From the NCBI RefSeq assembly GCF_030551875.1, contig NZ_JAUOZU010000002.1:62001-126000 (forward strand): a DNA stretch of 64,000 nt, written 5' to 3'. The position numbers and the translations under genes are program-made. Positions 1 to 64,000 of the stretch are shown piece by piece. The number at the start of each line of letters is the position of its first letter. Position 1 is the first letter of the stretch. Under the pieces are notes generated by a model, which had not been told where the DNA came from, did not search any database, and saw only the letters and a list, made by a program, of their open reading frames with translations. The DNA comes from Fluviirhizobium alvei (lineage in GTDB: Bacteria; Pseudomonadota; Alphaproteobacteria; Rhizobiales; Rhizobiaceae).

Positions 1-801
1 CTCGTGGTTTTCTCTCTCATGGTGCTGGCCGCCCTTCTGGCGCCAGTGCTGGCACCGCATGCACCCGACATGCAGTACCGCGATGCCTTCCTCGCACCGC
101 CGGTCTGGCAGGAGGGCGGCAGCTGGAAGTTCATCCTCGGAACCGATCCGGTCGGACGTGATATCCTGTCACGGCTGATGTATGGCGCCCGGTTCTCGCT
201 GCTTATCGGTGCCGTCGTCGTCACGCTTTCGGTCATCGGCGGCATCACGCTCGGCCTGCTGGCCGGCTATTTCCGTGGCTGGGTCGATGTGGTGATCAGC
301 CGCGTGATGGACCTGATCCTTGCCTTTCCGTCGCTCCTGCTCGCGCTCGTCATGGTCACGATCCTGGGGCCGAGCCTCTTCAATGCCATGCTGGCGATCG
401 CGCTCGTGCTGCAGCCGCACTTCGCCCGTCTGGTGCGCGCCGCCGTCATGGCGGAGAAGAACCGGGAATATGTGGTCGCTTCGCGTGTTGCCGGTGCCGG
501 CCACCTGCGGCAGATGTTCGTCACCATCCTGCCGAACTGTCTCGGGCCGCTGATCGTGCAGGCCACGCTCTCCTTCTCGAACGCGATCCTCGAAGCGGCA
601 GCGCTCGGTTTCCTCGGCCTCGGCGCCCAGCCGCCGACACCCGAATGGGGCACCATGCTCGCCAATGCGCGCGAATTCATCCTGCGTGCGCCCTGGGTCG
701 TCACCTTTCCGGGCCTGGCCATCCTCATCACCGTGCTCGCCATCAACCTGATGGGTGATGGTCTGCGCGATGCGCTCGACCCCAAGCTCAAGAGGTCGTA
801 A
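1..801 (+). CDS. Dipeptide/oligopeptide ABC transporter permease, DppC-like (5' end outside window)
   Basis: Inner-membrane permease of a peptide/nickel-type ABC importer. The reading frame is open from the first base, so the true start lies upstream and only the C-terminal ~266 residues are seen. Visible are several hydrophobic membrane segments, the DppC/OppC signature [19 protein letters not shown] near the beginning and an EAA-type cytoplasmic loop ([20 protein letters not shown]) near residue 200, which contacts the ATPases. The stop is one base before the start of the next gene, so it is translationally close-coupled to the two ATPase genes that follow. The substrate cannot be read from this sequence: peptide, nickel or a small sugar conjugate are all possible for the family. 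Confidence 0.93.
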
Positions 802-802
802 C

Positions 803-1804
803 ATGGCTCTTCTTGAAATCCAGAATCTGACGGTGGAATTCCGCACCACCACGGGCCTGTTCCGCGCCGTCGACAATGTGTCGCTGAAATGCGACCAGGG
901 CGAAATCCTCGCCATCGTCGGTGAATCCGGCTCGGGCAAATCGGTCGCCATGCTGGCCGTGATGGGCCTGTTGCCCTGGACGGCGAAGATCACCGCCGAT
1001 GTCATGACTTTCGCCGGCCGCGATCTTCTGACCATGTCGTCGCATGACCGGCGCAAGATCATCGGCAAGGACATGGCGATGATCTTCCAGGAGCCGATGA
1101 GCTCGCTCAATCCCTGCTTCACGGTCGGTTTCCAGATCGAGGAAGCGATCAAGACCCATCTCGGTCTCGGCAAGGCCGAGCGCCGTGCCCGCGCGATCGA
1201 GCTTCTGAAGAAGGTCGGTATTCCGGCACCCGAAAGCCGGCTCAAGAACTTCCCGCACCAGCTGTCGGGCGGCATGAGCCAGCGCGTCATGATCGCCATG
1301 GCGCTCGCCTGCAATCCGAAACTGCTGATCGCCGACGAACCGACGACAGCGCTCGATGTCACCATTCAGGCGCAGATCCTCGATCTGCTTGTGCGGCTGC
1401 AGGAAGAGGAGGGCATGGCGCTCGTCCTCATCACCCACGATATGGGCGTGGTGGCCGAAACGGCCCAGCGCGTTCAGGTCCAGTATGCCGGCCAGAAGGT
1501 GGAGGAACAGGGCGTGGTGGATCTCTTCACCGATCCGCACCATCCCTATACCGCAGCGCTTCTTGCAGCGCTGCCGGAACGCGCCGTGGCCGGTGGGCGC
1601 CTGCCTTCGATCGCCGGTGTCGTGCCCGGTCATAGCGACCGTCCCGAGGGCTGCCTCTTCTCGCCGCGCTGCGCCTTTGTCACCGATTACTGTCGTGCCG
1701 GTGCCAGCCGCCAGGGCCCGGCCTATGGCAATGCGCTGTGCAATTATCCGCTCGTCAAGGGCAAGCCGCTCAATCATCCGGCGCCGGAAGGAGCGCTCGC
1801 ATGA
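803..1804 (+). CDS. Peptide ABC transporter ATPase, DppD/OppD-like
   Basis: First ATPase of the peptide importer, 333 aa. Walker A is GESGSGKS at residues 40-47, the Q-loop glutamine is about residue 96, the ABC signature LSGGMSQR is at 154-161 and Walker B LLIADEP at 174-180. The C-terminal part contains the oligopeptide/dipeptide ATPase extension with cysteines ([10 protein letters not shown]...YC...C) that in this family may hold an Fe-S cluster. The ATG directly after the permease stop was chosen: it gives the usual family N-terminus (MALLEIQNL), whereas the upstream extension overlaps the permease. Its last four bases (ATGA) overlap the start of the second ATPase, a sign of translational coupling. 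Confidence 0.95.
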
Positions 1805-2748
1805 ACGCCATCGTCGAAGGTCGCAACCTCAAGCGTTTCTATGAAGTCGGCGGCGGCATGTTCTCCAAACCCGCCACCGTCAAGGCGCTCAATGGGCTGA
1901 GTTTTGCGCTCGAAGCCGGCAAGACGCTCGCCGTGGTGGGCGAATCCGGCTGCGGCAAGTCCACGCTCGCCCGCCTTGTGACGATGATCGAGGAGCCGAG
2001 CGAAGGCGAGCTCTTGATCGAGGGCCGCACCGCCGATCCGTCCGTCAAGGCGACGCGCTCTTCGGTGCAGATCGTGTTCCAGAACCCCTACGGCTCGCTC
2101 AATCCGCGCCAGAAGATCGGCGCCATTCTGGAAGAGCCGCTCAAGATCAACACCCATGACGATGCCGAGACCCGCCGCCGCAAGGCGCTCGACATGATGC
2201 AGAAGGTCGGTCTGAGGCCGGAACATTACGATCGCTACCCGCATATGTTTTCCGGTGGCCAGCGCCAGCGCATCGCCATTGCCCGTGCCCTGATGCTTGA
2301 TCCAAAGATCCTCGTGCTCGATGAGCCGGTTTCGGCGCTCGACCTCTCGATCCAGGCGCAGGTGCTCAATCTCCTGATGGACCTGCAGAAGGAAATGGGG
2401 CTCGCCTATCTCTTCATTTCGCACGGCCTGTCGGTGGTGCGCCACATTGCCGATGAAGTGCTCGTCATGTATCTCGGACGCCCGGTCGAGCGCGGCCCTG
2501 TGGCAGAGGTCTTCGCCCATCCGCGCCATCCCTATACGGCGGCACTGCTTTCGGCGACGCCGGTGGCCGATCCGACCCGCAAGAAGCACCGCATCGAACT
2601 GAAGGGCGAACTGCCGTCGCCACTCAACCCGCCGCCGGGCTGTCCGTTCAATCCGCGCTGCGCCAATGCGACCGATCTCTGCCGCCAGACCATGCCGGAC
2701 GAGAGCGGCGAGGGTGCTCACCGCTTCTTCTGTCATCACCCGATGTAA
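1801..2748 (+). CDS. Peptide ABC transporter ATPase, DppF/OppF-like
   Basis: Second ATPase of the importer, 315 aa. Walker [10 protein letters not shown] lies at residues 47-55, signature SGGQRQR at 151-157, Walker B ILVLDEP at 170-176. The C-terminal oligopeptide/dipeptide extension with clustered cysteines ([14 protein letters not shown]) is present. The ATG overlapping the previous stop (ATGA) was chosen because the upstream extension only reads through the preceding gene. Together with the permease and the preceding ATPase it forms the usual DppC-D-F order; the binding protein and DppB should lie upstream of the window. It is the last gene of the operon. Confidence 0.95.
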
Positions 2749-2843
2749 AGAGCGCGCTTCGCCTCAATATTTTCTGGTTGCGAAAAAGATGATTCTCCTT
2801 TTTCCTCATCAACTGCGGTGATGAGCAGAGGGAGTGCGAAGAA

Positions 2844-3542
2844 TTGGCGAAGATCAATTATACGAAGCATATTTCGGGTTTTGACGTCGATGATTTTTTC
2901 TTTGGCGGAAGTGCCATGCACCTGACCCTCGAAACACGCCGCAGCGCAACGTTTGACGATGTGAGTGGCGTATCGGTCAAGATTGCCGGGAATGGGCTGC
3001 AGGCCAAGGGCAACAACTTCACCGACGGCACGATTTCAGCGATGACGCTTCTTGATGAAAAAGACCATGTCCTGGTCGAGATCTCGGGCTTGCGGCTGAA
3101 TGCCAGCCATTTCTCGAAGATTATCGATGGCGCATCCGATCTGACAGACTATCTTTACGGAGGATTGGAGTCCGGCAATGACGTGATCACGGGATCGGCT
3201 GCCGATGACTTCCTGTTCGATACAAGCCTCGGCAATGACATCGTCCGTGGTTTTGCCGGTAAGGACATCATCGGTAGCGCCTATGGCAACGATACGCTGT
3301 ACGGCGGTGATGACAGTGATATATTCCTCTTCACCAGCAAGTTCGACCGTGACTCGATCATGGATTTCGATCCCACCGGTCGCGACCAGGATTTAATCCG
3401 GCTCGGCAAGATCAATTTCGCCAAGCTCGACATCGAACAGGCGGGCAGGGATGTCCGGATTGATCTCGGCGCAGGCGATGTGCTGACATTGAAGAATACC
3501 GATGTCGATCTCATCAGTCGCGATGATTTCCTGTTGTATTGA
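2844..3542 (+). CDS. Small RTX-like secreted protein
   Basis: Predicted 232-aa extracellular protein with RTX-type calcium-binding repeats. There is no Sec signal peptide. An N-terminal domain (about residues 1-100) of unknown function is followed by degenerate Asp/Gly-rich nonapeptides (GNDIVRGFAGKDII, GNDTLYGGDDSDIF) and a C-terminus rich in beta strands ending in DDFLLY, which resembles a type I secretion signal. The start is a TTG preceded by GAGGGAG; no better ATG is in frame. Its domain order is like that of the RTX protein at 28048-29022. The ABC exporter pair at 38864-42150 is a plausible secretion route. The biological role is unknown. Confidence 0.85.
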   Translation: MAKINYTKHISGFDVDDFFFGGSAMHLTLETRRSATFDDVSGVSVKIAGNGLQAKGNNFTDGTISAMTLLDEKDHVLVEISGLRLNASHFSKIIDGASDLTDYLYGGLESGNDVITGSAADDFLFDTSLGNDIVRGFAGKDIIGSAYGNDTLYGGDDSDIFLFTSKFDRDSIMDFDPTGRDQDLIRLGKINFAKLDIEQAGRDVRIDLGAGDVLTLKNTDVDLISRDDFLLY

Positions 3543-3676
3543 GCGCTGGGTGGGGTTTTTATTGATGACACTCGCAATCAACTTTTCTGCCCGAGATTGA
3601 TAAGCGTCAAGGACCGTGCGATAGGACAGCGCTAGAAGCGGCCATCCATGTGGGACAACCGCAAAGACACAGATCC

Positions 3677-4840
3677 ATGCGCACATTCATCAATTTCGGC
3701 GGCTTTCTTGCCGCATCCCTGCTTCTGGTTTCGGGCCTTGCTCAGGCCGGCGAACGCACCTATCCGAACCGGGCCAAACTCGGCGAAGCGCTGTTCAACG
3801 ATGTCAATCTGTCGAAGAACCGCAGCCAGGCCTGCGCCACCTGCCATATGCCGGATATGGGTTTTACCGATCATCGCGAAACGAAGGCCGGGCTTGCCGT
3901 GTCGCTCGGCGATGACGGAAAATCGCTCGGTGACCGTTCGGCGCCAACGGCCGCCTATGCCGCCTTCAGCCCGACCTTCGGCAAGAATGCCAAGGGCGAT
4001 TATGTCGGCGGCCAGTTCTGGGATGGGCGTGCGGCAACGCTTGAAGATCAGGCGGGTGGACCGCCCCTGAACCCGATCGAAATGGGCATGCCGGACGAAA
4101 AGACGGTGGCCGAACGCATTGCCGAAAATCCGGATTATGTCGCTGCCTTCAAGGCCGAGTTCGGCGAGGATGTGCTTTCCGATCCGGCCAAGACCTATCA
4201 GGCGCTGCGTCAGGCCGTGGCCGAATTCGAACGGACGCCGGAATTCTCGCCCTTCGATTCCAAATATGACCGGTATCTGCGCGGCGAGGAAAAGCTGACC
4301 GAACAGGAAGAGCTTGGCCGTACCCTGTTCTTCTCCACCCAGTTCACCAACTGCAATCTCTGCCATGACATCAAGGGCACCGACGGCCGGTTCGAGACTT
4401 CGACCTTCTCCTCGCACAAATATTTCAACATCGGCGTGCCGGTGAATGAAGCCGCGCGCAAGGTCAATGGTGTGGCCGCCGATCATGTCGATCTCGGGCT
4501 TGCCGCCAATCCGGCCGCCAAGGATGATCCAACGGCGCGCGGCCGTTTCAAGACGCCGACCCTGCGCAACATCGCCGTCACCGGTCCTTACATGCACAAT
4601 GGCGTGTTCAAGGATCTGCGCACGGTCATCCTCTTCTATAACAAGTACAATTCGAAGCGGAAAAGCCGCCAGATCAATCCCGAGACCGGCAAGGTCTGGG
4701 CGGCACCGGAAGTGGCCGATAATCTGGCCAAGACCGAACTCGAAACCGGTCCGGGCCTTGATGACCAGCGCATCGATGCTCTCGTCGCCTTCCTGAAGAC
4801 GCTGACCGACAAGCGCTACGAGCCCCTGCTGGAAAAGTGA
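3677..4840 (+). CDS. Di-haem cytochrome c peroxidase (CcpA/MauG family)
   Basis: Periplasmic di-haem c-type protein of 387 aa. Residues 1-24 form a signal peptide (hydrophobic stretch ending AQA). Two haem-binding motifs are seen: CATCH at residues 53-57 and CNLCH at 226-230, and the conserved TPTLRNIAVTGPYMHNG segment follows. In the family these proteins reduce hydrogen peroxide using cytochrome electrons (CcpA type) or oxidise protein side chains (MauG type); the sequence alone does not decide between them. The ATG at 3677 was preferred to an upstream in-frame ATG because it begins directly at the signal peptide. The gene stands alone and is convergent with a small membrane-protein gene downstream. 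Confidence 0.93.
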   Translation: MRTFINFGGFLAASLLLVSGLAQAGERTYPNRAKLGEALFNDVNLSKNRSQACATCHMPDMGFTDHRETKAGLAVSLGDDGKSLGDRSAPTAAYAAFSPTFGKNAKGDYVGGQFWDGRAATLEDQAGGPPLNPIEMGMPDEKTVAERIAENPDYVAAFKAEFGEDVLSDPAKTYQALRQAVAEFERTPEFSPFDSKYDRYLRGEEKLTEQEELGRTLFFSTQFTNCNLCHDIKGTDGRFETSTFSSHKYFNIGVPVNEAARKVNGVAADHVDLGLAANPAAKDDPTARGRFKTPTLRNIAVTGPYMHNGVFKDLRTVILFYNKYNSKRKSRQINPETGKVWAAPEVADNLAKTELETGPGLDDQRIDALVAFLKTLTDKRYEPLLEK

Positions 4841-4859
4841 GGGGGGACTCAGTCCCTTT
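4841..4859. terminator. Short hairpin between convergent genes
   Basis: GGGAC-TCA-GTCCC with a G run before and a T run after sits exactly between the peroxidase stop and the stop of the convergent DUF2834 gene. Short stem, so a weak or shared terminator is the reading. Confidence 0.4.
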
Positions 4860-5163
4860 CATCAATGCGCAGATAGAGATAGAGCGGCAGCGCCAGCGAC
4901 AGGCCGACGGTGAAGCTTGCAGGCAGCACCAGCCACCAACGCCTGGTGCCGGTGCGCGCCGCATCGACGAACGACCAGACCCAGAAAACCGAAATCGACA
5001 AAAGCACATCGATGGAAAAGCCGCCGGCGGCACCATTGGCAAACAGGCTGGTGATGAAGGCGGCAAGATCGAAGCCGTTGGCCGAGAAGAACGACCCGAA
5101 GAAGAACCAGGGCAAAAGGGTGCCGGCAATGGCCATGATGAGATAGAAGGTCTTGAGGGACAT
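4849..5163 (-). CDS. DUF2834 family membrane protein
   Basis: Small integral membrane protein, 104 aa, with three hydrophobic segments (about residues 5-27, 47-64 and 78-97) and conserved Trp/Phe-rich ends (PWFFFGSFF; WVWSFVDAAR). The pattern, with an N-terminal FYLIMAIAGT and C-terminal LYLYLR, fits DUF2834, a family of unknown function in proteobacteria and actinobacteria. It is monocistronic and convergent with the peroxidase. Confidence 0.8.
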   Translation of the reverse strand: MSLKTFYLIMAIAGTLLPWFFFGSFFSANGFDLAAFITSLFANGAAGGFSIDVLLSISVFWVWSFVDAARTGTRRWWLVLPASFTVGLSLALPLYLYLRIDERD

Positions 5164-5390
5164 GGATCTCTTTCGGGTCTCGTAGAACAGGCCCCATCAT
5201 AACAGGTCTCTCGTCAAGGGTCAGGCACAGTCGGAGCCTTTGCCGGGTGCAAAGGGTCGCAGGCCGCTCTCCGACAAAAACTGTTGTGGAGCAACGGTTC
5301 GTAAAAGAATAATCTGGCGGCTCTGTTCGTTGCTCTTCGGGTGCTCGCAATCGCCCGCACCGAACCCGTTGCATCCTGCCGGAGACTGTC

Positions 5391-5783
5391 ATGAAAACCC
5401 TGCTCGCCCTCCTTCTTTCCGCCACCACCGTTGCGCCGGCATTGGCCGATGAACGCACCGAGACGGTGAAATTTGCCGCCGGCGCCAGTTCGGTCACGCT
5501 CAAGAGTTCACTCAAGGGCTATGACGGGATCAATTACAAGATCGGTGCCCGGGCGGGGCAGGTGATGGCGATCAGCTTCAAGCCGAGCCATGGTTCCTGC
5601 TATTATATCGTGCGCGAGCCCGGCAAGGATGAAAACCTTTTCGACGGCACCATGGATGGCTATGACTATTCGGGAACCTTGGCGGCCGATGGCGACTATA
5701 CGGTCATGGTGTTCCAGATGCGCAACGCCGCCCGCCGCAACGAGACCTGCAAGTTCGCGCTCACGGTTGCGATCGGCGGCTGA
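5391..5783 (+). CDS. Hypothetical periplasmic protein
   Basis: 130-aa predicted exported protein: residues 1-19 are a signal peptide ending in ALA, followed by a ~110-aa beta-rich domain (TVKFAAGASSVTLKSSLKG...DYTVMVFQMRNAARRNETCKF) with two cysteines that could form a disulfide. A GGAG ribosome-binding site stands before the ATG. The layout resembles the small pre-peptidase-like exported domains common in Rhizobiales. No enzymatic motif is visible and no function is assigned. The gene is convergent with the MFS gene downstream. Confidence 0.75.
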   Translation: MKTLLALLLSATTVAPALADERTETVKFAAGASSVTLKSSLKGYDGINYKIGARAGQVMAISFKPSHGSCYYIVREPGKDENLFDGTMDGYDYSGTLAADGDYTVMVFQMRNAARRNETCKFALTVAIGG

Positions 5784-5799
5784 TTTCAGGCTCTGGCAG

Positions 5800-7023
5800 T
5801 CATGGTCGCTTTCCTTTCGAACGATGGTCGAGCGCGAACAGTCCTGCAATGCCAAGGATTACCATGACGACGCCGATCCAGTTGCTGCCCGAATAGCCGA
5901 GCGTTGCCGCGCCGATCGAAAACGCCAGGGCACTCATGCCTGTGGAAACGAAAGAGGTGATCTGGTTGAGCGACGTCCCAAACCCGGGCCTCTCGGGCGA
6001 AAGTTCATGATAGTAGGACAACGGCAGCGACAGGATCGCCGAGACCCCGCAGGCATTCGGGATCGTCAGCAGATAGATCTCGATCGGCGTCGAAGCCTGG
6101 CTGATCAGTGCGAGGAAAACTGCATAGATTACAGTGCCGATACCCAGTACCTGCAGGACGGTCAGTCTCTGCAGACACATGCCCCACATCAGCATGAAGG
6201 GAATTTCCAGCCCGGCCGTGAAGCCGGCAACGAACCCGACATCGGTGATCTTCCCGCCAGCAAGGCCAGTCATGATCAGCGGTTGGATCACCGATAGCAG
6301 CCGCGGCGCCGCTGTAATTAGCGACATGGACACAACAAGGCCGATCATGTTGGCGGCGGTCAGTTCACGCAGCGAGGCGAAGAAGGGTGAACGCGGCGCA
6401 TCCTGCGATCGTTCGAGCGAGGGCATCAGAAGCCAGACGATTGTGAAGCTCGCAAGACAAGCGACAGCGGAAAAGCCCCAGGCTGGTAAGAGGCTGTTCG
6501 AGTTTGCGAGCCAGAGCGCGATCAGTCCCGGCACCAGAATCCAGGATCCGGAATAGAGTGCACGCACGACCTGTGTCACTGCGCTGGCTTCACGGTTGCC
6601 GAGGGGGGAGCTGAATGCGCGGATCGAGGAGAACAAAAGCGCGAAACTGGCATTGGACAGCGGCACCAGCAGCACGGCGGCGAACACAAAGACAGCCATG
6701 TGTGGCAAAAGATAAACAAGGCCAAAACCGATGATGCCAGCAAGATTGACAAACAGAATCATGGGCTTGACATTGCGTATGGCATCGGAAACCAGCGCGA
6801 TGCTGACGCCATAGACCAGATTGGCGAGGGCAATGACGAACAGCAACAGCGACAGCATGACGTTGCTCATGCCGAATTCCTTGATCGCTACGATCGAAAG
6901 ATAGGGTAGAGTTGCGCCGTAGGTCAGGCCGGTTGAAAAGAGTGCGATCGTCGCGACCCGGATGGCGGGATTGTGCAGGATGATCCTTATGGCGGCAAGC
7001 ATCGGCAAGCGTTCCTTTCGCAT
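5800..7023 (-). CDS. MFS transporter, sugar-efflux (Set) like
   Basis: Twelve-helix major facilitator protein of 407 aa. The N-half has the pattern LTYGATLPYLSIVAIKEFGM with the loop ...VSDAIRNVK in place of the usual MFS A-motif, and the C-half contains PLSYYHELSPERPGFGTSLN, resembling the sugar-efflux transporter (SetA) group, which exports sugars or sugar-like toxic compounds. Substrate is not determinable here. The start at 7023 was kept; a second Met is at residue 8. It is transcribed divergently from the RTX gene at 7350 across a 326-bp intergenic region. Confidence 0.85.
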   Translation of the reverse strand: MRKERLPMLAAIRIILHNPAIRVATIALFSTGLTYGATLPYLSIVAIKEFGMSNVMLSLLLFVIALANLVYGVSIALVSDAIRNVKPMILFVNLAGIIGFGLVYLLPHMAVFVFAAVLLVPLSNASFALLFSSIRAFSSPLGNREASAVTQVVRALYSGSWILVPGLIALWLANSNSLLPAWGFSAVACLASFTIVWLLMPSLERSQDAPRSPFFASLRELTAANMIGLVVSMSLITAAPRLLSVIQPLIMTGLAGGKITDVGFVAGFTAGLEIPFMLMWGMCLQRLTVLQVLGIGTVIYAVFLALISQASTPIEIYLLTIPNACGVSAILSLPLSYYHELSPERPGFGTSLNQITSFVSTGMSALAFSIGAATLGYSGSNWIGVVMVILGIAGLFALDHRSKGKRP

Positions 7024-7349
7024 CCTCCATCGGCAATTCGGATGGCGATCTCAAGTCAATTGAATTGATGTGAAACATCGGTGCGGGTGAAGAATACCGT
7101 TGAGGTCGCCGCCGAATTGTCCGCCTTTGCGGCTGCGAAGAGGGCTTATACCTAGCGTCGATGATAGGAATCGATTGCGCCTGCCAGACCAGCGCATGGC
7201 TCAACCTTCGATCCTTGTTTCGAAGCGAGCAGCGGCAAGTCGTGCCGAAGCCGTTCCTGAAACAATTGAAACAAGATTGCCGTCTGCAAGAAGAAGGACT
7301 GAAACAATAGGCCTTAAATGTGGTCCCAACAAACCGAGGGATTTCCACA
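7024..7349. other. Divergent intergenic region
   Basis: Gene-free 326 bp between the MFS gene (leftward) and an RTX gene (rightward). It must hold both promoters. It contains a degenerate copy of an element shared with position 27993 (see the repeat at 7149). I see no supported small ORF; the short frames here lack ribosome-binding sites. Confidence 0.6.
7149..7180 (+). repeat. Dispersed intergenic element, copy 1
   Basis: The core AGCGTCGATGATAGGAATCG matches AGCGTCGATGATAAGAACCG in the intergenic hairpin at 27983-28033, with TACC one base upstream in both. Here the flanking arms no longer pair well, so it looks like a decayed copy. Confidence 0.5.
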
Positions 7350-8576
7350 ATGGCAAAGACATTCATTCCGGGCGGCGAAGCCGTCTTCATCGCTGACAAG
7401 GCAGATACGACCTACATCCTGAAGGCCGGCACGTCGCTGTCGGTCATGGCAGATTCTGCCATCGATGCACACGATGCCGCCGCCAACCGCACGTTCCTGC
7501 TCAACGGCAGCATTTCGGGTTCCAATATCGGCATTGTCGCCGGTAGCTATTTTTCCCAGCCGGAAAATCTCGATGTCCGGGTCGGAGCCAATGCCTATAT
7601 CAGCGCGCTCAACGCGGGCGTTACCGTCTATTCCAAGCATGGCAGCATTGCCAACGCCGGCACAATTTCCGCAACCGCCAACGAGAGCAAGGCGATCTAC
7701 TTTGAAGGCTCGGACGGCACGATCGAAAACAGCGGTTCGCTTTCTGCCTATTACGGAGTGAGCGTCACCGGCGACGATAACAGCGTCGTCAACAGCGGCA
7801 CGATCAACACCACCTATAAGGGCGTATTCTTCAATACATCCTCAGGCGACGAGAACAGCCTGAACAACAGTGGTGTCATCAAGGCCGTTCATCCCGGCTT
7901 TGCAACTTTTGGCGTTTCTGGCGACGGCGGAAATGAGCATATCACCAATTCCGGCCGCATCGTCGGTGATATCTTTTTGCAAGGCGGCAACGACACCTTC
8001 ACGTCGAAGGGCGGCACGGTAAAGGGCGAGATCATCGGCGGAGAAGGCAGCGATACATACCGTATTGACAGCAGTGCCTTTGTGATCACCGAGGAAGCCG
8101 ACCAGTCCGGCATCGACCGGGTCTATACATCCGCAAGCTACACGGTCGCCACGGGTATCGAACAGACAACGCTCACCGGCAAGGCCGACATCAATCTCAC
8201 TGGAACGATTGTTTCGGATGTTCTCAACGGCAACCGGGGTGACAATAGAATCGTCGGCGGTGTCGGCCTCGATTATATTACAGGTGGGGCCGGTAATGAT
8301 CGTCTGACCGGCGGTCCGGGCGGCGGCGTTTTGGATACCGTCGATATCTTCTTTTTCAAGGCGCATTCGGGCCACGATGTGGTGAACGATTTCCAGGATG
8401 GCATCGATCGGCTCAATCTCGCCAACTACAAAGGCATCGAGGGGTTTGACGATCTCGATGGTCACATCAAGCAGGTCAATGACGAAACCGTCGTGATCTC
8501 GCTTCTGGACGGCGACACGATCCGCCTCAAGAATATGGATCTCGCCGATATCACCGCGGCGGACTTCCAGTTCTGA
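7350..8576 (+). CDS. RTX-like secreted protein with beta-helix-type N-terminus
   Basis: 408-aa predicted type I secretion cargo. Residues ~20-210 are Asn/Ser/Gly-rich repeats of the kind NSGTINTTYKGVFF and NSGVIKAVHPG, as in right-handed beta-helix/autotransporter-like passenger repeats. These are followed by degenerate RTX repeats (GGNDTF; GGEGSDTY; NGNRGDNRIVGGVGLDYITGGAGNDRLTGG across two segments). The C-terminus ends in ITAADFQF, similar to the ends of the other RTX proteins in the window. There is no Sec signal peptide. The ATG at 7350, preceded by GAGGG, was chosen over a GTG-like upstream extension. Function is unknown; an adhesin or surface-layer role is possible. Confidence 0.85.
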   Translation: MAKTFIPGGEAVFIADKADTTYILKAGTSLSVMADSAIDAHDAAANRTFLLNGSISGSNIGIVAGSYFSQPENLDVRVGANAYISALNAGVTVYSKHGSIANAGTISATANESKAIYFEGSDGTIENSGSLSAYYGVSVTGDDNSVVNSGTINTTYKGVFFNTSSGDENSLNNSGVIKAVHPGFATFGVSGDGGNEHITNSGRIVGDIFLQGGNDTFTSKGGTVKGEIIGGEGSDTYRIDSSAFVITEEADQSGIDRVYTSASYTVATGIEQTTLTGKADINLTGTIVSDVLNGNRGDNRIVGGVGLDYITGGAGNDRLTGGPGGGVLDTVDIFFFKAHSGHDVVNDFQDGIDRLNLANYKGIEGFDDLDGHIKQVNDETVVISLLDGDTIRLKNMDLADITAADFQF

Positions 8577-8618
8577 CAGACCATGGCCGACGGGCCGTGA
8601 CAGGCAAGACGAATCCTG

Positions 8619-8655
8619 AAAGCCTGGGCAGCAATGCTCCGGCTTTCGCCTTTTG
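8619..8655 (+). terminator. Rho-independent terminator after the RTX gene
   Basis: AAAGCC (8619-8624) pairs with GGCTTT (8641-8646); the inner stem GGGCA/TGCTC extends it past one mismatch. It is followed by CGCCTTTTG. It lies 43 bp after the RTX stop. Confidence 0.6.
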
Positions 8656-8735
8656 CTGCGACTTTTGCCGGATATGTTTGAATTGAGGCCGACGTGTCCG
8701 ATCAAATCCGTTCGGTTGTTGCACGAGCGTTCCGA

Positions 8736-11700
8736 TTACCTCTTTCGCGGACGACCGCGCGAGGCATTTCGCTTCTTCGGGGCCGCATTTTCGTGTCGGC
8801 GAGACAAAGTCAAACGATCATAAATTGTTTGTGCCGGGCGGCGAACTTCGGGATTGGAGTCGAGCAAATACTGTTCGCCTCTTATGTATGCGGAAAATGC
8901 GGCATAGATAGGCGCGACCCGGTCCGCAAAGCCGGTTTCTTCCATCCAGATGAGCAAACGCTCACCAAATCCTTTGCGTTCCGCGAGCTTCAGCAAACGC
9001 TCAAAGTCATCTGCGAAATCCCATCCTTCCTGGACAAGATCTTTCTCGAGGACCGCCGCAAGGTGCGTTGTCGCAGACCCGAAATTCTCTTGCGCCAGTT
9101 CCAGGCCCGCATCCAGCAGACCAGCCCCCCCGGAAGGCAATTCCCGCAGGTTTTCGCGGATGGCGCTGGCTTCAGACAGACGGTTGTTTAGAATATAAAG
9201 CCAAGCGAGATTGGCATTCGCGAGAAGGGGGATTCGTGTCGAGGCCGCCTTGTAAAGAGCCTCAGCGCGCGCGATATCTTGGCCGAGATCCAGCAACAAA
9301 TTGGCAAGACGGACCTGGATTGATTGAACAAGTTCCGTATCTAGCCCTTTTTCTCCTGAAATCCGATCGAGCGCTCGCTCATAGGCCGCAATTGCGCCTG
9401 TTGTGTCGCCGTTAAAGCCAAGGACAAAAGCCTTGTTGAATAGAACTCCTGCAACCAGTTCCCGCAATTCTGGTCGGTCGTCATCACAATAACGAGCAAT
9501 GAGCTCGTCATAGGCGGCAATCTCGGCAACCGTTTCGCCGTTCTGGCCATAGGCGACTCCCTTGTAGGCCAGCGCCTTGGCAACCAGTTCCCGCAACTCA
9601 GGTCGTTCGTCGTCATGATAGTTGGCGATAAGCTCGTCACAAGTGGCTATCGCGCCTGCCAAGTCGCCATTCTGGCGAAGAGCATAGCCTTTGTTGAATA
9701 GCGCTTCGGCAACTTGTACGCGCACTTCCGGTTGATCATCCTTGCCATAGCGAGCGACAAGCTCGTCGTAAGCCGCGACTTCGGCCGTCGTATCTCCAAT
9801 TCGGCTAAGCGCATCTCCCTTGTTTCGCAGCGCCTTGGCCACCAGTTCACGCAATTTAGGCTGTTCGTCCTCACCATAGCGGCTGATGAGCTCGTCATAG
9901 ATACCTATCTCGTTCACCGTTTCGCCGTTCTGGCCATAGGCAATTCCCTTGTTGGTCAGCGCCTTGGCGACCTGCTCCCGCAACTCTGATCGTTCTTCAT
10001 TAACATAGCGGGCGATGAGCTCGTCATAGGTGGCAATCGCGCCTGCCATTTGGCCGTTTTGGCGAAGAGCAACGCCCTTGCTAAGCAGCGCTTTGGCAAC
10101 CTGTTCCTGCAATTCGGCTCGTTCGTCTTCGCGATAGCGTTCGATGAGCTCGTCATAGGCAGCAATCGCTGCTGTCTTTTCGCCTTTCTGGGAAAGTGCA
10201 ATGCCCTTGTTTCGCAGTGCCTTTGCGACGTCTTCCCACAATTCGGGCCGTTCGTCCTTGCCATAGCGAGCGATAAGCTCGTCATAAGTCGCAATTTCGG
10301 CCGTCGTATCGCCAATGAGGCCAAGGGCAACACCCTTGTTTCGCAGCGCCTTGGCAACCAGTTTTTGAAATTCAGAACGCTGGTCTACACCATAGCGCGC
10401 GATGAATTCGTCATATGCAGTGATCGCAGCCACTGTGTTCCCATTCAGGCGAAGGGAAACGCCCTTGATGAGCAGCGCAAACGCAGCCTGTATTTGTAGC
10501 TCGATCCGTTCGTCATTGCCATAGTGGGCACCAACTTCATCAAAGGCAGCGATTGCCGACACTATGTCGCCGTTCTGGCCAAACGCAATGCCTCGCTGGA
10601 TCAAGTTAACAGCGTCAGAAAAGTCCTCGTCGTCAATGGTTCGAGCCGTATCGGTAGTTTCCACCCCATCAGGCCCAAGCCCTAGGCGCGGAGATGTTCT
10701 TGCATGTTGTTCATCCTCGTGTATCGGCAGCGCGCAACTACGAATCGCTTCATTCAGGGCAAATTCGAAATCCGGTGATAATCTTTCCGTGTAACCTGAA
10801 GAAACTGTACGGTTGGCTAATTTGTTGAGATCACTCGACGAGTAGAAATTGGTCAGAAAGCTGACCAGCCAGCGCATTTTCTGTTTCGTCCGTCTGGTAC
10901 CATGCCGCATCAGGTACCAGATATTCAAAAAACGCTCGACAATCTGGTGCCCCGCATAGGAGCCGGATGTTTGCGTCTGTTCGATAAAGCCATCCTTGCG
11001 CAATCTTGCGAGCAGCGGCGATAATGTTGTGGATGCGATCCGTGTCTTTTTGGAGAGTTCGCCGGTGGTGACAGGATCCCAATGAAGCGCAATCGCATCA
11101 ATAACAGCGCGCTGTTGCGGCGTTTGATACTCTTCCACGCGCGATTTGTAATAGGGGGTCACCTGGTCAAGCAGAACTTCAAGATCAGCCATGGCCGCCT
11201 CGGTCTCATTAACCTCCAGGAGACGGTAAATCAGCGTGAGAATACGGGGATTCCCCCCCGTCAAAACATGAAGCGTCTTCAGTCGCTCCGGTTGGGTATC
11301 GAGCACTTCCAAAACGTGAAGACCATGTGGGCCGCGTCGCGCCGCAAGCGAGCGCATGCAGTACTCAGTTTCATGTTCATTCAGGGGTTCAAGATGATGA
11401 GGTTGAAAAAACTCGTAAAATGCCGCGTCTCTGTCCGCGTTGTCCTCTAAATAATGCGCAGCAGCTCCGATGATTATGGGGCCATTGTTGGCTTGCAGAA
11501 ACCGCCGGAGTGCCCATTTGTCCTCACTTGGTAAGGCATTGAGGATGAGATCGAGATTGTCGACCAACAACACGGCCCGCCGATTCAGCTGCTGCATTTC
11601 CTTTCTGAACTGTTCACCAGCGCGTAGCCCGTTGGCCCACGTTTCATTTGCCAGCTCTCGGTCTAAGCGGTCTGCGAGATCGTTTTTTGCATTCGCCTCG

Positions 11701-12032
11701 CCCCATTCAGCCAGAGCTTCCCCACAGTTGCGCCAAAAATCATCGAGGGTAAGGACGTTGTATTGCTCCTCGCGGAATCCCAAGGGAATGTAGCGCGATG
11801 ACAGGTCCGGCGTTTCCGTGATCGCGATGGCAAGTCGCCGCAAAAGCGTTGTCTTGCCCATGCCTCGCGGGCCGATCAGAATGTTATGGTGCCCCAAACC
11901 ACTTTCATCTGCCACTTTCAGTCTTCGAATGAGCGCATCCAGCATATCCCGGCGCGCCGTAAAATTCGCCACGAAATCAGCGTCATTGAGGCTGGAGTGA
12001 TTGTAGAGAGCCGTCGCGGGTGGTTTTGTCAT
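8736..12032 (-). CDS. Orc/STAND-like P-loop ATPase with winged helix and long TPR array
   Basis: 1098-aa soluble protein. An AAA-type NTPase domain occupies residues ~20-300: Walker A GPRGMGKT at 54-61, Walker B AVLLVDNLD at 153-161, and the GGNPRIL motif near 259-265 typical of the Orc/Cdc6- and archaeal-ATPase-like group. A winged-helix-like segment follows (~305-375). Residues ~473-905 form about ten tandem TPR-like units of 43-44 residues, then a less regular helical C-terminus ending in a basic tail (GRPRKR). Its start overlaps the stop of the upstream ATPase by ATGA, so the two are co-translated. ATPase plus helical-repeat sensor is the general plan of STAND regulators and many defence proteins; a defence role is inference only. 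Base composition is visibly less GC-rich than its neighbours. Confidence 0.88.
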   Translation of the reverse strand: MTKPPATALYNHSSLNDADFVANFTARRDMLDALIRRLKVADESGLGHHNILIGPRGMGKTTLLRRLAIAITETPDLSSRYIPLGFREEQYNVLTLDDFWRNCGEALAEWGEANAKNDLADRLDRELANETWANGLRAGEQFRKEMQQLNRRAVLLVDNLDLILNALPSEDKWALRRFLQANNGPIIIGAAAHYLEDNADRDAAFYEFFQPHHLEPLNEHETEYCMRSLAARRGPHGLHVLEVLDTQPERLKTLHVLTGGNPRILTLIYRLLEVNETEAAMADLEVLLDQVTPYYKSRVEEYQTPQQRAVIDAIALHWDPVTTGELSKKTRIASTTLSPLLARLRKDGFIEQTQTSGSYAGHQIVERFLNIWYLMRHGTRRTKQKMRWLVSFLTNFYSSSDLNKLANRTVSSGYTERLSPDFEFALNEAIRSCALPIHEDEQHARTSPRLGLGPDGVETTDTARTIDDEDFSDAVNLIQRGIAFGQNGDIVSAIAAFDEVGAHYGNDERIELQIQAAFALLIKGVSLRLNGNTVAAITAYDEFIARYGVDQRSEFQKLVAKALRNKGVALGLIGDTTAEIATYDELIARYGKDERPELWEDVAKALRNKGIALSQKGEKTAAIAAYDELIERYREDERAELQEQVAKALLSKGVALRQNGQMAGAIATYDELIARYVNEERSELREQVAKALTNKGIAYGQNGETVNEIGIYDELISRYGEDEQPKLRELVAKALRNKGDALSRIGDTTAEVAAYDELVARYGKDDQPEVRVQVAEALFNKGYALRQNGDLAGAIATCDELIANYHDDERPELRELVAKALAYKGVAYGQNGETVAEIAAYDELIARYCDDDRPELRELVAGVLFNKAFVLGFNGDTTGAIAAYERALDRISGEKGLDTELVQSIQVRLANLLLDLGQDIARAEALYKAASTRIPLLANANLAWLYILNNRLSEASAIRENLRELPSGGAGLLDAGLELAQENFGSATTHLAAVLEKDLVQEGWDFADDFERLLKLAERKGFGERLLIWMEETGFADRVAPIYAAFSAYIRGEQYLLDSNPEVRRPAQTIYDRLTLSRRHENAAPKKRNASRGRPRKR
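9320..10616 (-). repeat. Tandem ~129-bp TPR-coding repeat array
   Basis: Within the large ATPase gene, about ten consecutive units encode variants of AKALRNKGVALGQNGDT plus AEIAAYDELIARYGKDERP and ELREQV. Each unit is 43-44 codons. Phrases such as GAGCTCGTCATAG recur at this period on the + strand. The boundaries are approximate. They are coding repeats, not a spacer-containing array. Confidence 0.75.
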
Positions 12033-13165
12033 TCTGCTTCATACTCAAGCCAGTATTTACGGACCAGACCGGAACGAAAAACGTAGCGCTCACCATTCTT
12101 CATGATCAGGCCATCATTGCAAAGCATTGATAATATGTCCATTGTCTGTCGTGAGCTGAGGTGCCCCTGCGTTTGAGACAGATGGGCATTTATGGTGTCC
12201 CGGCGCTCACCTTCTACAGTCCGCGACAAAAGGCCAAGGATTTGTTTTGCGATATCTCTGTCGATTGCTGGCAAGTTTTTATCGACATGCTCGCGCCAAA
12301 CGGCAAACTCGGAGCGCCTGTTAGGTTGAAGCAGTTTGGCGAAGGCGGCGTCTATGTCGCGCATGGTTGCCAATGGAAGAGCATGGTCCGGAATCGTGTC
12401 GGATGGTCGAACCTCGTTGGCGACCATTTTCAGGTAGTAAGGAGCAAGCCACCCCAACTCCGAGAACATATAGTCGAAATCCTCGTCGCGCGCATCGAAC
12501 AGGTGAGTAATCTGCTGCTGAATCTTGGCGTCACGAATGAATGAGCGCGCCTCATCCGGCTTGAAGGGTTCGAGAACAAAAGTTTCGAAATCCACGAAGG
12601 CGCCTTCCAAGCCGTAACGTCTGGCAATTGTGTCAAGGCCGATGGAACCCGTAATGAGCCATCGGACATTTTTGTACTGCTGCTGCATGGCGCGCAGCTT
12701 GTAGGCAAATGCGTTCGCATCGCGTGGGTCTTTTTCTGCGAGAGCCAGGAAAAAATAGGCTACTTCATCAACAATAATCGCCGTCTTTGGATGCGTATCA
12801 TTCAGCGATGCTATCAGTATGGCTGAAAACTCGATTGGGTCCACTTTGCCAAGGGCTTCCATCGGCTTGTCGCCCCACTGGCCGGCCAAAACCGCACCAA
12901 TTCGTTGACGCGCATGTGCAAAGAAGCGCTCCTTTGCGGTATTTAGCCCTTCAATTCGCGAGCACAATTCTCGGGCAAATTCGCTCGGCGTCCGAATTCC
13001 TTCCACATCGACTTCGACAGCATGCCATCCGTCATCGCGAAGGTCCTGGGCAAGCCGATTTATAAGCCATGTTTTGCCAATGCGCCTGGGTGCTGGCATG
13101 TGAATGCTTAACCCGGCTTCCAGCTTGCGCTTGAGTAGGTTGCGCTCAGTCGTGCGGTTATGCAT
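12029..13165 (-). CDS. P-loop ATPase, partner of the TPR ATPase
   Basis: 378-aa ATPase of the archaeal-type AAA group. Walker A PAPRRIGKT is at residues 24-32, Walker B AIIVDEV at 129-135, and a sensor-like LITGSIGL at 170-177. The C-terminal ~100 residues (LLSRTVEGERRDTINAHLSQTQGHL and onward) look like a winged helix. A GGAG site stands 6 bases before the ATG. It is the first gene of a two-gene operon, overlapping the TPR ATPase by four bases. Two abutting palindromes lie just upstream. Specific function is not known; paired NTPases with a repeat sensor suggest a regulated assembly, perhaps anti-phage. Confidence 0.85.
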   Translation of the reverse strand: MHNRTTERNLLKRKLEAGLSIHMPAPRRIGKTWLINRLAQDLRDDGWHAVEVDVEGIRTPSEFARELCSRIEGLNTAKERFFAHARQRIGAVLAGQWGDKPMEALGKVDPIEFSAILIASLNDTHPKTAIIVDEVAYFFLALAEKDPRDANAFAYKLRAMQQQYKNVRWLITGSIGLDTIARRYGLEGAFVDFETFVLEPFKPDEARSFIRDAKIQQQITHLFDARDEDFDYMFSELGWLAPYYLKMVANEVRPSDTIPDHALPLATMRDIDAAFAKLLQPNRRSEFAVWREHVDKNLPAIDRDIAKQILGLLSRTVEGERRDTINAHLSQTQGHLSSRQTMDILSMLCNDGLIMKNGERYVFRSGLVRKYWLEYEAE

Positions 13166-13182
13166 TTATCGCTCCATGAAAT

Positions 13183-13214
13183 TATTCAAAAATGAATATA
13201 TTCAAAATAGAATA
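13183..13214. promoter_or_regulatory. Two abutting 16-bp palindromes (operator candidate)
   Basis: TATTCAAAAATGAATA (13183-13198) is followed without gap by TATTCAAAATAGAATA (13199-13214). Each is an inverted repeat TATTC-N6-GAATA, and the pair is a direct repeat. They begin 18 bp upstream of the ATPase start at 13165, where a promoter/operator is expected. A repressor or phage-type regulator binding site is inferred. Confidence 0.6.
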
Positions 13215-13262
13215 AATGTCAACATCCTGTCTCGCCGCCATTTATCAGGCGACCCCTATTGC

Positions 13263-14000
13263 TCACATCAGCGCCAGCCGTCCAACGGCCGGGATCTTGA
13301 GGGCGGGGCGGGAGATGTCGAAGCCCGCCACCAGCCCAAGCAGATGCACCTCGAAGCCGCTCTTGGAGCCGGCCGACAGGCCAACCAATCCATAGAGGGT
13401 CAGGTTGAGATTGCCGCTCCGGTCATAGAAGGCGAAGTCGCTCGGGCCGAGAAAATCGCGGCCCACGGCATTGGGTGGCAGCACGGCATCGATCTCCGGC
13501 ACCGCCCGCATGATGGTCGCGACGAACGTGTTCGAATTCGGCCCCGGCCAGAGCGTGTAGCTGCCTTTCTGATTGTAGCGATATTCGGCAATTGCCTTGC
13601 GAATGTCGGGGATGAGGGCTGCAGCCTTGTCCCCCTCCGCCTGCCAGATGATTTCGGGCCGGTTGGAATACCAGCGCCCATCGGGCTCGTATCCGTTCTG
13701 GCGCACCGGTTTGCCCCAGCCCACCACGTCGAAACGGTCATAGTTGCTGGCACCGGCATCCTTGATCACGATCCAGCTATGGACGGCAAAGGCTCCCTTG
13801 AAGCCGCCGGTGCGGGCCGCGAGAATAGAGATGCGCGCCCTTTTGTCCTTCGCCGGGTCCGGCAGCAGCCTGGCCGAACTCCAGTCGGCGGCGCGCCAGT
13901 TGGCGGGATGCGTTTGGCTGGCCCAGTAGGCCGCAGCCGCCAGGCTCGGGACCAGATAGACGAGCCCGATCAGAAGGGTGAGACGCTTGAAGAGCCGCAT
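13263..14000 (-). CDS. DUF3750 family protein
   Basis: 245-aa protein with an N-terminal membrane anchor or uncleaved signal (residues ~7-26), followed by a soluble domain. The segments VHSWIVIKDAG, FDVVGWGKPV and YTLWPGPNSNTFVATIMRAVPE match the pattern of DUF3750, a family of unknown function in proteobacteria with conserved His, Trp and Asn residues reminiscent of a NlpC/P60- or transglutaminase-like fold. It is divergent from the asparaginase gene. No specific activity is assigned. Confidence 0.8.
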   Translation of the reverse strand: MRLFKRLTLLIGLVYLVPSLAAAAYWASQTHPANWRAADWSSARLLPDPAKDKRARISILAARTGGFKGAFAVHSWIVIKDAGASNYDRFDVVGWGKPVRQNGYEPDGRWYSNRPEIIWQAEGDKAAALIPDIRKAIAEYRYNQKGSYTLWPGPNSNTFVATIMRAVPEIDAVLPPNAVGRDFLGPSDFAFYDRSGNLNLTLYGLVGLSAGSKSGFEVHLLGLVAGFDISRPALKIPAVGRLALM

Positions 14001-14086
14001 GTCGATTGATTTCTCCCCTGATTTTTGTCATCCCCGGAGGCAGAAGCAGTTTTCACCGGCCATTCGGGCGGTTTGAGGGAGAGATC

Positions 14087-15094
14087 ATGGCAAATCCGGT
14101 ACTGGTCGAGGTCACACGCGGCAACCTCGTCGAAAGCCGCCATCGCGGCATGGTGGCGATCGTGGATGGCGATGGCACACTCGTTACCTCGCTCGGCGAT
14201 ATCGATCTGCCGGTCTTTCCGCGTTCGGCATGCAAGGCCATGCAGGCGCTGCCGCTGGTCGAAAGCGGTGCGGCGGATGCCTTTGGTTTCGGCAATCGCG
14301 AACTGGCACTGTCGGCCTCGTCGCATTCGGGCGAGCCGGAACATGTGGCGGTTGCTACCGCGATGCTGAAGGCGGCCGGTCGCGATGAGAGTGTGCTTGA
14401 ATGCGGTGCCCACTGGTCGTTCGAACAGCCGGTGCTGATCAGGCAGGCTCGCAGCCTCGATCATCCCACGGCGCTGCACAACAATTGCTCGGGCAAGCAT
14501 GCCGGCTTCGTCTGCGCGGCCTGCCATGTCGGGCAGGACCCGAAAGGTTATGTCACCTATGATCATCCGCTGCAGGCCGAGATCCGTGATGTGATGGCCG
14601 ATCTGACCGGTTCACCGCTCGGTCATGACAATTGCGGCACCGATGGCTGCTCCATTCCCACCTATGCGGTGCCGCTGCGGACGCTGGCTTCCGGCTTTGC
14701 AAAGATGGCGACCGGCATCGGCCTCGGCACCGAGCGGGGCAGGGCGGCGCGCCGCATCATCGAGGCTTGCATGGCCGAACCCTTCTATGTTGCCGGAACC
14801 AGACGCGCCTGCACGCGGCTGATGAAGGTTGCCCCCGGTCGCATCTTCGCCAAGACCGGCGCCGAAGGTGTCTTCTGCGCCGCCATTCCGGAACAGGGGA
14901 TTGCCATCGCCCTCAAATGCGAGGATGGCACCACCCGCGCTGCCGAAAGCATGGTGGCTGGTCTTTTGGCCCGCCGGTTCCGGGACGAGCCGGAGATCGC
15001 CGATCAGCTGATGGGGATCGCCAATCACACGATGCGCAACTGGAATGGTATTGCCGTTGGCGATGTTCGTGTCACGGATGCGCTCTTTGCCTGA
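14087..15094 (+). CDS. L-asparaginase II, R. etli inducible type
   Basis: 335-aa asparaginase of the family typified by the inducible Rhizobium etli enzyme, hydrolysing L-asparagine to aspartate and ammonia. The family motifs are seen: FPRSACKAMQALP with Ser47 and Lys50, SASSHSGEPEH around residue 80, NNCSGKHAGF with Cys134, Lys137 and His138, and GHDNCGTDGCSIP. These correspond to the serine-lysine and cysteine/lysine metal-site residues described for ReAV, shifted by one. The ATG at 14087 was chosen: a GAGGGAGA site precedes it and it starts the conserved N-terminus. It is unrelated to the E. coli-type asparaginases. The gene is monocistronic, divergent from the DUF3750 gene. Confidence 0.94.
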   Translation: MANPVLVEVTRGNLVESRHRGMVAIVDGDGTLVTSLGDIDLPVFPRSACKAMQALPLVESGAADAFGFGNRELALSASSHSGEPEHVAVATAMLKAAGRDESVLECGAHWSFEQPVLIRQARSLDHPTALHNNCSGKHAGFVCAACHVGQDPKGYVTYDHPLQAEIRDVMADLTGSPLGHDNCGTDGCSIPTYAVPLRTLASGFAKMATGIGLGTERGRAARRIIEACMAEPFYVAGTRRACTRLMKVAPGRIFAKTGAEGVFCAAIPEQGIAIALKCEDGTTRAAESMVAGLLARRFRDEPEIADQLMGIANHTMRNWNGIAVGDVRVTDALFA

Positions 15095-15238
15095 TCCTGT
15101 TCCGGTTTGATACGCAGGCGCTTTCGATCGGTCGCCTTTGTCAGAAGCCGGAAACCCAGATGCAAGACTTTCCGCACAAGGCGGGTGGAATCGCTATTCT
15201 ATCGTCTCTTCCTGATGCAGCCTTTGCCGGAGGAGACG

Positions 15239-15964
15239 ATGTACGCAGGCCGATATCTCTGGTGGAACATGATGGCCGCAATCGGCTATCTCTTCTTCGC
15301 GATCTATTTCTACTATCTGGAATGGGTCGTGATGCGGCTGTCGAACTGCGCTTCGGTCGCCGGCTCCTGCGGCGCCCTCGATGCCAAGCTCAACGGCCTC
15401 CTCAGGCCCTATGGCCTGCTCGCGATGGGCATCGTCGTACTCACAGCTGCGGTCTTGCGCATCTGGTATCTGCGCATCAGCCCGATCTGGGGGCTTGCCC
15501 TCTTCATCTGGTTCGGGGCTTCGGCCGAATTCTTCTTCAATTTCGGCTCGCTCTGGTTTGCCCGCATCGATATGGTCACTATTCTCTCGGATATGCCGGT
15601 CGAGGTGCTGTTCCTCGCAGCTCTGATCGCATTCCTCTCCTTTCCGCTCGAACTCTATCCCCGCACTCCCGAGGGCGGATTGCGCGTCATCTATTATGTC
15701 GCGGGCTTCACCGCTTCTTATTCCTTCACGCTGTCGCTTGCCAATTCCGCCGAGGCGCTCGAACTGGTGCGGCGGGTGACGCGGTCCGAAACCATCGCCG
15801 CATCCTTCGAGGTCTTCCAGCAGCAGACCCGCTTCCTGCTTGGGATGGGCGCGTTCGGGCCGATGCCGCTGGTCGTCGCCCTTGGCATATTCATCAGTGC
15901 GCTCACCTATCTTCTGGCCATGCGTCGCACCCCTGGCGGATTGTCGGCACCCATGCCGGCCTGA
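15239..15964 (+). CDS. Integral membrane protein of unknown function
   Basis: 241-aa multi-helix protein with about six hydrophobic segments (WWNMMAAIGYLFFAIYFYYL; LAMGIVVLTAAVLRIWYL; WGLALFIWFGASAEFFF; and others). There is a periplasmic-looking loop with two cysteines (NCASVAGSCGALDAKL). The ATG at 15239 was chosen because GGAGGA stands 4 bases upstream; an in-frame ATG at 15214 would add a few residues and the frame is open farther upstream without a good start. No family is recognised. Confidence 0.7.
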   Translation: MYAGRYLWWNMMAAIGYLFFAIYFYYLEWVVMRLSNCASVAGSCGALDAKLNGLLRPYGLLAMGIVVLTAAVLRIWYLRISPIWGLALFIWFGASAEFFFNFGSLWFARIDMVTILSDMPVEVLFLAALIAFLSFPLELYPRTPEGGLRVIYYVAGFTASYSFTLSLANSAEALELVRRVTRSETIAASFEVFQQQTRFLLGMGAFGPMPLVVALGIFISALTYLLAMRRTPGGLSAPMPA

Positions 15965-16358
15965 AACATCCTCCGATTCCGAAGGGTTTGACGAACCTTC
16001 ACTCTGGTGGCACTTTGTCGGCGGGGAAGGATTGCTGATCGATTCAGATTAATGCAATCAGGGATTGTTATTTGAGCTGCGATCGGTCGAGCTGTTGCCG
16101 GTCGCATGTCACGGCAGGGTTAAACTCGCAACATCTCGCCGGCTATTTTGTCGCGCGATCGACTTGAATGCAGCGCGTTGAGGCTGACTGCACGCCCCTT
16201 CATGTTCGTGTCATATTGTTCGCAATTATAATAGTAATACAACTGAACGATTTTGTTTGAACTTTTTGTCGGTTTTTGAAATGATGGCACCGTTCGGCTC
16301 CGCAAGCGAAGGAGGTGTCGCTGCGGACTGGCTGCCGAACCCAACTGGGAGAGAAATA
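15965..16358. other. Intergenic region upstream of the TRAP operon
   Basis: 394 bp without a supported gene. It ends in an AT-rich stretch (about 16200-16280) that probably holds the TRAP promoter. A hairpin TCCGCAAGCGA/TCGCTGCGGA at 16299-16326 encloses AAGGAGGTG in its loop. The open frame seen here is an in-frame upstream extension of the DctP gene, which I reject as the protein start because the signal peptide begins at 16359. Confidence 0.55.
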
Positions 16359-17390
16359 ATGTTGAGAAAAGTTCTTCTGGCGGGTCTGTCCGCCGCATCC
16401 ATTCTTATGGCGGGTACGGCAGCCTTTGCAGCCGATGTGACGCTGAAACTGCATCAGATGCTGCCGCCGCAGGCAACGATCCCGTCGAAAGTGCTCGCCC
16501 CCTGGGCCGAGAAGGTGAAGGCAGAGTCCGGTGGTCGTATCGAAGTCGAGCTCTATCCTGCGATGCAGCTGGGCGGCAAGCCGGCCGACCTCGTCGACCA
16601 GGCCCGCGATGGTGTCGTGGACGTTATCTGGACCGTCATCGGTTATACGCCGGGCCGCTTCCCGAAGACCGAAGCCTTCGAGCTTCCCTTCATCATGACC
16701 AATGCCGAAAAGACCTCGGTTGCCTTCTATGAATATTACGAGAAGAACCTGAAGGACGAATTCGCCGATTATCACGTGCTGGCCGTGCACACCCATGGTC
16801 CGGGTCTCCTGCACACCATTCCGAGCAAGCAGATCAAGAGTGTCGAGGATATGGCCGGCATGAAGCTGCGTGGTACCTCGAAGGTGGTCAACGCGATGCT
16901 GGAAGCCATGGGCGCCTCGCCGGTCGGCATGCCGGTGACGGCGGTTCCGGAATCCATCTCCAAGAGCGTCATCGAAGGCACCGTGGTTCCCTGGGAAGTC
17001 ACGCCCTCGATCAAGATCGCGGAACTTGCGCCCAACCATACCGAGTTTGCCGGTGACCGCGGTCTCTACACCGCCACCTTCCTGTTTGCTATGAACAAGG
17101 ATGCCTACGAGGCGCTGCCGGACGATCTGAAGAAGGTCATCGACAACAATTCCGGTATCGAACTGGCCCGCACCTTCGGCAAGGCCATGGATGCAGGCGA
17201 CGCGCGCGGCCGCAAGATCGCCGAGGAAGCCGGCAACACCATCATCAAGCTCGATGAGGCTGAAACCGAAAAGTGGAAGCAGCTTGCTCAGGGCGTGACC
17301 AATGCCTGGATCGAAGAGATGAACGGCAAGGGTCTGGACGGCACGACGCTCTATAACGACGCCGTTGGCCTGATCGACAAGCAGAACTGA
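16359..17390 (+). CDS. TRAP transporter solute-binding protein (DctP family)
   Basis: 343-aa periplasmic binding protein. Residues 1-24 are a signal peptide (AFA|A). The mature part shows the DctP pattern: LHQMLPPQATIPSKVLAPWA, YPAMQLGGKPADLVDQARDG, a region with MKLRGTSKVV containing the conserved Arg that binds the ligand carboxylate, and the pocket helix EAMGASPVGMPVTAVPESI. The ligand is likely an organic acid but cannot be named. GGGAG precedes the ATG. It heads the operon dctP-dctQ-dctM. Confidence 0.93.
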   Translation: MLRKVLLAGLSAASILMAGTAAFAADVTLKLHQMLPPQATIPSKVLAPWAEKVKAESGGRIEVELYPAMQLGGKPADLVDQARDGVVDVIWTVIGYTPGRFPKTEAFELPFIMTNAEKTSVAFYEYYEKNLKDEFADYHVLAVHTHGPGLLHTIPSKQIKSVEDMAGMKLRGTSKVVNAMLEAMGASPVGMPVTAVPESISKSVIEGTVVPWEVTPSIKIAELAPNHTEFAGDRGLYTATFLFAMNKDAYEALPDDLKKVIDNNSGIELARTFGKAMDAGDARGRKIAEEAGNTIIKLDEAETEKWKQLAQGVTNAWIEEMNGKGLDGTTLYNDAVGLIDKQN

Positions 17391-17417
17391 TCCGACCAGC
17401 AGGCTCCGGAGACGAAC

Positions 17418-17951
17418 ATGCAAGACAAGAACACATCCGGAGCAGCCGGACGGTTTGTTCATGCCCTCGCGGAAGGGGTGGCGATTTTCGGCGGCCTTTG
17501 CCTGGTCGCCGCCTCCATTCTCACGGGCATCTCGATCGTCGGCGCGCAGGTTTATAAACCGCTGCCGGGGGAAATCGAACTGGTCGAGATTCTTTGTGGT
17601 CTCGCCGTTTTCGCCTTCCTGCCCTTCTGCCAGCTCAAGAAAGGCCATGTCGGCGTTGATCTTCTGATCAACGCCCTTGGCTCCGGCGCCATCCGCTGGA
17701 CCCAGCTGATCGGCGATATCATCATCACCGTGCTTCTGGCCCTCATCGCCTGGCGGCACTGGCTCGGCACGGTCGACAAGTTCCACAATGGCGAGTTCAC
17801 CCCGATCCTCTTCGTGCCGCTCTGGTGGGGCTATGCCGCCTCGATGGTGCTGTTGGTCGTGGCGGTCATCGTCGGTGTCTGGTGCATCTTCTCCGACATT
17901 CGCGACATCCGCCGTGGTGCGCAGATCGAAATTCCGCTGGGAGTCCACTGA
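17418..17951 (+). CDS. TRAP transporter small permease (DctQ family)
   Basis: 177-aa four-helix membrane subunit of the tripartite TRAP importer. Hydrophobic segments lie at about residues 20-45, 58-75, 92-112 and 133-155, with the family pattern ELVEILCGLAVFAFLPFCQLKKGHVGVD. It bridges the large permease and stabilises it. It starts 28 bp after the binding-protein gene, with GGAG upstream, and its stop overlaps the ATG of the large permease by one base (TGATG), a coupled arrangement. Confidence 0.93.
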   Translation: MQDKNTSGAAGRFVHALAEGVAIFGGLCLVAASILTGISIVGAQVYKPLPGEIELVEILCGLAVFAFLPFCQLKKGHVGVDLLINALGSGAIRWTQLIGDIIITVLLALIAWRHWLGTVDKFHNGEFTPILFVPLWWGYAASMVLLVVAVIVGVWCIFSDIRDIRRGAQIEIPLGVH

Positions 17952-19261
17952 TGAGCAACGTCGAAATCGGGCTCTGGTCCTTCCCCGTCCTGATCCTGCT
18001 GGTCTTTCTGCGCGTACCGATCGCGGCCGCCATGTTGGGAACCGGCATCATCGGCACCTGGCTGGTCACCGGCAAATGGATCGTCATCCTCAACCAGCTG
18101 AAGGCGGTGGCCTGGAACACCAATGCCAATTATTCGCTGTCGATCATTCCGCTCTTCCTGCTGATGGGGCAGTTCGCCGCCCGTGGCGGTCTTAGCCAGG
18201 CGCTGTTCAACGCAGCGGCCGCCTTCCTCGGTCATCGCAAGGGCGGCGTCGCCATGGCGGCGGTCGGCGCCTGTGCGGGTTTCGGCTCGATCTGCGGTTC
18301 GTCGCTGGCAACCGCGGCAACCATGGCTCAGGTGGCATTGCCGGAATTGCGCCGCAACGGCTATGCCGGTGGCCTCGCCACGGCCACGCTTGCGGCTGGC
18401 GGCACGCTCGGCATCCTCATTCCGCCATCGGTCGTGCTGGTGCTTTATGCCATTCTGACCGAACAGAACATTGCCAAGCTGTTTCTGGCAGCCTTCGTGC
18501 CCGGCATCATCGCGGCGCTTTCCTATCTCACAGTCATCGCCATCTATGTCCGGCTGAAGCCCGAAAGCGCCGGCACCGTTGCCCGGCTTCCGTGGGCGAA
18601 CCGCATTCCGGCGCTGATCGCTGTCTGGCCGGTTCTGCTAATCTTCTTCCTTGTCGTCGGCGGTATCTATCTCGGCTGGTTCACGCCCACCCAGGCGGCA
18701 GCCGTCGGTGCGGTCGGTACCGGTCTCATTGCCTGGTGGCGCGGCGGGCTTGGGCAGGGTGCTCTTTTCCAATGCCTGCGCGAGACGGCGGTCTCATCCG
18801 GCATGATCTTCTTCATCGTGCTCGGTGCCTCGGTATTCAATTCCTTCCTCGCCTTCTCGCGGCTGCCGCAGGTGGGCGCGGAATGGGTGACGGCACAGGG
18901 CTTTACCCCGATGACGGTGATGATCATCATCCTGGTGCTCTACATCATCTTCGGCTGCGTGATGGACTCGCTCTCGATGATCGTGCTGACGGTGCCGATC
19001 TTTTTCCCGATCGTGACTGCGATGGATTATGGGCTGTCGCCGGAACAGTTCGCCATCTGGTTCGGCATTCTGGTGCTGATGGTGGCTGAAATCGGCATGA
19101 TAACACCACCTGTGGGGCTCAATCTCTTCATCATCGCGGCCATGGCCAAAGAGGTGCCGATCCGCGAGACCTACAAGGCGATCATCTGGTTCGTCGGTGC
19201 CGATCTGTTGCGCATCGTCATTCTCACAGCCTTCCCGATCATCAGTGTCTTCCTGATTTGA
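17951..19261 (+). CDS. TRAP transporter large permease (DctM family)
   Basis: 436-aa sodium-coupled transport subunit with about 11-12 hydrophobic segments. The family patterns are visible: FLRVPIAAAMLGTG, GSICGSSLATAATMAQVALPE, GTLGILIPPSVVLVLYAILTE split across two segments, FTPTQAAAVGAVGT, and GCVMDSLSMIVLTVPIFFP followed by EIGMITPPVGLNLFII. The ATG at 17951 is the first codon giving the usual N-terminus; the longer open frame upstream only runs through dctQ. Last gene of the operon, followed by a strong terminator. Confidence 0.95.
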   Translation: MSNVEIGLWSFPVLILLVFLRVPIAAAMLGTGIIGTWLVTGKWIVILNQLKAVAWNTNANYSLSIIPLFLLMGQFAARGGLSQALFNAAAAFLGHRKGGVAMAAVGACAGFGSICGSSLATAATMAQVALPELRRNGYAGGLATATLAAGGTLGILIPPSVVLVLYAILTEQNIAKLFLAAFVPGIIAALSYLTVIAIYVRLKPESAGTVARLPWANRIPALIAVWPVLLIFFLVVGGIYLGWFTPTQAAAVGAVGTGLIAWWRGGLGQGALFQCLRETAVSSGMIFFIVLGASVFNSFLAFSRLPQVGAEWVTAQGFTPMTVMIIILVLYIIFGCVMDSLSMIVLTVPIFFPIVTAMDYGLSPEQFAIWFGILVLMVAEIGMITPPVGLNLFIIAAMAKEVPIRETYKAIIWFVGADLLRIVILTAFPIISVFLI

Positions 19262-19263
19262 GA

Positions 19264-19293
19264 AAGGCCGGAGGTCGTCGGACCTCCGGCCTT
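19264..19293 (+). terminator. Terminator of the TRAP operon
   Basis: Perfect 13-bp stem AAGGCCGGAGGTC / GACCTCCGGCCTT with loop GTCG, three bases after the DctM stop. The T-tract is short. Confidence 0.75.
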
Positions 19294-19312
19294 CGTATCA
19301 TGATAAACCCTG

Positions 19313-19341
19313 TCGCGCCCGGATGAACCGTCCGGGCGCGA
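19313..19341 (-). terminator. Terminator of the leftward RTX protease
   Basis: Perfect 11-bp stem TCGCGCCCGGA / TCCGGGCGCGA with a 7-base loop, just beyond the stop of the protease gene ending at 19348. It may act in both directions with the neighbouring hairpin. Confidence 0.6.
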
Positions 19342-19347
19342 TTGACG

Positions 19348-21789
19348 TCAGAGAATGAAGTCGCCGCCGCGCAGCACGATGGAATCGTCGAGCCGGATGA
19401 TCATGTCGGCATTGCCGTCGCCATTCATGTCGCCATAGATGAAAGTGTCGCCACCGGACCGGTCCGTCCTCAGTTCGCCGGCGACATTGTGGAAATTCCG
19501 GTCGCCAATGAAGGTGAAGGCATTGTTGCCGCTCGCACCCTGTTTGGCATCGATCAGATGAAGGTCGATCTTGTCGGACTGGCTGCGCGAAAAGTCCATG
19601 ATGATGTCGGCGCTGGCCTTGGTCTTGCCGGTTTCGTGACTGCCGAACTGGAACGTATCCGTGTTGGCACCGCCGAGCAGAGTGTCGACGCCATCTCCTC
19701 CAACAATCAGGTCGTTGCCATTGCCGCCGGAGATACGGTTATCATTCGTATCGCCGAACAGCTTGTCGCCAAAGGCTGAACCGGTCAGGTTCTCGATCAG
19801 GTTGAAAGTATCGCCGGTCGATTCGCCCTGGTTGGAGCCGGTGTTATCGAGATGGACGACAACCATGGCGCCGGCATCCGCATAGGTCGCCGTATCGGTG
19901 CCACCACCGCCGTTGATCTTGTCGGCTCCCACGCCACCGCGGATCGTGTCAAAGCCGATGCCGCCCTGAATTTCGTCATTGCCGCCGCCGCCCGTAATCT
20001 CATCGGCGCCGCGCATGCCGAAGAGCTTGTTGACACCGGCACTGCCGACAATAGTGTCCTTGCCATCACCACCGACGGCATTTTCGATATTGGTGAAGAT
20101 GGTCGAAACGCCGTCGATGCGCCCGGCATTGCCGTTGAGTCGAATGACGCTGGCCGTCGTTACCGCCGATGCATTGACCACATCCGACGAACCGCCATTG
20201 CTGTCGACGACATTGCGAACATGGCCGCTCACACCGTCATAGTCGGAATAGTTGTCGGTATAGATATAGCGGTCATCCGTCGCGTCGTCGCCCCAGGTCC
20301 TGATGACGAGATCGGTGATAGTGAGCGTATCGCCGCCCGTATCATCCACCACTTTGACGGACCAGTTGCCAAAGGAGCGTTCGCCGCGGAAAGCCTGGCT
20401 TTCGAAGGTCCAGGTGCCATTGAAATCGCCGCCGCTCGCCTGGTCGGCGATCAACTGGCTCGTCGTTCCATCAGGTGAAGTCAGATAGACCTCCATATCG
20501 GCAAGGAATGTCGTGCTGAAGGTCATGGTCACCGTCACGCGTTCGACGATATCATTGAAGCTGGTCGTACCGGAAAAAGTGGATCCGACGCTGTTGCCAT
20601 CTGGGATCAACTGGGACGAATTGACCAAGTCCATGAAGGTCGCGACTTGGTTGGCGCTCTTCTGCGCATCGTTCGTTCCATACAACCAGGTTTCAGACAT
20701 ACGTACGGCTGCCAGGGCATCGACCAGGCCATAGCCATAGTCGTTGGAAAAGTGCATGCCACCGCCGTTCCAAGTACTTGCGCTGTTCCAGCCCCAATCG
20801 AAAAATTCGGAACCGGAGTGGACCGAGCCGATCGTGCTGCCGACATGGCGGGCGGAACTCGCCAGAATGTTCTGCACATCGCGCCAGCCGAGATCGTCAT
20901 TGGCATCCAGCATCAGCGCGACAACGCCCGAGACCATCGGCGCCGCGGAGGACGTGCCGTTGAACGTCGTTGTGAAGTTGCCGTTGGTATAGCCGGCGGA
21001 GCCGCGCCGGTCGGTTGTTACCACTTCGCCCGGGGTTCCGAAACCGGAAACGAGTACGGCAGCGCCATAACTCGAATAGGAGGAGACAAATCCATCCTGA
21101 TCGACGGCGGCCACCACCACCTGGCGGGTGTCGTTGGTCCAGTCATCGGCATTGACGTCATAATCGTCGGTGGCGCCAATGGAGGCGCCGCGCGAATTGC
21201 CGGCCGATTTGACGATGACCGTGCCGAGACCGCCACGCCCGCCATCGACGGCCGATCCGATCGCCGTTTCGATATCTGTGAACATGGCAGCATTGTAACC
21301 GTTGCGGAATTCGCTGCTGAGGTCGTTGGCGATCCCCTGGCTGATGTTGATCACATCGCCGCCTGCCGCAGAGGCCGCAGCACTTGTGATGGCGTCTCCG
21401 ATATGATCAAGCCAGGTGTTGGTGATGAAGCCGTCGACACGATAGCCGACGAGGGTCGCGCCGTAGGCGACGCCCACGGCACCCGTGCCATTGGCGGCAG
21501 CGCCGATGATCCCGGTGACAGCGGTGCCATGAGCGTCTGTCGAGAGCCCGAATGGGTCTGTTGTGGCATCGGCGTAGTCGAAGTCGAGATCTGTACGATA
21601 GTTCGGAGACAGATCGGAATGGAGATAGTCGAACCCGTCGTCAATCACGAAGACTCGAATACCTGCGCCGGTATAGCCAGGACCTTCACCGGGGTTCCAG
21701 ACCTTGCGCACATTGAGATCAAGAAGCCCGGCCACGGAATTCCCGAGGTGCCATTGCTGGCTGAGAAGCGGATCAGATGGTAGCGCCAT
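19348..21789 (-). CDS. Subtilisin/kexin-like serine protease with P-domain and RTX repeats
   Basis: 813-aa predicted extracellular protease. The S8 domain (residues ~1-360) has catalytic Asp50 (VIDDGFD), His87 (DAHGTAV) and Ser275 (NGTSSAAP), with Asn193 in AGN for the oxyanion hole. A proprotein-convertase-type P-domain follows (~380-500; LTSPDGTTSQL, WTFESQAFRG, GNWSVKVVDD). Then come RTX calcium-binding repeats (~570-720; GMRGADEITGGGGNDEI, GNGNDLIVGGDGVDTL). The C-terminus ends in RGGDFIL, a type I secretion-like end, and there is no Sec signal peptide. It is a paralogue in plan of the protease at 33440-35548. No propeptide is obvious, so autolysis may be limited by calcium-dependent folding outside the cell; that is inference. 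Confidence 0.92.
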   Translation of the reverse strand: MALPSDPLLSQQWHLGNSVAGLLDLNVRKVWNPGEGPGYTGAGIRVFVIDDGFDYLHSDLSPNYRTDLDFDYADATTDPFGLSTDAHGTAVTGIIGAAANGTGAVGVAYGATLVGYRVDGFITNTWLDHIGDAITSAAASAAGGDVINISQGIANDLSSEFRNGYNAAMFTDIETAIGSAVDGGRGGLGTVIVKSAGNSRGASIGATDDYDVNADDWTNDTRQVVVAAVDQDGFVSSYSSYGAAVLVSGFGTPGEVVTTDRRGSAGYTNGNFTTTFNGTSSAAPMVSGVVALMLDANDDLGWRDVQNILASSARHVGSTIGSVHSGSEFFDWGWNSASTWNGGGMHFSNDYGYGLVDALAAVRMSETWLYGTNDAQKSANQVATFMDLVNSSQLIPDGNSVGSTFSGTTSFNDIVERVTVTMTFSTTFLADMEVYLTSPDGTTSQLIADQASGGDFNGTWTFESQAFRGERSFGNWSVKVVDDTGGDTLTITDLVIRTWGDDATDDRYIYTDNYSDYDGVSGHVRNVVDSNGGSSDVVNASAVTTASVIRLNGNAGRIDGVSTIFTNIENAVGGDGKDTIVGSAGVNKLFGMRGADEITGGGGNDEIQGGIGFDTIRGGVGADKINGGGGTDTATYADAGAMVVVHLDNTGSNQGESTGDTFNLIENLTGSAFGDKLFGDTNDNRISGGNGNDLIVGGDGVDTLLGGANTDTFQFGSHETGKTKASADIIMDFSRSQSDKIDLHLIDAKQGASGNNAFTFIGDRNFHNVAGELRTDRSGGDTFIYGDMNGDGNADMIIRLDDSIVLRGGDFIL

Positions 21790-22050
21790 TTTCGGTCTCC
21801 TTCTTGGAAAGTACCGAACTTCTACAATGGGAATATATGTAGAACACAGATCTATATTGAAGGCGAGTCAAAACAATTGTGAAAAGGCGCCATAATAAGA
21901 AGTTTAAATTGATGCTGCGATGGATAAAATCCTTGATTTTAAATTGCGCGTGGGAAATACTTTAGATTGTGTTGATCGCATGCATAACTTCGGATGGCGT
22001 GGCCGGCATCAACGGACGCCGGCATGGCTGGCGGCGATTAACAGGGTTCG

Positions 22051-22971
22051 TCAGCCGCCGCTCTTGCACCAGGGGTCGCGGTCGGGGTCCGAGCCCAGTG
22101 TTTCGACAAGGTAGTCGACGAACAGCCGCGTTCGTGCCGGCAGGAAGCGTTTGTGCGGGTAAAGCACATGCAGGTTCAGGGCGCCTGCGTCGTGGTTCGG
22201 CAACAGGGTCACCAACCGTCCGGCCGCAATGTCGCCGCCGCAGACGAAGGTCGGCAGCACGGCTATGCCGCTGCCATTGAGCGCCAGACGGTTGAGAGTT
22301 TCGGCACTTGTGGACAGAATGCGCGGTTGCAGGCGGATCTCCACGCGATTGCCATCGCACTCGAAGGCGAGATTCACCCACGGCGAGGGCACGCTGAAGG
22401 CGAGGAAGACATGGCGGGTGAGATCCTCAGGCGTTTCGGGTTCGCCATGACGTTCGATATAGTCGGGACCGGCAACGACCCGGAAATGCGAGCGGGCCAG
22501 CCGACGCCCGATCAGGCTTCCATCGAGTGTGCGCGCCACCCGAAGCGCAAGGTCGAAGCCGTCCTGCACCAGGTCCACCTGCCGATTGGAGAACTCAAGA
22601 AACATATCGACATCCGGATGCAGGTCGAGGAAGCGCGAAATCAGCCGCGACAGATGCGTGTCCCCGAATTCGGCTGGAGCTGTGATCCGCAGCGTTCCCC
22701 GCGCACTCTGTGTCACCTTGCCGGCCTCGGCTTCGGCATCGTCGATTGCGGCAAGGATCGACAGGCACCGTTCAAAATAACTCTGGCCGGCGGCGGTGGT
22801 CGACAGATGCCGGGTGGTGCGGTTCAGAAGCCGTGCGCCTACCTTGTCCTCGAGTTGCGAGACATGCCGCGTCACCATGGCGGGCGACAGGCGCAACTGG
22901 CGGGCAGCGGCTGAAAAGCTGCCGAGTTCCACCACCTTCACATAGGCTTGCATGCTGGCGAACCGGTCCAT
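22051..22971 (-). CDS. LysR-family transcriptional regulator
   Basis: 306-aa regulator: N-terminal winged helix-turn-helix (residues ~5-63; FSAAARQLRLSPAMVTRHVS QLE) and a C-terminal ligand-binding domain with patterns GTLRITAPAEFG and RLALNGSGIAVLPTFV. It belongs to the subgroup often annotated with CrgA/DmlR-like repressors. The ATG at 22971 starts the conserved MDRFASMQAYVKV; a TTG 33 bases upstream is less likely. It is divergent from two small putative monooxygenase-type genes at 23081-23688, its probable targets. Confidence 0.9.
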   Translation of the reverse strand: MDRFASMQAYVKVVELGSFSAAARQLRLSPAMVTRHVSQLEDKVGARLLNRTTRHLSTTAAGQSYFERCLSILAAIDDAEAEAGKVTQSARGTLRITAPAEFGDTHLSRLISRFLDLHPDVDMFLEFSNRQVDLVQDGFDLALRVARTLDGSLIGRRLARSHFRVVAGPDYIERHGEPETPEDLTRHVFLAFSVPSPWVNLAFECDGNRVEIRLQPRILSTSAETLNRLALNGSGIAVLPTFVCGGDIAAGRLVTLLPNHDAGALNLHVLYPHKRFLPARTRLFVDYLVETLGSDPDRDPWCKSGG

Positions 22972-23080
22972 GGGCGATCCATTGTTTACCTGGAGTAAAA
23001 ACAATCTTTGATGGAGGAGGTATTATCGTCTCTTTGATCAACAATTACAATCCAGGCATCAACAACGGATGGAGCCTTGA

Positions 23081-23389
23081 ATGTCCAATACGCTATTGCA
23101 GATCGATTTCCCCTATGCTGGCCCGATGGGCGCCGAAATGACCACAGCCATGGATGGGCTCGCGCACGATATCGCCACGGAGGCCGGCTTCCTCTGGAAG
23201 ATCTGGACCGAGAATGCCGAAACCGGCCGGGCTGGCGGCATCTATCTGTTCGCGGATCGCGACAATGCCGCCCGCTATCTGGCCAAGCACACTGCCCGGC
23301 TTGCCGGCTTCGGCATCACCGGCATTGAAGCCAAGACCTTCGATGTCAATGTGCCCCTCTCTGCGATCACCAAGGCGAGCTTCGTCTGA
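23081..23389 (+). CDS. YdhR-like putative monooxygenase
   Basis: 102-aa single-domain protein of the dimeric alpha/beta-barrel type. The pattern LLQIDFPYAGPMGAEMTTAM, then GFLWKIWTENAETGRAGGIY and LFADRDNAARYLAKHTARL resembles YdhR, a putative monooxygenase/stress-associated family. GGAG-like sequence precedes the ATG. It is divergent from the LysR gene and followed 11 bp later by another small barrel-like gene. The substrate is unknown. Confidence 0.82.
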   Translation: MSNTLLQIDFPYAGPMGAEMTTAMDGLAHDIATEAGFLWKIWTENAETGRAGGIYLFADRDNAARYLAKHTARLAGFGITGIEAKTFDVNVPLSAITKASFV

Positions 23390-23400
23390 CGGAGAAAGAC

Positions 23401-23688
23401 ATGTTCACAACACTCGCCGAATTGCAGGTGCAGGATCTTGCGGGATTTCTCGCAGTTTTTGCGACGGGTGGAGCCGGATTGCGCCAACGTCACGGCGCCA
23501 AGCGTGCTGATGTGTTTGCCTATCCGGAAGATCCGAACCGTGCCTTCGTGATCATCGACTGGCCGGATGCGGCGGCATTCGCCGCCTTTCGCGCCGATCC
23601 GGATGTCCCGTCGATGATGAAATCCGGCGGGCTTATGGCGCCGCCGGAGTTCCGTATTGTCAACCGGATCGCACAATTGCCAGCTTGA
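23401..23688 (+). CDS. Small alpha/beta-barrel (ABM-like) protein
   Basis: 95-aa protein with the strand-helix pattern of stress-response/ABM domains (TLAELQVQDLAGFLAVFATGG, then RADVFAYPEDPNRAFVIIDW and AAFAAFRADPDVPSMM). It lies 11 bp behind the YdhR-like gene and is probably co-transcribed. Its exact family is uncertain and no catalytic residue can be assigned. Confidence 0.72.
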   Translation: MFTTLAELQVQDLAGFLAVFATGGAGLRQRHGAKRADVFAYPEDPNRAFVIIDWPDAAAFAAFRADPDVPSMMKSGGLMAPPEFRIVNRIAQLPA

Positions 23689-23711
23689 TCGGCAACATGG
23701 TCCACTTATAC

Positions 23712-23735
23712 CGGGGCGCGACCAGTTGCGCCCCG
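23712..23735. terminator. Bidirectional hairpin between convergent genes
   Basis: Perfect 8-bp stem CGGGGCGC / GCGCCCCG with an 8-base loop, between the stop at 23688 and the convergent cysA stop at 23745. Confidence 0.6.
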
Positions 23736-23744
23736 ATATCCTGA

Positions 23745-24779
23745 TCAGGCGGCGAACACCTTTTCGCGCAGCGGCCGGAACTTCACCACCGAGCCGCGCT
23801 CGGCTGTCGCATCGAGGGGCACTTCGATTTCGATCGGACGCGCATTCGCCTTGTCGCCGACATCGAGTTCGATGATGCGGGCGCCGGCGAGACGGCGCGC
23901 GGAGGTCACGCGGCCGCTGATGCCATCGCCTTCCGAAACGAGTTCGGCATCGCGCGGGCGGAAGAACAGCTTGCCTTCGCCTTCATGATCATGCCGGAGA
24001 CCGGTCGGTGCGCCCAGATACTGCACCTGGCCGCCGGAAACGGTGACTGGCAGTTCGACACTGTCGCCGATGAAGGAGAAGACGAAGGGCGAGTTCGGCC
24101 GGTCATAGACATCGTCCGACGAGCCGACCTGTTCGATCTTGCCCTGGCTCATGACGACGACACGGTCGGCGAGTTCGAGCGCCTCTTCCTGGTCGTGGGT
24201 GACAAAGATGGTCGTATGGCCGGTGCGGTCATGGAACTCGCGCAGCCATTTGCGCAGTTCCTTGCGCACCTTGGCGTCGAGCGCGCCGAACGGCTCGTCA
24301 AGCAGCAGCACGCGCGGTTCGATCGCCATGGCGCGGGCAAGGGCCACACGCTGGCGCTGGCCGCCCGAAAGCTGGTTCGGATAGCGCTTCTCAAGTCCGG
24401 TCAACTGCACCATGTCGAGCAGTTCCAGCGCCCGGCGGCGGATTTCCTGCTTCGGCGGCCTTGTGGCGCGCGGCCGCACCGTCAGGCCGAAGGCGATGTT
24501 GTCGAGGATCGTCATATGGCGGAAGAGCGCATAATGCTGGAACACGAAGCCGACATTGCGCTCCTGCACCGGCTTCCAGCTTGCATCTTCCTGGCCGAAG
24601 AAGATGCGGCCGGTCGTGGGCCGTTCGAGGCCGGCGACCAGACGCAGAAGCGTCGTCTTGCCTGAGCCGGACGGGCCGAGGAGCGCGATCAGTTCGCCCG
24701 AGCGGATCGAGAGCGAGACATCGTGCAGGGCGGGGAAACGGTCGAATTCCTTGCGGATCTTGTCGATACGGATTTCCAT
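23745..24779 (-). CDS. cysA: Sulfate/thiosulfate ABC transporter ATPase
   Basis: 344-aa ATPase energising sulfate import. Walker [10 protein letters not shown] is at residues 35-43, signature LSGGQRQR at 137-144, Walker B VLLLDEP at 157-163, and a C-terminal TOBE-like regulatory domain follows from about residue 235. The pattern [18 protein letters not shown] is the usual CysA N-terminus, which decides the start at 24779. It is the last gene of sbp-cysT-cysW-cysA, 10 bp behind cysW. Confidence 0.95.
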
Positions 24780-24789
24780 GAGAGAGACC

Positions 24790-25674
24790 TCAATGCGAAT
24801 TGTTGCCGGAAAGACCATGCGAGTAGAAGATCTCGAGCAGGGTCCGGACGGTAAGGGTGATCAGCGCGAGCAGCGCCAGGAGCGAGGCGACGGCAAAAGC
24901 GGCAGCGAGATTGTATTCGTTATAGAGAATCTCGACATGCAGCGGCATGGTGGTCGTCAGGCCACGGATATGGCCGGAGACGACCGAAACCGCGCCGAAT
25001 TCGCCCATCGCACGTGCGTTGCAGAGCAGCACGCCATAGAGCAGGCCCCACTTGATGTTGGGCAGCGTCACCCTGAAGAAGGTTTGCCAGCCATTGGCGC
25101 CGAGCGTGATCGCGGCCTCTTCCTCGGCCGTTCCCTGTTCCTGCATGAGCGGGATCAGTTCGCGGGCGACGAAGGGGAAGGTCACGAACACGGTGGCGAG
25201 CACGATGCCCGGAACAGCAAACAGGATCTCGATCCCATGGCTCTTGAGCCAGGGGCCAAGCAGGCTGTGCGAACCGAACAGCAGCACATAGACCAGCCCC
25301 GAAATGACCGGCGAGACCGAGAAGGGCAGGTCGATGAGCGTGATCAGGAACGCCTTGCCCTTGAATTCGAACTTGGCAATCGCCCAGGCGGCGGCAACCC
25401 CGAAGACGAGATTGAGCGGCACGGCAATGCCGGCAACCAAGAGCGTCAGCCGGATCGCGGCCAGCGCATCGGGTTCGGCCAGCGCTTCGAGATAGGTCGA
25501 CACGCCATTGCGAAAGGCTTCCACCAGCACCGAGATCAGCGGCAGGATGATGATGAGCGTCAGGAATAGGAAGGCGGCGCCAAGCAGCAGAATCTCGACG
25601 AGGGCCGGTTCGGAGGTGGGCGAACGCCAGCCTCTGCGGGGGGCGGCGGTTTCGGCGCGGGTTTCAGCTTGCAT
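24790..25674 (-). CDS. cysW: Sulfate ABC transporter permease
   Basis: 294-aa inner-membrane permease with six hydrophobic segments and the EAA loop [22 protein letters not shown] around residues 190-212 that docks on Cys[21 protein letters not shown] is characteristic of CysW. Its start overlaps the end of cysT by 11 bp, so the genes are coupled. Confidence 0.94.
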
Positions 25675-26521
25675 TGACGTATCTCCGGGTCCAGGCCTGG
25701 ATGAGGTTGATGACGAACAGCATCAGGAAGGAAACAGCCAGCATCACGGTCGCGATTGCGGTCGCACCGGCATAGTTGAACTCCTCAAGCTTGATGATGA
25801 TCAAGAGCGGCGCGATTTCCGACACATAGGGAATATTGCCGGCGATGAAGATCACCGAACCATATTCGCCGGCACCGCGGGCGAAGGCGAGCGCGAACCC
25901 GGTCAGGATCGCCGGCGTCAGTGAAGGCAGGATCACACGGGTGATCGATTGCAGGCGGCTGGCGCCGAGCGTCGCCGCGGCCTCCTCGACTTCGCGGTCG
26001 ATCTCCTCGATCACCGGCTGCACGGTGCGCACGACGAAGGGCAGGCCGATGAAGATCAGCGCCACGACGATGCCGGCCGGCGAAAAGGCGATCTTGATGC
26101 CGAACCATTGGAAGAACTGCCCCACCCAGCCGTTCTTGGCATAAAGGGCTGCGAGCGAAATGCCGGCCACTGCCGTCGGCAGCGCGAACGGCAGGTCGAC
26201 GATCGCATCCACCAGCCGCTTGCCGGGAAAACGATAGCGCACCAGCACCCAGGCGATGGTGACGCCGAAGACAACATTGATGAGCGCGGCGACAAGCGCG
26301 GTGCCGAAGGAGATCTTCAGCGCATTCAGCGTCCGTTCGTCGGTCAGAAGCTCGCCATAGCCGGAAAAGCCGATCGAGGCCGAATGCAGCACAAGCCCGG
26401 CCAGCGGAATGAGGATGATAAGGGTCAGCCAGGTGACAGTAACGCCGAAACTGAGCCCGAAGCCCGGTATGACGCTGTGTCGCCTGAAGCCGATCGCCTC
26501 TGTAAGAGGTTTCGACGACAT
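25664..26521 (-). CDS. cysT: Sulfate ABC transporter permease
   Basis: 285-aa permease partner of CysW (also called CysU). Six membrane segments and the EAA loop [20 protein letters not shown] are visible, as is the family signature [20 protein letters not shown]. It overlaps cysW by 11 bp and follows the binding-protein gene after a ~117-bp gap that holds a palindromic repeat, which could lower expression of the permeases relative to the binding protein. Confidence 0.94.
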
Positions 26522-26586
26522 GGTATTCCCCGTTTCGTTTCAAGTCAGGAAAACTTTGTTTTCCAATGATTTATTATGTTTTGTTT

Positions 26587-26632
26587 CCCCTCCCCAACCC
26601 CTCCCCCTTGTAGGGAGGGGCTGGGGAGGGGG
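26587..26632. repeat. GC-rich palindromic repeat
   Basis: CCCCTCCCCAACCCCTCCC and GGGAGGGGCTGGGGAGGGG pair with one mismatch around a short loop. It lies between sbp and cysT. Palindromes of this composition recur in rhizobial intergenic DNA; here it may attenuate or protect the sbp transcript. Confidence 0.7.
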
Positions 26633-26638
26633 CTTTCC

Positions 26639-27667
26639 TCAGTTCGCCGGCTTGTAGATCTGGTCGAAGATGCCGCCATCGCCGAAATGTTCGGGCTGCG
26701 CCTTCTTCCAGCCGCCGAATTGCGGGTCGTCGATGGTCACGAGATTGAGAGCGGGCAGCTGCGCGGTGCCTGCCGGCAGCAGATCCGGCAGCGACGGCCG
26801 GTAATGATGCTTGGCGGCAAGCGTCTGGCCTTCGGCGGAATAGAGATATTTCAGATAGGCTTCAGCGACCTTGCGGGTGCCCTTGGCATCGACATTGCCA
26901 TCGACCACGGTCACTGGCGGCTGCGCGAGGATCGACAGCGACGGCGTGACGATCTCGAAACCTTCGTCCTTGAATTCGTCGAGCGCCAGATAGGCTTCGT
27001 TTTCCCAGGCGAGCAGCACATCGCCGATTTCGCGCTGGGCAAACGAGGTCAGGGCGCCACGGGCACCGGTATCGAGAACCGGGGCGCGTCTGTAGAGGTC
27101 GGCGATATAGGCCTTCACCTTGTCCTGGTCGCCGCCGAATTCCTTGTTGGCCCAGGCCCAGGCTGCGAGATAGTTCCAGCGGGCGCCACCCGAGGTCTTG
27201 GGGTTCGGTGTCACGATCTGCACGTCACCCTTGACGAGATCGCCCCAGTCCTTGATGCCCTTGGGATTGCCCTGACGCACCAGGAAGACGATCGTCGAGG
27301 TGTAGGGCGAAGAGTCGTGGTCGAGACGCTTCTTCCAGTCGGCCGGGATCTTGCCGGTCTTGGTGGCGATCGCATCGATATCGCCCTCGAGCGCCAGCGT
27401 CACGACATCGGCATCCAGGCCGTCGATCACGGCGCGCGCCTGCTTGCCCGAACCGCCATGCGACTGCTGGACGGCGACATCCTCGCCGGTTTCCTTCTTC
27501 CAGTGCGCGGCAAAGGCTTCGTTGAATTCCTTGTAGAACTCGCGGGTCGGATCATAGGAAACGTTGAGAAGCGTGGTCTGCGCAAAGGTCGGCAGCGCCG
27601 TGGTCAGAGCCAGGCTGAGGCCGAGCGCCAGGCCGGCGACGCGCTTGAATGTGGACTTCCGAGACAT
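26639..27667 (-). CDS. Periplasmic sulfate-binding protein
   Basis: 342-aa binding protein for the CysTWA importer (Sbp/CysP family). A signal peptide covers about residues 1-30 (cleavage near TFA|Q). The motif [20 protein letters not shown], then [20 protein letters not shown] and the segment [19 protein letters not shown] are diagnostic of the sulfate/thiosulfate-binding family and include the ligand-contacting Ser/Gly residues. GGAGG precedes the ATG. It is the first gene of the operon, with an operator-overlapped promoter upstream (27697-27724). Confidence 0.94.
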
Positions 27668-27696
27668 TGTGTCCTCCAGACATTGAATGCGTCTTA

Positions 27697-27724
27697 ACTC
27701 TATCTAGTAGGTAGAGTATGTCAA
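27697..27724 (-). promoter_or_regulatory. sbp promoter overlapped by a 21-bp palindrome
   Basis: On the minus strand TTGACA (27719-27724) and TAGAGT (27697-27702) are spaced by 16 bp, fitting a sigma-70-type promoter. A 21-bp palindrome occupies 27697-27717 with arms ACTCTA and TAGAGT; nine of ten positions pair around a central G. It thus covers the -10 and spacer, as a repressor operator would. The Rrf2-type regulator encoded at 29106-29549 is a candidate binder (inference). Confidence 0.65.
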
Positions 27725-27800
27725 CAAGGTCTATTAAGTAAGCAATGAACCTGCGGGAATTGTCCTCGGATTGGAAAAGCAATGGTGTCAGGGGATGGGT

Positions 27801-27851
27801 GGCGAAATGAAGCCCGTGGATAGGACGGGCTGCAGAGAATAAAATTTCGCC
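27801..27851. other. Nested hairpin of unknown role
   Basis: Outer stem GGCGAAAT (27801-27808) / ATTTCGCC (27844-27851) encloses inner stem AGCCCG / CGGGCT (27811-27816 with 27826-27831). Structured RNA or a decayed mosaic repeat; no gene is attached to it. Confidence 0.45.
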
Positions 27852-27982
27852 GCAAAACGCCCGGTTTCGGAGCGTTCTTGCATTTTTTCAAGGGAAAAAC
27901 GGAGAGTTTGCCGCAGTCGGGCGTGCCGATTCCTCAACCCGACAGCATCAGCACGGTGGTCGGGAAGGGCGTAGAAACGCAT

Positions 27983-28033
27983 CGCCTGCCGATACCAAGC
28001 GTCGATGATAAGAACCGCTTGGTATTGCAGGCG
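27983..28033 (-). terminator. Long hairpin after the RTX gene; repeat copy 2
   Basis: CGCCTGC and ATACCAAGCG pair with CGCTTGGTAT and GCAGGCG across a 14-base loop, with a small internal loop. It is 15 bp beyond the stop of the leftward RTX gene, so it may terminate it. Its loop and inner arm share about 20 bases with the element at 7149. Confidence 0.55.
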
Positions 28034-28047
28034 ACGCGTGTCAGGTT

Positions 28048-29022
28048 TTAAAAAATGAAGTTCTTGGCGGTTAGCGCCGCATCGTTGAGTATTTCGATTG
28101 TGAGAATGTCGCCGGCACCAAAGTCTATGACTGTTTCGTGGCCATCGGTTACTGTGAACTCGGCCAGTTCGCTGAAGTTCGAAAACCCGAGATTGTCCTT
28201 GATGGCGATTCTGTCATTGGCCACATCGAAGTCAGCGAAATAGTCGTGGTCAGAACCGAGACCGAACTGCAGGATTTGTCTGCCCGTACCTCCGGAAATG
28301 CTGTCGTCGCCCGCCCCGCAATCGAATCTGCTTTTGCCTTCGCCGCCGAACACGCTGTCATCGCCCGCACCCGTGTTGAAAAAGATCGTGTCCTGGTCGC
28401 CGCATTCGAAAATGTCGGAAAAACGGCTGCCAATGATCTTGTCGATATGCGCGAAGGAGTTCAAGGTTGCACTATAAATACCAAACTCGCCAAATTCCAG
28501 ACCTACATAGAGTGATCGGTGATCTCCCGACTGATCGAGGCCCGGATTGAAGCGCGAAAAATCGAGAATGTCCCTGCCCAGTCCGCCATCCACCAGGCTG
28601 CCCGTTTCGAAAGACCGCAAAATGATCCGGTCATTGCCGGCGAGCGCATAAAGGCTGCTATCGTCCATCGTGGACTGGAAGAATATCTGATCGTTGCCGA
28701 TGGTTCCGATCGTGCTGTCGGCACTCCTGATGAGCTGTTTCGCCAATCCACCGAGAGACTTTAAGTTCGGAATGTCATCGATATCGGTCAGCTTTGCCAG
28801 TTCGCGGCCTTGATCATCGGTCAGAACAAGGCTTGTCAATTCTACTGCCCTTGCTCCCGTGAAGCCTGTAACGAGAAAGTCGCCTTTCATCGTTAGTTGA
28901 TATCCATCGGCATTCGACAGGCGGACCTCATGCATCGATACGTCTTCGACCGTCAGGCCTTTGAAAAGATTTACCCAAAAGTCATTTTTCGTCCCGAGGG
29001 ACGTATATTGAAGTTCGCTCAC
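28048..29022 (-). CDS. RTX-like secreted protein
   Basis: 324-aa predicted type I secretion cargo. No Sec signal. N-terminal domain (residues ~1-95) in which LTSLVLTDDQGRELAKLTDI resembles in layout the same region of the protein at 2844. Degenerate RTX repeats occur at ~105-260 (GTIGNDQIFF; ALAGNDRIIL; GAGDDSVFGGEGKSRF; GAGDDSISGGTGRQIL). The C-terminus ends TAKNFIF. GTG start with a perfect AGGAGG upstream. It sits between sulfate uptake and sulfate reduction genes without an evident functional link. Role unknown. Confidence 0.85.
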   Translation of the reverse strand: MSELQYTSLGTKNDFWVNLFKGLTVEDVSMHEVRLSNADGYQLTMKGDFLVTGFTGARAVELTSLVLTDDQGRELAKLTDIDDIPNLKSLGGLAKQLIRSADSTIGTIGNDQIFFQSTMDDSSLYALAGNDRIILRSFETGSLVDGGLGRDILDFSRFNPGLDQSGDHRSLYVGLEFGEFGIYSATLNSFAHIDKIIGSRFSDIFECGDQDTIFFNTGAGDDSVFGGEGKSRFDCGAGDDSISGGTGRQILQFGLGSDHDYFADFDVANDRIAIKDNLGFSNFSELAEFTVTDGHETVIDFGAGDILTIEILNDAALTAKNFIF

Positions 29023-29105
29023 GATCGCCTCCTGATTGCATAATGCAGTCTAGGATTGCTCGCTTGCGTCGGGCTTGCAAATGATGGCTGTGGTGACTTG
29101 ACGGT

Positions 29106-29549
29106 TCAACCCGACAGCATCACCACGGCGGGGTGGCGGTCGGAAAGCGTATCGGCGATCGTGGCCGAAAACAGCACGTCGCGGGTCGCTTCGGCAACGC
29201 GGGCGAAGACGTGGCGGATCTCGCATTCCTCTTCGGAGAGGCAGTCATCGCATTTGCGATAGGCGGTCTGCGACAGGCAGGGCAGGGGCGCGATCGGCCC
29301 GTCGATCATGCGCAGAACTTCGCCGAAGGTGATCTCCTCGGGCGACTTTAAAAGCAGATAGCCGCCATCGCGGCCGCGGCGCGACATCACCAGTCCGCGA
29401 TGTTTGAGATCGAGCAGAATCTGTTCGAGAAACTTCTTCGGGATCTTCTGCTGCTCGGCAATCTCGCCGATCAGCATGGGTGTCCCGCCCTCGGCCCTTG
29501 CGAGTGCTGCCAGCGCCCTCAGCGCATATTTGGCCTTCTGCGAAATCAT
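29106..29549 (-). CDS. Rrf2-family transcriptional regulator
   Basis: 147-aa regulator. N-terminal winged helix (residues ~1-80; MISQKAKYALRALAALA, IPKKFLEQILLDLKHRGLV). A cysteine cluster follows (CLSQTAYRKCDDCLSEEEC), as in Rrf2 proteins that bind Fe-S clusters (IscR, RirA, NsrR). It is divergent from cysH and close to the sulfate uptake operon, so a role in sensing sulfur or Fe-S status for cys genes is likely but inferred. Possible sites are noted at 27697 and 29577. Confidence 0.9.
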   Translation of the reverse strand: MISQKAKYALRALAALARAEGGTPMLIGEIAEQQKIPKKFLEQILLDLKHRGLVMSRRGRDGGYLLLKSPEEITFGEVLRMIDGPIAPLPCLSQTAYRKCDDCLSEEECEIRHVFARVAEATRDVLFSATIADTLSDRHPAVVMLSG

Positions 29550-29576
29550 CGATCTTTCCCGTCTCTTTGACCGTCA

Positions 29577-29589
29577 CTAATACATAGGT
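29577..29589 (-). promoter_or_regulatory. Possible Rrf2 operator half
   Basis: On the minus strand ACCTA-N5-TAG lies 28 bp upstream of the rrf2-type gene. The same ACCTA-N5-TAG pattern occurs inside the palindrome of the sbp promoter. The match is short, so confidence is low. Confidence 0.3.
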
Positions 29590-29840
29590 CGGCGGTTGCA
29601 AAGCGCGAACGCTCGGAATCGATGCAATTTCCCGCACTTCCGGTCGCTTTTGCCTGCCGCGCTTCAATAGAGGGGCAAGGCCTCGCCAATGACCGCATGA
29701 GGCTGCTTTTTTCCGGAATCCGGCTGGGGGAGTGATATTTGCTCCGCACCGGCCAAAGCTCGCAACGGCCTTTCTGTCTGTCGGCACGGCAAAGAGCGAT
29801 AATGCGTCAACCTTGAAACCGCCTGCTGGACGCAATTGAA

Positions 29841-30590
29841 ATGACGCTGATCAATCTCTCCGCCGAAGCCCAATCCCTCAATGAACGGCTCGCCAGCCTC
29901 GATCTCGCCGGTCGACTTGCGCTCGCCGCTTCCCTTGGCGGCCGGGTGGTGTTCACCACCTCGCTCGGCATCGAGGATCAGGTCATCACGCATGTGATCG
30001 GCCAGAACCGGTTCGATATCGATGTGGTGACGCTCGAAACCGGCCGGCTGTTTCCCGAAACCGTGGCGCTGATCAGCGAGACCGAAAACCGCTACGGCAT
30101 CGAGATCAAGCGCTATTTCCCGCTCAAGGAAGATATCGAAGCCTATGCCGCCCAATATGGCCTGAACGGTTTCTATGACAGCGTCGAAGCCCGCCATGCC
30201 TGCTGCGGCGTCCGCAAGGTCAAGCCGCTCGCCCGCGCTCTCTCGGGCGCTGCGATCTGGATCACCGGCCTGCGTCGCGGCCAGTCCGGCAACCGTGCCG
30301 ACACGCCCTTTGCCGAATATGATGCCGAGCGCAACCTCATCAAGATCAACCCGCTCGCCGATTGGGACATCGAGAAGATCAACTGTCTTGTGACGGATGA
30401 GGCGGTGCCGATCAACCCGCTGCATGCGCGCGGCTATCCCTCGATCGGCTGCGAGCCTTGCACGCGCGCCATCAAGCCGGGCGAATCCGAACGGGCCGGC
30501 CGCTGGTGGTGGGAGAATGACGAGAAGCGCGAATGCGGCCTGCATGTTCCCGATGCAGCGCTGCCCTCGCTGGAATCGAGCGAGCTATAA
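29841..30590 (+). CDS. cysH: Assimilatory adenylyl-sulfate reductase
   Basis: 249-aa reductase converting adenylyl sulfate (or PAPS) to sulfite using thioredoxin. The PAPS-reductase fold pattern is present ([32 protein letters not shown]). Cysteine pairs Cys121-Cys122 ([11 protein letters not shown]) and Cys204/Cys207 (SIGCEPCTR) mark the [4Fe-4S]-containing APS-reductase type rather than the cluster-free enterobacterial enzyme. The family's redox-active C-terminal cysteine is in RECGLHV. It heads cysH-cysD-cysN; a 177-bp palindromic insertion separates it from cysD. Confidence 0.94.
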
Positions 30591-30605
30591 TCGGCCTTCG
30601 TCCAG

Positions 30606-30654
30606 CCCCTCATCCGGCCCTTCGGGCCACCTTCTCCCCGCTGGGGAGAAGAGG
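30606..30654 (+). repeat. 49-bp inverted repeat, left arm
   Basis: Identical over 49 bases to the reverse complement of 30734-30782. Contains internal palindromes GGCCCTTCGGGCC and TTCTCCCCGCTGGGGAGAA. A 79-bp centre separates the arms. Confidence 0.9.
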
Positions 30655-30733
30655 CAACCAGAGGATAGGCCGGCAATCAAAAGCAACGCCGCATTCGCTG
30701 CGATCCGGAAATCGCAGAGAGCGCGGCGCACTC

Positions 30734-30782
30734 CCTCTTCTCCCCAGCGGGGAGAAGGTGGCCCGAAGGGCCGGATGAGGGG
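30734..30782 (-). repeat. 49-bp inverted repeat, right arm
   Basis: Perfect reverse complement of the left arm; ends 22 bp before cysD. With the centre the element is 177 bp. Similar palindromic sequences are common between genes in Rhizobiaceae. Confidence 0.9.
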
Positions 30783-30804
30783 GTGCCACATGAAAGGAAA
30801 GACG

Positions 30805-31755
30805 ATGCACATTTCCGAATTCGACCTGCATACCAAGGACGCACCGGCGCGCCAGCCGCTCGATCCGCATCTGAAGGCGCTGGAAAACGAAGCGATCCAC
30901 ATTTTCCGCGAGGTTGCGGGCGAGTTCGAGCGTCCCGTGATGCTCTATTCGATCGGCAAGGATTCGTCGGTGCTGCTGCACCTGGCCCGCAAGGCCTTCT
31001 ATCCCGGCCGCGTGCCGTTTCCGCTCCTGCATATCGATACCGGCTGGAAGTTCCCCGAAATGATCGCCTTCCGCGATGAAATGGCGGAAAAGTTCGATCT
31101 CGATCTGGTCGTCTATACCAATCCGCGTGGTGCTTCCGAAGGCATTTCGCCCTTCAGCCACGGTTCGGCCTATCATACCGATGTGATGAAGACCGAAGCG
31201 CTGCGCCAGGCGCTCGATGCCGGCAAATATGATGCCGCTTTCGGTGGCGCCCGCCGCGACGAGGAAGCCAGCCGCGCCAAGGAACGCATCTATTCCTTCC
31301 GCACGCCCGATCACAAATGGGACCCGCGCAACCAGCGCCCGGAACTGTGGAACATCTATAACGGCATGATCCGCCGCGGCGAGAGCGTGCGCGCCTTTCC
31401 GCTGTCGAACTGGACCGAAGTCGATATCTGGCGCTACATCCAGGCCGAGAACATTCCGTTGCCGCCACTCTATTTCGCCAAGAACCGCAAATATGTCGAG
31501 CGCGATGGCATGCTGATGTGGGCCGAAGATCCGCGCTTTGAGGCGCTGCCGGGCGAACAGGTGCAGGAAGGCATGCTGCGCTTCCGCACGCTCGGCTGCT
31601 GGCCGCTCACCGGCGGCATCCGCTCGACGGCCACCACGCTCGACGATGTGATCGCCGAACTCGAAATCGCCACGGTCTCCGAACGTCAGGGCCGCGCCAT
31701 CGACCGCGACCAGGCCGGTTCCATGGAAAAGAAGAAGCGCGAAGGATATTTCTGA
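30805..31755 (+). CDS. cysD: Sulfate adenylyltransferase subunit 2
   Basis: 316-aa small subunit of ATP sulfurylase, making adenylyl sulfate from ATP and sulfate. The adenine-nucleotide alpha-hydrolase motif [17 protein letters not shown] is at about residues 48-64, with [15 protein letters not shown] and [15 protein letters not shown] following. The ATG at 30805 has GGAAAG just upstream; an in-frame ATG at 30790 is also possible. The open frame runs back through the inverted repeat, but that part is not coding. One base separates it from cysN. Confidence 0.94.
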
Positions 31756-31756
31756 T

Positions 31757-33232
31757 ATGAGCACGCCCACCCATCTCGCCGCCGAGACCATTCCCGCGCT
31801 TGAAACCGCTCCCGCCGCCCGCGACACCCGCCCGCTGCGCCTCATCACCTGCGGCTCCGTCGATGACGGCAAGTCGACGCTGATCGGCCGTCTGCTCTGG
31901 GATACCAAGGCAGTCAAGGAAGACCAGGCTGCGGCGCTGAACCGCGATTCCGGCAAGCAGAACGATCTCGGCCTGCCCGATTTCGCCCTGCTGCTCGATG
32001 GTCTGCAGGCCGAACGCGAACAGGGCATCACCATCGATGTCGCCTATCGCTATTTCGCCACCGATCGCCGCTCCTTCATCGTTGCTGACACGCCCGGCCA
32101 TGAGCAATATACCCGCAACATGGCCACCGGCGCCTCGACCGCCGATCTCGCCGTGCTGCTCGTCGATGCGCGCGCCGGCCTGCTCGAGCAGACCCGCCGC
32201 CATGCGACGATTGCAACCTTGATGGGTATTCGCCAGTTCGTGCTGGCGATCAACAAGATCGACCTCATTGGCTATGATCAGGCCCGCTTCAACGAGATCG
32301 CCCAGGAATTCCGTGAACTGGCCCTGTCGCTCGGCGTCCGTCAGGTCACCGCCATTCCGGTCTCGGCGCTCAAGGGTGAAAATGTCGTCTATGACGGTCG
32401 CGCCTCGATGCCCTGGTACGAGGGGCCGACCATTGTCGAGACGCTTGAAAAGGCCACCGTGCGTTCGAACCAGACTGTCGGCTTCCGCATGAGCGTGCAG
32501 CGCGTGTCGCGTCCGGGCGAAAGCTTCCGCGGCTATCAGGGCACCGTTTCCGGCGGCGCCGTCAAGCCGGGCGATTCCATCACCGTGCTGCCCTCGGGCA
32601 TGGTGGCGAATGTCTCCAAGATCGTCACCTTCGATCTCGTCCGCAATGCCGCCGTTGCTGGCGATGCCGTCACGCTCGTGCTCGATCGCCAGGTCGATAT
32701 CGCGCGCGGCGATCTCATCGCCTCGGTCGACAGCCTGCCGATGATCGGCCTTGCCTTCGACGCCCAGATCGTGGCGCTACAGCCCGATGGCATCGAGCCC
32801 GGCAAGCGTTACTGGCTGAAAAGCGGCTCGCGCCGCCAGCGCGTTCTCGTCGAGCCGGTCAGCCAGCTCGATCTCAAGAGCGGCAAGTGGAACGATGCCG
32901 AGCGCCTGCCGATGAACGCGATCGGCAAGGTACATCTTGCCTTCGACGAGCAGGCCGTGTTCGACACCTACGAGCAGAACCGCTCGACCGGTGCCTTTAT
33001 CCTCATCGATCCGGACACCAACAATACGGTGGCTGGTGGCATGATCACCGCCAAGCGCTCGACGCTCGCCTCGATCCATGGCGACGATGCCCGCGTGGTC
33101 CTGTCGCTGCCGGCCGATCTCGCCGACCAGCTGATGAGCGGCGAGGCTTTCGCCGCCCGCCGTGACGAGGTGGAAATCCGCCGCACCACGGCAGCCCGCG
33201 CGCTCAAGGCCATCGAAGGGCTGGACGACTGA
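31757..33232 (+). CDS. cysN: Sulfate adenylyltransferase subunit 1 (GTPase)
   Basis: 491-aa large subunit of ATP sulfurylase; GTP hydrolysis drives adenylyl sulfate synthesis. EF-Tu-like G motifs are seen: G1 GSVDDGKSTLIGRLL, G2/G3 region REQGITIDVAYRYF and DTPGHEQY, and NKIDL. The length matches CysN alone; no APS-kinase (CysC) domain is fused, consistent with the APS-reductase type CysH upstream. It follows cysD after one base. Confidence 0.95.
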   Translation: MSTPTHLAAETIPALETAPAARDTRPLRLITCGSVDDGKSTLIGRLLWDTKAVKEDQAAALNRDSGKQNDLGLPDFALLLDGLQAEREQGITIDVAYRYFATDRRSFIVADTPGHEQYTRNMATGASTADLAVLLVDARAGLLEQTRRHATIATLMGIRQFVLAINKIDLIGYDQARFNEIAQEFRELALSLGVRQVTAIPVSALKGENVVYDGRASMPWYEGPTIVETLEKATVRSNQTVGFRMSVQRVSRPGESFRGYQGTVSGGAVKPGDSITVLPSGMVANVSKIVTFDLVRNAAVAGDAVTLVLDRQVDIARGDLIASVDSLPMIGLAFDAQIVALQPDGIEPGKRYWLKSGSRRQRVLVEPVSQLDLKSGKWNDAERLPMNAIGKVHLAFDEQAVFDTYEQNRSTGAFILIDPDTNNTVAGGMITAKRSTLASIHGDDARVVLSLPADLADQLMSGEAFAARRDEVEIRRTTAARALKAIEGLDD

Positions 33233-33240
33233 GAGTTGGG

Positions 33241-33281
33241 AGGGAAGGGGCCGCAAGGCTCCTTTCCTCTGTCCTGTTTTT
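33241..33281 (+). terminator. Terminator of cysHDN
   Basis: GGAAGGGGCC / GGCTCCTTTCC stem with a bulge around GCAA, followed within a few bases by a TTTTT run. Confidence 0.55.
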
Positions 33282-33439
33282 GATACACATCAATAGTATT
33301 ATTTGACACATATCCTTTCTGATTTGGCATCAGTACTGCTGTTTCGAACAAAATATAATTTTAAAAGAGCATTTACCCATATTTAATGTTCGTAAAAAAG
33401 CGTTTACTGCTTTCTCATTGCATCATGAGGGAGCCAGGC

Positions 33440-35548
33440 ATGAGCACGCCGACAGATCCGCTTTTTTCCAATCAATGGTATTTGAGTAACCCCTACGCAA
33501 ACGAATATGACCTGAATGTTCTGGCTGCCTGGAAGGACTATACCGGCGCCGGCGTCAAGGTCATGGTCATGGATAACGGGTTTGACTATACCCATCCCGA
33601 CCTTTCAGCCAATTACGATACCGATCAGGACTATGACTACGGTGCGGGCGATGACGATGCCGCACCCGTAACGGATGATGACAATCACGGCACCGCGGTT
33701 GCCGGCATTATCGGGGCTGCACTCAACGGTACCGGCGTGGTCGGTGTCGCCTATGGTTCGACCCTTTATGGTGCCCGGATCGATTTCGCCGTCTCCGCTG
33801 ATGTCTGGCGGACCGAGTACGTTACGGCGCTTGCCGATGCCGTGACCAAGGATGTCGGCGTCATCAACATGAGTTTCGGTGCCACCAGCGCTTTCAGCGG
33901 CTATGACGGTCTGACCAATCTGGCGCTGCAGAAGGCGGCGCTTGCCGATGCGGTCGCCTCCGGTCGCGATGGTCTCGGCATTGTTCTCGTCAAGTCGGCC
34001 GGCAATTCGCGCGGCGACTACACGGAAGTCAACCATGATGCCATGGATGCCGATACGCGTCAGGTCGTGGTGGGCGCTCTCGATCGCAGCGGCTATGTGA
34101 CGGAATATTCGACGCCGGGTTCGCCCATTCTGGTATCCGCCTTCGGTTCGCCCTATGTCGGCCAGATCTACAGCACCGACCGGCAGGGCACTGCCGGTTA
34201 CAATGATGATGTGGATGGCGATTACACATCCTCCTTCAACGGAACCTCTGCCGCCGCGCCGATGGTGTCCGGCGTCGTGGCCCTGATGCTCGAAGCCAAT
34301 GCCGATCTCGGCTGGCGCGATGTGCAATCGATCCTCGCCTATTCGGCCCGCCATGTCGGTTCCAATATCAATGGCGAGAGCCTGTCGGGTTCCGAGCGCA
34401 ATCTCTGGGGCTGGAATGGTGCGGCCAACTGGAATGGCGGCGGCCTGCATTTTTCCGCCGACTATGGTTATGGCCTCGTCGATGCGCTTGCCGCGGTCCG
34501 GCTTGCCGAAAGCTGGACCGACCAGTCCACGAGCGCGAACGAACAGTCGGCATCGCTGGACATGACCGACGCCCTGACCGCGCTCGACGCCAGTGAAATT
34601 GCCTTCACGAAAACGATGTCCGACGCAATCGTTGTCGAACGCGTCGTCGTCAGTCTCGATTTTTCAAGCACTTATGTCGGTGATCTCGAACTCTATCTGA
34701 CAGGGCCGGATGGAACGGAACATCGCCTGATCGCCGATCAGGGCGGCAATGGAGATTTTGATGGTCTATACACTTTCGAAAGCCAGGCCTTCCGTGGCAG
34801 CCTGAGCACCGGCGACTGGACGGTTCGGGTTGTCGATGATGAGGCGCCAGATGCGGTCACCGTGCGCGATGCCTTCATCACCGTCTATGGCGCAGCACCC
34901 GACGTCGATGACAGCTACATCTACACCAACGAATTTTCCGATTTCACCGACACCCATTCGAAGGCTCTGACGGATGCCGATGGCGGCATCGATCTTCTCA
35001 ATGCGGCAGCTGTGACCGCAGCGATGACGGTCAATCTCGGCAAGGGAACCGGCAAGATCGATGGCGTGGCGATCACCATTTCCGGCATCGAGAATATCTA
35101 TGCCGGCGATGGCGCCGACACGCTTTTGGGCAATGCGAGCGTCAATGACATCAACGGCGCCCGCGGCAATGACAAGATCACCGGCAACACGGGCGCCGAT
35201 ATCCTGACCGGCGGCGTCGGTAGCGACGATTTCTTCTACCTGCTGGCGGCGGATTCGACGGTCGGTGCTGGGCGCGACGAGATCACCGATTTCAGGCGCA
35301 AGACCGACGATATCGATCTCTCGGCCATCGATGCCCAGACCGGCAGCGGCAATCAGGCCTTTGCCTTCATCGGCGACGATGCCTTCGGCCGCAAGGCCGG
35401 GCAGCTGCATTTCATCCAGAAGGACAATGCCGGCACCGATAACGATTTCACCCTCGTCGAGGGCGATATCGATGGCAACGGCAAGGCCGATTTCCAGATC
35501 GAGCTCGCGGGCCTCATCAATCTGGCCAAGGGCGATTTCATTCTGTGA
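33440..35548 (+). CDS. Subtilisin/kexin-like serine protease with P-domain and RTX region
   Basis: 702-aa predicted extracellular protease. S8 catalytic triad: Asp45 (VMDNGFD), His83 (DNHGTAV) and Ser270 (NGTSAAAP), with Asn189 in AGN. P-domain at ~390-500 (LTGPDGTEHRL, YTFESQAFRG, GDWTVRVVDD). A short RTX region follows (~570-610; GARGNDKITGNTGADILTGG). The end AKGDFIL resembles the end of the protease at 19348, to which it is alike in every domain. No Sec signal. The ATG at 33440 was preferred: GAGGGAG lies upstream and the N-terminus then matches the paralogue's (DPL.S.QW.L pattern). Confidence 0.92.
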   Translation: MSTPTDPLFSNQWYLSNPYANEYDLNVLAAWKDYTGAGVKVMVMDNGFDYTHPDLSANYDTDQDYDYGAGDDDAAPVTDDDNHGTAVAGIIGAALNGTGVVGVAYGSTLYGARIDFAVSADVWRTEYVTALADAVTKDVGVINMSFGATSAFSGYDGLTNLALQKAALADAVASGRDGLGIVLVKSAGNSRGDYTEVNHDAMDADTRQVVVGALDRSGYVTEYSTPGSPILVSAFGSPYVGQIYSTDRQGTAGYNDDVDGDYTSSFNGTSAAAPMVSGVVALMLEANADLGWRDVQSILAYSARHVGSNINGESLSGSERNLWGWNGAANWNGGGLHFSADYGYGLVDALAAVRLAESWTDQSTSANEQSASLDMTDALTALDASEIAFTKTMSDAIVVERVVVSLDFSSTYVGDLELYLTGPDGTEHRLIADQGGNGDFDGLYTFESQAFRGSLSTGDWTVRVVDDEAPDAVTVRDAFITVYGAAPDVDDSYIYTNEFSDFTDTHSKALTDADGGIDLLNAAAVTAAMTVNLGKGTGKIDGVAITISGIENIYAGDGADTLLGNASVNDINGARGNDKITGNTGADILTGGVGSDDFFYLLAADSTVGAGRDEITDFRRKTDDIDLSAIDAQTGSGNQAFAFIGDDAFGRKAGQLHFIQKDNAGTDNDFTLVEGDIDGNGKADFQIELAGLINLAKGDFIL

Positions 35549-35558
35549 CGGACAAAGG

Positions 35559-35587
35559 GCGGCCCGGGTGAAAGCCCGGGCTGCTTT
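35559..35587. terminator. Terminator after the RTX protease
   Basis: GCGGCCCGGG pairs with CCCGGGCTGC (one G-U) around TGAAAG, followed by TTT, 11 bp after the protease stop. It also lies at the 3' end of the leftward remnant. Confidence 0.7.
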
Positions 35588-35832
35588 CACCCGTTGCGCA
35601 GGATGCGCGCGGCAAGTCTCGGCGACAGCCGGTTGATCAGTCGCAACAGGTGCGTGTTGCCGACCCAGATCTCGTTTTGGCCCCTCTCGATCCCTTCGAC
35701 GACGTCGCGCGCCGCGCGGGCGGGCGCAAGCTTGCGGCCATCGCGTCCCTCGGTCATCGCCGTGTCGGTATAGGCCATGATCGCCTCGATGACGCGAATG
35801 GTCGGCGCGGCATCCTCGCCGGCCAATTGCAT
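35587..35832 (-). pseudogene. 3' remnant of a short-chain dehydrogenase gene
   Basis: The 81-residue frame looks like the C-terminus of a DltE-like short-chain dehydrogenase: TDTAMTEGRDGRKLAPARA, DVVEGIERGQNEIWVG and LLRLINRLSPRLAARILRNG. The Rossmann motif, catalytic Tyr-x-x-x-Lys and all earlier parts are missing, because the sequence upstream (35833 onward) changes abruptly to AT-rich DNA. It is read as a gene truncated by insertion or deletion at the edge of the accessory cassette. The local ribosome-binding site is poor, so it is probably not translated. Confidence 0.7.
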
Positions 35833-35964
35833 GCGTTAAATAGCAGATCGACACAATATTAAAAGCTACGGCGGAAAAAGAGTAAAATAGGGGAAGTTAC
35901 CGCTAATTGCAGCGGATTAAATAAGACGATTTTAAATTAAGTAAATCTCATCGGCGAGAAATCA

Positions 35965-36600
35965 CTAATTTTTGGAAAATAGGCTGAAAACGTCATCTAT
36001 AACGAGATCACAACGTGTACTATTGGAGATGTACTTTATGACGCCTCCGTCTCCAAGTAAAAAAGAGCCAGCGGCGCACGATCCTATTTCAAAAACAGCC
36101 GTCTTACGGAAAAGATTCACATTGACGCCTCCTTTTCGCCTTGCAGAAGGTGCAAATAAAAAGTCAATATTCTTTTCTCTAGCTTCCTTTGCTACCCTCC
36201 AACAATAACTATAATCTGTTGGGTGTACCAATTCTGGCTTGTCCGCGACCGCGTTAACTAATGATAATCCGACGCCCTCAAAAGTTACTTGGTACTCTAT
36301 GCACTCAACTTCAGTAGGGCGCGCACTCTTCGAAAAAATGGATGTATATACCCAGTATCCTTTCTCTGAGACAGCGGTATCAACTGATGTTGCTGTGTAG
36401 AGAACTGGCCACTCTCCGTTAGAGTACCGAGAAGCGCTTTTACTCCCACCAAGAACATATTCAGCGTTTGAAAATGCGGCGGTCATTAAATCTACTGATC
36501 CTCCAGCTTGGCTGGAGCCGGGAAGTCCATAGGATGAGAGCGCATTAACCGGCATAGGGGCTAAGGCAATCCTAACGGTGGTCTCTCTGGAAGCTGCCAT
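35965..36600 (-). CDS. RES-domain protein, putative NAD+-consuming toxin
   Basis: 211 aa from the ATG at 36600 (a TTG at 36618 would add six residues and overlap the previous gene). RES-domain features are seen (numbered from the TTG start): RYSNGEWPVLYTATS with Arg64 and Tyr65, Glu85 in TAVSEKGYW, and Ser158 in FAPSARRKGGVNVNLF. These fit the Arg, Glu and Ser that name the family; known members act as NAD+ glycohydrolases/phosphorylases or ADP-ribosyltransferases that poison the cell (Res, MbcT, ParT). It directly follows the gene with an MbcA/ParS-like domain, matching the usual antitoxin-toxin order. Toxic activity is inferred. Confidence 0.8.
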   Translation of the reverse strand: MAASRETTVRIALAPMPVNALSSYGLPGSSQAGGSVDLMTAAFSNAEYVLGGSKSASRYSNGEWPVLYTATSVDTAVSEKGYWVYTSIFSKSARPTEVECIEYQVTFEGVGLSLVNAVADKPELVHPTDYSYCWRVAKEAREKNIDFLFAPSARRKGGVNVNLFRKTAVFEIGSCAAGSFLLGDGGVIKYISNSTRCDLVIDDVFSLFSKN

Positions 36601-36610
36601 TATAATCTCT

Positions 36611-37450
36611 TCAGTCAACGATACGACGCATCAATCCTGCAACAGAAGCAAGCCTATGTTGATGTCCTGAGAAAATCCCATCCCAGGGTGTTCCATCATC
36701 ACCGAGGCCGCTATCAGATTCCCGTAACCACGCTATCTCAGTGGTTGGGTCGTTTCTACGAAATATTCTTACGAGAGATTCTTTTATAAAGATAATTAAC
36801 TTCACTCTATCGCGCGCATCGATCGAAGCGTCGGCTTCAATTTTTCTGAATTGCGCCTGCCAGTCCGCCACTTCACCATCATAGCCGAACGCGCGAGCCA
36901 CTAGCTTAACATCATAGCCCGCCCATTCTTGGACAATCATTTCGGCGGCTCTAACATCACGCCTCCAGTTAACGAGAAACAACTTCTCCGCCTTCGAGCG
37001 AACAAATTGTTCGAAATCTACAATATTGTCCTTATGTATGTATCCAACATCTGAGCCCTGGGCTCTTGATCGCCGTAGCTGTTCTTCGGCATGCTCGGAG
37101 AGTTTGAAGCCAGTTAAAAGTGCCGGATGAATGTCTGATCTATCGAGACGAGGAAGCCAGCCGCGGATGATTGCAAGTCCAACATTCTCGCAATTATCAG
37201 TTCTTGAGCCAGGCAATCCAAGCTCGCGGAGATCATAGACATCGGCAATATGTTGGTCAAGAAAAAGTATAAGATCTGTCGTCTTGGAAATTACGTCTGC
37301 CAGCTCAGATAGATCAGAAACAATAATTGTTCGCGCGCCAATTTCACTCAATATTATTTGGTGTTTTTCTATTGATGCTGGTTGATCGTCAAATATAACG
37401 ACAGAACAAGATGACATTCGGCTCCCCAAGTTTTTATTCAATGATGGCAT
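36611..37450 (-). CDS. Receiver domain fused to a MbcA/ParS/Xre-like antitoxin domain
   Basis: 279 aa. Residues ~14-160 form a response-regulator receiver: acidic pair Asp21-Asp22 (VIFDDQP), phosphoacceptor Asp65 (LFLDQHI), Thr113 (LLTGF) and Lys140 (IHKDN), all positions needed for phosphorylation, with an ~18-residue insertion between Asp65 and Thr113. Residues ~180-279 resemble the DUF2384 antitoxin domain: DRVKLIIFIKESLVRIF, then AWLRESDSGLGDDGTPWDGI and SVAGLMRRI. No usual output domain (OmpR, NarL, NtrC) is seen. It is 4 bp behind the kinase gene. An internal ATG at 37417 with GGGGAG is a possible alternative start. Confidence 0.8.
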   Translation of the reverse strand: MPSLNKNLGSRMSSCSVVIFDDQPASIEKHQIILSEIGARTIIVSDLSELADVISKTTDLILFLDQHIADVYDLRELGLPGSRTDNCENVGLAIIRGWLPRLDRSDIHPALLTGFKLSEHAEEQLRRSRAQGSDVGYIHKDNIVDFEQFVRSKAEKLFLVNWRRDVRAAEMIVQEWAGYDVKLVARAFGYDGEVADWQAQFRKIEADASIDARDRVKLIIFIKESLVRIFRRNDPTTEIAWLRESDSGLGDDGTPWDGIFSGHQHRLASVAGLMRRIVD

Positions 37451-37454
37451 TTGC

Positions 37455-38798
37455 TCAAGACTCCCACCTTACAATTGTATGTGGAAAAGCAAGTGTGAAG
37501 TTAGACCATATTATGCTGCTTTCTGGTCGCATCGATTCATCGTATGTGTACCGTATATGATACTCTTCGCAGATGTCGCGCACTACTGTAAGCCCTATTC
37601 CTTCACCGGGTGCCGAAGATTCGCGTGCACGAATTCCGCGGTAGTTTCGTGTCCATATTTTTTTTTGCTCCGCTGCGGATAGGCCATAACTAGTATTGGA
37701 AATCTGGACTATAGCATTCGAGGTTCCTTTTTCGCGGCTGACGGTCGCTCGGACAGTTCCTTCTGGGATGGAATACTTAATTGCATTTGAAATGAGATTT
37801 TCTATTATCTCTCTGAAGTGAATTTCCGCCATAACAAGATCGAAGCGCCCATCTAGGTAGCGTGTAGGACTTAGAGAAATACGATGGAGCGGCTGCTGCC
37901 TTATTAGCGGCTGCGCTACAGAATTGAATTCATCCTGAAAGTTTATAGAAGTTGCCTTGCGGCGCATTTCCCGAATGGCATCAAGATACTTGTCGCTCTT
38001 TGCTGTTTCCAGCACTGTGGTTAAGGCTTTGCGTAGATCCGCAATACTACGCTGAAGAATTATATCATAATTCTCGTGGCTCCGTAGCCGTCGTTCGATC
38101 GCGTCAACAGATCCTTTGATGCTGGTAGTGGCATGGCGAATTTCGTGGCCCATTAGGCGACGCTCTCCTCGCACCAGTCTTACTTCGCTCCATAACAGTT
38201 GAAATAATGCGGACAAGTGAATTAACAGTGGCGGCAATCGAGCTTTGAGGCGACTTATATCCGGAGGGTGGGTGAAATATAATGAAATAAATGCGAAAGG
38301 CTCGCCACGGTCATCAAACATTGGGGAAAGGCTAATGTAAGATATGCTTTGGGAAGTTAACTCACAAGTATATCTTTTCGATAGCCATTTGTCATCGAAT
38401 GGCGCGTCGCCAATCTTTCCGATTACGGTTGTTCGGGATTCGAATGCCCTACTTGCAACTACGTGTGGATCTTCCAAGGAAACATAGACGCGTTTCTGCG
38501 CTATTTGTTCGGCAAGATCGGGTCGATTGTATACTGCGTGAGGCCAGAATTCATCTTGAGTTTGTTCGTCGCGAATCCATAGAATAGAAGAAGATGCTTT
38601 GAAAAAATTCGCCACCATAGTTAGAATATAGTCGGGAGTTTTCCAGCTTGTCGTGCAAGCCGCAAGCAGATTTGACAGGGTGTCTTTCGAAGTTCGCTTT
38701 CGACGCCGAGAACGACGTACCTGTCCATCTGCCTTATTCGCAGATGTTGCTGTGGTGTGATTTTGATCGGTCACTAAAGGTCGTAATTTCCCATCCAT
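37455..38798 (-). CDS. Soluble GAF-like sensor histidine kinase
   Basis: 447 aa from the ATG at 38798 (a TTG at 38834 would give 459). Residue numbers refer to the longer form. A GAF-like sensory domain spans ~60-215 (ILTMVANFFKASSSILWIRD; ISLSPMFDDRGEPFAFISLYF split over two strands). The phosphorylation box is LMGHEIRHATTSI with His230. The ATPase has an N-box ENLISNAIKYS (~346-355) and a glycine box GEGIGLTVVRDIC (~411-423). There is no membrane segment, so the signal is cytoplasmic. The gene immediately precedes the receiver-antitoxin gene, which is its likely partner. Confidence 0.85.
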   Translation of the reverse strand: MDGKLRPLVTDQNHTTATSANKADGQVRRSRRRKRTSKDTLSNLLAACTTSWKTPDYILTMVANFFKASSSILWIRDEQTQDEFWPHAVYNRPDLAEQIAQKRVYVSLEDPHVVASRAFESRTTVIGKIGDAPFDDKWLSKRYTCELTSQSISYISLSPMFDDRGEPFAFISLYFTHPPDISRLKARLPPLLIHLSALFQLLWSEVRLVRGERRLMGHEIRHATTSIKGSVDAIERRLRSHENYDIILQRSIADLRKALTTVLETAKSDKYLDAIREMRRKATSINFQDEFNSVAQPLIRQQPLHRISLSPTRYLDGRFDLVMAEIHFREIIENLISNAIKYSIPEGTVRATVSREKGTSNAIVQISNTSYGLSAAEQKKIWTRNYRGIRARESSAPGEGIGLTVVRDICEEYHIRYTYDESMRPESSIIWSNFTLAFPHTIVRWES

Positions 38799-38863
38799 CA
38801 GCTTACAATAGTACTGAAAGCTAACAACGAGCAAGAGGCATCACCACATACAACGAAGCTTTC

Positions 38864-40177
38864 TCAGCGTTCCAGCATTGCCTTGCCGAAATAGCTCGTC
38901 AGCGGCCGCACGAGATAGTCGTAAGGGGTGCGTTCGGTGGTGCGGATGAAGGCTTCCACCGGCATGCCGGGCTTCAGCATCTGGTTTTTGAAATAGTGCA
39001 ACTCGTCGGGATTGATCTCGACTGTGGCGGTATAATAGCTCTGGCCGGTCCGTTCGTTGGTCACGATATCGGCGGATACGAAGGTCACCTTGCCCTTGAC
39101 GTCAGGCGTATGGCGGCGGTCGAACGCATCGACGCGCACGATCGATTCCTGGCCCATCCGCACCTGATCGATCTGCGAAGGCGGCAACTGCACCCTCACC
39201 ACCAGCTTCACATTGTCGGGCACAATTTCGAGGATCGGTTCGGCGGCGCGCACCACGGCGCGCAACGCATGCACCTGCATGTTGAAGACGCGCCCCTCGG
39301 TCGGTGCCTTGATTTCCACGCGCGACAGCGTTTCGAGAATGGAGTTGCGGCGCTCGCGCAGTTCGGCGATGCGGGCATCGTTTTCGCCGAGCGTCTTGAT
39401 CGCCTCTTCGCGCATCTGGGCGGCGACATTGATGCTGCTGAGTTCGACTTCGGCAATCCGTGCCTTGGCCTCGGCAATCGAGGCGCGCGTCTGTTCGGCT
39501 TCGCCATGCGCCTGGGCAAGATCGCGCTCGAGCGCAATCACGCGGCTCTTCTGGGTCAGGCCCTGCGCCAGCAGCTTCTTCTGGCCGGAAAGATCGTCTT
39601 CGATGAATCTCGCCTGCTTTTCGAGCGCCGCCTCGCGGGCAATCAGACCGTCGATCTGTTCCTGCACCTGCGATTGCCGTTCCTTGAGCTGGTCCATCTG
39701 CTGGTCGCGCGTCAGACGCCGGGCAATCAGAAGGTCGGACTGGCTGCGGATGATTTCCTGCGCCCATGGATCGGTCTTGGCGCGCTCCACCAGTTCGGGG
39801 TCGAAAACCGGCTTCGGCGCCTCATCCTGTTCGGCAATCAGGCGGGCACGCGTGCCGAGCAGCGGAAAGAGCTGGCTTTCCACAACGCCGAGTTCGGCCT
39901 TGTCGAACGTGTCGTCGAGCACCAGAAGCGTTTGTCCGGCCTTCACCGTGTCGCCATCCTTGACGAGCAGTTTGCCAACCACGCCGCCGGTCGCATGCTG
40001 CACCACCTGGCGCTTGCTTTCCACTTCCACCACGCCCATGCCGACGACGGCGCCGGCAAGCGTCGTCTGGGTCGCCCAGGCACCAAGCCCGAATACGAGA
40101 ATGCCAACGGTGATGAAGCCGATGATCAGGTATCGCTTCATGCTCCAGGCGGAAGATGAGGAAGTGATGTCGCTCAC
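38864..40177 (-). CDS. Type I secretion membrane fusion protein (HlyD/PrtE family)
   Basis: 437-aa periplasmic adaptor. One N-terminal membrane anchor (~residues 14-34), a biotinyl-lipoyl-like segment (GVVGKLLVKDGDTVKAGQTL), a long coiled coil (~130-290) and the C-terminal beta domain with IKAPTEGRVFNMQVHALRAV and PGMPVEAFIRT. The family links the inner-membrane ABC exporter to a TolC-like outer-membrane channel. It overlaps the ABC gene by four bases (ATGA). The five RTX-like proteins in this window are likely cargo; no TolC gene is visible here. Confidence 0.93.
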   Translation of the reverse strand: MSDITSSSSAWSMKRYLIIGFITVGILVFGLGAWATQTTLAGAVVGMGVVEVESKRQVVQHATGGVVGKLLVKDGDTVKAGQTLLVLDDTFDKAELGVVESQLFPLLGTRARLIAEQDEAPKPVFDPELVERAKTDPWAQEIIRSQSDLLIARRLTRDQQMDQLKERQSQVQEQIDGLIAREAALEKQARFIEDDLSGQKKLLAQGLTQKSRVIALERDLAQAHGEAEQTRASIAEAKARIAEVELSSINVAAQMREEAIKTLGENDARIAELRERRNSILETLSRVEIKAPTEGRVFNMQVHALRAVVRAAEPILEIVPDNVKLVVRVQLPPSQIDQVRMGQESIVRVDAFDRRHTPDVKGKVTFVSADIVTNERTGQSYYTATVEINPDELHYFKNQMLKPGMPVEAFIRTTERTPYDYLVRPLTSYFGKAMLER

Positions 40178-42150
40178 GCCTTGCTCTCCCCGTTGCTGTC
40201 ATCCTTCGGCTTGTCGGTCGCATCCTTGTCGGGCGTGCCGCCCGGACCCGGATTGCCGCCGGGCGGATTGTTGGGGGCTCGACCGACACCGGGAATGAGG
40301 CCGGTGCCGAGCAGGCCGGGCAGCGGCGGCAGCATGCCGCCGGGTGCAGACCCACCCGGTGCGGGACCATTGGGTGCAGGCCCGCGCGGACCTGCGGCCG
40401 GCGGCTGGGCGCCGCCATTGGCGGCCGGCGGCTGGCCGGGTGGCGTAATTTGCTGGTAATTGCGCAGATGCTGCTTGAGAACCTCATCGCGCGGACCGAA
40501 GGCAACGCGGTTGCCGCCCTCGAGGATGAGGATCAGGTCGCATTCCTCGATCGCGGCCGGGCGATGCGCCATGATGACGACCGAACGGCCTTCCTTCTTG
40601 GCATTGCGGATGGCGATGTTGAGCGCCATCGACCCTTCGGCGTCGAGATTGGCATTCGGCTCGTCGAGCACCAGCAGAACCGGGTCGCCATAGAGCGCCC
40701 GCGCCAGACCGATGCGCTGCTTCTGGCCGCCCGAAAGCCGCTGGCCGGTGGCCGGCAGTCTGGTGTCGTAACCGCCCGGCAGTTTCAGAACGAGATCATG
40801 GGCCGCCGCCTTCTGGGCCGCATCCACCACCTTTTCCGAATCCGGCTCCAGCTGCAGGCGGGCGATGTTTTCGGCGATCGTGCCTTCGAACAGCGCCACC
40901 TCCTGCGGCAGATAGCCGACATAGTTGGCGAGATCGTCTATGCCGTACTGGTCGATGGCCGCGCCATCAAGACGCACCTTGCCGGCCTGGATCGGCCAGA
41001 CACCGGTAAGCACGCGCGCGAGCGTCGACTTGCCTGAGCCCGACTGGCCGATGACGCCGAGCGCCTGGCCGGGCCGGAGCTCGAAGGACAGGTTGCGCAA
41101 GGTCGGCATCCGTTCGCCGGGCGGCACGACGGAAATATTCTGCACGTCGAGAATGGCACGCGGACGCGGCAGCGCCGTGCGGGAGGATTCTGGCGGAACC
41201 TTGGTCAGAACATCACGCAGGCCCTTGGCACCCTGCCAGGCGCGCTGGATCAGCGCCCATTGCGCGATCAGCGTTTCGATCGGCGCCAGCGCGCGACCGA
41301 TGATGATCGAGCTCGCCAGCATCGCACCCGAGGTGATGTGGCCCTGAATGGCAAGCCAGGCACCCATGCCGAGAATGGCCGATTGCAGGAAAATGCGGAA
41401 GGTCTTCGAGGTGGTGGCGTAAAAGCCGTTATTGTCGGAATAGTGAATGTTGGCCTCAAGCGCACCGGAGCGCAGCGTCCGCCAGCGTTCGGCGGTCGAG
41501 CCGCGCATGCCGAGCGCACGGACCGTATCGGCCTCGCGCTGCATGGTCGCCGTCATTTCTTCCGAAAGACGCGAGGCATTCATCGCCTTTTCCTGGTCCT
41601 GCTTGGTGCCGTTCTGGTTGAGCCAGGTGAGCGTGATCAGGATAAGGCCACCGACAACGCCGACGATGCCCATCAGCGGATGGAAGAGGAAGATGATGAT
41701 GACGAAGACGGGTGTCCACGGCACGTCGAAAACCGAGAAGACGGCCGGCGAGGACAAGGTGCGCTGGACCGAATCGAGGTCGCGCATCGCCGTCGTCGTG
41801 TTGATGCCCTGCGATGCCAGCATCGTCCGGTCGATGACGATTCGGTAGACACGCATTTCGAGATTGGACTGGAAGCGGGCACCGATTCGGGCAGCGAGTC
41901 GCCCGCGCATGTGGTCGAGCACGCCCATGATCGCGTAAAGCACAATCAGAAGCAGCGTCAGCACCACGAGCGTCGGCTCCGAACGGCTGGTCAGCACGCG
42001 GTCATACACCTGCAGACTGTAGATGGAACCCGTCAGAACGAGGATGTTGACGAAGAAGGAGAAAATCCCGATCGCCAGGAATGCCGACCTGCAGTCGGCC
42101 AATGCGGCGCGCAGTTCGTCCGCTCCGTTCTTGAAAGGGGCAGTGCTCAA
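40174..42150 (-). CDS. Type I secretion ABC exporter (PrtD/PrsD family)
   Basis: 658-aa exporter with a fused membrane domain (~20-310) and ATPase domain (~330-570). Walker A GQSGSGKST is at residues 368-376, signature LSGGQKQR at 472-479, Walker B VLLVLDEP at 490-497, and the switch His in VVIMAHRP. No N-terminal C39 peptidase domain, as expected for an exporter of C-terminal-signal RTX cargo. Residues ~570-640 are an unusual Pro/Gly/Ala-rich tail (PAAGPRGPAPNGPAPGG), ending in a charged segment. First gene of the operon with the fusion protein. Confidence 0.94.
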   Translation of the reverse strand: MSTAPFKNGADELRAALADCRSAFLAIGIFSFFVNILVLTGSIYSLQVYDRVLTSRSEPTLVVLTLLLIVLYAIMGVLDHMRGRLAARIGARFQSNLEMRVYRIVIDRTMLASQGINTTTAMRDLDSVQRTLSSPAVFSVFDVPWTPVFVIIIFLFHPLMGIVGVVGGLILITLTWLNQNGTKQDQEKAMNASRLSEEMTATMQREADTVRALGMRGSTAERWRTLRSGALEANIHYSDNNGFYATTSKTFRIFLQSAILGMGAWLAIQGHITSGAMLASSIIIGRALAPIETLIAQWALIQRAWQGAKGLRDVLTKVPPESSRTALPRPRAILDVQNISVVPPGERMPTLRNLSFELRPGQALGVIGQSGSGKSTLARVLTGVWPIQAGKVRLDGAAIDQYGIDDLANYVGYLPQEVALFEGTIAENIARLQLEPDSEKVVDAAQKAAAHDLVLKLPGGYDTRLPATGQRLSGGQKQRIGLARALYGDPVLLVLDEPNANLDAEGSMALNIAIRNAKKEGRSVVIMAHRPAAIEECDLILILEGGNRVAFGPRDEVLKQHLRNYQQITPPGQPPAANGGAQPPAAGPRGPAPNGPAPGGSAPGGMLPPLPGLLGTGLIPGVGRAPNNPPGGNPGPGGTPDKDATDKPKDDSNGESKA

Positions 42151-42487
42151 ATCGGCCTCGCTCGGAAAAACATGACTTTTCTACACAGGATTTACAAAAT
42201 CGGGAGCTCGAGCACCAGACATGATTTTCTCGTACCGCCAAGCCATAGCACGGGCAACCGGCATTAACTCTGTTTACCAACAACAATCAACAGAAAAAGC
42301 CTTTTGTTAACCAGTGCAAATGTGCCGCCGCGAAGAATTATGAAAGGTGAAACTGTAAAGCCATACCGGGTGCCGATTGCGGCGATGCTGGACGTCCGAA
42401 TTGACCGAGGTCAAGGCTTTGCCGGTCCGGCTTGATAGACGTTAGGTTGTGCGCAAGACCTCGGCTGGCAAAGGAGCGGGATCGATC
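42151..42487. other. Divergent intergenic region
   Basis: 337 bp between the leftward secretion operon and the rightward ABC/FtsX exporter. The part nearest the secretion genes (about 42170-42350) is AT-rich and promoter-like; AAAGGAG is the ribosome-binding site of the rightward ATPase gene. No ORF or strong palindrome is seen. Confidence 0.5.
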
Positions 42488-43195
42488 ATGGCCGAAATCG
42501 TATTGTCCGCCCGCAATGTCACGAAATCCTACCAGACCGGCGAGGTCGAGGTGAAGGCGCTTGCGGGTGTCGATCTGGCGTTGCAGGAGGCGGAAGTCGC
42601 CGTCCTGCTCGGCCCGTCCGGCTCGGGAAAATCGACGCTTCTCAACATCATGGGCGGGCTCGACACTGCCACGTCCGGCGAGGTCTTCTTCCGCGATCAT
42701 GATCTGACACATTCGTCGGAACGGCAGCTGACGCGCTACCGGCGCGACCATGTCGGTTTCGTCTTCCAGTTCTACAATCTCATTCCCTCGCTCACCGCCT
42801 GGGAGAATGTCGCGCTCGTGACCGAGATTTCCCGCCATCCGATGAAACCCGAAGAGGCGCTGTCCATGGTGGGGCTGAAGTCGCGGCTCGATCATTTTCC
42901 GGCCCAGCTTTCCGGCGGCGAACAGCAGCGGGTGGCGATTGCGCGCGCCATCGCCAAGCGGCCGGACCTTCTTCTCTGTGACGAGCCGACCGGCGCGCTG
43001 GATTCGAAGACCGGTGTCCTGGTGCTCGAGGCGCTGCTGCGCATCAATGCCGAACTCGGCACCACCATCGCCATCATCACCCACAATGCCGGCATCCGCC
43101 AGATCGCCCATCGCGTCTTCAGCTTCCGCGACGGCCGCATTGCCGACCAGACCGTCAACGATCATCGCATCACGCCCGCCGAGGTCAGCTGGTAA
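42488..43195 (+). CDS. ABC exporter ATPase, LolD/MacB-like
   Basis: 235-aa ATPase of the MacB/LolD/FtsE type. Walker [10 protein letters not shown] lies at residues 42-50, Q-loop [18 protein letters not shown], signature [14 protein letters not shown] and Walker [13 protein letters not shown] follow. The ATG at 42488 is the usual family start. The stop overlaps the permease ATG by one base (TAATG). With the next two genes it makes an ATPase/FtsX-permease/fusion-protein exporter like DevBCA or MacAB; the substrate is unknown. Confidence 0.94.
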
Positions 43196-45558
43196 TGGCC
43201 GTTCTCGATCGGAAACTGATGCGGGATCTCTGGCGCATGCGGGTGCAGGTGCTGGCGATCGCGCTTGTCATGGCCTGCGGCGTCGCCACTATCGTCACCG
43301 CGCTCGGCGCCCATCGTTCGCTGCTCGAAACCCGGTCTGCCTTTTACGACCGCTACCGTTTCGCCAATGTCTTTGCCACCGTCACTAGGGCGCCCGATGA
43401 AATCGGTGATCGGCTGGCGGCCGTCTCGGGCGTCGGCGGCATGGAACTGCGCATCGTAAAGGCGGCGATCCTCGATATCGAAGGCATGGCGGAACCGGCG
43501 GCCGGCGTTGCCGTCTCCATCCCCGATCGCGGCGAACCCGCAGTCAACCGCCTCTATCTCAGGGCCGGCCGTTTGCCGGATGCGTCCCGCGAGGGCGAGA
43601 TCGCGGTGGTGGAGAATTTCGCCAAGGCGCACCGGATGGAGATCGGCAGCCGGTTCCGTGCCATCATGAACGGCCGCAAGCGGCTCCTGACGGTCACCGG
43701 CATCGTGCTGTCGCCGGAATATATCTATTCGATCGGCCCTGGCGACATGGTGCCCGACCAGCGCCGTTTCGGCGTCTTCTTCATGCCGAAATCCGCGCTC
43801 GCCGGCATCTTCGACATGCAGGGCGCCTTCAATGACGTCGCCTTAAGAGTACTGCGCGGCGCCTCCGTTCAGACCGTCATCGACCAGCTCGATGCGATCC
43901 TCAAACCCTATGGCGGCACCGGTGCCTATGAGCGTACCGATCAGGTCTCGCATTCCTTTCTCGATAACGAACTGGTGCAGCTCAGGGCCATGGCCACGGT
44001 CATCCCGCCGGTGTTCCTGTTCGTCGCCGCCTTCCTGGTCAACATGATCCTGTCGCGCCTGATCGCGCTCGAACGCGAGCAGATCGGGCTTTTGAAGGCG
44101 GTCGGCTATTCCGACCTGATGATCGCCTGGCACTATGTGAAATTCACCATCGTCATCGCGCTCGTCGGCCTGCTCATCGGTTCGGTGGCCGGCAACTGGC
44201 TGGGCCGCGCCATGACGCGGCTCTATACGGAATTCTTTGCCTTTCCATTTCTGATCTTCCTGCAGAGCGCCGATCTTTATCTGATTGCCGCTGGCGTGAC
44301 GGTCGCAGCGGCCATCGCCGGCGCCTTGCGGTCGATCCTTTCGGTGGTGGCCTTGCCGGCTGCCGTTGCCATGAAACCGCCGGCGCCGACGCGCTTCCGC
44401 AGCCTGTTCGGCGGTCGGGGCCTGGCGCTCAGAATGTTCTCGCAGCTGACGATCATGGCCGCCCGCAACATGATCCGCTGGCCCTTGCGCACCGTCACCA
44501 CCATTTTCGGCACCTCGCTTTCGGTGGCGCTGCTGGTGACGGCCCTGTTCTCCTTCGATTCCATTGCCTACATGATCGATACGGTCTTCTTCCGCGCCGA
44601 GCGGCAGGATGCGATCCTGAGCTTTGCCACCGCCCGCACGCCGGATGCACTCGATGCGCTCAAGCGGCTGCCCGGCGTCATGAAGGCAGAGCCCTATAGG
44701 GCCGTCTCCGTCATCATGCGCCGCGGCCAGCACGAGCGGCGGCTGGCGATCAGCGCAATCGCCGAGGGCGGCGATCTTGCCCAGATCCTCGATACCGATC
44801 TGCGCGCCGTCACTCCGCCATCGACCGGGCTGATGGTGTCCGAACGGGTCGCCGCGATCTTCGAGCTCGGCATCGGCGACCCTGTCGAGATCACGGTGCC
44901 GGAGCTCGGCAATCGCCGCTTCAGCGTACCGGTCACGGCTGTGGTGCAGAGTTTCGTGGGGCTCAGCGTCTATATGGATGGGAACGCCCTTTCAGCCCTT
45001 CTGGGCGAGGGGCCGCGCATTTCAGGTGCGCGTATTTCCATCGACAGGCAAAAGCTTCCCGATCTCTATGCTGCGGTCAAGAACACGCCGGCCATCGCCA
45101 GCATCGCGCTTCTCGGCATCTCGCGCGAACGTTTCCGCGAGACGATCTCGCAGAACATCACCATGATGACGACGGTCTATAGCGTGCTGGCGATCATCAT
45201 CACCTTCGGCGTTATCTATAATTCCGCCCGCATTACGCTCTCGGAACAGGCGCGCGAACTCGCAAGCCTCCGCGTGCTCGGTTTCACCCGCATGGAAGTG
45301 TCGAGCGTGCTTCTGGTCGAGCTCTTCACCATCGTTCTGGTGGCGCAGCCGGCCGGCTGGCTCATCGGCTCGCTCTTTGCCCGCGCCATGGTCAAGGGCT
45401 TCGAAAGCGATCTCTTCCGCATCCCGTTCATCATCAACAATTCGACCTATGCGATCGCCAGCGCGATCGTGCTGACGGCCGGTCTTTTTTCGGCGCTGAT
45501 TGTCCGCCGCCGCATCGACCGGCTCGATCTGGTCTCCGTTCTCAAGACGAGGGAGTGA
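43195..45558 (+). CDS. ABC transporter permease with two FtsX domains
   Basis: 787-aa permease. An N-terminal membrane segment (~20-38) and large periplasmic domain are followed by a first FtsX unit (~275-400; LVNMILSRLIALEREQIGLL), a second periplasmic domain, and a C-terminal FtsX unit (~655-780; NSARITLSEQARELASLRVL; VLLVELFTIVLVAQPAGWLIG). The two-unit layout suggests one protein supplies both halves of the pore. Overlaps the ATPase gene by one base; 4 bp before the fusion-protein gene. Confidence 0.92.
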   Translation: MAVLDRKLMRDLWRMRVQVLAIALVMACGVATIVTALGAHRSLLETRSAFYDRYRFANVFATVTRAPDEIGDRLAAVSGVGGMELRIVKAAILDIEGMAEPAAGVAVSIPDRGEPAVNRLYLRAGRLPDASREGEIAVVENFAKAHRMEIGSRFRAIMNGRKRLLTVTGIVLSPEYIYSIGPGDMVPDQRRFGVFFMPKSALAGIFDMQGAFNDVALRVLRGASVQTVIDQLDAILKPYGGTGAYERTDQVSHSFLDNELVQLRAMATVIPPVFLFVAAFLVNMILSRLIALEREQIGLLKAVGYSDLMIAWHYVKFTIVIALVGLLIGSVAGNWLGRAMTRLYTEFFAFPFLIFLQSADLYLIAAGVTVAAAIAGALRSILSVVALPAAVAMKPPAPTRFRSLFGGRGLALRMFSQLTIMAARNMIRWPLRTVTTIFGTSLSVALLVTALFSFDSIAYMIDTVFFRAERQDAILSFATARTPDALDALKRLPGVMKAEPYRAVSVIMRRGQHERRLAISAIAEGGDLAQILDTDLRAVTPPSTGLMVSERVAAIFELGIGDPVEITVPELGNRRFSVPVTAVVQSFVGLSVYMDGNALSALLGEGPRISGARISIDRQKLPDLYAAVKNTPAIASIALLGISRERFRETISQNITMMTTVYSVLAIIITFGVIYNSARITLSEQARELASLRVLGFTRMEVSSVLLVELFTIVLVAQPAGWLIGSLFARAMVKGFESDLFRIPFIINNSTYAIASAIVLTAGLFSALIVRRRIDRLDLVSVLKTRE

Positions 45559-45562
45559 CATC

Positions 45563-46765
45563 ATGGACGCCACCTGGATCAAGCGCATCGGCCTCGCCGC
45601 ACTCGGCCTCGGCGTTGTCGGCGCCATTGCCTGGACCATGCGGCCGCAGCCGGCGCTCGTCGATATCGGCGCGGTCGTCAAGGCGCCGATGCGGGTGACG
45701 ATCACCCAGGAGGGGCGCACCCGTGTGCGCGAGATCTACACGATCTCGACGCCCATCACCGGCCATCTGTCGCGCACCATTCTCGATGTGGGCGATCCGG
45801 TCGAAGCGAACAAGACCGTCATTGCCGCGATCCACCCACTGGAGCCGCCGCTGATCGACAATCGCACCGAGACCGAACTGATCGCCGCGCGTGAGGCTGC
45901 CCGAGCGGCCGTCGTCATCGCCGAGACCGATTATGCCCGCGTGATGGCCAGCCTCGATCTCGCGGTCAAGGCGATGGAACGCGCAAGCCGCCTTTCGGCG
46001 ACCGGCGTGATTGCCGAAAGCACCATGCAGAAGGCCGCCGGCGAAGTCTCCGTCCTGAGGGCGCAGGTGCAATCGGCCCTGTCTTCCATCAATCTCAGGC
46101 GGGCGGAGCTGGAAAGCGCCGAGGCGCGCCTTCGTCAACCCGACCGCAAGGACATGAACTCAGGCGACAAATGCTGTGTTGAACTCACCGCGCCGGCGAG
46201 CGGAACCGTGCTCGAAGTCTATGCCAAGAGCGAACAGCCCGTAGCCGTCGGCGCCAAGATCGCCGATATCGGCAATCCGCGTGATCTCGAAGTGGTGGTC
46301 GATCTCGTTTCCGCCGATGCCGTCCGCGTCAAGCCGGGCGATCAGGCGTCGATCGTCGACTGGGGCGGCGACCGTCCGTTGAAAGCCACGCTCCGCCGCA
46401 TCGATCCGGCCGCCTTCACCAAGGTCTCGGCGCTCGGCATCGAGGAACAACGCGTCAATGCCGTCTTCGATCTCGGCGAGAGCGATCCGCGCCTTGGCCA
46501 TGGTTTCCGCATCTATGCCGAAATTGCCGTCTGGCAGGGCGAGAATATCGTGCAGGTGCCCTTGAGCGCGCTCTTTCGCACCGGCAACGACTGGACTGTG
46601 TTCGTGCTCAAGGATGGGGTGCTCGCACGCCGCACGGTTCGCATCGACCATATGAACGATCAGGCGGCGGAGGTGCTCGAAGGGCTTGCACCCGACGAGA
46701 AGGTCGTGCTCCATCCGGGCGATACGCTTGCCGATGGCATGGCGGCCGAGATTCGCAGCCAGTAA
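45563..46765 (+). CDS. HlyD-family periplasmic adaptor
   Basis: 400-aa membrane fusion protein. An N-terminal anchor (~residues 9-27), lipoyl-like half motif (ITGHLSRTILDVGDPVEANK), helical hairpin (~105-190), second half (ELTAPASGTVLEVYAKSEQP) and beta domain. It is the third gene of the ATPase-FtsX-adaptor exporter. Two adjacent cysteines (GDKCCVEL) precede the second lipoyl half, which is unusual for a periplasmic adaptor. No TolC in the window. Confidence 0.9.
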   Translation: MDATWIKRIGLAALGLGVVGAIAWTMRPQPALVDIGAVVKAPMRVTITQEGRTRVREIYTISTPITGHLSRTILDVGDPVEANKTVIAAIHPLEPPLIDNRTETELIAAREAARAAVVIAETDYARVMASLDLAVKAMERASRLSATGVIAESTMQKAAGEVSVLRAQVQSALSSINLRRAELESAEARLRQPDRKDMNSGDKCCVELTAPASGTVLEVYAKSEQPVAVGAKIADIGNPRDLEVVVDLVSADAVRVKPGDQASIVDWGGDRPLKATLRRIDPAAFTKVSALGIEEQRVNAVFDLGESDPRLGHGFRIYAEIAVWQGENIVQVPLSALFRTGNDWTVFVLKDGVLARRTVRIDHMNDQAAEVLEGLAPDEKVVLHPGDTLADGMAAEIRSQ

Positions 46766-46795
46766 GCCAGACGGGAGCCCAACGGAAGGAAGCGA

Positions 46796-48331
46796 ATGTT
46801 CACAGAAGACCAGTCCGCCACCGTTGCCTTCCTCGCCGACCCGGAGACCCATGGTCTTGACCGGCCCGTCAGGACCATGGAGACGCATATTTCCCGCATC
46901 TTCCTGACGGGTGGTCGCGTCTATAAGCTCAAGCGGGCGGTCAAACTGCCCTATGTCGATTTCTCGACGCCGGAAATCCGGCTCAATGCCTGTGAACGCG
47001 AGGTGGAATTCAACAGTCCCGGTGCGCCGGGCCTCTATTGCGGGGTTCGCCGCATCACCCGCGAGCCGGACGGCACGCTCGTCTTCGATGGCACCGGCAC
47101 ACTCGTCGATGCGGTCGTCGAGATGGTCGAATTCGCTCAGGAGCAGCTGTTCGACCGCATGGCCGATCGCGGCGAACTGGATGCGCCGCTGATGGCCGAC
47201 GTCGCCGAAATGATCGCCGATTATCATGGACGGGCGCCTGCGGTTCATACAGGTTCCGGATCGGCCAATGTCGCCGGCGTGCTCGCGATCAACGAGGCGG
47301 GTTTTGCCACCTCACATCTCTTCGAACCTTCGGCGGTTGCGCGCCTCAACGCCACCTTCCGGGCGGGACTGGCCCAGCATGCCGATCTCCTCGACCGGCG
47401 GGAGGCTGCCGGCCATGTCCGGCGTTGCCATGGCGATCTGCATCTGCGCAACATCTGCCGCATCGGCGATCGACCCTGCCTGTTCGACTGTATCGAATTC
47501 AACGACCAGATCGCCATCTGCGATACGCTCTATGATCTCGCCTTCCTGCTGATGGATCTCTGGCATCGCGGCATGCCCGATCTCGCCAACCGCGTCGCCA
47601 ACCGCTATCTCGACCGGACCGGCGATGATGACGGTTTCGTTCTGCTCACCTATTTCATGGCCATGCGGTCGGCTGTCCGCGCTCATGTCACCGCCACCCA
47701 GATCGAGGAGGGCAGCCCGAACGCGGCGCTCGCCGCCGAGGCGAAAAGCTATTTCGCGCTCGCCGAAAGCCTGCTCTCGCCCGCCCATTCGCGCGCCATC
47801 GTTATCGGCGGTCTGAGCGGCAGTGGAAAATCCACCATCGCTGATCATCTGGCGCCGGAACTTTCCCCGCCGCCGGGTGCCCGCATCATCGAGAGCGACC
47901 GGCTGCGCAAGCGCCATTTCGGCGCGACGCCGGAAACACCGTTGCCGCCCGAAGCCTATCGCCCCGAAGTCTCGGTCGTGATCTATCATCAGATGATCGA
48001 GCGGCTGCTTCTGATTGCCGGCGCTGGCGGCAGTGTCATCGTTGATGCCGTCTATGACCGGCCGGAGACCCGTGCCGCGATCGCCGAAGCCGCGCGCGCT
48101 GCCAGCCTTGCGCCGCTCCTCGTCTGGCTCGATGCCGATCCGGAACGCCTCAGGGATCGTGTCCGCGCCCGCACTCGCGAGAGCACGGCATCGGATGCCG
48201 ATACCGCCATTCTCGATCGCCAGCTCGATCATGATCCCGGAACGATCGACTGGCTCAGGATCGATGCGGCACAGCCGATCGCCGAGATTGTCGAAGAGCT
48301 CAAGAACCGCCTTCGCGCGCCGAAAGCTTGA
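46796..48331 (+). CDS. Bifunctional aminoglycoside-phosphotransferase-like / P-loop kinase protein
   Basis: 511-aa two-domain protein. Residues ~1-320 resemble the APH kinase-like fold (VYKLKRAVKLPYVDF; catalytic loop CHGDLHLRNIC; FDCIEFNDQIAICDTLYDLA). Residues ~335-511 are an AAA/adenylylsulfate-kinase-like P-loop domain with Walker A GGLSGSGKST. Known as a conserved fused protein without an established substrate. Antibiotic resistance should not be inferred from the APH similarity. GGAAGGAAG precedes the ATG. Confidence 0.85.
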   Translation: MFTEDQSATVAFLADPETHGLDRPVRTMETHISRIFLTGGRVYKLKRAVKLPYVDFSTPEIRLNACEREVEFNSPGAPGLYCGVRRITREPDGTLVFDGTGTLVDAVVEMVEFAQEQLFDRMADRGELDAPLMADVAEMIADYHGRAPAVHTGSGSANVAGVLAINEAGFATSHLFEPSAVARLNATFRAGLAQHADLLDRREAAGHVRRCHGDLHLRNICRIGDRPCLFDCIEFNDQIAICDTLYDLAFLLMDLWHRGMPDLANRVANRYLDRTGDDDGFVLLTYFMAMRSAVRAHVTATQIEEGSPNAALAAEAKSYFALAESLLSPAHSRAIVIGGLSGSGKSTIADHLAPELSPPPGARIIESDRLRKRHFGATPETPLPPEAYRPEVSVVIYHQMIERLLLIAGAGGSVIVDAVYDRPETRAAIAEAARAASLAPLLVWLDADPERLRDRVRARTRESTASDADTAILDRQLDHDPGTIDWLRIDAAQPIAEIVEELKNRLRAPKA

Positions 48332-48414
48332 CGGAGGTCAAGGCGCGTTTCTCCGATCCTGCAATGATCAGGCGCGACGACAGGTCCTGCCGTCGATCAA
48401 CCGAGGAGGGTGCC

Positions 48415-48861
48415 ATGGAAGGAATGCTTCTGCCGCGCAATGCCTGGCTTCTGGTCTGTGATGGAGCCACGGCACGGATTTTTGCCAATGAGGGCAATGC
48501 CGACAAGCCTCGGCTTGGCCTGCATTTCGCCTTTGATGAAAAGCATGACTCTGCCCACGAGCTGGGGACCGATCGTCCCGGACGGCTTGTCGCACCGGGC
48601 GGCGGGCCGATCAGCGCCACCGAAGAAACCGACTGGCATGCAAAGGCAGAGGAAACCTTCCTCAAAAAGGTCGCCGCCGCGCTGGAAGATGCCATCAAGG
48701 GCGAGGAGGCGCGCGCGGTTCTGGTCATCGCTCCGCCGAAAGCTCTCGGTTTTCTTAGGGATTGTTATGGCGACAGGACCCGCAAGGCGCTTGCCGGCGA
48801 ATGGGACAAGGATCTGACGGCACTTTCACCCGAGGCGCTTGCCGCACGCTTTGCCGGCTAG
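48415..48861 (+). CDS. Host attachment protein family (AtsE-like)
   Basis: 148-aa cytosolic protein of the family that includes Agrobacterium AtsE, linked to attachment to plant cells. Visible family parts are WLLVCDGATARIFANEG, FLKKVAAALEDAIK and LVIAPPKALGFLRD. The fold is like an eRF1/translation-factor middle domain, and the molecular function is not known. GAGGAGG immediately precedes the chosen ATG at 48415. Lies before a second-type FtsH gene. Confidence 0.86.
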   Translation: MEGMLLPRNAWLLVCDGATARIFANEGNADKPRLGLHFAFDEKHDSAHELGTDRPGRLVAPGGGPISATEETDWHAKAEETFLKKVAAALEDAIKGEEARAVLVIAPPKALGFLRDCYGDRTRKALAGEWDKDLTALSPEALAARFAG

Positions 48862-48978
48862 TCGAGACAGGATCGGCGGACTGCTTTCCGGTTGCCCGCC
48901 GGATGAACGTGAATACCGGCGTTGCTTTCCCGTGCCGATTGAACGAGCATGGCGGCAACGCCGTGAAAGGTTTCGAGA

Positions 48979-50802
48979 ATGGACAACAAGCATAAATTCA
49001 ACATCGGCTATTTTCTTTTTGCATTTCTGCTGCTCACCGGCTTCCAGCTCTGGTTCGCCTATCGCGATGTCGCCATCCTCTCCTATTCGGAACTGATGAC
49101 CTATGCCGAGGAGGGCAAGATCGCCACCGTCACCATCACCGAAACCACGGTGGATGGCACCTTCAAGGCACCCGAGAACGGCAAGAACCACTTTCTCGCC
49201 AACCGTGTCGATCCGCAGATGGCGGATATCTTCGACAAAGCCGGCGTCAAGGTCACCGGTGCCACCGACAGCAACTGGCTGAGCACGGTCCTGTCCTGGG
49301 TGGTGCCGATCCTGATCTTCTTCGGCCTATGGGCCTTCCTGTTTCGCGGCATTGCCGAAAAGCAGGGCATGGGCGGGCTCGTCAATATCGGCAAGTCCAA
49401 GGCCAAGGTCTTCATGGAACGCAAGACCGGTGTCACCTTCGATGATGTCGCCGGCGTCGAGGAGGCGAAGACCGAACTCAAGGAAATCGTCTCCTTCCTC
49501 AAGGACAAGGACAAGTTCGGCCGGCTGGGCGCGCGCATCCCCAAGGGCATCCTGCTTGTGGGCCCGCCCGGCACCGGCAAGACGCTGATGGCGCGCGCGG
49601 TGGCCGGCGAGGCAGGCGTTCCCTTCTTCTCGATCTCCGGCTCCGAATTCGTTGAAATGTTCGTCGGCGTCGGTGCCGCCCGCGTCCGCGATCTCTTCCA
49701 GCAGGCCCGCGCCGCTGCCCCCTGCATCATCTTCATCGATGAACTCGATGCGCTCGGCCGCGCCCGCTCGCCCTTCGGCGGCTATGGCGGCAACGACGAG
49801 AAGGAACAGACGCTCAACCAGCTTCTGTCCGAACTCGACGGATTCGATCCGCGGGTCGGCATCGTGCTGCTCGGCGCCACCAACCGGCCGGAAGTGCTCG
49901 ACCCGGCGCTCTTGCGCGCCGGCCGCTTCGACCGTCAGGTGGTGCTCGACCGTCCCGACAAATCCGGCCGCGAAGCCATCCTCAAGGTCCATCTCGCCAA
50001 GGTTGAGGTCGCCAAGACGGTCCGCACCGAGGAGATTGCGGCGATCACGCCCGGCTTTTCCGGCGCCGATCTTGCCAACCTTGTCAACGAGGCGGCAATC
50101 TTTGCCACCCGCCGTGGCGGCAACGATGTGACGATGGAGGATTTCACCCAGGCGGTCGAACGCATCGTCGCCGGGTCCGAGCGCCGCAGCCGGCTTCTGA
50201 AGCCGGAGGAGCGCAACCGCGTCGCCTATCACGAAATGGGCCATGCGCTGGTGGCCGCCGCGCTGAAGAGCGCCGATCCGGTCCACAAGATCTCGATTAT
50301 CCCGCGCTCGATCGGTGCGCTCGGCTATACGATGCAGCGGCCGACCGAGGACCGTTTCCTCATCACCCGTGACGAGCTCAAGGATCGCATGGTGGTGCTG
50401 CTCGGCGGTCGTGCCGCCGAGGACGTGGTGTTCGGCGAAATTTCCACCGGCGCTTCCGACGATCTCGTGAAAGTCACCGACATTGCCCGCCAGTTGGTGA
50501 CCCGCTTCGGCATGAGCGAGGTTCTGGGTCAGGCGGTGCTCGAACAGCAGGTCCAGCAATATCTCGGCGATGGTGTCGGCATGCCGCCGCGCAAGGATTA
50601 TTCCGAAGCCACGGCCCGCGAGGTTGATCTTGCCGTCCGCGGACTGATCGACGAGGCCTATCAGCGCGCCAAGACCATGCTGTCCGCCCGCCGCGACGAT
50701 CTCGATGCCGGTGCCAAAATCCTGCTCGAGAAGGAAACCATCACACCGGACGATTTCCCGTTGCTCAACGGCGTCCATGGTCCGGAAAAAGGTGCCGGCT
50801 GA
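48979..50802 (+). CDS. ATP-dependent zinc metalloprotease FtsH
   Basis: 607-aa membrane-bound AAA protease. Two membrane segments (~9-27 and ~103-122) flank a short periplasmic domain. Walker A GPPGTGKT is at 195-202, Walker [12 protein letters not shown] at ~250-260, the second region of homology [20 protein letters not shown] at ~300-319, and zinc site HEMGH at 418-422. The gene context (host-attachment, MgtA, ligase-GNAT) and short C-terminus suggest a second, specialised FtsH rather than the housekeeping copy; that is inference. Confidence 0.95.
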
Positions 50803-50818
50803 CCGATCAGGGGAAGCA

Positions 50819-51889
50819 ATGTCCGCCAGCACAAACACAGAGCCGGGACCGGGCGGGCAGGGAAGCACACCGCTTCTCGATCCGGTCTCCGGCGCGCCGA
50901 TCGACGGCACGCTTCCGAAAACGTCCAGCCGCCAGCTGCTGGTCGGCTGGGGGCTGGCGCTGCTGGCGGTCGCGGCCGTCGCCTCGCTCTTCCTGCATGT
51001 CGGCGATCTGCGGCTCTTCGCCGAACATCTGCGTTCCGCCAATCCCTTGTGGATCGCGGCGGCCTTTCTCTGCCAGGCGCTCACCTATCTCTGTGCCGCA
51101 CTCGTCTGGCGCGGAACGCTCGACAAAGCCGGCGAGCCGCAACCGCTCGCAAGCCTCTTCAATCTGGCGCTTCTCGAACTCTTCGCCAATCAGGCGCTGC
51201 CCACCGGCGGCCTGTCGGGCTCGATTCTCGTTGTGCATGGGCTGGTGCGGCGCGGTGCGGATGCCGCCATTGCCACCACAGCACTTCTGGTCGCCTATAT
51301 TTCCTATTATGCCGCCTATCTGCTGGTCGGTCTCGCAGCCTTCTTCCTGCTCTGGCATCTCGGCGATCTCGAGGGTCCCTGGCTGGTGCTGTTGTGGCTC
51401 TTCCTCGGCGTCGTGATCCTGCTTGCGCTCGGTCTCCTGGCAATCGCCTTCGATCGCGGTCGTTTTGTGCCGCGCGCCGTGCTCGGTTGGTCGCCCATTG
51501 CCCGCTTCGTGCGCATTCTCGCCCGTGTCCGCACCGAACTCCTTGTCGATCGCTCGGTGCTCGGTCAGGCCATTGTCTGGCAGGCGGCGATCTTTCTGCT
51601 CGATGCCGCAACGCTCTGGTGCGCCGCTGAAGCGGTGGGCGGCGACGGACCGCTGTCGATCCTGTTGCCTGCCACCTTCATCGCCTTCATGCTGGCCTCG
51701 ATCACCGCCACGCTGACGCCGGTGCCGATGGGGCTCGGCACCTTCGAGGGTGTGGCGGCCGCCATGCTGCATTTTCTCGGCATGGGGCTTGAGGCAGCAC
51801 TTGCCGCGACGCTGATCTTTCGCGGCCTCACACTCTGGCTGCCGATGCTGCCGGGATTGATCCTGATGCGCAGGGAGACAAGGGGATGA
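50819..51889 (+). CDS. Flippase-like membrane protein (UPF0104/LPG-synthase TM region)
   Basis: 356-aa integral membrane protein with about eight hydrophobic segments. Patterns such as [20 protein letters not shown] and [19 protein letters not shown] fit the lysylphosphatidylglycerol synthase transmembrane/UPF0104 family. No soluble aminoacyl-transferase domain is attached, so lipid transport or an unknown envelope function is more likely than lysyl-PG synthesis. The ATG at 50819 has GGGGAAG upstream. The stop overlaps the next start (ATGA). Confidence 0.83.
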
Positions 51890-52875
51890 TGATGAAAGCC
51901 ATGGCGCTCTTTGCCACCGGCGAGCCGCTCAAGCCCGTCGAGCGACCCTTGCCAGAGCCGGCAGCGGGCGAGATCCGGGTCCGGGTCGAAGCCTGCGCCG
52001 TCTGTCGCACCGATCTGCATGTGGTGGATGGCGACCTGCCGGACATGCAGTTCCCGATCATTCCCGGCCACGAGATCGTCGGTCGCGTCGAGGCGGTCGG
52101 GGCGGGCGTGGATGCCGCCAGGATCGGAAAACGCGTCGGCATTCCCTGGCTCGGCCATACCTGCGGCCATTGTTCGCATTGCCTGCATGGCCGCGAAAAT
52201 CTCTGCGATGCGCCGCTTTTCACCGGCTATACCCGCGATGGCGGCTTCGCCACCCATGTCGTGGCCGACAGCGACTTCGCCTTCGATCTCGACGAGGCCG
52301 CCGACCCGGTGGCGATCGCGCCGCTGCTCTGTGCCGGTCTTATCGGCTGGCGTTCGCTGCGCAAGGCCGGCGAGGGCCGTTCGATAGGTCTTTACGGCTT
52401 CGGCGCTGCCGCCCATATCATCGCCCAGGTCTGCCTGCATCAGGGCCGCTCCGTCTATGCCTTCACACGGGCAGGCGATCGCCAGGCGCAGGACTTTGCG
52501 CTCAGTCTCGGGGTCGATTGGGCCGGCGCTTCGGAAGAAAGGCCCCCGGTCGAACTCGATTGCGCCATCCTCTTCGCGCCAATCGGCGATCTGGTGCCGA
52601 AAGCGCTCAAGGCCGTGCGCAAGGGTGGCCGCGTCGTCTGTGGCGGCATTCACATGACCGATATACCCCAAATGCCCTATGCGGTTCTCTGGGGCGAGCG
52701 CGAACTGGTGAGCGTCGCCAACCTCACCCGCGCCGATGGCGAGGAATTCTTCCCCGCCGCAAAGGCGGCGCAGGTCACCACCCACACCGTTGCCTATCCG
52801 CTCGGCGACGCCAACCGGGCACTCGATGATCTCCGCAACGGCCGCATCTCCGGCGCTGCGGTGCTGGTGCCCTGA
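51886..52875 (+). CDS. Zinc-dependent alcohol dehydrogenase
   Basis: 329-aa medium-chain dehydrogenase. Catalytic zinc ligands appear in CAVCRTDLH and PGHEIVG; structural-zinc cysteines in [15 protein letters not shown]. The cofactor-binding region reads [20 protein letters not shown]. It resembles AdhA-type zinc-binding dehydrogenases found in stress clusters. The substrate is unknown. It overlaps the flippase-like gene by ATGA and is convergent with mgtA. Confidence 0.93.
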
Positions 52876-52881
52876 TCGATC

Positions 52882-55461
52882 TCAATGCCGCAGGGTGCGG
52901 CGCGGCGCCGGGCGTTTCTGGCCGAAGCGATGGAAGAGATGCTTGGCCGCTTCCGAGGCGGCGAGATAGAGCAGGGTGATGAGGCCGAGCCCCGCGATCA
53001 CCCAGACCGGCAGCGGCGTGAAGCCGAACCAGCCGGCGAAGGGCAGTGCCGGCAGGATGACGGCGATCAGGATCACGGCGGCTGTCAGCATCATCAGCAG
53101 CCGGCTTGGACGGCTCTGCCAGAAGGGGCGGGCGGTGCGCACCACCAGCACGATCAGCAGTTCGGTGATCAGGCTTTCGATGAACCAGGCGGTCTGGAAG
53201 GTCTGTTCGTTCGCTTTGACGATGAAGATCAGGAAGCCGAAGGTCAAAAAGTCGAAGGCCGAACTCACCAGCCCGAACAGCACCATGAAGCGGCGGATAT
53301 AGCCGATATCCCAGCGGCGCGGCTTGAGCGCATCTTCCGGATCGACATTGTCGGTCGAGATCGCCAGCGACGGCAGGTCGGAGAGGAAGTTGTTGAGCAG
53401 GATCTGCTTGGCAAGCAGCGGCAGGAACGGCAGGAACAGCGAGGCGAAGGCCATCGAGATCATGTTGCCGAAATTCGCCGAGGTGGTGATCGAGATATAT
53501 TTCATCGTGTTGGCGAAGGTCCGGCGCCCGTCATCCACCCCGCGCACCAGAACGCCGAGATCCTGTTTCAGCAGAATGATGTCGGCGGCCTCGCGGGCGA
53601 CATCAACCGCACCCTCGACCGAAATGCCGATATCGGCCTCATGCAGCGCCGGCGCGTCGTTGATCCCGTCGCCCATGTAACCCACCACATGGCCATGGCT
53701 TTTGAGCGCACGGATGATCCGCTCCTTCTGGTTTGGATCGATCTCGACGAAGAGGTCCGTGCGCGGCGCCTTGTGAAACAGCGCCTCCTTGCTCAGAAGC
53801 TGGATTTCGGCTCCGGTCAGGATATGGTCGGAAGCAAGCCCGATCTCGTTGGCGAGATGTTTGGCAACGTAACGGTTGTCGCCGGAAATGACCTTGATGG
53901 CGATGCCGCGCCGGTGGAGTTCGGCGAGCGTGTCGCGCATGCCCTCCTTGGGCGGATCGAAGAACAGCAGGAACCCTTCGAGCACCATTGCCTGCTCGTC
54001 ATCGTGGCTGAATTTGCCGTGCGAGGAGAACTGCCGGCTTGCGACCGCCAGCACCCGGAAGCCCTTTTCGCTCCAGGCGCGAAAGAGCACATCGATCGCC
54101 GCGCGCGCAGCCTCGTTGAGTGCCTGTTCGGCCCCGTTCTGGCGCAGCGTGGTGCAGCATTCCATCACCTGCGCCACCGCCCCCTTGGTGATCAGCGTCA
54201 CCGCCGTCTCGCCCGGCCTCCGCACCGCCACCGACAGCCGCTTGCGAATGAAGTCGTAGGGCACCTCATCGACCTTTTCCCAACCCTCGACGGATCCCTT
54301 TTCAGCAGCGATCGCCTCGTCGAGCGGATTGGCCATGCCCGATTGCAGCGTCGCATTGAGCCGCGCATAGACGAGAACCTGATCGGAAGCGGTGCCGCCG
54401 GCATCGAAGGCGCCGTCGAGATGAATCACGCCCTTGGTCAGCGTGCCGGTCTTGTCGGTGCAGAGCAGATCCATGCTGCCGAGATTTTCGATCGCCTCGA
54501 GCCTGCGGATGATGACGCCGTTTTCGGCCAGCTTGCGGGCGCCGCGCGACAGCGTCACCGAAATGATCGCCGGCAGCAGTTCCGGCGTCAGCCCGACTGC
54601 GAGCGCGAGCGAAAACAGCAGGGAATCGATCAGCGGCCGTTCGAGGAGAAGGTTGAAGGCGAAGACGACGATCACGATCGCCAGCATCACCTCGGTCATC
54701 AGATAGCCGAAGCGGCGGATGCCGCGGGCAAAATCGGTTTCCGGCACCTGATGTTCGATCGCCCCGGCAATGGCGGCGAATTCGGTCGTGTCGCCGGTAT
54801 GGACTGCCAGAACCTTTGCGGTGCCGCTGCGCACCGAGGTGCCAGTGAAGGTGACGTTGCTGCGCTTGCCGATCACGGCCTCGGCTTCCACCACGCCGGG
54901 GCTCTTGACGGCGGGGAAGGTTTCTCCGGTCAGCACCGCTTCCGAGACATTGAAATCGCTTGCGTCGAGAATGGCGCAATCGGCGGGAATGAGCGCGCCG
55001 GCGGATAGCATGACCACGTCGCCGGGCACGATCGTATCGGCATTGACCTCCTGCTCGCGTCCATCGCGGAGCACGGTCGCCTTGCGCGACAGCCGCTCGC
55101 GCAGCGCCTCCATGGCACGCGAGGCGCCATATTCCTGCGAGAAGCCGAGCAGACAGGAAACGACCACGATCATCATGATGATGATCGCCTCATGACTTTC
55201 GCCGACGCTGGCCGAGACGAGCGCGGCAAAGATCAGGATCAGCACCAGCGGGCTGCGAAACTGGGCGAGAAACAGTTTCAGCCCGCTATGCTCCTTGCGG
55301 TTGCCGATGCGGTTCGGTCCAAGAGCGGCAAGCCGTCGTGCAGCCTCCGCACTCTCGAGCCCGCCCGGACCGGATTTCAGTTCGGCAAGGAGGGCGGTCG
55401 CTGGCCGCGCCCAATAGGCATCCTTTGGCCGGTCCTCGGGCAGATGCGAAAGGCTGGGCAT
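52882..55461 (-). CDS. mgtA: Magnesium-translocating P-type ATPase
   Basis: 859-aa P-type (P3B) ATPase. LTGE at 177-180 (actuator), LTPELLP at 291-297 as in MgtA/MgtB, phosphorylated Asp336 in DKTGT, and MGDGINDAPAL in the hinge. It probably imports Mg2+ using ATP. The N-terminus lacks extra metal-binding domains. It lies only 39 bp after the adhesin-like membrane-protein gene on the same strand. No mgtA-type leader could be fitted in that 39-bp gap, so a riboswitch would have to lie farther upstream. Confidence 0.92.
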   Translation of the reverse strand: MPSLSHLPEDRPKDAYWARPATALLAELKSGPGGLESAEAARRLAALGPNRIGNRKEHSGLKLFLAQFRSPLVLILIFAALVSASVGESHEAIIIMMIVVVSCLLGFSQEYGASRAMEALRERLSRKATVLRDGREQEVNADTIVPGDVVMLSAGALIPADCAILDASDFNVSEAVLTGETFPAVKSPGVVEAEAVIGKRSNVTFTGTSVRSGTAKVLAVHTGDTTEFAAIAGAIEHQVPETDFARGIRRFGYLMTEVMLAIVIVVFAFNLLLERPLIDSLLFSLALAVGLTPELLPAIISVTLSRGARKLAENGVIIRRLEAIENLGSMDLLCTDKTGTLTKGVIHLDGAFDAGGTASDQVLVYARLNATLQSGMANPLDEAIAAEKGSVEGWEKVDEVPYDFIRKRLSVAVRRPGETAVTLITKGAVAQVMECCTTLRQNGAEQALNEAARAAIDVLFRAWSEKGFRVLAVASRQFSSHGKFSHDDEQAMVLEGFLLFFDPPKEGMRDTLAELHRRGIAIKVISGDNRYVAKHLANEIGLASDHILTGAEIQLLSKEALFHKAPRTDLFVEIDPNQKERIIRALKSHGHVVGYMGDGINDAPALHEADIGISVEGAVDVAREAADIILLKQDLGVLVRGVDDGRRTFANTMKYISITTSANFGNMISMAFASLFLPFLPLLAKQILLNNFLSDLPSLAISTDNVDPEDALKPRRWDIGYIRRFMVLFGLVSSAFDFLTFGFLIFIVKANEQTFQTAWFIESLITELLIVLVVRTARPFWQSRPSRLLMMLTAAVILIAVILPALPFAGWFGFTPLPVWVIAGLGLITLLYLAASEAAKHLFHRFGQKRPAPRRTLRH

Positions 55462-55482
55462 GTCCTGAAATCCTGAAATGAA

Positions 55483-55492
55483 TGACTAGTCA
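55483..55492. promoter_or_regulatory. 10-bp palindrome before mgtA
   Basis: TGACTAGTCA, a perfect palindrome, in the 39-bp gap between mgtA and the gene upstream of it. Could be an operator; short enough to be chance. Confidence 0.25.
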
Positions 55493-55500
55493 CAAATATT

Positions 55501-56697
55501 CTAGATGCCGTCGCCCTCGGATTCGAGGACGGCCGAAGGCGAGGGAGCTGCTTTGCGGGCGAGGAAACGACCGATCGCATATTGCGCGATGCCCCCCATG
55601 CCGAACAGCACGGCGAGCAGATTGACCAGCCAGCCGACGAAGGGAATGAAGTTGAGGAGCGCAAAGACGATGAGGCCGATCGCCAGCACAAGAAGCCGGA
55701 CCGGAATGGTCGGTTGCGCCGGCTTGGCGAGCACCTTCGCCATCTGCCAGCTCACAGCATAGACGCCGATCAGGTAGCCGCCGGTCCAGAACAAGAGGAT
55801 GGCGAGCAGGATGAACGGGATCAGGGGAATGCCGATCAGCGTCATGGCGACCAGTGGCACGAGCCCGATCAGTGCGGCCAGTCCGAGAATGCCGAAGCCG
55901 ATGGCCTTGCCCGGTTCGCGAATGGCCGCCTCGCGCAGCTGATCGGTGAAGCGCGGCGAAAAATGCATGAACAGCCAGCCCAGCCCGACCAGGAAGGCGA
56001 GCGTGAAGACAAAGCCGAACAGGATGCCGAAGAAGGAGGGCCAGAGGTTGGGAATGGTCTGCCCGACGCCCTCGGTGACCACGGAGACCTGGCTCGGATG
56101 TTCGAGTTTGGTGAAGGACACCCGCTCGGGCGCAATCACCGTTGCGGGAATGGCAATCGGTTCCGGTGCCGAATAGCTGAGCTTGCCGTCGATCCGGGCA
56201 TGGGGGCCGAAGGTTAGGGTGCCGGCGGTCAGTTGCGCATCGCCGCTTATGGCAGCATCGAGCGTCAGGTCGCCGGCAGCGGCCAGCAGGCTCCCCGCCA
56301 CCGGCGCATCGACGACGATTGTGCCGCCGACAAGCCGGGCATTGCCGCCGACACTGGCCGCCTTCGACAGACGGATGTTGGCGCCGCTTGCCGACAGGTC
56401 CTCACCCACCGGCGCGCTGACCTTGACCGAAAAGCCGAGCGCATAGAGATCCGCACCGATCGGGGCGCCGATATCGACATCGAAACCGGTGGCATGGGCA
56501 TCCTTGCCGACCTCGGCATCGACCACCACCGAAAAGCCGGCGAGCAACGCATCGCGGCCCGCTTCCTGGTCGAGTGTCGGGTCGGTCCCGGCGAGATAGG
56601 CATCCTGGCCGAAGGTGAAGGCCTCTTCGGCGATCGCCGGCCCTGTCACGAAGCTGACAGAAGCGGCAACGAGTATGGCGGCGAGTGACAGGCGCAT
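55501..56697 (-). CDS. Exported bactofilin-like/membrane protein
   Basis: 398 aa. A signal peptide covers residues 1-24 (AIA|E). Residues ~35-200 are repeated short strands (DLYALGFSVKVSAPVGEDLS; NARLVGGTIVVDAPVAGSLL) suggesting a beta-helix like bactofilin-type proteins. Residues ~230-390 contain four to five membrane helices. The ATG at 56697 is preceded by GGAGG; the longer open frame upstream overlaps the opposite-strand gene and is rejected. It is divergent from the ligase-GNAT gene. Function is unknown; an envelope role is likely. Confidence 0.8.
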   Translation of the reverse strand: MRLSLAAILVAASVSFVTGPAIAEEAFTFGQDAYLAGTDPTLDQEAGRDALLAGFSVVVDAEVGKDAHATGFDVDIGAPIGADLYALGFSVKVSAPVGEDLSASGANIRLSKAASVGGNARLVGGTIVVDAPVAGSLLAAAGDLTLDAAISGDAQLTAGTLTFGPHARIDGKLSYSAPEPIAIPATVIAPERVSFTKLEHPSQVSVVTEGVGQTIPNLWPSFFGILFGFVFTLAFLVGLGWLFMHFSPRFTDQLREAAIREPGKAIGFGILGLAALIGLVPLVAMTLIGIPLIPFILLAILLFWTGGYLIGVYAVSWQMAKVLAKPAQPTIPVRLLVLAIGLIVFALLNFIPFVGWLVNLLAVLFGMGGIAQYAIGRFLARKAAPSPSAVLESEGDGI

Positions 56698-56853
56698 CGG
56701 AACCTCCGGAATGAGGGGCTGGCATCTCGGTTTTCCGGCATTGTTATGCCGGCTTGCTGTCTGCATGATGACAGGCGCGCGCGCCCTGACATTGATCAGT
56801 GTCAAGGGCAAGCGCCGACGAGGCAGGCATGAAGGGCGAAAAAGGATGAAAAC

Positions 56854-59538
56854 ATGACGGTCAGAAATCTCGAATATGCCATCAATCCCCGTTCGGTCGC
56901 CATCATCGGCGCCTCTGCCCGCGAAGGCTCGGTCGGCGCCATGGTTCTGAGGAACATCATCGATGGCGGTTTTGAAGGCGAAATCTATCCGGTCAATCCC
57001 AAATATCCCGCCCTTTCCGGCAAGCCCTGCTATCCGTCGATCGCCGCTCTTCCGGAAGCGCCCGATTTTGCCGTCATCGTCACGCCGCCGAAAGCGGTGC
57101 CCGAAGTCGTCGCCGAACTCGGTGAGCGTGGTTGCCGCGCCGCCGTCGTCATCACCGCCGGTCTGACCAAGGCCAACGGCCTCAAGCAGGCCATGCTCGA
57201 TGCCGCCAAGCCGCATCTCTTCCGCATCATCGGGCCCAACACGGTCGGTTTCATCCTGCCACCGCAGAAACTGAATGCTTCCTTCTCCCACATGCCGGCC
57301 CGGCCGGGCCGGATCGCGCTCCTGTCGCAATCGGGCGCTATCGTCACCTCGCTGATCGATTGGGCCGCCGACAAGGAGATCGGCTTTTCCAAGATCGTCT
57401 CGCTCGGCGACATGGCTGATGTCGATGTCGCCGACATGCTCGACATGCTGGCGGGCGATACCGAAACCAGCGCCATTGTCATGTATCTCGAATCGATCCC
57501 GCATCCGCGCAAGTTCATGTCGGCGGCGCGGGCAGCCGCGCGCGTCAAGCCTGTCATCGCCATCAAGCCCGGCCGTCATGCCGCCGCCGCTGCGGCCGCC
57601 GCCACCCATACCGGTGCGCTGTCGGGTGCCGACCGCGTGGTCGATGCCGCGCTGAGACGGGCCGGTATCCTGCGCGTGAAGGAACTTGACGAACTGTTCG
57701 TGGCCACCGAAACCGTCGCCCGCTTTGCGCCGGTGGCGCGGGCGCGCACGGCCATCGTCACCAATGGCGGCGGCGCCGGCGTGCTCGCCGTCGACCGGCT
57801 GATGGACTGGAAGGGCGAACTGGCGCCGATCTCACCCGAAACCATCGCCGCCCTCGACGCGCAGCTGCCGGACAACTGGTCTCGCGCCAACCCGCTCGAC
57901 ATCATCGGCGACGCGCCGCCCGAACGCTACCGCGCCGCCGTCGAGGCAGCGGCAGCCGATCCCGGCAGCGATGTCGTGCTGGTGATGAATTGCCCCACCG
58001 CCCTTGCGTCCCCGGTCGAGGCTGCGCGCGAAGTGGCAGCGCTCGCAAAGAAAGGCGCCATCAACGGCAAGCCGGTGCTGGCCTGCTGGCTCGGCGAGCA
58101 TACCGCCAAGGAAGGGCGCCATCTCCTGCAGGAGGCAGGCATCGCCTCCTATGAAACACCATCGAAGGCCGCCGATGCCATCGCCTATCTGTCGGACTGG
58201 TCACGCGCCCAACAGCAGCTGATGCGGGTTCCCAAGAGCATCATGGAAGAACATGAAAGCGCCTTTCAGGTGGTGCGCGATCTTCTGCGCCTCGCCGCCG
58301 CCGAAGGCCGCACGATGTTGACCGAGCCGGAAGCCAAGGCGGCGATTGCCGCCTATGGCATCGCGGTACCCGAGACGGCGGTAGCAACGACGCCCGCCGA
58401 AGCCGGGACGATCGCGGCCAGCCTACTCGAAAAGAATGCCCGCATCGCTGTCAAGCTCATGAGCCGTACCCTCACGCACAAATCCGATGTTGGCGGCGTC
58501 GTGCTCAATATCGCCACGGCTGAAGCGGCGCGCCAGGCCTGCGAAGGCATCCGCGACCGGCTTTCAGCACTCGGCAAGGAAGCCGAGATCGACGGCTATT
58601 CGGTGCAGGCCATGGTCATCCGACCGAAAGCCCACGAACTCATTCTCGGCACCAGCCGCGATCCGATCTTCGGCCCGATCATGCTGTTCGGCGCCGGTGG
58701 CACGGCTGTGGAGGTGATGGACGATACGGCCATCGGCCTGCCGCCGATCGATGACGTGCTCGCGGGCGATCTCATCGACCAGACCCGCATCGGTCGCCTG
58801 CTGGCCGGATACCGCGACCGGCCGCCGGCAGACCGGGCGGGTATCATCGCGGCGCTGACGGCGCTGTCGCGCATGCTGGTCGATTTTCCCGCCATCCGCG
58901 GCCTCGACATCAATCCGCTTCTCGCCGACCAGACCGGCGTCATCGCGCTCGATGCCCGCATCGAGATCGACCCGGCCCGTGTCGAGGAGAAGGGCCCCAA
59001 TCCCGATCTCGCCATCCGCCCCTATCCGTCGGGCTGGGAGAGCGATATCGACCTTACGGGCCATTCCTACCATATCCGGCCGATCCAGCCGTCGGATGTC
59101 GAACTCTATCCGGATTTCCTCGCCCGCGTTTCGCCGGAGGATATCCGCCTGCGCTTCCTCACGCCGCGCAAGAGTTTCCCCGACCAGATGCTGAAGCGCC
59201 TGACCCAGCTCGATTACGATCGTGAGATCGCCTTCGTCGCGCTGACTAAGGAAAGTGGCGAACTGGCCGGCATCGGTCGCCTCAATGCCGATCCCGATCA
59301 CGAAGTGGCCGAATATGCGCTTCTGGTGCGCACGGATCTGCAGGGCCACGGGCTCGGCTGGGCGCTGCTCAAGCAGCTGGTCGACTATGCCGTCAAGGAA
59401 GGATTGCGGCGGATCGAAGGGCTGATCCTCGCCGAAAATGTGCGCATGCTGGCCATGTGCGAGGAGTTCGGCTTCCAGATCCGGCCGCATCCCCAGGATC
59501 CGACGACCCGCATTGCAACCCTCGATCTCAAGCTTTGA
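56854..59538 (+). CDS. ADP-forming acyl-CoA ligase fused to GNAT acetyltransferase
   Basis: 894-aa fusion. Residues ~5-140 are a CoA-binding Rossmann domain (VAIIGASAREGSVGAMVLRN), ~150-460 the succinyl-CoA-ligase-like part (LLSQSGAIVTSLIDWAADKE; THTGALSGADRVVDAAL, with the probable phosphorylated His), ~485-710 an ATP-grasp domain, and ~730-894 a GNAT acetyltransferase (LLVRTDLQGHGLGWALLKQL). It resembles the Pat/PatZ protein acetyltransferases, which acetylate lysines of acyl-CoA synthetases and others. Whether the ligase half is active cannot be judged. RBS AAAGGATG. Confidence 0.92.
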   Translation: MTVRNLEYAINPRSVAIIGASAREGSVGAMVLRNIIDGGFEGEIYPVNPKYPALSGKPCYPSIAALPEAPDFAVIVTPPKAVPEVVAELGERGCRAAVVITAGLTKANGLKQAMLDAAKPHLFRIIGPNTVGFILPPQKLNASFSHMPARPGRIALLSQSGAIVTSLIDWAADKEIGFSKIVSLGDMADVDVADMLDMLAGDTETSAIVMYLESIPHPRKFMSAARAAARVKPVIAIKPGRHAAAAAAAATHTGALSGADRVVDAALRRAGILRVKELDELFVATETVARFAPVARARTAIVTNGGGAGVLAVDRLMDWKGELAPISPETIAALDAQLPDNWSRANPLDIIGDAPPERYRAAVEAAAADPGSDVVLVMNCPTALASPVEAAREVAALAKKGAINGKPVLACWLGEHTAKEGRHLLQEAGIASYETPSKAADAIAYLSDWSRAQQQLMRVPKSIMEEHESAFQVVRDLLRLAAAEGRTMLTEPEAKAAIAAYGIAVPETAVATTPAEAGTIAASLLEKNARIAVKLMSRTLTHKSDVGGVVLNIATAEAARQACEGIRDRLSALGKEAEIDGYSVQAMVIRPKAHELILGTSRDPIFGPIMLFGAGGTAVEVMDDTAIGLPPIDDVLAGDLIDQTRIGRLLAGYRDRPPADRAGIIAALTALSRMLVDFPAIRGLDINPLLADQTGVIALDARIEIDPARVEEKGPNPDLAIRPYPSGWESDIDLTGHSYHIRPIQPSDVELYPDFLARVSPEDIRLRFLTPRKSFPDQMLKRLTQLDYDREIAFVALTKESGELAGIGRLNADPDHEVAEYALLVRTDLQGHGLGWALLKQLVDYAVKEGLRRIEGLILAENVRMLAMCEEFGFQIRPHPQDPTTRIATLDLKL

Positions 59539-59718
59539 GACGAGCGGCCCTGCAGTTAGCGGAATATTCACCCTGAACCCGCACGATTGCACGTGGCGGG
59601 TTCATGGGCAGCGACATCGGTTGCAAGCTGAAACATTACCATCAGGGTCTTGTTTTAGCCATGGAAGCCTGCCACATCAGGCGGTGGTCAATTCCGGCCG
59701 CCGCAAACGGGTCGTGCG

Positions 59719-60075
59719 ATGCGCAGTCTCTATCTCCTGCTTGGATGGTTTTTCGTCGGTCTCGGCGTTGTCGGCATCGTGCTGCCGGTTCTGCCCACCA
59801 CGCCATTCATTCTGGTGGCGGCCGGCTTCTTCGCCAAGGGCTCGCCGCGTGCCGAGCGCTGGCTTATGGAACATCCCGTCTTCGGCGAACCGCTCGCCGC
59901 CTGGCGCGAGCGCGGCGCCATTCCCACCTATGCCAAGGTGCTGGCCGTCTCCATGATGTCGCTGAGTTTCGGCGCCATCCTTCTGGGTGGTGTCATGCCG
60001 CTCTGGGCAACGATCATTCTGGGCGGCCTGCTGCTCGCCTGCGCCTTCTATGTCATCAGCCGCCCGGCGGCGTGA
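59719..60075 (+). CDS. DUF454 (YbaN) family membrane protein
   Basis: 118-aa inner-membrane protein. Hydrophobic segments at ~3-40 and ~75-115. The family signature GWFFVGLGVVGIVLPVLPTT followed by PFILVAAGFFAKGSPR is clear. YbaN function is not established. It follows the ligase-GNAT gene by 180 bp. Confidence 0.88.
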   Translation: MRSLYLLLGWFFVGLGVVGIVLPVLPTTPFILVAAGFFAKGSPRAERWLMEHPVFGEPLAAWRERGAIPTYAKVLAVSMMSLSFGAILLGGVMPLWATIILGGLLLACAFYVISRPAA

Positions 60076-60220
60076 AACGAGCCTGCTGGCAGTCTATCTG
60101 TGCATAGCATCGATGGCGCCGCTCTCGGGCAAGACATCGCGCAGCTCCCGTCTGCGATAGGATGTTGAGGGCGGGTGTCTCGACCTTGTTCTCAGAGCCT
60201 TGTAACCATATCCTTGGCGA

Positions 60221-60487
60221 ATGACCGTAACCCTGCTCGACCTGCCAGACGGATGGTGCTCACTGGAGTTCGACCCTTCGGATATTCCATCCTTGGCGTC
60301 GGCCATTCGCAATCGCTATGGCGTGCCCAAGCAGGAAGAGCATCCGACCTATATCCGCTACTGGTTCGGTGGCTGCAGTTTCGTCTATTATAACCAATGG
60401 GACGACCCTTGCCTGATTTCCAATTCGGCGGAGGGCACTGCCATCCTCAAGATCATCCATGATGCGCTGAACAGCCCGGCCGAATAA
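60221..60487 (+). CDS. Small hypothetical protein
   Basis: 88 aa, with no recognised domain; contains several aromatic residues (YIRYWFGGCSFVYYNQW) and is probably soluble. Codon use is compatible with coding. No obvious operon partner. Confidence 0.55.
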   Translation: MTVTLLDLPDGWCSLEFDPSDIPSLASAIRNRYGVPKQEEHPTYIRYWFGGCSFVYYNQWDDPCLISNSAEGTAILKIIHDALNSPAE

Positions 60488-60712
60488 AGCGCTCGCCGTG
60501 ATCGGGTGAAACAGCGTCGGAGCTTCCGTTCCCGTCATCACGGATGCCAAATGTCGACGGACCCGTAATCCGGCCGATTCCCGGAGCGCCTGGAAACGCC
60601 TCCCATTGGCATCCCCATGAAAAATCCATCCTGTCTTGATTTGGGCACGGTCCGATGGCAGGAACGCCAGGCGCATCCTGGATGCGGAAGGTGTAGGGAT
60701 CTGGGGTGTGTG

Positions 60713-61825
60713 ATGATCGGTGGAAACGGGACTTTGCCGGCGCTGCGGCTTCTTTTGCTTCTCGCTCTCCTGCCTTTGCTGCCCGCCTGCGCCTCGCGGC
60801 TGGGGCCGGAAGCGCTCGCGACCGTCAGACCGGAGCCGGGCCAGAAGCAGGTTGGTGTCTATGTCGTCACCACGCGCACCCGGCTTGATGGCCATTCGAA
60901 CGCCTTCGACACCGGAAAATCGCTCGACAGCAATTTCGCCGCCTATACGATTTCCGTGCCGCCGGGTCACAAGCCTGCGCAGGTCGAGTGGAAAAGCGGC
61001 AAGCCCAACCCGGAAAAATCCTTCACAGTCGCAGCCCAGCAGTCCTTGAGCCGCGAGCAGTTCCGCAAGGATATGGCACGTCAGAAGCTGGTCGGCGTCT
61101 TCGTGCATGGCTACAATTTCAACTTCCAGGAATCGCTCTTCCGCATGGCGCAGATGACGGCGGATGCCGATCTTCCCGGAACGCCGATCCTGTTCTCCTG
61201 GCCCTCGCAGGGTGCGCTCGCCGGCTATGTCGCCGACAAGGAAGCCGCCACCTATTCGCGCGATTACCTCGCCGATCTGCTCATCGATCTGACCAGGGGC
61301 CGCGGCCGTGGCGAGGTGGTGGTGATGGCCCATTCGATGGGCGGCTGGCTGACGGTGGAAACGCTGCGGCAGTTGCGTCTGCAGGGGCGTGACGATGTAT
61401 TGTCGCGGCTCACGGTCATTCTAGCGGCACCCGATATCGATGCCGATGTCTTCCGCACCCAGATCGCGGTGATCGGCCGCATGGATCCGCCGATGACGAT
61501 CCTGACCTCGAGCGACGACCGGGCGCTGCTCGCCGCCCGTTACATCAATGCCTCGACCCAGCGCATCGGCGCTCTCAATGTTGCCGATCCGGCCGTGCGC
61601 GAGGCGGCAGTCAGGGCCGGCATCCAGCTCATCGATATTTCCGGGGTCGACAATCCCGATGACAGCAACCATAACCGCTATGCCTCGATGGGCCAGCTCT
61701 ATCCGGCGCTGGTCGCCTCCAACCGCAAGGCGTCGCTGGGGCAGGCGGGTGCCTTCGTCTTCGATGCGGCGGGCAGGACCATTTCGAGCCCGTTCCGCAT
61801 CGTCTCCAACGTTCTGTCGCGATAG
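60713..61825 (+). CDS. Lipoprotein alpha/beta hydrolase (DUF900)
   Basis: 370 aa. The N-terminus has a lipoprotein signal: hydrophobic stretch, then LLPAC with Cys26 as the lipidated residue. The domain shows the DUF900 pattern VGVFVHGYNFNFQESLFRMA, an oxyanion/catalytic region VVVMAHSMGGWLTVETLR with the nucleophile Ser, and AAPDIDADVF. Substrate is unknown; esterase or lipase activity is likely. The start at 60713 gives the lipoprotein signal; the upstream frame is rejected. Confidence 0.85.
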   Translation: MIGGNGTLPALRLLLLLALLPLLPACASRLGPEALATVRPEPGQKQVGVYVVTTRTRLDGHSNAFDTGKSLDSNFAAYTISVPPGHKPAQVEWKSGKPNPEKSFTVAAQQSLSREQFRKDMARQKLVGVFVHGYNFNFQESLFRMAQMTADADLPGTPILFSWPSQGALAGYVADKEAATYSRDYLADLLIDLTRGRGRGEVVVMAHSMGGWLTVETLRQLRLQGRDDVLSRLTVILAAPDIDADVFRTQIAVIGRMDPPMTILTSSDDRALLAARYINASTQRIGALNVADPAVREAAVRAGIQLIDISGVDNPDDSNHNRYASMGQLYPALVASNRKASLGQAGAFVFDAAGRTISSPFRIVSNVLSR

Positions 61826-61830
61826 CCTGG

Positions 61831-62601
61831 TCAGAAAGCGGTCAGGCCGCCATCGACGTGCAGGGTCTGGCCGGTCATGAAACTGTTGGCCGGGTTGGCG
61901 GCAAACATCACGGCTGTCACCACTTCCTCGACCTCGGCGAGCCGGCGCATCGGAATGCCGCGCACGAGATCGGTCGCATTGTCGTCGCCATCGTCGAGAA
62001 TGTTCTGAACCATCGCCGTGCGGGCAAAGGACGGGCAGATGGCATTGATGCGGATGCCGCGCCGCGCATATTCGATCGATGCCGACCGGGTGAGGCCGAC
62101 GACCGCATGTTTGGAGGCGGCATAGATCGAACCGCCCGGCGCCCCGACCACGCCGGCCACCGATGCCATGTTGATGATGACGCCGCCCTTGCCGCCCGCG
62201 CGGAACTGCGCCTCCATCACCGGCAACTGCGCCTTCATCGCATAGAAGACACCGAGCGTATTGACCGCAATCACCAGCCGCGCCTCATCGGAATCGATCT
62301 CGGCCAGCTTGGTCGGACGGTAAGCGATGCCGGCATTGTTGAAGGCGATGTCGAGCCGGCCGAACCGGTCGAGCGCCAGCTTGACGAGCGCTTCCGACAA
62401 GACCTCGTCCTCGATCCGCCCGGCCAGCGTCGCCACCCGGTCAGCTGAAAATTCGCCTGCGAGAGCGGCAAGCGCCTCTTCATTGAGATCGGACAGCACG
62501 AGATTGGCGCCCTCGGCATAGAAACGTCGGGCGCTGGCCGCGCCGAAGCCGCCTGAGGCGCCGGTAACCAGCACGGTCGTTCCCGAATGGGTTCCGCTCA
62601 T
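61831..62601 (-). CDS. Short-chain dehydrogenase/reductase
   Basis: 256-aa classical SDR. TGASGGFG at ~13-20 binds NAD(P), NNAG is at ~91-94, catalytic YAASK is at ~158-162, and the C-terminus HVDGGLTAF is typical. The stop of the upstream phosphotransferase gene is one base before its start, so they are co-transcribed. The substrate is probably an acyl-CoA-type or ketone intermediate, inferred from the neighbours. Confidence 0.92.
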   Translation of the reverse strand: MSGTHSGTTVLVTGASGGFGAASARRFYAEGANLVLSDLNEEALAALAGEFSADRVATLAGRIEDEVLSEALVKLALDRFGRLDIAFNNAGIAYRPTKLAEIDSDEARLVIAVNTLGVFYAMKAQLPVMEAQFRAGGKGGVIINMASVAGVVGAPGGSIYAASKHAVVGLTRSASIEYARRGIRINAICPSFARTAMVQNILDDGDDNATDLVRGIPMRRLAEVEEVVTAVMFAANPANSFMTGQTLHVDGGLTAF

Positions 62602-62602
62602 C

Positions 62603-63646
62603 TTACTCTCCCTTTTCGATGAGGTTGCGAGCCATGCGCGCCAGAAGCGGCACTGCCGCCACCAGTTGCGCGCCGCGCTCGGGATCGGAGGCATTGCCGT
62701 CGGCGATGCGCTTGACGATGCCCTGGATGATCGCCGCCAGCCGGAAGAACGAGAAGGCGAGGCAGAAGACCCAGTTGTCGACGCCCTCGAGGCCGCGCCG
62801 CTCACACCAGTCGCGCACATAGTCCTGTTCGGATGGAATGCCGAGGGCGGCGCGATCCATGCCGCCGAGACCCCGGAAACCGCTCGCATGCGGCAGCCGC
62901 CATTGCATGCATTGATAGGCGAGATCGGCGAGCGGATGGCCGAGCGTGGAGAGTTCCCAGTCGAGCAACGCCAGGATCTCGGTGCCGTCGCGCGAGAACA
63001 TCATGTTGTCGAGCCGGAAATCGCCATGCACCAGCGAAACGGCGCCGTCATCCGCGGGCTGGTTCTGTTCGAGCCAGTCGATCAGCCAGTCGACATCCGC
63101 GAGCTTGACCGTTTCGCTGGCGCGATACTGTTTCGACCAGCGGTCGATCTGGCGGGTGAAATAGTTGCCCGGCTTGCCATAATCGGACAGGCCGACGGAA
63201 ACCGGATCGATATCGTGCAGGCGGGCGAGGACGCGGTTCATGTTGTCGTAGATCGCCCGCCGTTCGTCCACCGACACCTCTGGAACCGCCGGATCCCAGA
63301 AGATGCGGCCATCGATGTGCGACATGACGAAGAACATGCGGCCGATCGAGGAGTCTTCCGGCGAGAGATAAAGCATCTCGGGAACCGGAACGCCGGTTCC
63401 CTTCAGGGCCTTCATTACCCGATATTCGCGGTCCACCTGGTGGGCGCTCTTGAGCAGGGTGCCGGGCGGTTTCGAACGTAGCACATATCTGCCGCTCGCC
63501 GCTTCCAGAAGATAGGTCGGGTTGGATTGCCCGCCCTTGAACTTGGTGATGGTCTCGAGTCCCCGGAACCCGTCGATCGCGCCTTCGAGTTCGCGCCCGA
63601 GCGCGGCACGATCAAGCTCCAGCGATGCCTTCTGTGCCTCGCTCAT
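62603..63646 (-). CDS. ACAD10/11-type phosphotransferase family protein
   Basis: 347-aa APH-fold kinase. Shows FKGGQSNPTYLLEAASGRYVLRSKPPG split over the N-lobe, LVHGDFRLDNMMF (catalytic loop) and LALLDWELSTLGHPLADLAY (metal loop). Such proteins are fused to, or lie beside, acyl-CoA dehydrogenases and may phosphorylate 4-hydroxy-acyl-CoA. The two flanking SDR genes fit a fatty-acid or hydroxy-acid catabolic operon. Confidence 0.9.
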   Translation of the reverse strand: MSEAQKASLELDRAALGRELEGAIDGFRGLETITKFKGGQSNPTYLLEAASGRYVLRSKPPGTLLKSAHQVDREYRVMKALKGTGVPVPEMLYLSPEDSSIGRMFFVMSHIDGRIFWDPAVPEVSVDERRAIYDNMNRVLARLHDIDPVSVGLSDYGKPGNYFTRQIDRWSKQYRASETVKLADVDWLIDWLEQNQPADDGAVSLVHGDFRLDNMMFSRDGTEILALLDWELSTLGHPLADLAYQCMQWRLPHASGFRGLGGMDRAALGIPSEQDYVRDWCERRGLEGVDNWVFCLAFSFFRLAAIIQGIVKRIADGNASDPERGAQLVAAVPLLARMARNLIEKGE

Positions 63647-63670
63647 GGCCGTCCTCCCTCTTGGCTGATG

Positions 63671-64000
63671 TCAATGTTCGTCGAACAGGCCGCCCGGATA
63701 GTTGGCATGCAGCCCGCCATCGAGATGCAGGATCTGGCCCGTCACGTAGGAGCCGCCATGACCGCAGAGGAAGAGCGCTGCAGCAGCAATGTCATCCGGC
63801 AGGCCGATGCGGCCGAGCGGCACACCCTTGCCGATCTTCGCGGCCTTTTCATCCGTGCCGGTCGCAAATGCTGTCATCTTGCTCTGGAACGGCCCCGGCG
63901 CAAACGCATTGACGGTGACGTTGCGGCCGGCGAGCGTGTTGGCGAGAATCTGGGTGAGGTGATGCACCGCCGCCTTCGAGGTCGAATAGGAATAGGTCGG
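63671..64000 (-). CDS. Short-chain dehydrogenase (5' end outside window)
   Basis: C-terminal ~109 residues of an SDR reading into the window edge. The catalytic YSTSK is encoded close to the edge (about 63976-63990), followed by VTVNAFAPGPFQSKMTAFAT and the typical end ILHLDGGLHANYPGG. The coenzyme motif lies beyond the window. First visible gene of the leftward operon with the phosphotransferase and the second SDR. Confidence 0.85.
   Translation of the reverse strand, partial: PTYSYSTSKAAVHHLTQILANTLAGRNVTVNAFAPGPFQSKMTAFATGTDEKAAKIGKGVPLGRIGLPDDIAAAALFLCGHGGSYVTGQILHLDGGLHANYPGGLFDEH

What the first reader, a model, noticed from the sequence alone, without database searches (positions are those of the whole stretch)
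13183..13214. Two abutting 16-bp palindromes before the ATPase pair
TATTCAAAAATGAATA and TATTCAAAATAGAATA lie end to end, each an inverted repeat with TATTC/GAATA arms. They start 18 bp from the start codon, where two dimers of a repressor could block transcription. An accessory operon with dedicated operator but no adjacent regulator gene suggests control by a host or by one of its own winged-helix proteins.
Basis: seen in the sequence. Interest (0 to 1): 0.5.

Follow-up and report, generated by a model that had tools for sequence, protein, structure and literature searches.

The report
Self-repression operator of paired STAND ATPases
Two end-to-end DNA palindromes in front of a pair of ATPase genes are a landing site whose layout is shared by related gene pairs in many bacterial groups, most likely so that the larger ATPase, which resembles animal and plant immune-receptor ATPases, can switch off its own operon.

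Summary
The two 16-bp palindromes (13183-13214) are real. They overlap a near-consensus promoter (TTGACA-N16-TATATT) of a two-gene accessory operon: A (378-aa ATPase) and B (1098-aa STAND/ORC-like ATPase with a MarR-like winged helix and TPR repeats). One abutting pair alone could be chance (34 of 200 shuffles have one). Conservation makes it real: 78 homologous promoters show a strong 16-bp period (z 20), and 55 of 78 carry a 5-bp-arm/N6 array, against 18 of 2144 random segments of the same loci. The layout is constant while the arm letters change (TATTC, TATAC, ACAAC, ACGAC...). Loci with B but no A keep the sites before B. Across A and B, operator similarity follows B's winged-helix residues 321-350 better than any other stretch. 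Best reading: B's winged helix binds the array and represses its own operon; a host regulator is unlikely. Against: phylogenetically independent contrasts are too few for significance, a same-branch co-change test found nothing, and nearest-neighbour prediction from the helix is barely better than from the rest of B. Nothing was tested at the bench, and the operon's role (perhaps phage defence) is unproven.

The parts
13199..13214 (.). palindrome 1 (promoter-proximal to -35): TATTC-N6-GAATA
   Evidence: register supported by loci whose copies are spaced apart or single
13183..13198 (.). palindrome 2, abutting: TATTC-N6-GAATA
13217..13222 (-). -35-like hexamer TTGACA
   Evidence: 11 of 12 matches with the -10; shuffles mean 0.2 sites in the region
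13195..13200 (-). -10-like hexamer TATATT, straddling the junction of the two palindromes
   Evidence: the same TTGACA-N16-TATATT in L109
13172..13175 (-). Shine-Dalgarno-like GGAG, 6 bases before the ATG of A
   Evidence: read
12029..13165 (-). gene A, 378-aa P-loop ATPase of the 2qen/2fna-like STAND kind
   Evidence: (AAA_22 above cut-off)
8736..12032 (-). gene B, 1098-aa STAND/ORC-like ATPase + winged helix + TPR repeats; overlaps A by ATGA; proposed autorepressor
10941..11120 (-). B residues 305-364: MarR-like winged helix
   Evidence: model; MarR-family chains match 305-363
10995..11033 (-). B residues 334-346: recognition helix (TTLSPLLARL...)
   Evidence: helix 334-346; best tracks the operator letters

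Best explanation
The two palindromes are the operator of the A-B operon. A dimer of B's MarR-like winged helix sits on each 16-bp palindrome (two 5-bp half-sites 11 bp apart), side by side over the -35/-10 region, and keeps RNA polymerase off, so the STAND ATPase limits its own expression. Shown by computation: the sites, the promoter overlap, the conserved geometry, the fold of B, retention of sites in B-only loci, and covariation localised to B's winged helix.
For: Geometry: in 120 nt before gene A of 78 loci, lag-16 self-match z 20.2 and lag-32 z 9.8 (50 shuffles); perfect 5-bp inverted repeats with 6-base spacer in 50 of 78 loci against a mean of 14.4. Specificity: array score 2.4 or more in 55 of 78 promoters, 18 of 2144 random segments, 8 of 350 other upstream regions. 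Promoter overlap in the window and in 18 of 20 hand-picked loci. Constant layout with changing letters across hosts of many phyla. B-only loci L112, L122, L144, L145 keep sites before B, and L082 and L094 where A appears decayed. Localisation: in a scan of 875 12-column windows of A and B (68 loci), the 17 best windows all lie in B 321-350 (best partial r 0.372; best elsewhere 0.217 in A; 0 of 2000 label permutations reach the best); repeated on 67 loci (54 automatic + 13 typed, 63 output), best 0.366 at B 329-340, best outside 300-368 0.196. B residue 339 ranks first of 897 columns by mutual information. P339 goes with T at arm position 3 in 24 of 24 loci, other residues in 15 of 43. Winged helix modelled with good confidence and matched by MarR-family chains.
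Against: Descent is not excluded as the cause of the residue-letter link: independent pairs number only 3 to 8 and are not significant; Fitch changes of P339 and arm-3 T share 0 branches, 1.0 expected. Nearest neighbour by helix predicts the operator hardly better than by the rest of B (0.363 against 0.374; 14 held-out loci 0.336 against 0.357; random pairs 0.525). One locus with intact A and truncated B (L041) still has the sites. 23 of 78 promoters did not reach the array score. No binding or expression data.
Confidence: 0.74

Rival explanations
1. Gene A's C-terminal winged-helix-like domain, not B, binds the operator.
For: A is the promoter-proximal gene; A also ends in a winged-helix-like segment (alignment); L041 keeps the sites with A intact and B truncated.
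Against: A's C-terminal columns show no excess link to the operator letters (316-375, p 0.99); best A window is 125-136 at 0.217, below 17 B windows; four B-only loci keep sites before B.
Confidence: 0.1
2. A host regulator, not encoded by the operon, uses the sites.
For: No dedicated regulator gene beside the operon in the window. A WYL gene lies before the distant Segatella copy.
Against: The layout follows the operon across distant hosts with changing letters; the genome has no second abutting TATTC site, only two isolated perfect ones; the operon is an accessory insertion.
Confidence: 0.08
3. The array is a loading platform for an ORC-like or STAND oligomer (origin-box-like or signalling), and promoter control is secondary.
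For: B's fold is as close to archaeal Orc proteins as to CED-4.
Against: Arrays are short (2 or 3 sites in 50 of 55 loci) and sit a median 30 nt before the start codon, as an operator would.
Confidence: 0.06
4. Chance palindromes in an AT-rich promoter.
For: 34 of 200 shuffles of the window have an abutting pair.
Against: Homologous promoters.
Confidence: 0.02

Closest known systems
STAND NTPases with an internal winged helix (CED-4, Apaf-1, plant NLRs, bacterial Avs3)
   Same: B residues 6-390 align with CED-4 (Z 19.3, 4.7 A), NRC4 resistosome (Z 19.5, 6.3 A) and RPP1 (Z 18.3, 4.8 A); Avs3 is in the Foldseek list; C-terminal repeats.
   Different: In those proteins, as recalled, the winged helix is a structural switch part, not a promoter-binding domain; no effector domain was recognised in B or A.
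Archaeal Orc1/Cdc6 and 2qen/2fna ATPases
   Same: Best structural matches (2qen Z 22.1, 4.0 A; 2fna Z 20.6, 4.3 A; Aeropyrum Orc2 Z 20.1, 4.2 A). Orc proteins bind DNA with the winged helix (recalled; titles of 2qby and 2v1u are DNA complexes).
   Different: The sites here overlap a promoter and number two or three, and B carries TPR repeats.
MarR-family repressors
   Same: B's winged helix matches MarR-family chains; short palindromic operators overlapping promoters (recalled).
   Different: Here the domain is inside a 1098-aa ATPase; the Pfam MarR_2 score is below its cut-off (22.4 against 27).
Self-regulated defence operons: BrxR/CapW WYL repressors
   Same: Inverted repeats before the operon bound by an encoded winged-helix protein (BrxR, PMC9122601, passages seen; CapW, PMC9122588, start of abstract seen).
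   Different: There the repressor is a separate dedicated protein; here the proposed repressor is the ATPase itself.

Membership tests
STAND/ORC-clade ATPase (protein B) | P-loop NTPase core | tested here: met
   AAA_16 32.7 bits, cut-off 32.6; invariant G57, G59, K60
STAND/ORC-clade ATPase (protein B) | winged helix directly after the ATPase core | tested here: met
   model, helices 305-315, 323-330, 334-346 and strands 350-353, 361-364; alignment through residue about 390 with CED-4 and Orc2
STAND/ORC-clade ATPase (protein B) | C-terminal repeat (sensor-like) region | tested here: met
   TPR families at 601-815, several above cut-off
STAND/ORC-clade ATPase (protein B) | ATP-driven oligomerisation | not testable with these tools
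   no experiment
MarR-family repressor | MarR winged-helix sequence | tested here: inconclusive
   PDB MarR chains E 1e-4 to 6e-3 by profile; Pfam MarR_2 below cut-off
MarR-family repressor | small stand-alone dimer with flanking dimerisation helices | tested here: not met
   domain lies inside a 1098-aa ATPase; not filed as a MarR protein
Autoregulated operon | operator overlapping the operon's own promoter | tested here: met
Autoregulated operon | encoded protein binds the operator and changes expression | not testable with these tools
   only indirect:
WYL (BrxR/CapW) controlled defence operon | dedicated WYL regulator gene | tested here: not met
   Pfam scan of A and B and the ORF list show no WYL-type gene named beside the operon; neighbours scanned were 5 ORFs only
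Known anti-phage system | match to a PADLOC system model | tested here: inconclusive
   only weak partial hits (mad8 1.4e-5 for B, PDC-S01 0.004 for A)

The most novel reading that the evidence does not exclude
An NLR-like STAND ATPase uses its switch domain, the winged helix, as the DNA-reading head of its own repressor. Trigger-driven ATP binding and oligomerisation would pull the winged helix off the operator, so immune-type activation and amplification of its own operon are one physical event. Each lineage has evolved its own operator letters, giving a readable helix-to-DNA code.
Probability: 0.35. Interest if true: 0.82.

Novelty: new variant of a known kind. Interest (0 to 1): 0.6.

Why it matters
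If true, the domain that in CED-4 and plant immune receptors serves as an internal switch also serves, in a widespread bacterial relative, as a promoter-binding repressor. That would link sensing and expression control in one protein and explain how potentially harmful STAND ATPases stay low until needed. It also gives a practical tag: 16-bp-period 5-N6-5 palindromes mark members of this operon family, and the natural variation of arms and helices allows direct tests of specificity.

Tried and rejected
Single-pattern search of the window and genome for TATTC-N6-GAATA: no regulon beyond the operon; two other perfect but isolated sites, both inside listed ORFs.

Search with protein A alone: 2 of 201 relatives, one being the genome itself and the other a weak partial match; 6 of 385 class genomes; genome contigs none; plasmids 5 records; phages none. 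Protein B in phages: none. Viral contigs with B alignment: 51 stretches, no relative. Repeat draws gave genomes already seen.

Residue-level code as proof: independent pairs, same-branch co-change and nearest-neighbour prediction did not establish it; reported as against. Permutation p-values do not correct for relatedness.

Rows dropped. Of the 80 loci (best 80 of 252 confirmed), 63 gave a gene-A promoter; the 17 others were looked at. L010/L024, L039 and L040 (distant ATPases without B) and L043 (near copy of L017) were left out. For some searches, half-sites of 15 loci were assigned by hand and 8 loci (L012, L013, L016, L038, L107, L111, L118, L120) were dropped as unclear; one search used automatic half-sites for 54 loci and typed ones for 13 (L059 left out). 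L012 and L016 show CAGATATCTG copies at 16-bp steps rather than 5-N6-5. Some automatic gene-A starts are doubtful (e.g. L046, L118). The array score was shaped after seeing the pattern; controls were scored with the same function.

A printed membership of A in PADLOC PDC-S01 (E 0.004, residues 1-89) was judged too weak.

Full report
Observation. The two palindromes are at the stated place: TATTCAAAAATGAATA (13183-13198) and TATTCAAAATAGAATA (13199-13214), end to end, 17 bases before the ATG of the 378-aa gene A, which is on the minus strand. Alone they prove little: 34 of 200 shuffles of the window contain an abutting perfect pair of some kind, and the window has a second, GC-rich pair at 22103.

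Promoter. On the minus strand TTGACA (13222-13217), 16 bases, TATATT (13200-13195) is an 11-of-12 match; shuffles of the region give 0.2 promoter-like sites on average. The -10 hexamer straddles the junction of the palindromes and the predicted start would fall in the second one. GGAG stands 6 bases before the ATG. The arrangement fits repression by blocking polymerase (inference). The plus strand also has a weaker 9-of-12 match inside the array.

The operon. Gene A (378 aa) matches AAA_22 just above cut-off and by profile the archaeal ATPases 2qen and 2fna (profile A2 built from relatives). Gene B (1098 aa) overlaps A by 4 bases and has an ATPase core, a winged helix and TPR repeats. The AlphaFold model of B 1-470 has mean pLDDT 86.9 and pTM 0.85; the winged helix is helices 305-315, 323-330, 334-346 and strands 350-353, 361-364. 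Best structural matches are 2qen (Z 22.1), 2fna (Z 20.6), archaeal Orc2 (Z 20.1), the NRC4 resistosome (Z 19.5) and CED-4 (Z 19.3). By profile, the winged helix matches MarR-family chains.

Accessory character. A was found in 2 of 201 relatives: this genome, and a weak 75-residue match. In 6 congeners examined (of 8 that matched the flank), the flanks at about 4.83 kb and 13.28 kb of the window lie 1.8 to 3.9 kb apart instead of about 8.4 kb, so the stretch with A-B is absent there.

Relatives. A class search gave a 53%-identical A in another alphaproteobacterial genome plus five distant matches in all, a phylum search nine genomes, plasmids five records, and a scan of 84,980 genomes with a B alignment 252 confirmed relatives, of which the best 80 were returned, from Pseudomonadota, Bacteroidota, Chlorobi, Acidobacteria, Planctomycetes, Myxococcota and others by record title.

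Conserved geometry. In 78 promoters (63, 15 earlier including the window) the 120 nt before A match themselves at a lag of 16 far above shuffles (0.373 against 0.270, z 20.2; lag 32 z 9.8). Perfect 5-bp inverted repeats occur at even spacers only: 50 of 78 loci at spacer 6 against 14.4 expected, while odd spacers stay near background. An array score reaches 2.4 in 55 of 78 promoters, 18 of 2144 random segments and 8 of 350 other upstream regions. Of the 55, 29 have two sites and 21 three; the last site ends a median 30 nt before the start codon. The average half-site is W-A/C-T/A-A/T-C followed by an A/T-rich centre; the inner C is present in 78%. Letters differ between loci: ACAAC 18, TATAC 11, TATTC 10 of 68. 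L036 has four abutting 16-mers with ACGAC/ACGTC arms, Bacteroidota mostly TATAC, the window's nearer relatives L090, L105, L109, L110, L116 and L123 TATTC or AATTC. L109 has the same TTGACA-N16-TATATT. In 18 of 20 hand-picked loci the best promoter match overlaps the array (no shuffle control).

Who binds. A constant layout with drifting letters, carried with the operon, argues for a regulator encoded in the operon. B-only loci L112 and L122 have the array 61 and 39 nt before the open frame of B, and B-only copies on Agrobacterium and Sphingobium plasmids have CCAAC-type sites before B. In L082 and L094 A appears reduced to a fragment while B and array stay. The opposite case, L041, has A, a truncated B and sites.

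Covariation. Mutual information of arm letters with 897 columns of A and B puts B residue 339, in the recognition helix, first; 10 of the top 30 columns lie in B 305-366 (hypergeometric 1.2e-5, not corrected for descent), and A's C-terminal part shows no excess. A window scan that partials out overall similarity puts the 17 best of 875 windows in B 321-350 (best 0.372; best A window 0.217; 0 of 2000 permutations). With automatic half-sites for 54 loci and 13 held-out loci the peak is again B 329-340 at 0.366 against 0.196 outside 300-368. P339 goes with T at arm position 3 in 24 of 24, other residues in 15 of 43.

Against. These statistics do not remove common descent. Independent pairs number 3 to 8, mostly in the expected direction, none significant. 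Same-branch co-change of P339 and arm-3 T is 0 with 1.0 expected. Nearest-neighbour prediction from the helix is hardly better than from the rest of B (0.363 against 0.374; held-out 0.336 against 0.357).

Function of the operon. Neighbours suggest defence islands: QatD and an N-6 DNA methylase near the Moraxella copy, a Pycsar effector and AbiE genes near the Sphingobium copy, cyclase-domain and ThiF genes near the Agrobacterium copy. Only these named plasmid records were inspected, without a control. PADLOC matches are weak, so defence is a guess.

Literature. Searches for STAND, winged helix, autoregulation, palindromes and defence listed no description of this operator or two-ATPase operon; that covers listings of an open-access library only. 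Passages of PMC12839542 (STAND/ORC-Cdc6 ATPases with winged helices in BREX) and PMC9122601 (BrxR binds inverted repeats before its gene) were seen; for PMC9122588, PMC9122589 and PMC13373217 only the start of the abstract.

Verdict. Operator real and conserved: about 0.97. Regulator encoded by the operon: about 0.85. It is B, acting as repressor: about 0.74.

Noticed in passing
L039 3.9-4.1 kb and L040 5.9-6.1 kb: Single A-like ATPases without B also have strong inverted repeats right before their start codons, with a different, longer layout; self-operators may be common in this ATPase group.
   Followed up: partly
L016 (and L012) upstream of gene A: A divergent clade carries CAGATATCTG palindromes at 16-bp steps instead of 5-N6-5 sites: same period, different core.
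   Followed up: no
L042 4850-5758: In the Segatella plasmid a WYL-domain gene lies just upstream of the A-like/short B-like pair, perhaps a different mode of control.
   Followed up: no
window 9588-10232 (-): B's TPR region is built of closely similar repeats of about 40 residues, suggesting recent repeat expansion.
   Followed up: no
L041 7082-7339: B is truncated soon after its P-loop behind an intact A on a Methylomonas plasmid.
   Followed up: partly
window 4.8-13.3 kb: The stretch absent from six congeners also holds an MFS-type gene (5800-7023) and an RTX-type repeat protein gene (7320-8576).
   Followed up: partly
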